From a virus, in IMG/VR virus record IMGVR_UViG_3300025647_000352, positions 1 to 20,484 of that record: DNA of 20,484 nt. One strand, given 5' to 3'. The stretch's first letter is position 1, and the number at the start of each line of letters is the position of its first letter. The notes under the pieces were generated by a model. That model saw only the letters and a program-made list of their open reading frames with translations, ran no database searches and was not told where the DNA came from. Shown in pieces: positions 1 to 20,484 of this stretch. The position numbers and the translations under genes are program-made.

Positions 1-479
1 CAGATTTGAAAGTGAGGTAACTTAGCACCCCAAAGGTCAGCATCCCTAAGGTTGGCACCCCCAAGGTAAGCATACCTAAGGTTAGCACCCATAAGGTTAG
101 CATCCCTAAGGTCAGCACCCCTAAGGTCAGCACCCCTAAGGTCAGCATTCCTAAGGTTAGCATCCCTAAGGTTAGCACCCTTAAGGTTAACACCCTCAAG
201 GTAAGCACCCTTAAGGTCAGCACCCTCAAGGTAAGCACCCCCAAGGTTAGCACCCACAAGGTTAGCATACATAAGGTTAGCACCCTTAAGGTCAGCACCC
301 CTAAGGTCAGCATCCCTAAGGTAAGCACCCTTAAGGTCAGCATCCTCAAGGTTAGCACCCTTAAGGTCAGCATCCTCAAGGTTAGCACCCACAAGGTAAG
401 CACCCTTAAGGTCAGCATCCTTAAGGTTAGCACCCTCAAGGTTAGCATAGGGTTTTATTTTGTATCCGTTGATTACCAT
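1..479 (-). CDS. Pentapeptide-repeat protein, C-terminus beyond the left edge
   Basis: Read leftward from the ATG at 479-477 the frame stays open to the window edge (159 codons). After an 11-residue lead (MVINGYKIKPY) it encodes 29 consecutive five-residue units of the A(D/N/Y)LXX type, such as ANLEG and ADLKG. This is the pentapeptide-repeat signature, which folds as a right-handed beta-helix. Every unit is exactly 15 bases, so the phase is never lost. The last unit becomes AKLPH and is followed by FQI, where the array seems to end; phage proteins of this kind often go on into a DUF5758-like domain, which would lie outside the window. A purine-rich ribosome site (AGAAGGA) sits just upstream of the ATG. 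It is last in a leftward set with the genes at 503-631 and 717-1265. Function is unknown: known family members include gyrase-binding DNA mimics (Qnr, MfpA), but nothing here shows that role. Confidence 0.88.
   Translation of the reverse strand, partial: MVINGYKIKPYANLEGANLKDADLKGAYLVGANLEDADLKGANLEDADLKGAYLRDADLRGADLKGANLMYANLVGANLGGAYLEGADLKGAYLEGVNLKGANLRDANLRNADLRGADLRGADLRDANLMGANLRYAYLGGANLRDADLWGAKLPHFQI
12..446 (-). repeat. 29 tandem 15-base units coding for pentapeptides
   Basis: An imperfect 15-base unit, on the plus strand close to AAGGTTAGCACCCTT, is repeated 29 times without one insertion or deletion. On the minus strand the unit reads GCT-RAC/TAC-CTT-NNN-GRT. The GCT and CTT codons (Ala and Leu, the inward-facing residues of the helix) are almost invariant, while the remaining codons vary. 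Variation that follows codon positions shows selection on the protein rather than a structural DNA satellite. Confidence 0.93.
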
Positions 480-502
480 CAGCTATCCTTCTCTCTCTGA
501 GT

Positions 503-631
503 TTACTTCTCGACCGACACAGCAGGGTTACAGAAACCCTTGGTCCCGGACACGCGGTGATACGACTTGCGCACCATTGCCACCAACTCAGGGTCAGCAC
601 CTTTGGTCACGATGATTTTGATTGCAGGCAT
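503..631 (-). CDS. Small hypothetical protein, 42 aa
   Basis: The start at 631 is chosen because a strong ribosome site (AGGAGAG) lies just upstream; the same frame is open further upstream but without such a site. The product, MPAIKIIVTKGADPELVAMV followed by RKSYHRVSGTKGFCNPAVSVEK, is short and basic with no membrane segment. I do not recognise a family. It lies between two other leftward genes, 24 bases before the pentapeptide-repeat start and 85 bases after the stop of the 182-residue gene, so the three are probably co-transcribed. Confidence 0.7.
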   Translation of the reverse strand: MPAIKIIVTKGADPELVAMVRKSYHRVSGTKGFCNPAVSVEK

Positions 632-668
632 GATATCTCTCCTGTATAAGTGCTTGATTGCACAGGAA

Positions 669-697
669 TACCCCCTCAGAGCGATCCTAAGGGGGTA
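669..697 (-). other. Intergenic hairpin between leftward genes
   Basis: A perfect 8-base inverted repeat, TACCCCCT (669-676) and AGGGGGTA (690-697), encloses a 13-base loop in the gap between the 182-residue gene and the 42-residue gene. No T-run follows it in either direction, so it is not a standard intrinsic terminator. An RNA processing site or mRNA-stabilising hairpin is possible. The role is inferred. Confidence 0.5.
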
Positions 698-716
698 CAA
701 GGTGTCATCAACTAAC

Positions 717-1265
717 TTAGTGGGCCGTAGCTTCCTTGCGAGCCTTAGCAGCTTCCACCGCAGTGACAACCGCACGCAGCAATTCCCCGTCGATATCATC
801 CTCAACCCCATCCTTCGGGGCAGACAGACGCTTCTTGGCCTTCTCGATATCTTTCAGCAGGTCATCAAGAAGATTGATCGACTTTACTTCTGCTGGCTTC
901 TTGCATTCCCAGAAAGGCTTGTCCCGCAAAGACATGAAAGCCTTGCCCATCATCTTGTCATCGACATGGGCGTAGAAAGCCTTTGTTTCCTCAGAAAACT
1001 TCAGCGGTGACATGAGTTGGACCCATGCACCAACAGCGGACTTGTGATACCCAGAAGCAAGAACAAGAGAGTTGATTTTCTCGACAACAACACCTTGAAC
1101 CGCTTGATCACCGGGATTGTCATGCCAATGTTTGAAGATACATACGCCAAGGTTATGGATTTTCTGCTGCAACTTTTGACCATCCGAGACAATGACACCA
1201 ATCACAGTGTCAACGTCCTTGAAGTCATAGGTGTGCGTAACCTTTGATTTTGTTTTGGTAGTCAT
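717..1265 (-). CDS. Hypothetical phage protein, 182 aa
   Basis: The product begins MTTKTKSKVTHTYDFKDVDT. The start at 1265 is preferred over the ATG at 1280 because a GGGAT element precedes the inner ATG while nothing like a ribosome site precedes the outer one. The protein is soluble and charged. Its middle has aromatic patches (IFKHWHDNPG, AFYAHVDDKMMG) and its C-terminal third is a Lys/Glu/Ala-rich predicted helix or coiled coil ending in EATAH. I do not recognise a family. It is the first gene of the leftward set, about 1 kb from the nearest possible rightward gene, which makes it likely early or accessory. Coding is supported by length, codon pattern and lack of a better frame. Confidence 0.75.
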   Translation of the reverse strand: MTTKTKSKVTHTYDFKDVDTVIGVIVSDGQKLQQKIHNLGVCIFKHWHDNPGDQAVQGVVVEKINSLVLASGYHKSAVGAWVQLMSPLKFSEETKAFYAHVDDKMMGKAFMSLRDKPFWECKKPAEVKSINLLDDLLKDIEKAKKRLSAPKDGVEDDIDGELLRAVVTAVEAAKARKEATAH

Positions 1266-1993
1266 TTTGAAATATCCCATCTGTTGAGTGTCTAACTACT
1301 ATACCCCTAGGGAGGCACAGTAGAAGAACACTCAAAACCCCATTGCTCAAGGCAAAGAACGGGCTGGCCCGTCTTAGGTTCTAAGTGTTCTAAGATATTT
1401 CTTTGATTTTTTAGCAGGTTAATTCTATTCAACCCGACGCGGTAAAGGTGCTATATCTTTCAATATACCCCCGACATATCCATGCCCGCGTTTATAACTA
1501 CAGTGGCGCTCTAAGTATCCAGCAACGGGTTGCCCCTGTTAGGATATTACCTAACCTATGGTTGACTGATACGCATTAGAGACAATTACGCTAGGCGGGA
1601 TCAATCCCGCTCTGTATTCTGTCAATTCAGAACCTAGCACCACTATCCGCCCTATACATTACTCTTTGTGCTATTCCGCGACGATATCCGGCCTAAATCA
1701 TTCCTCTAACAGGTCGAGCCTACTCATTCCCTGTTAGCGTCCAATAGGTTGCTTATCGCCCCTGCACTCTAATCACTGCACGGCCCGCTTGCGTATGTCA
1801 CAACTAGGACCAAGCGGGGTGCCCTAGTAGCGTAGTCGGTAGCGACATCCCTGTAAACTAGGGGGCTTTCCGTTGTGTCATGGTATTTGGGAACCAAGGA
1901 AACCCGTTGTCGTGACTGAGAGATAGCAAGCGGCCCTAGGCATTGCAAGAAGAAAATGACAATAAAGACAATAAAAGCGACAAGTGATTGAAA
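1266..1993. other. Gene-free stretch
   Basis: No convincing coding region or complete tRNA was found here. Short hairpins are visible: ACGGGC-TG-GCCCGT near 1360-1375, and GCGGGA-TCAA-TCCCGC at 1595-1610. CTGTTAG or its complement CTAACAG appears near 1535, 1706 and 1732. The bases at about 1821-1866 start and end with CCCTAG/CTAGGG and contain a D-arm-like segment, but no T-arm. No clear promoter for the leftward genes could be picked out, although it should lie here. Confidence 0.5.
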
Positions 1994-2240
1994 ACACTAG
2001 GTTTTTATTATGTTTTATCCCGTAGAGTGTTATAGTGTAACACTGGGCTGGTCTCAAGAAGTAGTGGAACGCACGTGCGCGTGATAGGATTAACGGGGAG
2101 TGTTTCAAGAGGTGTGGTAAAGATACAACACAGTGTGACATAAAGGTTACGTGATATATATGAGACACTATTGGTGTGGCATAGTGTGACATATATGTAT
2201 CCCTTAGTGTGCATCAGGGTAAACACTAAGCCGACACACT
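1994..2240. repeat. Cluster of AGTGT/ACACT motifs
   Basis: The five-base motif AGTGT or its complement occurs eleven times in 247 bases: 1994, 2026, 2034, 2040, 2099, 2132, 2165, 2183, 2206, 2223 and 2236. Several sit in a longer TTAGTGT or TAGTGTGA context, and some form inverted pairs, for example CTTAGTGT (2203-2210) with ACACTAAG (2223-2230). About half a copy would be expected by chance. The arrangement suggests iterated protein-binding sites in the region between leftward and rightward genes. The role is inferred. Confidence 0.6.
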
Positions 2241-2250
2241 AAGTATCCCA

Positions 2251-2345
2251 TGAACAATGTTCACAGTTTACGCCTAGTTTACATGGTCCAATGGGAAACA
2301 TTGAGCAATTACAAGGAGTTATAGCTTGGGGTTCACGTAAACTGT
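2251..2345. repeat. Palindrome and long-range inverted repeat
   Basis: TGAACA-A-TGTTCA at 2251-2263 is a perfect palindrome with one central base. Directly after it, ACAGTTTACG (2263-2272) is exactly complementary to CGTAAACTGT (2336-2345), enclosing 63 bases. This could fold into a stem that hides the ATG at 2291, or could be operator DNA. The role is inferred. Confidence 0.45.
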
Positions 2346-2518
2346 ACCGTTTAGTGCAGTTGGTTGGTGCTATGAAGGTACGGGGGGTATGGGCCACCGG
2401 GGGTACCTACGTTATTTATATACACACAGTGCCAGCGGGGGGTATTTGTAAACAAGAAGGGCTCCCTAAGGGTACCTACAAGAAGCTTAACCTGCTGGTT
2501 AAACGATTTATGGTGTAA
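2291..2518 (+). CDS. Possible small protein, 75 aa
   Basis: A 75-codon frame begins MGNIEQLQGV and ends in a basic stretch (KGTYKKLNLLVKRFMV). No ribosome site precedes the ATG at 2291, and none precedes the internal ATG at 2369. There is an AAGGAG at 2312-2317, inside the frame, without a suitable in-frame ATG after it. The start also lies inside the 2263-2345 inverted repeat. I do not recognise the product. It may be a real early gene or a chance frame in regulatory DNA. Confidence 0.3.
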   Translation: MGNIEQLQGVIAWGSRKLYRLVQLVGAMKVRGVWATGGTYVIYIHTVPAGGICKQEGLPKGTYKKLNLLVKRFMV

Positions 2519-2520
2519 AA

Positions 2521-2584
2521 GTCTCTATACCTTTGGTTTATACTGGGGGATTGGGGCTAAATGTCTCTATACCTTTAGTTTATA
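2521..2584. repeat. Two-copy 22-base direct repeat
   Basis: The segment GTCTCTATACCTTT-R-GTTTATA occurs at 2521-2542 and again at 2563-2584 with one mismatch, exactly 42 bases apart. That is four turns of B-form DNA, so both copies face the same side of the helix. It lies between the possible 75-residue gene and the promoter at 2701. It could be a regulator-binding site or phage polymerase promoters. No further copy was noticed elsewhere in the window. Confidence 0.6.
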
Positions 2585-2684
2585 GGGGTTGTTATCTGAT
2601 ATCAAAGACCATATAAGTACATTTTAGGAGTTGTAATCAAGAAATAAGGTATAAAGAAGTATAAAAGGTTATGTTTGGTAGAAA

Positions 2685-2870
2685 TACTTAAAGTAACCCC
2701 TTGACAAGCGGGGCTACCAGTGTATAATTATATACTATAAGTATACTGGTAGTATATACCTAGAGTCACTCTTAGTATTTTACTCTTCTATACTTTAATA
2801 TACTCTTAGTATTCCTCTAGGTTCTTATTCTCTTATTACTTATAATACTCTTAGTACGATACTCTAAGTA
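2685..2870. promoter_or_regulatory. Operator-like array of TACT-N3-AGTA dyads
   Basis: Seven 11-base dyads of the form TACT-N3-AGTA occur within 186 bases. They start at 2685 (spacer TAA), 2733 (ATA), 2744 (GGT), 2767 (CTT, first base C), 2801 (CTT), 2846 (CTT) and 2860 (CTA). The first ends five bases before the -35 box of the promoter at 2701. The second and third abut and cover the expected transcription start. The third to fifth are 23 and 34 bases apart, and 2733, 2767 and 2801 are evenly spaced by 34. This is the layout expected of a cooperative DNA-binding regulator. No candidate binding protein is encoded nearby. Confidence 0.7.
2701..2728 (+). promoter_or_regulatory. Consensus sigma70 promoter
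   Basis: TTGACA at 2701-2706 and TATAAT at 2723-2728 are both perfect consensus boxes, 16 bases apart. Transcription would start near 2735 and run into the lysis operon. An imperfect palindrome, ACCAGT...TGGT (2716-2750), covers the -10 box and start, and TACT-N3-AGTA dyads lie on both sides, so tight regulation is likely. Confidence 0.8.
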
Positions 2871-2902
2871 TAGGGCTCCTTTGTGATGTCTCATTTAAGA
2901 GG

Positions 2903-2930
2903 TTGACAACCTTGACCAAGAATATATAAC
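2903..2930 (+). promoter_or_regulatory. Second sigma70 promoter, before the first rightward gene
   Basis: TTGACA at 2903-2908 and TATAAC at 2925-2930 are 16 bases apart, the same spacing as the promoters at 2701 and 14860. The start would fall near 2937, giving a very short leader before the ATG at 2943. Confidence 0.68.
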
Positions 2931-2942
2931 TAGGTTAGAAAC

Positions 2943-3182
2943 ATGTACTACAAAAATGACAATGTAATCGAAGAATTTTATAAAAACCTTTTAGATAAAG
3001 AGAGCCCTGATAGGATTCATATCCCTAGGTCTGATGTCTTCTACGTAAGAGCAGCGATCTACGCCAACACAGGAGTTCAGTATACTCTTGATCACGTAGA
3101 GCGAGCTATGTTAGTGGAAGGACACCTAGAGGCTAGTGATTGCTTTGAACCAAAAAGAATTAGAGAAGAACTGGGGTTCTAA
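2943..3182 (+). CDS. Hypothetical protein, 79 aa
   Basis: This is the first gene of the rightward operon. The product begins MYYKNDNVIEEFYKNLLDKE and has no membrane segment or motif that I recognise. The ribosome site is weak (AGG about 12 bases before the ATG), which fits a very short leader from the promoter at 2903. Its TAA overlaps the ATG of the amidase gene by one base, so the two are probably translationally coupled. A lysis or regulatory role is only suggested by position. Confidence 0.7.
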   Translation: MYYKNDNVIEEFYKNLLDKESPDRIHIPRSDVFYVRAAIYANTGVQYTLDHVERAMLVEGHLEASDCFEPKRIREELGF

Positions 3183-3706
3183 TGAGTGGTGGTAAATTGA
3201 TTAAAGGGCCAATGGAGAGAATTGTCTTACATTGGACAGCCGGGGCAGACGGGGTAAATGACATAGAGTCTGATGCCTATCATTTTATTGTCTCAAGAGA
3301 CGGTACGGTTACTCCAGGGAAGGACCCTGTTGAAGCTAACATCCCGCCCCTAGCTCCTGGTCAATATGCTGCTCACACATGGAACCTCAATAGCTATTCT
3401 ATCGGTATAACACTAGACGCAATGGCAGGGGCCACAGAGCGTCCATTCTCCTGGGGTAGGTACCCTATCACCAAAGTTCAAGTTGATGCCCTGTGCAAGC
3501 TTACAGCGGCTCTGAGCGTACAGTACGGGGTGCCAGTCACCCGAGAGACTATTCTCACACATGCTGAGGTGCAACCAACCCTCGGTGTAAGACAGAGATT
3601 CAAATGGGATATTACTGTACTCCCAGGTATGGAAAAACCAGGAGACCCGGTAGAAGTAGGAGACATTCTACGGGAACAAATTAAAAAGAATCTTAGAGGA
3701 AAATAA
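3182..3706 (+). CDS. Endolysin: N-acetylmuramoyl-L-alanine amidase
   Basis: At 174 residues this is a single-domain Amidase_2/PGRP-type endolysin that would cut the amide bond between MurNAc and the stem peptide at the end of infection. Visible family features are the IVLHWTAG strand with His17, YHFIVSRDG (33-41), AAHTWNLNSYSIGI (63-76), ILTHAEV with His127, and FKWDI with Lys141 and Asp143. His17, His127 and Asp143 match the zinc ligands of the family (T7 lysozyme has Cys in the last position), and Lys141 matches its catalytic lysine. There is no signal peptide, so export needs a holin; a candidate is encoded at 3938. Its stop overlaps the next ATG by one base. Confidence 0.93.
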   Translation: MSGGKLIKGPMERIVLHWTAGADGVNDIESDAYHFIVSRDGTVTPGKDPVEANIPPLAPGQYAAHTWNLNSYSIGITLDAMAGATERPFSWGRYPITKVQVDALCKLTAALSVQYGVPVTRETILTHAEVQPTLGVRQRFKWDITVLPGMEKPGDPVEVGDILREQIKKNLRGK

Positions 3707-3957
3707 TGAGTACCGAACCATGGCACCTAAACAAAAGTATCCCAATCACATTTATCTTCGCTATCGCAGCACAGACCCTAGCACTACTTTGGTTCGTAGC
3801 TACTCTTAGAAATGATGTAGACAACAACACAGCGGCTATTGCTCGTAACGAAGTTAGGATTGCTACGAGTGAAGCTGTAGTACAATCCCAGTCAGTACTT
3901 CTTGGACGTATTGATGAAAACATTAAGCAGATCAAAGATGCCCTTGAGCGCCGTTAA
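3706..3957 (+). CDS. Membrane-anchored coiled-coil protein, 83 aa
   Basis: One N-terminal membrane segment (about residues 12-34, IPITFIFAIAAQTLALLWFV) is followed by a helical, heptad-like periplasmic or cytoplasmic part (LRNDVDNNTAAIARNEVRIA ... LLGRIDENIKQIKDALERR). This is the topology of inner-membrane spanins and of some small phage lysis proteins. It lies between the endolysin and the holin-like gene, so a lysis role is likely. Because the gene at 4035 already looks like a complete unimolecular spanin, this one may be a holin partner or antiholin instead. The exact role is not decided by sequence. Confidence 0.78.
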   Translation: MSTEPWHLNKSIPITFIFAIAAQTLALLWFVATLRNDVDNNTAAIARNEVRIATSEAVVQSQSVLLGRIDENIKQIKDALERR

Positions 3958-4135
3958 GAAAACCTGGAGCAGGGAAACAGCAGGGATACTCCTAGCTGTA
4001 CTATGTTGGACGATCTATCAGGAGAACGTACCCCTTGTTGAAGTTATCATCTGGCCTTTCACTACGTACGCTGCGGTTGCCTACGGTCTTAAGCGCGTTG
4101 ATACTTCTGACAAGTTGTGGACTAAACCCTCTTAG
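3938..4135 (+). CDS. Holin-like protein, 65 aa
   Basis: The start at 3938 (MPLSAVKKTWSRETAGILLA) is preferred over the ATGs at 3902 and 3911. It gives the usual short basic N-terminus and reduces the overlap with the previous gene to 20 bases. Two hydrophobic segments are visible, about residues 15-28 and 34-51, with a charged C-terminal tail. Size, two membrane segments and position next to the endolysin fit a class II-like holin that opens the inner membrane for the amidase. The 3' half of the gene is overlapped in another frame by the lipoprotein gene starting at 4035. Confidence 0.7.
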   Translation: MPLSAVKKTWSRETAGILLAVLCWTIYQENVPLVEVIIWPFTTYAAVAYGLKRVDTSDKLWTKPS

Positions 4136-4394
4136 TCTTCTTACTGGTGGCGGTCCTAACGTGGCTGCTAACGTACAAGCAGGGGCAGAGAACAACCAAG
4201 GTATAAACATCAAGACTGCAGCACCAAGTGTTTCTATTCGCCCTAACGCTAGAGTAGAAACCATTGACCAGTCTTCTACAAAGAACAGTAATACTGACCC
4301 CTGGGTTATCTTGCTCTTAGTACTTGGTTGGATTCTTCCCTCCCCAGGAGAGATGTCCAGATGGGTCAGAAACTTATTCAGGAGAAAGAACTAA
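4035..4394 (+). CDS. Unimolecular-spanin-like lipoprotein, 119 aa
   Basis: The N-terminus carries Arg11 and Arg14, a hydrophobic stretch and the lipobox LLTSC-G with Cys28, predicting an outer-membrane lipoprotein. The C-terminus holds a second membrane segment (about residues 89-104, PWVILLLVLGWILPSP) followed by a basic tail (RWVRNLFRRKN). A lipid anchor at one end and an inner-membrane segment at the other is the T1 gp11 (u-spanin) layout, which joins the two membranes and completes lysis. The start is a TTG at 4035, ten bases after GGAG. No ATG exists in frame before the signal sequence. It overlaps the holin-like gene by about 100 bases in another frame, recalling Rz/Rz1 nesting. The linker between the anchors is low in charge and rich in Asn, Ala and Gly. 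Confidence 0.75.
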   Translation: MLKLSSGLSLRTLRLPTVLSALILLTSCGLNPLSLLTGGGPNVAANVQAGAENNQGINIKTAAPSVSIRPNARVETIDQSSTKNSNTDPWVILLLVLGWILPSPGEMSRWVRNLFRRKN

Positions 4395-4678
4395 TGGTTA
4401 AAGACCCTAGACTAGAAAGAGCCGGAGTATCTGGTTTTAATAAACCTAAGCGGACTCCTGGACACCCTAAGAAGTCTCATGTCGTTGTTGCTAAAGAAGG
4501 TGACAAAGTAAAGACAATCCGCTTCGGGGAGCAAGGAGCCAGTACTGCTGGTAAACCTAAAGCTGGTGAGTCAGATAAGATGAAAAAGAAACGTGCTTCC
4601 TTCAAAGCTAGACACGGAAAGAATATCGCTAAGGGTAAGATGAGTGCGGCTTACTGGGCGGATAAAGCGAAATGGTGA
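4394..4678 (+). CDS. DUF6321-like basic protein, 94 aa
   Basis: Start at 4394 follows a good ribosome site (AGGAGA) and overlaps the spanin stop by one base. The product (MVKDPRLERAGVSGFNKPKR ... ARHGKNIAKGKMSAAYWADKAKW) matches my memory of the DUF6321 family, small Lys/Arg-rich proteins found in many aquatic phages near structural genes. The conserved parts are the N-terminal RLERAGVSGFNKPKRTP, the central SHVVVAKEGDKVKTIRFGEQG and the C-terminal GKMSAAYWA. Function is unknown; nucleic-acid binding or virion association are possibilities given the charge. Confidence 0.82.
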   Translation: MVKDPRLERAGVSGFNKPKRTPGHPKKSHVVVAKEGDKVKTIRFGEQGASTAGKPKAGESDKMKKKRASFKARHGKNIAKGKMSAAYWADKAKW

Positions 4679-4768
4679 AACCTAAATCAAAAGTAAACGA
4701 AGCTGGCAAACAGTTTTGTAGCTCAACCTAAGAAGATCGCTAAGAAAACAGCTAAGTATAGAAAATAG
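4672..4768 (+). pseudogene. Frameshifted remnant of a small basic protein
   Basis: The ATG at 4672 opens a frame (MVKPKSKVNEAGKQFCSSTstop) that ends at 4731. A second frame, open from 4697 to the TAG at 4768, reads TKLANSFVAQPKKIAKKTAK YRK and has no good start of its own. The two halves look like one basic protein split by a one-base shift between about 4690 and 4717, near a TTTT run. The N-terminal KPKSKVNEAG resembles small phage proteins of about 60 residues. It could be a pseudogene, a sequencing error at the T-run, or a programmed shift. Confidence 0.35.
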
Positions 4769-4779
4769 AGGAACATACT

Positions 4780-4905
4780 ATGATGGACACTAAAGGTAAG
4801 ATGAAGAAAGACATGATGAAGAAAGACGGGTACATGAAGGGTGGTATGGTTAAAGGTAAACCTAAAGCTACTAAAGCACCTGCTAAGAAGAAGGTCAAGA
4901 AGTAA
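4780..4905 (+). CDS. Lys/Met-rich small protein, 41 aa
   Basis: The ATG at 4780 follows AGAGGA, and the stop overlaps the next ATG by one base (4905). The product starts MMDTKGKMKKDMMKKDGYMK and ends in GGMVKGKPKATKAPAKKKVKK, so it is extremely basic. It carries a KGGMVKG motif like the (K/E/S)GG(L/I/M)V motifs in the 1065-residue virion protein at 10745. Such short basic peptides are common near structural genes of aquatic podoviruses. Its function is unknown; DNA or scaffold binding is a guess. A possible alternative start is the ATG at 4783. Confidence 0.72.
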   Translation: MMDTKGKMKKDMMKKDGYMKGGMVKGKPKATKAPAKKKVKK

Positions 4906-5144
4906 TGGCAATCACCAGTGTACCAGCTTCTGCTTGGACAGAAGTAGCAACCACATCAGAAAACACTGCATTTCAAAACCGTGGTGGTTCTGTTATGTAT
5001 CTCACAACTGTAACAACAGGAAGCCTGGAACTTAATGACGGTATTGCAGTTCCTGTAAATTCTGTTGCTGTCATTGCTACAGGAAAGACTGTTAGTGTTT
5101 CTTTCCCACAAGGTCCTGGCTCAGTCTTCTATGTAGGTGTTTGA
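4905..5144 (+). CDS. Small beta-rich structural-type protein, 79 aa
   Basis: The product, starting MAITSVPASAWTEVATTSEN, is rich in Thr, Val, Ser and Gly with alternating hydrophobic residues, a beta-sheet-like composition typical of small phage surface or decoration proteins. No family is recognised with certainty. It is coupled to the preceding gene by a TAATG overlap and is followed after three bases by the adhesin-like gene. The base composition is like the lysis operon, unlike the next gene's 3' part. Confidence 0.72.
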   Translation: MAITSVPASAWTEVATTSENTAFQNRGGSVMYLTTVTTGSLELNDGIAVPVNSVAVIATGKTVSVSFPQGPGSVFYVGV

Positions 5145-5147
5145 TTA

Positions 5148-5861
5148 ATGGCAGACTCAATTTATCTCTGGGATAACTTCAGCAGAGGTATCTCAGGTCT
5201 TTCCATCAATAGAACCTCTTTAGTCAGCACCCCAGCTCTGTCAGTCTCTTTTGACTTTTCGGACGCTGGTGACAAGACGTTCACCGACCTAGCAGAAACA
5301 ACACCAGCGGCTCTAAATGACCCTGTGGCTTCCGTTACGGATGGCACGTATAGCCTGCAACAAGTGACACTTGCGAACAGGCCGAACCAAGAAACGCTAG
5401 GTGTGTCTTTTGATAATCTGGTGCCCGAATATCTGGCGCTATCAGACGCAGCGTATATTGGTCAGGTCCACACTGGGACTTCGCGCGTCAAGTGGCGCGG
5501 GACGGTGCAAGACTTGGATAACGACTACCTGTGGGGTTTGGCTCAGACGGTCGGGCTAACCCAGAGCAGTGTCGGCGTTCAAATTCTGGGCTCAGGACTT
5601 GTCCGCGCGTTCTACGAGCAATCAAGCCTGATCAACAGCGGTACACCAATCAGTGTCGGTGTAGAGTTCACTGTTGAAATGGAAATCACGGACGTTGATT
5701 ATGCGCTTATCCTGAACGGTGTTGAGGTCGGGCGTCAGACATACATCGGGCCTCGCTTCACCGCACAAGACCTGTTGCACGTTGGGGCAAATTCACGCGC
5801 TGGCGCTGCGGGGTCACCCAGCAACTCCACCCCTTACGAATTTTCAATCTATCGACCATAG
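5148..5861 (+). CDS. LamG/ConA-like candidate adhesin, mosaic
   Basis: A 237-residue protein. The first 38 or so residues (MADSIYLWDNFSRGISGLSI ...) have the codon style of the surrounding phage genes. From about base 5258 onward the DNA becomes richer in GC and in CG dinucleotides (GCG, CGC, ACG codons). The C-terminal 150 residues alternate hydrophobic strands (RVKWRGTVQDLD, VEFTVEMEITDVDYALILNG, LLHVGA, YEFSIYRP), which resembles a concanavalin/LamG jelly-roll of the kind used for glycan binding. Together these suggest a short virion N-terminus fused to an acquired binding domain. It lies between the lysis genes and the terminases, an unusual place for an adhesin. Family assignment is from pattern only. 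Confidence 0.65.
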   Translation: MADSIYLWDNFSRGISGLSINRTSLVSTPALSVSFDFSDAGDKTFTDLAETTPAALNDPVASVTDGTYSLQQVTLANRPNQETLGVSFDNLVPEYLALSDAAYIGQVHTGTSRVKWRGTVQDLDNDYLWGLAQTVGLTQSSVGVQILGSGLVRAFYEQSSLINSGTPISVGVEFTVEMEITDVDYALILNGVEVGRQTYIGPRFTAQDLLHVGANSRAGAAGSPSNSTPYEFSIYRP

Positions 5862-5964
5862 CATTGAACACACTTATCATCGGCAGTCGTTCGCTTAACG
5901 GCGTTAGGGGCTTGTCGTATGATTCTACCCGTAACACATTTACAATAACATAAGGATGCAAAAA
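5862..5964. promoter_or_regulatory. Intergenic gap inside the foreign region
   Basis: About 100 bases separate the adhesin-like gene from the 67-residue gene. Such a gap is unusual in this otherwise packed operon, as expected if the two genes arrived as a unit with their own spacing. No convincing promoter or terminator was recognised, only the AAGGA ribosome site near its end. Confidence 0.3.
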
Positions 5965-6168
5965 ATGACAACGACACCACTTACACCGGAACAGGCGACT
6001 GAGGTTCGGCACACAGTCAACAAAATTACGCAAAAACTAATTGCCGCTGAATTGGCTTTGACTGCCACGAATTACGGTGATGCGGCTGTTAGCGTTTACG
6101 ATGGCAAACGGCTGGCGCAGAACTACACAGCCGAATTGACGGTTATCATCACCCCGCCAGTCGCGTAG
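5965..6168 (+). CDS. Hypothetical protein of the inserted region, 67 aa
   Basis: The ATG at 5965 (MTTTPLTPEQATEVRHTVNK) is preferred over the ATG at 5956 because AAGGA lies eight bases upstream of the former and only one base upstream of the latter. The protein has an N-terminal helix-like half and a C-terminal half with strand-like segments (DAAVSVYDGKRLA, TAELTVIITPPVA). No family is recognised. Base composition matches the preceding gene's 3' part, not the flanking phage genes, so it probably belongs to the same acquired segment; a chaperone or partner of the adhesin is possible but unproven. Confidence 0.65.
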   Translation: MTTTPLTPEQATEVRHTVNKITQKLIAAELALTATNYGDAAVSVYDGKRLAQNYTAELTVIITPPVA

Positions 6169-6220
6169 TATCACGACAACGCAGACCTGCCTCTCGGTAG
6201 TATTATTTAAAGGAAACTTT

Positions 6221-6580
6221 ATGCGGAATCTAACAGACAAACAACAGAAGTTCCTTGATGTACTCTTTGAGGAAGCTGCGGGTAATTATGTTGAAGCTAA
6301 ACGCCTAGCAGGCTACAGTGACAATGTGGCTACTAGTTCTATTACAGAGGCACTCCAAGAAGAAATCCTAGAGAAGACCAAGAAGTTCTTGGTTTCCTCT
6401 GGGGTTAAAGCTGCCTGGGCTATGGTCAATGTGATGGACAACCCAACAGACTTGGGGAATAAAGAAAAGATGGCAGCAGCTAAAGACCTTCTTGATCGCG
6501 CTGGACATAAAGCTGGTGAAAAGATTGAAGTTAAAACTGATTCCCCTATTTTTATTCTGCCTGAGAAGTCTAAAGAATAA
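6221..6580 (+). CDS. terS: Terminase small subunit (probable), 119 aa
   Basis: The N-terminal part (MRNLTDKQQKFLDVLFEEAA ... NYVEAKRLAGYSDNVATSSI) is the helix-turn-helix found in phage small terminases, where TxKQxxFL and AAxxAGYS are recurrent patterns. The middle is helical and the tail ends in TDSPIFILPEKSKE. A ribosome site AAAGGA precedes the ATG. Size and position two genes before the large terminase support a role in recognising viral DNA and feeding it to the motor. Confidence 0.8.
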   Translation: MRNLTDKQQKFLDVLFEEAAGNYVEAKRLAGYSDNVATSSITEALQEEILEKTKKFLVSSGVKAAWAMVNVMDNPTDLGNKEKMAAAKDLLDRAGHKAGEKIEVKTDSPIFILPEKSKE

Positions 6581-6583
6581 GGG

Positions 6584-6612
6584 TTGACAAGGACTCGTTA
6601 AATGACTAAGAT
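6584..6612 (+). promoter_or_regulatory. Possible promoter between small terminase and next gene
   Basis: TTGACA (6584-6589) follows the stop of the small terminase by three bases, and TAAGAT (6607-6612) lies 17 bases further on. The -10 box is weaker than in the other promoters and lies inside the next gene, so a transcript from here would lack its start codon but could serve the large terminase and portal. This is a tentative call. Confidence 0.3.
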
Positions 6613-7027
6613 AACCACAGAGTTTAAACTACCAAAACCCAGAGAAACATCCGAGGGTTATGAATGGTTACCTGTAGTTAGAGTAGGACGTGTAGTACCA
6701 TTTGGTTACTATGAGGACCCTGAAGACAAGGATATCCTTAGACCGATCCCAGAAGAACTAGAACTCCTGGAGAAAGCTAAGGTCTTTCTAAAACAATACA
6801 GTTACCGAGATGTGGCTAACTGGTTAAGTGAACAAAGTGGTAGGTCTATCTCCCACGCTGGATTAAGGACTAGGGTTAACAGTGAACAAAAACGTAAGAC
6901 AGAGTTTGCAAACTACCGCTACCTTGCCAAGCGATACAAAGAAGCTGCAGAGAAAGCAAAACACATCGAAGAAATCTCCCTTGGTAGAAGAACCAGAGGA
7001 GAAGAAGACAATACCAGCGACAGTTAA
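6602..7027 (+). CDS. Terminase-associated helix-turn-helix protein, 141 aa
   Basis: The product starts MTKITTEFKLPKPRETSEGY. Residues about 66-92 (YSYRDVANWLSEQSGRSISH AGLRTRV) look like a resolvase-type helix-turn-helix, followed by a Lys/Glu-rich helix (YLAKRYKEAAEKAKHIEEIS). Proteins of this kind sit just before the large terminase in several aquatic podoviruses. The second helix and charged tail recall a maturation or terminase accessory role, perhaps together with the gene at 6221. Its last 146 bases overlap the annotated start of the large terminase in another frame. Confidence 0.75.
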   Translation: MTKITTEFKLPKPRETSEGYEWLPVVRVGRVVPFGYYEDPEDKDILRPIPEELELLEKAKVFLKQYSYRDVANWLSEQSGRSISHAGLRTRVNSEQKRKTEFANYRYLAKRYKEAAEKAKHIEEISLGRRTRGEEDNTSDS

Positions 7028-8468
7028 AGCTCCTGATGTTGATATAGATAGAGCTAGACGAGTTATCTTCGAAGCTATCCCTGGGCCTCAGACAGACTTC
7101 CTGGCTTCTACTGAACAAGAGTGTCTCTATGGTGGTGCTGCGGGTGGCGGTAAGAGCTACGCTATGGTTGCTGACCCTGTTCGTTACTTTAATAGTCCTA
7201 AGGCTAACATGCTTCTGGTTCGTAGGTCTACTGAAGAACTTAGAGAACTTGTTTCTGTCTCTAAAGAACTGTACCCTAAAGCAATACCAGGTATTAAGTT
7301 TCTTGAGCGAGACAAAACTTGGGTAGCTCCTAGCGGTGCCACTCTCTGGATGTCCTACCTAGATAGAGATGATGACGTAACACGTTACCAAGGTCAGGCT
7401 TTCTCTTGGATTGGTTTCGATGAACTTACCCAGTGGCCTACACCCTACGCCTGGAACTATATGCGTACTCGTCTACGTGCTTCTAAAGACTCTGGCCTAA
7501 ACCTTTACCAAAGAGCTACGAGTAACCCTGGGGGCCCAGGACACGCTTGGGTTAAGAAGGCTTTTGTTGACCCCGCTACACCTGGGGAGTCTTTCTGGGC
7601 TGTTGATCCTGAGACAGGTGAAACTCTGGTGTGGCCTAGCAACTCTAACTTTGCTAAGGAAAACGATCTAGTAGGTAAACCGATGCTTAAGCGTAAGTTT
7701 ATTCCTGCTACTCTATTTGATAACCCTTACCTAGCTGAAGATGGTCTCTACGAAGCTAACCTCTTGTCCATGCCTGAACACCTACGTAGGCAGCTACTTG
7801 ATGGTGACTGGGATATTCAAGAGGGTGCAGCCTTCCCTGAGTTTAACCGTAAGATTCACGTAATAGAACCTTATGATATTCCAGATAACTGGATGAAGTT
7901 TAGAGCGGCAGACTACGGGTATAGTTCCCATACAGGTATTCTTTGGTTTGCTGTGGACCCTTACGATGAAAAGCTCGTAGTCTACCGAGAGCTTTATGTT
8001 TCTAAAGTCTTGGCTGAAGACCTTGCTGAGATGGTTCTTGAAGCAGAGTACGGGGAGAAGATTAGGTACGGTGTACTTGACTCCTCCTTGTGGCATAAGC
8101 GCGGGGATACAGGTCCTAGTATCGCTGAGAGAATGATTGCCAAAGGTTGCCGTTGGAGACCAGCGGATAGAAGTGCAGGCTCTAGGGTATCTGGTAAGAA
8201 CGAGATTCACCGTAGACTTCAAGTTGATCCTGATACTGGGCAACCAAGGGTAGTCTTCTTTAACAACTGCAAGAACACTATTGAACAACTACCTGTTATT
8301 CCTCTTGATAAAAGAAACTCTGAGGATGTAGACACTAACTCTGAAGACCACCTTTACGATACTCTTCGTTACGGTGTTATGTCTAGACCTAGAAGCAATC
8401 TCTTTGACAGAGACCCCAACTCATACAAAAACAATTTTACACCATCTGATTCTCAGTTTGGTTACTAG
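6882..8468 (+). CDS. terL: Terminase large subunit (packaging ATPase/nuclease)
   Basis: At 528 residues this is a typical packaging motor. Walker A is GGAAGGGKS (84-92), Walker B is WIGFDE with Asp180 and Glu181, and the coupling motif is RATSNPGGPG (211-220). The C-terminal RNase H-like nuclease has Asp344 (AADYG), Asp400 (YGVLD) and Asp493 (HLYDTLRYG). It cleaves concatemeric DNA and pumps it through the portal. The start is uncertain: GTG at 6882 gives a Lys-rich, poorly conserved leader of about 50 residues that overlaps the previous gene, and an inner TTG near 6981 would avoid half of that overlap. The catalytic region is intact. Confidence 0.95.
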   Translation: MNKNVRQSLQTTATLPSDTKKLQRKQNTSKKSPLVEEPEEKKTIPATVKAPDVDIDRARRVIFEAIPGPQTDFLASTEQECLYGGAAGGGKSYAMVADPVRYFNSPKANMLLVRRSTEELRELVSVSKELYPKAIPGIKFLERDKTWVAPSGATLWMSYLDRDDDVTRYQGQAFSWIGFDELTQWPTPYAWNYMRTRLRASKDSGLNLYQRATSNPGGPGHAWVKKAFVDPATPGESFWAVDPETGETLVWPSNSNFAKENDLVGKPMLKRKFIPATLFDNPYLAEDGLYEANLLSMPEHLRRQLLDGDWDIQEGAAFPEFNRKIHVIEPYDIPDNWMKFRAADYGYSSHTGILWFAVDPYDEKLVVYRELYVSKVLAEDLAEMVLEAEYGEKIRYGVLDSSLWHKRGDTGPSIAERMIAKGCRWRPADRSAGSRVSGKNEIHRRLQVDPDTGQPRVVFFNNCKNTIEQLPVIPLDKRNSEDVDTNSEDHLYDTLRYGVMSRPRSNLFDRDPNSYKNNFTPSDSQFGY

Positions 8469-8485
8469 ATCATTAAGGAATACAA

Positions 8486-10552
8486 ATGGCTGAAGACCTA
8501 ATCACGAATATGGATCAAGTAGAAATGTCTGCCCTTGAGGATAGCTCAGGGGAAGGACAGTCTGATCCTCAAGCAGGGACTATTGCTTCGTATGTCATGG
8601 AGCGTTACTCCAAAGCTGCTACTGCTCGTGAGACAGAGGAGGCACGGTGGCTACGGGCTTACCGTAACTACCGAGGTATCTATGGTCCTGAAGTTGCTTT
8701 TACGGATACAGAGAAATCTAAAATCTTTGTCAAAGTAACTAAGACCAAGGTGAACGCAGCTTATGGTCAGATCACTGATGTGCTTCTTGGTAGTGCTAAG
8801 TTCCCGCTGACCATCAACCCTACTCGTCTTCCTGATGGTGTTGAGGATACAGTGCACTTCGAGACTAATGACCAGCTTACAAAAGCTATGGAAGAGTTCC
8901 CGGAGCTTCAGCCAGGGGAAACTACTGATGACTTTGTTCGTCGTCTCGGCGGTCTACAGAAAGAACTAGAACCAGTCAAAGCTAAACTTCAAGCTGGTCC
9001 TGGTGTTGGTCCTACTCAGGTTACTTTTCATCCTGCTGAGATTGCGGCTAAGAAGATGGAAAAGAAAATCCATGACCAACTAGAAGAGTCTCGCGCTAAG
9101 AAGCACCTCAGAGCATCAGCCTTTGAGTGTGCTCTCTTTGGTACAGGGGTTATGAAAGGTCCTTTTACAGCTAACAAAGAGTATCCTCAGTGGGATGATG
9201 ATGGGACCTATAACCCCTTGATCAAGACTGTACCTAAAGTATCTCATGTATCTATCTGGAACTTTTACCCAGACCCTGATGCTAGTAATATGGAGGAAGC
9301 AGAGTGGGTTGTAGAGCGTCACAAGATGTCTCGTCCTCAGCTTCGTGCCCTAAAGAAACGTCCTTACTTCCGCGATACTGAGGTAGACCTTGCCCTTGAG
9401 TGGGGTGAAGACTACATCAAGGAAGACTGGGAGCAGGCTATGGAGGATGATGCCCAAGGTACTCGCACTGAGCGTTATGAGGTGTTGGAGTTCTGGGGTA
9501 ATGTAGACCGTGAACTACTTGAAGACCACGATGTAGAGATTCCAGACGAGGTAGTAGACAGTGAGGACATCAGTGTAAACATCTGGGTCTGTCATGGTCG
9601 TATTCTTCGTTTGGTTGTCAATCCCTTCACACCTTCTGTTATTCCTTACTATGCTGTTCCTTACGAGATGAACCCTTATAGTATGTTTGGTGTTGGTCTT
9701 GCTGAGAACATGGATGACACTCAGACACTGATGAATGGTTTCATGCGTATGGCTGTAGACAACGCAGCACTCTCAGGTAACCTTGTGTTTGAAGTAGATG
9801 AGAACAACCTTACCCCAGGACAAGACCTTACGATTTTCCCTGGTAAAGTATTCACACGCCAAGGTGGTGCTCCTGGTCAGGCTATCTTCGGCACTAAGTT
9901 TCCAAACGTATCTAACGAGAACATGCAAATGTTTGACAAAGCACGTCAGCTATCTGATGAGTCTACAGGGTTCCCCTCGTTTGCTCACGGACAAACTGGT
10001 GTGTCTGGTGTTGGTCGTACAGCCTCAGGTATCTCTATGTTGATGTCTGCTGCTTCTGGTTCTATTCGTACCGTTGTTCAAAACTTTGATGACTACCTTC
10101 TTGGTCCCCTAGGTAAGTCTCTCTTTGCTTTCAATATGCAGTTTGACTTTGACCCAGAGATTAAAGGTGACCTTGAGGTTAAGGCTGCTGGTACTGAATC
10201 TCTGATGGCTAATGAAGTACGTAGTCAACGGTTGATGCAGTTGCTTGGTCTTGTACAGAACCCTGTGCTTGCACCATTCGCTAAACTTGATTACATCATT
10301 CGTGAGATTGCTAAGAGCCTTGACCTTGATCCTGACAAGGTAACTAACTCTATGCAAAAAGCTGCTATCCAAGCTGAGATTCTAAAGACATTCCAGATGA
10401 ACAACCCAGAGGCAGTGCCTCAACAGGTTCCTGCTGGTGCTCAGGTGGGTGATACTCAAGGTTCCGGTGGAGGTAACATTGGTACAGGTACTGCTCCAGT
10501 ACCAGGAGAACAGGGGTTTAGTGCCAACACCGGGGAAGGACCGCCAGTATGA
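8486..10552 (+). CDS. Portal protein
   Basis: A 688-residue protein directly after the large terminase, preceded by AAGGA. It has the length and texture of the P22-type portals (about 700 residues) that form the dodecameric ring at the head vertex. Recognisable parts are KVTKTKVNAAYGQITDVLLG near the N-terminus, the stem/wing segment VSHVSIWNFYPDPDASNMEE AEWVVERHKMSRPQLRAL, and the crown/tunnel region with FASxxHGQTGVSGVGRTASG-like sequence and MLMSAASGSIRTVVQNFDDY. The C-terminal tail is Gly/Gln/Pro rich and disordered. The gene for a 67-residue protein starts inside its stop codon. Confidence 0.93.
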   Translation: MAEDLITNMDQVEMSALEDSSGEGQSDPQAGTIASYVMERYSKAATARETEEARWLRAYRNYRGIYGPEVAFTDTEKSKIFVKVTKTKVNAAYGQITDVLLGSAKFPLTINPTRLPDGVEDTVHFETNDQLTKAMEEFPELQPGETTDDFVRRLGGLQKELEPVKAKLQAGPGVGPTQVTFHPAEIAAKKMEKKIHDQLEESRAKKHLRASAFECALFGTGVMKGPFTANKEYPQWDDDGTYNPLIKTVPKVSHVSIWNFYPDPDASNMEEAEWVVERHKMSRPQLRALKKRPYFRDTEVDLALEWGEDYIKEDWEQAMEDDAQGTRTERYEVLEFWGNVDRELLEDHDVEIPDEVVDSEDISVNIWVCHGRILRLVVNPFTPSVIPYYAVPYEMNPYSMFGVGLAENMDDTQTLMNGFMRMAVDNAALSGNLVFEVDENNLTPGQDLTIFPGKVFTRQGGAPGQAIFGTKFPNVSNENMQMFDKARQLSDESTGFPSFAHGQTGVSGVGRTASGISMLMSAASGSIRTVVQNFDDYLLGPLGKSLFAFNMQFDFDPEIKGDLEVKAAGTESLMANEVRSQRLMQLLGLVQNPVLAPFAKLDYIIREIAKSLDLDPDKVTNSMQKAAIQAEILKTFQMNNPEAVPQQVPAGAQVGDTQGSGGGNIGTGTAPVPGEQGFSANTGEGPPV

Positions 10553-10752
10553 ATTTAAGACCATTTGTGAATGACAAACATCTCTATGATGATTTTCTTG
10601 AGGAGCTTGATGGGCGTATCACTGTTCTACAAAAAACTCTTGAACAGTCTACGTCTATTGAAGACGTGTATCGAACACAAGGAGCTATTGATTCTCTTCG
10701 CAAGCTGAAGACACTCAGAGATAAAGTTAATTACGGGACTCAACATGGCTGA
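10549..10752 (+). CDS. Small helical protein after the portal, 67 aa
   Basis: The product (MNLRPFVNDKHLYDDFLEEL DGRITVLQKTLEQSTSIEDV ...) is almost wholly helical and charged, probably a small coiled coil. Its ATG overlaps the portal TGA (ATGA) and its end overlaps the start of the 1065-residue gene by eight bases, so its amount is tied to the portal. Similar small proteins follow portals in other podoviruses. A role in portal assembly or as a core adaptor is possible; no family was recognised. Confidence 0.75.
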   Translation: MNLRPFVNDKHLYDDFLEELDGRITVLQKTLEQSTSIEDVYRTQGAIDSLRKLKTLRDKVNYGTQHG

Positions 10753-13700
10753 AGAAATTACACCACTCTTTGAAAGACCTAGGGAAGACTTCCTAAACTA
10801 TATCCGTGAGGGTAGGAGTATAGGAACTATGGACCAGGAGCAAGAAGACTTTTTGAAACGAGAGTATGCTCGGGTTAATAGTCTAACAGGAAGTATGGAA
10901 ACAGAACCAGAGGAAGGCCGTAGGTCTGTCCTCGGTGGGTTTTTCTCTAAGCCTGAGGGAGCTCTTGGCTGGGACGCTCTAAGGGGCCTTAGGTTCGAGC
11001 CTAAGCTAGGGGCTGCAGGGGTAGCCCAAGGTGTGGAGCAAGCCGTCACAGCCCCTGCTAGAGCCGCTCAAGGTCTAATGCCTGAATCAGACATGGCTAT
11101 TGAATCTTTTGGTACAGCCAGTCTAGTTGGTGGTTCTGGTGTAGCTCGTGCTGGTCGTGATGCTGGGCGTGTTGACGAAGAGATGGTTAACATCTTCGGT
11201 GGGCGTAGAGCTAGAGGTTTTGGTTATGACCAGTCTGGGAATCCTCTACCGCTTTCTGTTGGTAAGGACGCACTAGATCGTTTTGAAATTGATGACTCTG
11301 GGTCTGTAGCCATCCCAGGTAACTTAAAGTCCTTTAATGGTAGTGGAGTTAAAGTAGAAAACCTCCCTGAGATTGCTGATGTATTTATTCATGACGAGTT
11401 ATTTTACCAGTATCCTCAAATTACTTCCATACGTATTGGGGTTGATGAGTCCCTAGCTGGTACAAACACCAGAGGTTATTTTCAACCAGGAGCTAATTTT
11501 ATTGGGATTAACCCAAAGATTGCTTCTGACCCGCAAGCGCTTAGGAGTACTCTTACCCATGAGCTTCAACACTTTATTCAGGAAATAGAGGGTTTTTCTA
11601 GGGGTACTAGTCCTGATGCTGCTGAAGTAAGACCTATTTCAGCTCAACTCTATTGGGAGCATCAGAATAAAATTGATGAGTATCAAAAACAACTGGATGA
11701 ACTTGTAAACCCGGAGTCTGTGATAGGTATTCTAGGTGATGCGACCCAGGTTGGTTTGGATGTTTTGGAGTCTTTTGGCGTTGACCCTATAGCTGTCATT
11801 GAAAACCCAGGAAGTTTAAGACAAAATTACAATGTACCCTCCCGTATTAAAAGTTCTTATAGTTCTTTAATTTCATCTATCGAAAAAGCGCAAGGACAAA
11901 TGTCACCTAGTTTCGAGGGTAGACCATCTTCTTCAGATTTGTTGAGAGAAACACAAGGTGAGTTAGACAGCTTTATTAGAACTCTTGCTACTGAGACAGA
12001 CCCATCGTTAGACCTGGGTAGTTTTCAGGAGATAGTGGATTCCTACAGAGCTGTTTATGATAAATACGGTGTTGGTCACCAGCTATATAATCTACCTCTT
12101 GACCAATTTAAATCCGCTAAGAGAGAATTAGAGACCGCTTTAGCTAACGCTCTAGGGACTCCTGAAAGACCTGAATCCTTTTTTGATTCTGCGTATGAGG
12201 CTTACCGCAGAAAAGGCGGTGAAGCGGAGGCTAGAAACGCACAGACACGTATTGACTTTGATGAGCAACAAAGATTTAGGGAAAGTCCTGAGTCTACTGA
12301 AGATGTACCTAGGATAGACCAGTGGGGTATTCCTGGGGGGTTCGCTAAGGGTGGGCTTGTAACCGATAGCAGTACAATGAGTGACTACTTCAAAGCTTCT
12401 TCTGGTATGATGTCTGAGATGGACTTCGTGGGTAAACACAAGATGTCTACTGCAGAGTTCGAGCGTAAGTTCGAGGAGGAAAACAACATAGATATTTCAG
12501 GAGCAGAAGCTCTAACAGAAATCAAGGGAGACACCATGAAAAGTCAAATGAAACAGTTTAACCAGGGTGGTATGGCTGTTCGTACTGATCCTATTAGTGG
12601 TAACGAAGTACCAACAGGAAGCCTCCCAGAGGAAGTACGGGATGATGTCCCTGCTATGTTGTCTGAGGGTGAGTACGTTATACCTGCTGATGTAGTACGA
12701 TACTTTGGTGTTAACTTCTTTGAAGGTCTGCGTGAGAAAGCTAAGGAAGGTCTTAGTGGTATGGCTGCTGATGGTCGTGTCGGTGGTCAACCTGTAGGAC
12801 AGAACCAATCTCAAGAACAACCACAGTTGAGTCAAGAAGATATGCAGGCTATCTCACAGATGGCTGAAGGAGGTATTGTTGACTCTGGTAATATTGAAGG
12901 TATCATTGACAGAGTTCTTAATACGGTAAAGACTAACCCTGACCTACAGAATGTCTTTAAGAAGAAAGGTATTATGATGGCTGAGGGTGGTCTGGTTGAT
13001 CCCCAGGGTTCATTTAATCCGGCTGATTGGTCAGTTGTAGGCTCTGGTGGAGTACCAAGTATTCCCCAAGGTAACGGAGGCTATGAGTACAAGGAGTATG
13101 TAGGTCCTAATGGACAATCCACTATGGTTTTGTTTGTAAACGGTATGCCAACCCAGAGTGTTCCTCAGGGTTTCGTATTAGCGGGAACTCAACAACCAAC
13201 ACAAAGTTCACCTCGTGGTGATGGCGGTGACTCAAGAACTAGACTTTCATCTAGTCCTCGTGTAGATGGTCAAGGGTCTGGTGACTCTTTGTTGTCTAGT
13301 CTAGGTAACCCCCTTAGTAAACTAGACTTCCAGAACCCTGAGGATGTTATGTCCTGGGCTGAAGATAGACTTAAAGCTGGTGCAGGGAACAAAGGTTTGG
13401 TAAGGGCTGGTATGGCGGTCTCCCCTATAGTCGGTTTGCTTGGCGCTGGTTCTCTTAAAGCTATGGATGCCCGGCGTATTGCTGAGGTTAATGCTGCTGC
13501 TATGGCTGCTGATGATGAAGGGAATACAACCCTTGGTGACAAACTCCGTAAAGCTGCAGAGGAAGCTAAAGGTAACTTTGGTTTGTCAGGGATTGTTCGA
13601 GAAGAATGGATGGATGGCGACAAGATTTATGATAACTTCAGGGAACGCTCTGGTAGTCAAACCCAACAGGCACTTACCCCTACTACAACAACTCGCTCGT

Positions 13701-13942
13701 CTTCAAACGATAGGGATGACCTAACGACACGAAGCACTTCAGGTGGTGTTGAATACCAATCTGATGCTGACAGTGAAGGAGCTTATAGTCGGTCTGTAGC
13801 TACAGGCTCTACTGCTCCAACTACTTCCGCAAGACCAACAGCAAGACCAACCGCACCCCAACCTGAAGCCGAGACTATTGAGCAAAAGATTAGTCGTGGT
13901 GGTGGTTTTAAATCCGGTGGACTAGTTACACGCCGTAAGTAA
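10745..13942 (+). CDS. Large virion protein with LPD23-type zincin domain
   Basis: A 1065-residue multi-domain protein between portal and scaffold. Residues about 160-530 match polyvalent-protein zincin domains of the LPD23 type: HDELFYQYPQI, then TLTHELQHFIQEIEGFSRG with the HExxH motif at 272-276 and Glu282, and a distal GGEAEARNAQTR (491-502) that usually closes this domain. Between them is a long helical insert. Residues 531-700 contain FAKGGLV, FNQGGMAV and DDVPAMLSEGEYVIPADVVR (633-652), the GG-xV ... VPAML-xxGE-xVI pattern found in tape-measure and other virion proteins. The C-terminus is low-complexity Ser/Thr/Pro ending GFKSGGLVTRRK. The protein is probably packaged and may be ejected into the host. 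No T7-like core transglycosylase was seen. Protease activity is inferred. Confidence 0.82.
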   Translation: MAEEITPLFERPREDFLNYIREGRSIGTMDQEQEDFLKREYARVNSLTGSMETEPEEGRRSVLGGFFSKPEGALGWDALRGLRFEPKLGAAGVAQGVEQAVTAPARAAQGLMPESDMAIESFGTASLVGGSGVARAGRDAGRVDEEMVNIFGGRRARGFGYDQSGNPLPLSVGKDALDRFEIDDSGSVAIPGNLKSFNGSGVKVENLPEIADVFIHDELFYQYPQITSIRIGVDESLAGTNTRGYFQPGANFIGINPKIASDPQALRSTLTHELQHFIQEIEGFSRGTSPDAAEVRPISAQLYWEHQNKIDEYQKQLDELVNPESVIGILGDATQVGLDVLESFGVDPIAVIENPGSLRQNYNVPSRIKSSYSSLISSIEKAQGQMSPSFEGRPSSSDLLRETQGELDSFIRTLATETDPSLDLGSFQEIVDSYRAVYDKYGVGHQLYNLPLDQFKSAKRELETALANALGTPERPESFFDSAYEAYRRKGGEAEARNAQTRIDFDEQQRFRESPESTEDVPRIDQWGIPGGFAKGGLVTDSSTMSDYFKASSGMMSEMDFVGKHKMSTAEFERKFEEENNIDISGAEALTEIKGDTMKSQMKQFNQGGMAVRTDPISGNEVPTGSLPEEVRDDVPAMLSEGEYVIPADVVRYFGVNFFEGLREKAKEGLSGMAADGRVGGQPVGQNQSQEQPQLSQEDMQAISQMAEGGIVDSGNIEGIIDRVLNTVKTNPDLQNVFKKKGIMMAEGGLVDPQGSFNPADWSVVGSGGVPSIPQGNGGYEYKEYVGPNGQSTMVLFVNGMPTQSVPQGFVLAGTQQPTQSSPRGDGGDSRTRLSSSPRVDGQGSGDSLLSSLGNPLSKLDFQNPEDVMSWAEDRLKAGAGNKGLVRAGMAVSPIVGLLGAGSLKAMDARRIAEVNAAAMAADDEGNTTLGDKLRKAAEEAKGNFGLSGIVREEWMDGDKIYDNFRERSGSQTQQALTPTTTTRSSSNDRDDLTTRSTSGGVEYQSDADSEGAYSRSVATGSTAPTTSARPTARPTAPQPEAETIEQKISRGGGFKSGGLVTRRK

Positions 13943-13966
13943 CAACGTAACTAAATAACAGGCTAC

Positions 13967-13979
13967 CCGCTATAAGCGG
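13967..13979 (+). other. Small hairpin before the scaffold gene
   Basis: CCGCT-ATA-AGCGG forms a five-base stem four bases before the AAGGAG ribosome site of the scaffold gene. It could tune ribosome access or mark an RNA end; there is no T-run. Confidence 0.35.
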
Positions 13980-13995
13980 CCCCAAGGAGAACTAA

Positions 13996-14859
13996 ATGAC
14001 TACTGAAATTATCGAACAACCTAAGTCTGTAATGATTAACCCTAACTACACCAAGCGTAGAAACCGTGATCGTATTGAGCAAGATGAAAAAGAACTAGAA
14101 GAACTCATGGGTAAGGAACCAGAGGAGCAAGAGGAAGATGAGGCTCAAACTCCCGAAGAAGACAGTTCTGAGGAGACACCCAGTTCTAAAGAAGAACAAA
14201 CCTTTAAGAAACGCTACGGTGACCTTCGAAGGTTTGTAGCTCAAAAGGAAAAGGAATGGGAAGAAAAGCTTGAGCAGGCTAAGGAAGCTAAAGGTGGTTT
14301 CGCTCCACCTAAGTCTAATGAAGACCTAGAAGCTTGGGCTAAGAAGTATCCTGATGTAGCTGGTATCGTTGAGTCTATTGCTGCTCGTAAAGCCCAGGAG
14401 ATGTTCGAAAAGACAAGCAACCGGTTTAAAGAGTTGGATGAACTCACCTACGAGACTAAACGTAGTAAAGCAGAGACATCTATCCGTGAGGTACACCCAG
14501 ACTTTGATACTCTGAAGAACTCTGATGGTTTCCACGACTGGGCTGAGGAGCAACCTAAGTGGATTACTGACGCTCTGTATGACAACCAAGATGATGCTCG
14601 GGCTGTTATCCGTGTTATTGATCTTTACAAAGTAGACAAAGGGATGACTCCAGTTGCTAAAAAAGCTAAAGCTAAAGATGCTGCTGCAGATGTATCAGCT
14701 AAACAATCTTCACCTAAACTTGATCCAGATGGCAGTTCTACTCGTATCAAAGAGTCCGATGTAGTTAAGATGAGCGACAAAGAGTTTGAGAAGAACTACG
14801 ATAAGATCATGGAGGCACAGGCAAAAGGTACTTTTGTCTACGATATTACCAAAAGGTAG
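13996..14859 (+). CDS. Scaffolding protein (probable)
   Basis: A 287-residue, highly charged protein preceded by a strong AAGGAGAAC ribosome site. The N-terminal 75 residues are very acidic (EQDEKELEEL, EEQEEDEAQTPEEDSSEE). A long Lys/Glu coiled coil follows (YGDLRRFVAQKEKEWEEKLE). The C-terminus has a helical stretch (KMSDKEFEKNYDKIMEAQAK). Charge pattern and position directly before the coat gene fit a scaffold that guides procapsid assembly and then leaves. The stop codon abuts the -35 box of the coat promoter. Confidence 0.82.
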   Translation: MTTEIIEQPKSVMINPNYTKRRNRDRIEQDEKELEELMGKEPEEQEEDEAQTPEEDSSEETPSSKEEQTFKKRYGDLRRFVAQKEKEWEEKLEQAKEAKGGFAPPKSNEDLEAWAKKYPDVAGIVESIAARKAQEMFEKTSNRFKELDELTYETKRSKAETSIREVHPDFDTLKNSDGFHDWAEEQPKWITDALYDNQDDARAVIRVIDLYKVDKGMTPVAKKAKAKDAAADVSAKQSSPKLDPDGSSTRIKESDVVKMSDKEFEKNYDKIMEAQAKGTFVYDITKR

Positions 14860-14887
14860 TTGACAATACAAAGTCTACCGATATAAC
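14860..14887 (+). promoter_or_regulatory. Promoter of the coat cassette
   Basis: TTGACA (14860-14865) and TATAAC (14882-14887) are 16 bases apart, the same architecture as the promoters at 2701 and 2903. The -35 box begins the base after the scaffold stop codon. Transcription would begin near 14894 and give a leader of about 205 bases before the coat ATG. Confidence 0.75.
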
Positions 14888-15098
14888 TACGGGTACAAAC
14901 TAGGGAGCCCCGAAAGGATACCTCCCTAGTTAACCCTATTCACAATTCTAAAAAGCTTAATCGTTAGTATAAGACCTACCTGATAAAGTACGGGCCTCAA
15001 GAATCCTTAGCGGGAGTATTGACACCCCTGAAACATTCAGCCTCTTAGAAAAACATCTAGCTATCATAAGCCTAAATAATATCGAGGAGGATAATGAT
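14888..15098 (+). promoter_or_regulatory. Coat gene leader with 5' hairpin
   Basis: AACTAGGGAG (14898-14907) and CTCCCTAGTT (14922-14931) are a perfect 10-base inverted repeat with a 14-base loop, starting about four bases after the expected transcription start. There is no T-run, so a stabilising 5' mRNA hairpin is more likely than a terminator. The rest of the leader holds no gene that I can support and ends in GAGGAGG (15084-15090), the strongest ribosome site in the window. Confidence 0.6.
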
Positions 15099-16172
15099 AT
15101 GGCTTTTCCAAGTGTAGCAGGACATGGTAACCTACCCAATGGTAACTTCAGCTCTGTAATCTATTCTAAAAAAGTACAGCTTGCATTCCGCAAAGCTACA
15201 GTTGTTGGTGACATTACTAACAGCGATTACTTCGGTGAAATCTCCGCTCAAGGTGATACTGTTCGTATTATCAAAGAGCCTGAAATCTCTGTAAGTGACT
15301 ACAAGCGTGGCACTCAGATCACTGCTCAAGACCTGGACGACGAGGACTTCTCTCTGGTCATCGACAAAGCGAACTACTTTGCTTTCAAGACTGACGACAT
15401 TGAGACTGCTCACTCGCACGTTAACTTTATGGACCTGGCTACTAACCGTGCGGCTTATGTCTTGGCTGATAACCACGACCAAGAAGTTCTGGCATACCTC
15501 TCGGGTTATAAACAGTCAGTTAAGCACTCTGTTGGTGACACTGTAAACACGACTGTTAACGGCACCAAGGCAGTATCCACTGCTGGTTCTGACGAACTGC
15601 TTACAAGCATGAAGTTGAACAAAGGTAAGTTTGGTAACATCACGACTGTTTCTGCTGGTGATCACTCGATCCCTGTAGCTGCTCGTCTCCCTGGTGCAAC
15701 CGCTCTGCCTACTGCTTATGTCTCCCCGGTTATGTTGATTAACCGTATGGGTCGTTTGCTGGATCAACAGAACGTTGACAAAGCTGGTCGTTGGATTGTC
15801 ATTGATCCTATCATGATGGAAATCTTGATGGATGAAGACTCTCGGTTCCTTAACGCAGACTTCGGTGATTCTGGTGCTCTGCGTAACGGTCTGGTTCTGA
15901 ACAACTGGAATGGTTTCCGTGTCTATTCTTCTAACAACCTCCCCGCTGTTGGTGGTGGTGCTGGTACTACTGGTACAGCCAACCAGAATACAGACTTCGG
16001 TGTGATTGTTGCTGGTCATGACTCGGCTATCGCTACTGCTGAACAGATCAACAAGACTGAAACTTACCGTGACCAGGATTCGTTCGCTGACGTTGTGCGT
16101 GGTATGCACCTCTACGGTCGTAAGATTCTTCGCCCTGAAGCAATCGTTACTGCTAAATATAACCTCGCATAA
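15099..16172 (+). CDS. Major capsid (coat) protein
   Basis: A 357-residue protein starting MAFPSVAGHGNLPNGNFSSV. It has the sequence flow of HK97-fold coat proteins of podoviruses: an N-arm, then a VVGDITNSDYFGEISAQGDTV strand region, ITAQDLDDEDFSLVIDKANY, helical DLATNRAAYVLADNHDQEVL (spine-like), and P-domain strands (WIVIDPIMMEILMDEDSRFL). Context is decisive: scaffold before, decoration protein after, own promoter, strongest ribosome site, and unusually regular codon use, as expected for the most abundant protein. An ATG at 15094 is in another frame and is ignored. Confidence 0.92.
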   Translation: MAFPSVAGHGNLPNGNFSSVIYSKKVQLAFRKATVVGDITNSDYFGEISAQGDTVRIIKEPEISVSDYKRGTQITAQDLDDEDFSLVIDKANYFAFKTDDIETAHSHVNFMDLATNRAAYVLADNHDQEVLAYLSGYKQSVKHSVGDTVNTTVNGTKAVSTAGSDELLTSMKLNKGKFGNITTVSAGDHSIPVAARLPGATALPTAYVSPVMLINRMGRLLDQQNVDKAGRWIVIDPIMMEILMDEDSRFLNADFGDSGALRNGLVLNNWNGFRVYSSNNLPAVGGGAGTTGTANQNTDFGVIVAGHDSAIATAEQINKTETYRDQDSFADVVRGMHLYGRKILRPEAIVTAKYNLA

Positions 16173-16184
16173 GGAGACTAGACA

Positions 16185-16676
16185 ATGGCTACTATTACAA
16201 CTCTAGCACGTCCTGAAGGCGGTAAAGGGAGTCCATCTCGGAAGCCCTACCTGGTGGAAGTCGAGATTGATCTCGCTGCTGCTGCTACCGCTAAGGGCAG
16301 TGCTCTCGCTGCTAACGATGTCATCGAAGCAATTACTGTCGGTGCTAACACCGCTGTAATGTTTGCTGGTATCGAAGTCATTACTGCACCTGCTGGTGGT
16401 ACCACTGGGTCTGTTGACCTGGGTATTACTGGTGGTGACGTAGATGCCTTCGTTGATGGTTTTGCAATCACTGGTGCTGCTGCAGGAGCTTATGCTGCTC
16501 TGGCTAACACCGCTACACCTATTATTGTAGCTGCTGGTGGTACCATTGATGCACTGCTGCTCGGGACTACTCCAGATACCTCTGGTAAGCTCCGTGTCTT
16601 TGCGTACCTGATGGACGTTGATGGTCTTGGTGGAGTAAAGTCTGCAGATGAAGTAGACCGCGACACTCTGGCCTAA
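16185..16676 (+). CDS. Head decoration-type protein, 163 aa
   Basis: It follows the coat gene by 12 bases with an AAGGAG ribosome site. The product is small, Ala/Gly/Thr/Val rich and strand-like (ITVGANTAVMFAGIEVITAP, TGSVDLGITGGDVDAFVDGF, GKLRVFAYLMDVDGLGG). This composition and the shared promoter and terminator with the coat gene fit a capsid decoration or head-stabilising protein made in similar amounts. No precise family can be named from sequence alone. Confidence 0.78.
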   Translation: MATITTLARPEGGKGSPSRKPYLVEVEIDLAAAATAKGSALAANDVIEAITVGANTAVMFAGIEVITAPAGGTTGSVDLGITGGDVDAFVDGFAITGAAAGAYAALANTATPIIVAAGGTIDALLLGTTPDTSGKLRVFAYLMDVDGLGGVKSADEVDRDTLA

Positions 16677-16684
16677 CTACCTTT

Positions 16685-16725
16685 AGGGACTACCTCTGGC
16701 TAACTACAGGGGTAGTCCCTTTTTC
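16685..16725 (+). terminator. Intrinsic terminator after the coat cassette
   Basis: AGGGACTACC (16685-16694) pairs with GGTAGTCCCT (16711-16720) over ten bases and the stem extends by TCTG with CAGG, leaving an eight-base loop. A TTTTT run follows directly. It is the only clear intrinsic terminator in the window. No promoter is visible before the next gene at 16745, so it must let some transcription through. Confidence 0.9.
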
Positions 16726-16744
16726 TTATTGATAGAGAGATTAC

Positions 16745-17476
16745 ATGGCGTTTGATTACCTTGGACTAGTAAACGATGTGTGTGGAAGAGTTAATGAAAC
16801 TCCTTTGACTGCATTAAACTTCTCGTCTGCTGTGGGGTTCTACTCTACGGCTAAAGAAGCTATTAACTCTTCTATCCGTGATCTGAACCAACAGGCTTTC
16901 CAGTGGCCTTTCAATCATACAGACTACAATGAGACTCTTGTTGCTGGTACCAGTCGGTACTCTTATCAAGCAGACACTAAGTCTGTAGACTACGATTCAT
17001 TTCGTATTCAGCGTAATGATACCTTCGGTAATACCACTGTGTCTTTGAAGATTATCGACTACGATGAATACCTCCAGAACTTTATTGACGCTGAGTACGA
17101 CACCACTAACGAGTCTATTAGAGATGTCCCTAAGTATGTCTTCAGGGCTCCTAACCAGAAGTATGGTGTCTACCCTGTACCTGACCAAGCGTACACTTTG
17201 TCCTATGAGTACTACTCTCTACCCACTGACCTAGCTTCAGCTACAGATATTCCTTCTTCTCCTGTAGCCTTTCGTCATATTATAGTTGACGGGGCGATGT
17301 ATTACGTGTATCATTTCAGAGGGGATGTTGAGGCAGCGGATAGAATCCAAGCTAAGTTCCTTGATGGTATCAAGAAGATGCGTATCATTTATATCAATAA
17401 CGACTATGAGTACGTTAGAGACACTCGGCTTCCCGATAGGTCTCCTTATGGTGCAACAACACTGAGAACAAGTTAA
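16745..17476 (+). CDS. Head-to-tail adaptor / tail tubular protein A-like
   Basis: A 243-residue protein, starting MAFDYLGLVNDVCGRVNETP, with the texture of T7 gp11-like and P22 gp4-like adaptors: an N-terminal helix bundle (STAKEAINSSIRDLNQQAFQ WPFNH), then strand-rich middle (LVAGTSRYSYQADTKSVDYD SFRIQRND) and PKYVFRAPNQKYGVYPVPDQ, and a C-terminal helix pair (FRHIIVDGAMYYVYHFRGDV EAADRIQAKFLDGIKKM). It would sit between portal and tail tube. Its stop overlaps the next start by one base. Confidence 0.88.
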   Translation: MAFDYLGLVNDVCGRVNETPLTALNFSSAVGFYSTAKEAINSSIRDLNQQAFQWPFNHTDYNETLVAGTSRYSYQADTKSVDYDSFRIQRNDTFGNTTVSLKIIDYDEYLQNFIDAEYDTTNESIRDVPKYVFRAPNQKYGVYPVPDQAYTLSYEYYSLPTDLASATDIPSSPVAFRHIIVDGAMYYVYHFRGDVEAADRIQAKFLDGIKKMRIIYINNDYEYVRDTRLPDRSPYGATTLRTS

Positions 17477-19455
17477 TGCCTACACGCTGGGAAACATTCC
17501 CTGTAGAGCTCTCTGGTGGTCTGGTCTCTAATATGTCTCGGCTTCAACAAGGAGCCAAGCAACCAGGTTCAGCTAGAATCCTACAGAACTTTGAGCCATC
17601 CGTAAAGGGTGGCTATCGGCGTATTAATGGGTTCACTAAGTATGACTCAACTATTGTTCCTCCTTACGGTCTTGTCCTTGTACAGGGCTCAGGACAAACA
17701 GGGACAACACTTGTTGTAGCTAACATCCATGAAGCCCCCTCTGTTGACGATAGTTTTACTATTACTATCGCAGGGGTTCCTGGTACCTACACTGTTACTG
17801 GTGTGTCTTACAACGCTACAAACAAAGAAGCCAGTCTTACCATTACACCTACCCTTGCTGCTTCCCCTGCGGATAAAGCTGATGTGACCTTTCTCTCTGG
17901 GGCTTCTCGTATCGAGGGTGTTTTCTATTCCGCTGGCCTTAACAAGGCGTATGTACTCCGTGGTGGTGCTATCTGGTCTAGTGAAGGTTCAGGTTGGACT
18001 CTAGTTAACGTGGAGGACTACGGTACTACTCTTGTTAAAGGGGGTTCTCAGACAGGTACAACTTTAGTTATGGATGGCTTTGCTTCCGATACGTACTTAC
18101 CTGAAGCTGGGGATACACTTGTTATTGCTGGAGTTGAGAAGGTCTACACAGTCCTTACTCTAGTAGGCTCTGCAGGTGGTAACGCTACCCTGACTATTTA
18201 TCCAGCCCTAGCTTCTACTCCTGCTGACAATGCTGTGATTACCTTTAGAGCTAGTACTCACCAAGGTGGAACTAAAGCAAGGTTCACTGAGTTTAACTTT
18301 GATGGTAACTTTAAGGTTGTTATGGTAGATGGCTCTAATGAACCTGCTATTATTTCGGATGCTGGTTATCGTAGAATCAAGAACGGTAGTGACACTGACG
18401 GTGCTCAATACGTAGAAGAGTTTAAAGACCATTTGTTCTTTGCTAAAGATGACCTAGTAGCTTTTAGTGCTCCTTTTGAAGAAGAGAACTTTACCCCTGC
18501 TGATGGTGCAGGTAGCTACAGACTCCCTAACAACTGCACGGGGTTGATTACCTTCCGTGACCAGTTGATTAATTTCTCTGAGACAGCTATTCGTAGGCTT
18601 CAGGGTTCCAGTGTGTCTGACTTCACCCTTACATCCATTGCTAATAACTTTGGGTGTATCTCTGGGGATACTGTCCAAGAGGTTGGTGGTGACATCATGT
18701 TCCTTGGTCCTGACGGTGTGAGGTTCCTTGGTGCTACTGAACGTATCGGTGACTTTAACTTGTCCCTTGCTTCACGTCAGGTACAGACTAACTTCACCTC
18801 CTTTATTGATCCTTTGAGTGATTACACTTCTTGTGTTGTTAGAGAAAAGAACCAATACCGTATCTTTAAGTATCGTACTGGTCTTATCAAGGTAGACTCT
18901 GAGGGTTACATTGGTTCTCAGTTCTTGGACCAGAATGCTCAGAGTATTAACTGGTCATTGACTAAAGGTATCAAAGCTTACCGTTCTTCCTCTACCTACA
19001 CCAGGGATGAAGAAATAGTCTTGTTTAGTAACGATGATGAGTATCTCTATAGGATGGAATCAGGTATTAATTTCGATGGTGTAGATATCCAAGCATTGTT
19101 CTACACTCCGTTTATGTCTGTTAATGATCCATCATTCCGTAAGACTGCTTATAAAGCTACAACTTACCTAGACCCTGAGGGTATCTATAACGGGGTTCTA
19201 ACCCTGAAGTATGATTTCAACTCACCCACTAAGGTACAACCTACGTTCCTTCCTATAGTAGGTGGTAACTCCTTTGCTATCTTTGGTGAAGCTATCTACG
19301 GTGTATCTGAGTTTGGTGGCCTACCTGAGACAAGGGTTACAAACCAAACAGTTGGTTCATTCTTCACAGTAAGTTTTCAATATGAGTTTGAAGGTGGTGC
19401 ACCTTTTGTTCTCGATACAATTATCTTAGAATACTCCACGGAGGATAGAAAATAA
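17476..19455 (+). CDS. Tail tubular protein B / tail stabilisation-like
   Basis: A 659-residue protein with the N-terminus typical of podovirus nozzle or stabilisation proteins (LSGGLVSNMSRLQQGAKQPG SARILQNFEPSVKGGYRRIN GF), a beta-propeller-like body, and a C-terminal FYTPFMSVNDPSFRKTAYKA strand region. It would form the tail nozzle below the adaptor and carry the fibres. An internal duplication is visible: residues about 70-143 and 188-261 share QTGTTLV, an IAGV-x-YTV core, LTI-xPxLA-xxPAD and a final VTF/ITF strand. The two copies are inserted in the N-terminal third around an HLRGG-like propeller strand. Confidence 0.87.
   Translation: MPTRWETFPVELSGGLVSNMSRLQQGAKQPGSARILQNFEPSVKGGYRRINGFTKYDSTIVPPYGLVLVQGSGQTGTTLVVANIHEAPSVDDSFTITIAGVPGTYTVTGVSYNATNKEASLTITPTLAASPADKADVTFLSGASRIEGVFYSAGLNKAYVLRGGAIWSSEGSGWTLVNVEDYGTTLVKGGSQTGTTLVMDGFASDTYLPEAGDTLVIAGVEKVYTVLTLVGSAGGNATLTIYPALASTPADNAVITFRASTHQGGTKARFTEFNFDGNFKVVMVDGSNEPAIISDAGYRRIKNGSDTDGAQYVEEFKDHLFFAKDDLVAFSAPFEEENFTPADGAGSYRLPNNCTGLITFRDQLINFSETAIRRLQGSSVSDFTLTSIANNFGCISGDTVQEVGGDIMFLGPDGVRFLGATERIGDFNLSLASRQVQTNFTSFIDPLSDYTSCVVREKNQYRIFKYRTGLIKVDSEGYIGSQFLDQNAQSINWSLTKGIKAYRSSSTYTRDEEIVLFSNDDEYLYRMESGINFDGVDIQALFYTPFMSVNDPSFRKTAYKATTYLDPEGIYNGVLTLKYDFNSPTKVQPTFLPIVGGNSFAIFGEAIYGVSEFGGLPETRVTNQTVGSFFTVSFQYEFEGGAPFVLDTIILEYSTEDRK
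17683..18258 (+). repeat. Duplicated domain in the tail tubular B-like gene
   Basis: Bases 17683-17904 and 18037-18258 encode two homologous stretches of about 74 residues, 118 residues apart. They share QTGTTLV at the start, (T/L)(I/V)(T)IAGV in the middle and LTI-(T/Y)P-(T/A)LA-(A/S)-(S/T)PAD near the end. The DNA itself is well diverged, so the duplication is old. Confidence 0.75.
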
Positions 19456-20484
19456 ATGACAGGATACGTAAGGAACGATACCTCAAACAACATCGCTGAC
19501 GGTAACGTTGTCAACGCTGCTGACTTTGACGGTGAGTTCGATGCCATTGAGTCTGCCTTTGTAGCAGCTACTGGTCATACACATGATGGTACTGCTGCTG
19601 AGGGTGGTGCTATCACTGTCACTGGTCCTGCTCAGGATTATGTCTCCGGTGCTGGTGACTTCTCCCCTAAGACTGACTCAACGTACACTCTTGGTACAAC
19701 GGGTGTACGGTGGTCTACAGGTTACCTAGATAACTTGGTACTCACTACCGCCCTACCAGTCACTGAAGGCGGCACAGGGTCTACCTCAGCGAGTGCAGCA
19801 CGTGCTTCACTTGGTGTTGCTATTGGTTCTGATGTGCAGGCATGGTCTGCTGTGCTCGACGGTACTACTGCAAGCTTCACCACAGCGGATGAAACTAAAC
19901 TAGATGGCATCGAGGCTCTTGCTGATGTCACCGATACGACTAACGTAACTGCTGCTGGTGCCTTGATGGACTCGGAGGTTACTTCTCTATCGGGTATCAA
20001 GACACTTGTTGTACCTGCAAGCACAACCATCAGTACCTACGGTGCTACTCTGGTTGATGATGCTGATGCAGCTACTGCTAGGACTACCCTTGGTCTTGGT
20101 ACTCTGTCTACTCAGAACTCTGGTACTGTCAGTATCACTGGTGGTTCTATCACAGGTATTACTGACCTAGCTGTAGCTGATGGTGGTACTGGTTCCAGTA
20201 CTGCTGCTGGTGCTCTGGTTAACCTTGGTCTCACTGCCACTGCCGCAGAGTTGAATACCCTTGACGGTATCACAGCTACTGTGACTGAATTGAACTATAC
20301 CGATGGTGTGACCTCAAATATCCAAACCCAGCTTGATGCTAAGGCTCCTGACAACGAGCTAACACAGCTCGAAGTAGAAGACGACACGTCCACGGTATTC
20401 GGGCAGGTGTCGGGGGAGCGGTTGGGGCAGGCGGGCGTTGTCAGCTTTACGGCGCAGGAACAACAGATCGGCGTGGGGCAGACT
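19456..20484 (+). CDS. Tail fibre protein, C-terminus beyond the right edge
   Basis: The frame is open from 19456 to the window end (343 codons). The N-terminus (MTGYVRNDTSNNIADGNVVN AADFDGEFDAIESAFV) and THDGT segment are those of podovirus fibres that attach to the tail. The shaft is repetitive: TEGGTGSTSASAARASLGV and ADGGTGSSTAAGALVNLGL, ADVTDTTNVTAAGALMDSEV, AELNTLDGITATVTELNYTDGV, SNIQTQLDAKAP. These repeats are shared widely among phage fibres. From about base 20355 the DNA becomes GC-rich and the protein style changes (VEDDTSTVFGQVSGERLGQA), marking the start of an exchanged distal part. It would bind the host receptor. Confidence 0.9.
   Translation, partial: MTGYVRNDTSNNIADGNVVNAADFDGEFDAIESAFVAATGHTHDGTAAEGGAITVTGPAQDYVSGAGDFSPKTDSTYTLGTTGVRWSTGYLDNLVLTTALPVTEGGTGSTSASAARASLGVAIGSDVQAWSAVLDGTTASFTTADETKLDGIEALADVTDTTNVTAAGALMDSEVTSLSGIKTLVVPASTTISTYGATLVDDADAATARTTLGLGTLSTQNSGTVSITGGSITGITDLAVADGGTGSSTAAGALVNLGLTATAAELNTLDGITATVTELNYTDGVTSNIQTQLDAKAPDNELTQLEVEDDTSTVFGQVSGERLGQAGVVSFTAQEQQIGVGQT

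Follow-up and report, generated by a model that had tools for sequence, protein, structure and literature searches.

A cluster of seven TACT-N3-AGTA dyads was found around a full-consensus promoter upstream of the orphan gene gp79 in a marine phage fragment (the window, i.e., the whole 20.5-kb stretch analyzed). Related phages carried the same dyads before gp79, several of them had a second array at the promoter of an integrase/replication operon, and many members of a sister lineage displayed a different dyad at the equivalent place. The cluster is probably a set of operators for a phage-encoded repressor acting at two host-sigma70-type promoters, as judged from sequence comparison.

Dyad array and promoters of the window

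The late module of the window was of the HMO-2011 type: the amidase, terminase, portal, coat, and tail genes followed the order seen in HMO-2011-type phages, and the portal gene shared 73–76% DNA identity with those of Roseobacter phages CRP-345 and CRP-603. Its left end comprised two leftward genes followed by approximately 1.66 kb with no recognized gene. The early region, where a second array and the regulator gene would be sought, lay beyond the fragment. The array and its surroundings were composed of the following features:

717–1280, minus strand: first leftward gene across the non-coding region, phrog_1448, function unknown; 5' end without dyad
2685–2695, no strand: dyad 1, exact, TACTTAAAGTA; 5 bp before the -35 box
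2701–2728, plus strand: promoter P1, TTGACA (2701–2706), N16, TATAAT (2723–2728); 12/12 consensus positions
2733–2743, no strand: dyad 2, exact, TACTATAAGTA; at the predicted transcription start
2744–2754, no strand: dyad 3, exact, TACTGGTAGTA; abutting dyad 2 (11-bp spacing)
2767–2777, no strand: dyad 4, CACTCTTAGTA, one mismatch
2801–2811, no strand: dyad 5, exact, TACTCTTAGTA
2846–2856, no strand: dyad 6, exact, TACTCTTAGTA (same sequence as dyad 5)
2860–2870, no strand: dyad 7, exact, TACTCTAAGTA
2903–2930, plus strand: promoter-like P2, TTGACA-N16-TATAAC, 11/12; between the array and gp79
2943–3182, plus strand: gp79, orphan 79-aa gene, first of the rightward lysis/packaging operon; predicted three-helix protein

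A motif scan bore out what a sequence-only reading of this DNA had described: six exact dyads and one with a single mismatch within 2685–2870, a perfect promoter among them, one dyad upstream of the -35 box, two abutting at the transcription start, and four downstream, with three dyads (2733, 2767, and 2801) set in even steps of 34 bp. One more single-mismatch copy, at 2837, overlapped the dyad at 2846. P2 had been overlooked in that reading; P2-like sequences in relatives lay over the gp79 start or just before it.

The density of the dyads had been called far above chance, and two comparisons agreed: (i) exact TACT-N3-AGTA was expected 0.78 times by chance in the whole window, and 0/100 shuffles reached seven copies; and (ii) in a count of every gapped palindrome over the 420 bp upstream of gp79, TACT-N3-AGTA ranked top with six copies, the mean best palindrome count in shuffled versions being 1.3 and 0/200 shuffles reaching six. 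Elsewhere in the window, a single exact copy was present (at 20124). RNA hairpins were rejected as an explanation, since the leader folded no better than its shuffles (z 0.05) and the deviating dyads contained few G-U pairs (12/179).

Two further features were noted in the left part of the window: a minus-strand open reading frame (1–473; about 150 residues) made up of A[DN]LRG-like pentapeptide repeats, running off the left end, and two 27-bp direct repeats (TAAAAGTCTCTATACCTTTGGTTTATA), 42 bp apart, at 2516–2584 upstream of the array.

Conservation and promoter position of the dyads

Relatives were collected as two sets of viral contigs, 80 via gp79 and 80 via terminase. In the terminase set, 17 contigs offered 150 bp or more of DNA ahead of gp79, and every one of them harbored TACT-N3-AGTA there, with one to eight copies each; in whole-contig counts, the TACT arrays were concentrated at this spot upstream of gp79. 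The gp79-selected set, which represented a sister lineage, had TACT-N3-AGTA within 600 bp in 0/80 contigs; many of its loci instead carried another dyad at the equivalent place, namely AGTT-N1-AACT, GAGT-N3-ACTC, or GTTA-TAAC, with counts that in several loci were matched by 0/200 shuffles. Related phages with other replication modules were devoid of TACT-N3-AGTA. A long inverted repeat, GGTACGTGTC...GACACGTACC, was also observed between the array and gp79 in the 400 bp before gp79 of L005, L011, and other sister-lineage loci.

When 2.9 million viral contigs were scanned blind, with no protein query, for pairs of dyads spaced 11 or 12 bp apart, at least 117 tandem-dyad loci emerged. Among the matches listed, 36 contained gp79, and the tandem lay 0–450 bp upstream of it in 36/36; nine without gp79 held CRP-9-type replication genes, and the other 72 included repeats and probable chance matches. 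Tandem dyads in bacterial and archaeal genomes were scattered over unrelated taxa among the matches listed, the bacterial ones looking as expected of chance.

The position of the dyads relative to promoters was compared among gp79 loci having a promoter with at least 10/12 matches (promoters being scored by consensus in AT-rich DNA). A dyad started at -2 to +8 from the end of the -10 box in 14 of the 29 non-redundant loci, as against 3.6 expected when the dyads were rotated. A typical arrangement was TTGACA-N17-TATAATACTTAAAGTA, in which the dyad overlapped the -10 box itself, the place where a repressor would sit; no clear promoter was found beside the dyads in L105, L215, and L254. The number of dyads (one to eight copies) and their spacing varied between loci; tandem spacing peaked at 12 bp (33 cases) and 11 bp (8 cases), partly since the scan demanded 11–12 bp, and terminase-selected loci showed 11–12-bp spacing too.

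These positions bear on whether the sites would serve an activator (middle or late) instead of a repressor. Dyad 1 of the window precedes the -35 box, and the genes under control are late ones, as an activator would have it, but most dyads are at or downstream of +1, and activation is less likely because P1 already has a consensus sequence and should need no activator; overall, activator sites were considered quite improbable.

Second arrays and the putative regulator

Second arrays lay directly after promoters in CRP-9, CRP-13, G002, L214, L240, L285, L296, L302, and others, and the TACT arrays of relatives were confined to two promoter regions. Two contigs contained both arrays, 5.8 and 6.2 kb apart, and the distance was about 6 kb in G003. 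The first protein gene behind the second array was an integrase gene in G002 (after tRNA-Arg) and L208; behind other second arrays came a small 'YDLQEF...YH' protein and then thymidylate synthase and primase-helicase genes. Integrase arm sites were an unlikely identity for the dyads, since CRP-9 and CRP-13 have arrays though their early regions contain no annotated integrase. The YDLQEF...YH family was seen close behind the second array in L199, L214, L230, L255, L258, L296, L302, L184, and L185. Tyrosine integrases were present alongside the CRP-9-type replication module in L167 (10905–11789), L169 (11393–12490), and L208; the CRP-9 paper (PMC8528129), among its hybrid phages, reports integrase for the CRP-6-like group only.

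The sequence-only reading had proposed a multi-site operator for a phage or host regulator, a proposal that gained support from the conserved position, the dyads on -10/+1 of several promoters, and the second site before the integrase/replication operon. It had further suggested a master switch for leftward versus rightward genes, which gained partial support: the arrays at two promoters in relatives fit a switch, but the leftward gene of the window at 717–1280 has no dyad.

A plausible mechanism is that a small phage-encoded DNA-binding protein would bind each 11-bp dyad as a dimer, with adjacent dimers packing one helical turn (11–12 bp) apart. Occupancy over -10/+1 of the strong P1 would shut off the gp79-led operon, which extends into the lysis, terminase, and capsid genes. 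The second array of relatives would likewise silence the promoter in front of the integrase/thymidylate synthase/primase-helicase operon, and one protein would thus time or hold down both operons. Repression rather than activation is inferred here, like the binding, the dimer, and the phage origin of the protein.

An iteron origin had also been put forward. In such a replication origin, transcription from P1 through the array would prime synthesis or open the DNA, and the dyads would serve an initiator or strand opening, much as T7-like and iteron origins do. The array is AT-rich (30% GC) and has divergent modules on either side, and its dyad type accompanies the Cobavirus-type primase-helicase, polymerase, and SSB, a module swap being known (PMC8528129); the base composition and this association with the replication module leave the explanation some weight. 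However, the units are inverted repeats rather than directional iterons, no initiator was seen, and the shared replication proteins are all of known type; moreover, the sites occupy -10/+1 positions, and an origin leaves unexplained the dyads on the -10 boxes of two separate promoters and the second array, 5.8–6.2 kb off at another promoter. No positive evidence emerged for the iteron proposal, and an origin in general was judged unlikely.

The protein reading the sites is probably phage-encoded rather than a host factor, because TACT dyads are not common to all phages of the same host strain: CRP-1, CRP-2, CRP-9, and CRP-13 all infect strain FZCC0023, and TACT dyads occurred only in CRP-9 and CRP-13. 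A host regulator would be in keeping with the host-type promoters and with the small proteins of CRP-9/CRP-13, among which no phage reader protein was found; it is set against by this difference within one host strain and by the alphaproteobacterial genomes, which showed no concentration of tandem dyads among the matches listed, and was regarded as very unlikely. All nine large TACT-type genomes possessed the CRP-9-type replication module, and non-TACT HMO-type genomes were devoid of the SSB and primase-helicase families of that module; dyad type therefore follows the early/replication side.

The searches for the putative repressor covered the small proteins of CRP-9 and CRP-13, which gave no convincing DNA-binding family and no ribbon-helix-helix Pfam family. 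The neighbors of the arrays, gp79 and the YDLQEF family, were not recognized as members of HTH families, and no CI/Cro-like gene was recognized beside either array. Four candidates were rejected: (i) the YDLQEF...YH family, which had an all-helical model and was not found in G001 or G002; (ii) an 83-aa AT-hook-like protein, which G021 and G023 lacked; (iii) the PF14090 HTH protein, an annotation of cobaviruses ICBM2 and P12053L, for which the TACT-type genomes searched gave no match; and (iv) a winged-helix-like gene of CRP-13, absent from CRP-9.

The protein gp79 was extremely conserved (HIPRSDVFYVR core) and was present in nearly all HMO-2011-type late modules examined, including lineages with other dyads. 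It could itself be the regulator, repressing its own promoter with a dyad preference that changed between lineages, which would be a version of the repressor explanation and compatible with it. It is encoded directly behind the array and has a predicted three-helix model; of the small proteins with neither a structural nor a replication role, it alone occurred in all nine large TACT-type genomes and was shared with the sister lineages. Against this, its core residues were invariant across lineages with different dyads; TACT dyads went with two separate gp79 groups in the gp79 tree, where the TACT label required two or three changes (weakly supported groups); and gp79 matched no Pfam or PHROG family and no PDB entry, its three-helix model having no significant structural match and no match to a DNA-binding fold. 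The identification of gp79 with the regulator was accordingly held to be rather doubtful. More broadly, and only tentatively, a single class of phage regulator not described before, perhaps gp79, may govern both lysogeny and lysis in a phage group that is among the most abundant of the ocean, with its recognition site rewritten between lineages and the promoter position and array layout kept.

Comparison with known systems

Ribbon-helix-helix repressors such as P22 Arc, MetJ, and CopG recognize short dyads that can adjoin one another at intervals of roughly one helical turn. The tandem dyads here likewise had spacings that peaked at 12 (33 cases) and 11 (8 cases) bp, but no such protein was found in the genomes here. 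In lambda, the two operator groups OL and OR, bound by CI and Cro, jointly govern lysogenic and lytic genes at two promoters. Two operator groups at two promoters would be present here too, and several relatives carry integrase; different from lambda were the up to eight 11-bp sites, the distance of about 6 kb between groups in G003, and the fact that no CI/Cro-like gene was recognized next to either array.

Cluster A mycobacteriophages (PMC9283540 and PMC6550527) resemble the present phages in having many copies of one short site, including copies at promoters, which there are read by a phage repressor; immunity specificity differs between related phages. Their stoperators lack symmetry and are dispersed genome-wide (PMC9283540), whereas the present sites are symmetric and clustered at two promoter regions.

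The late module and gene order of the window belong to the HMO-2011-type/CRP-9-type marine phages (PMC9038755, PMC8528129, and PMC6918029), and the dyads of CRP-9-type phages were identical in type to those of the window. A text search of these three papers gave no mention of a promoter, nor of a repressor in the two where it was looked for, and no transcription or binding study of these phages was found in the literature searched. HMO-2011-type phages are reported to dominate in the ocean (PMC9038755), and lysogeny is proven or suspected for some of them (PMC6918029). The conserved array offers a direct handle for fishing out the putative repressor and predicts two controlled operons, and tandem TACT-N3-AGTA is a DNA signature that helps to recognize CRP-9-type hybrid phages in metagenomes. 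Cobavirus intergenic regions contained weak relatives of the array at best; at the start of the cobavirus late region in L188 (CRP-4, 39660–40000), CTTTAAAG / TACTTAAAGG was repeated, possibly as a distant version of the array.
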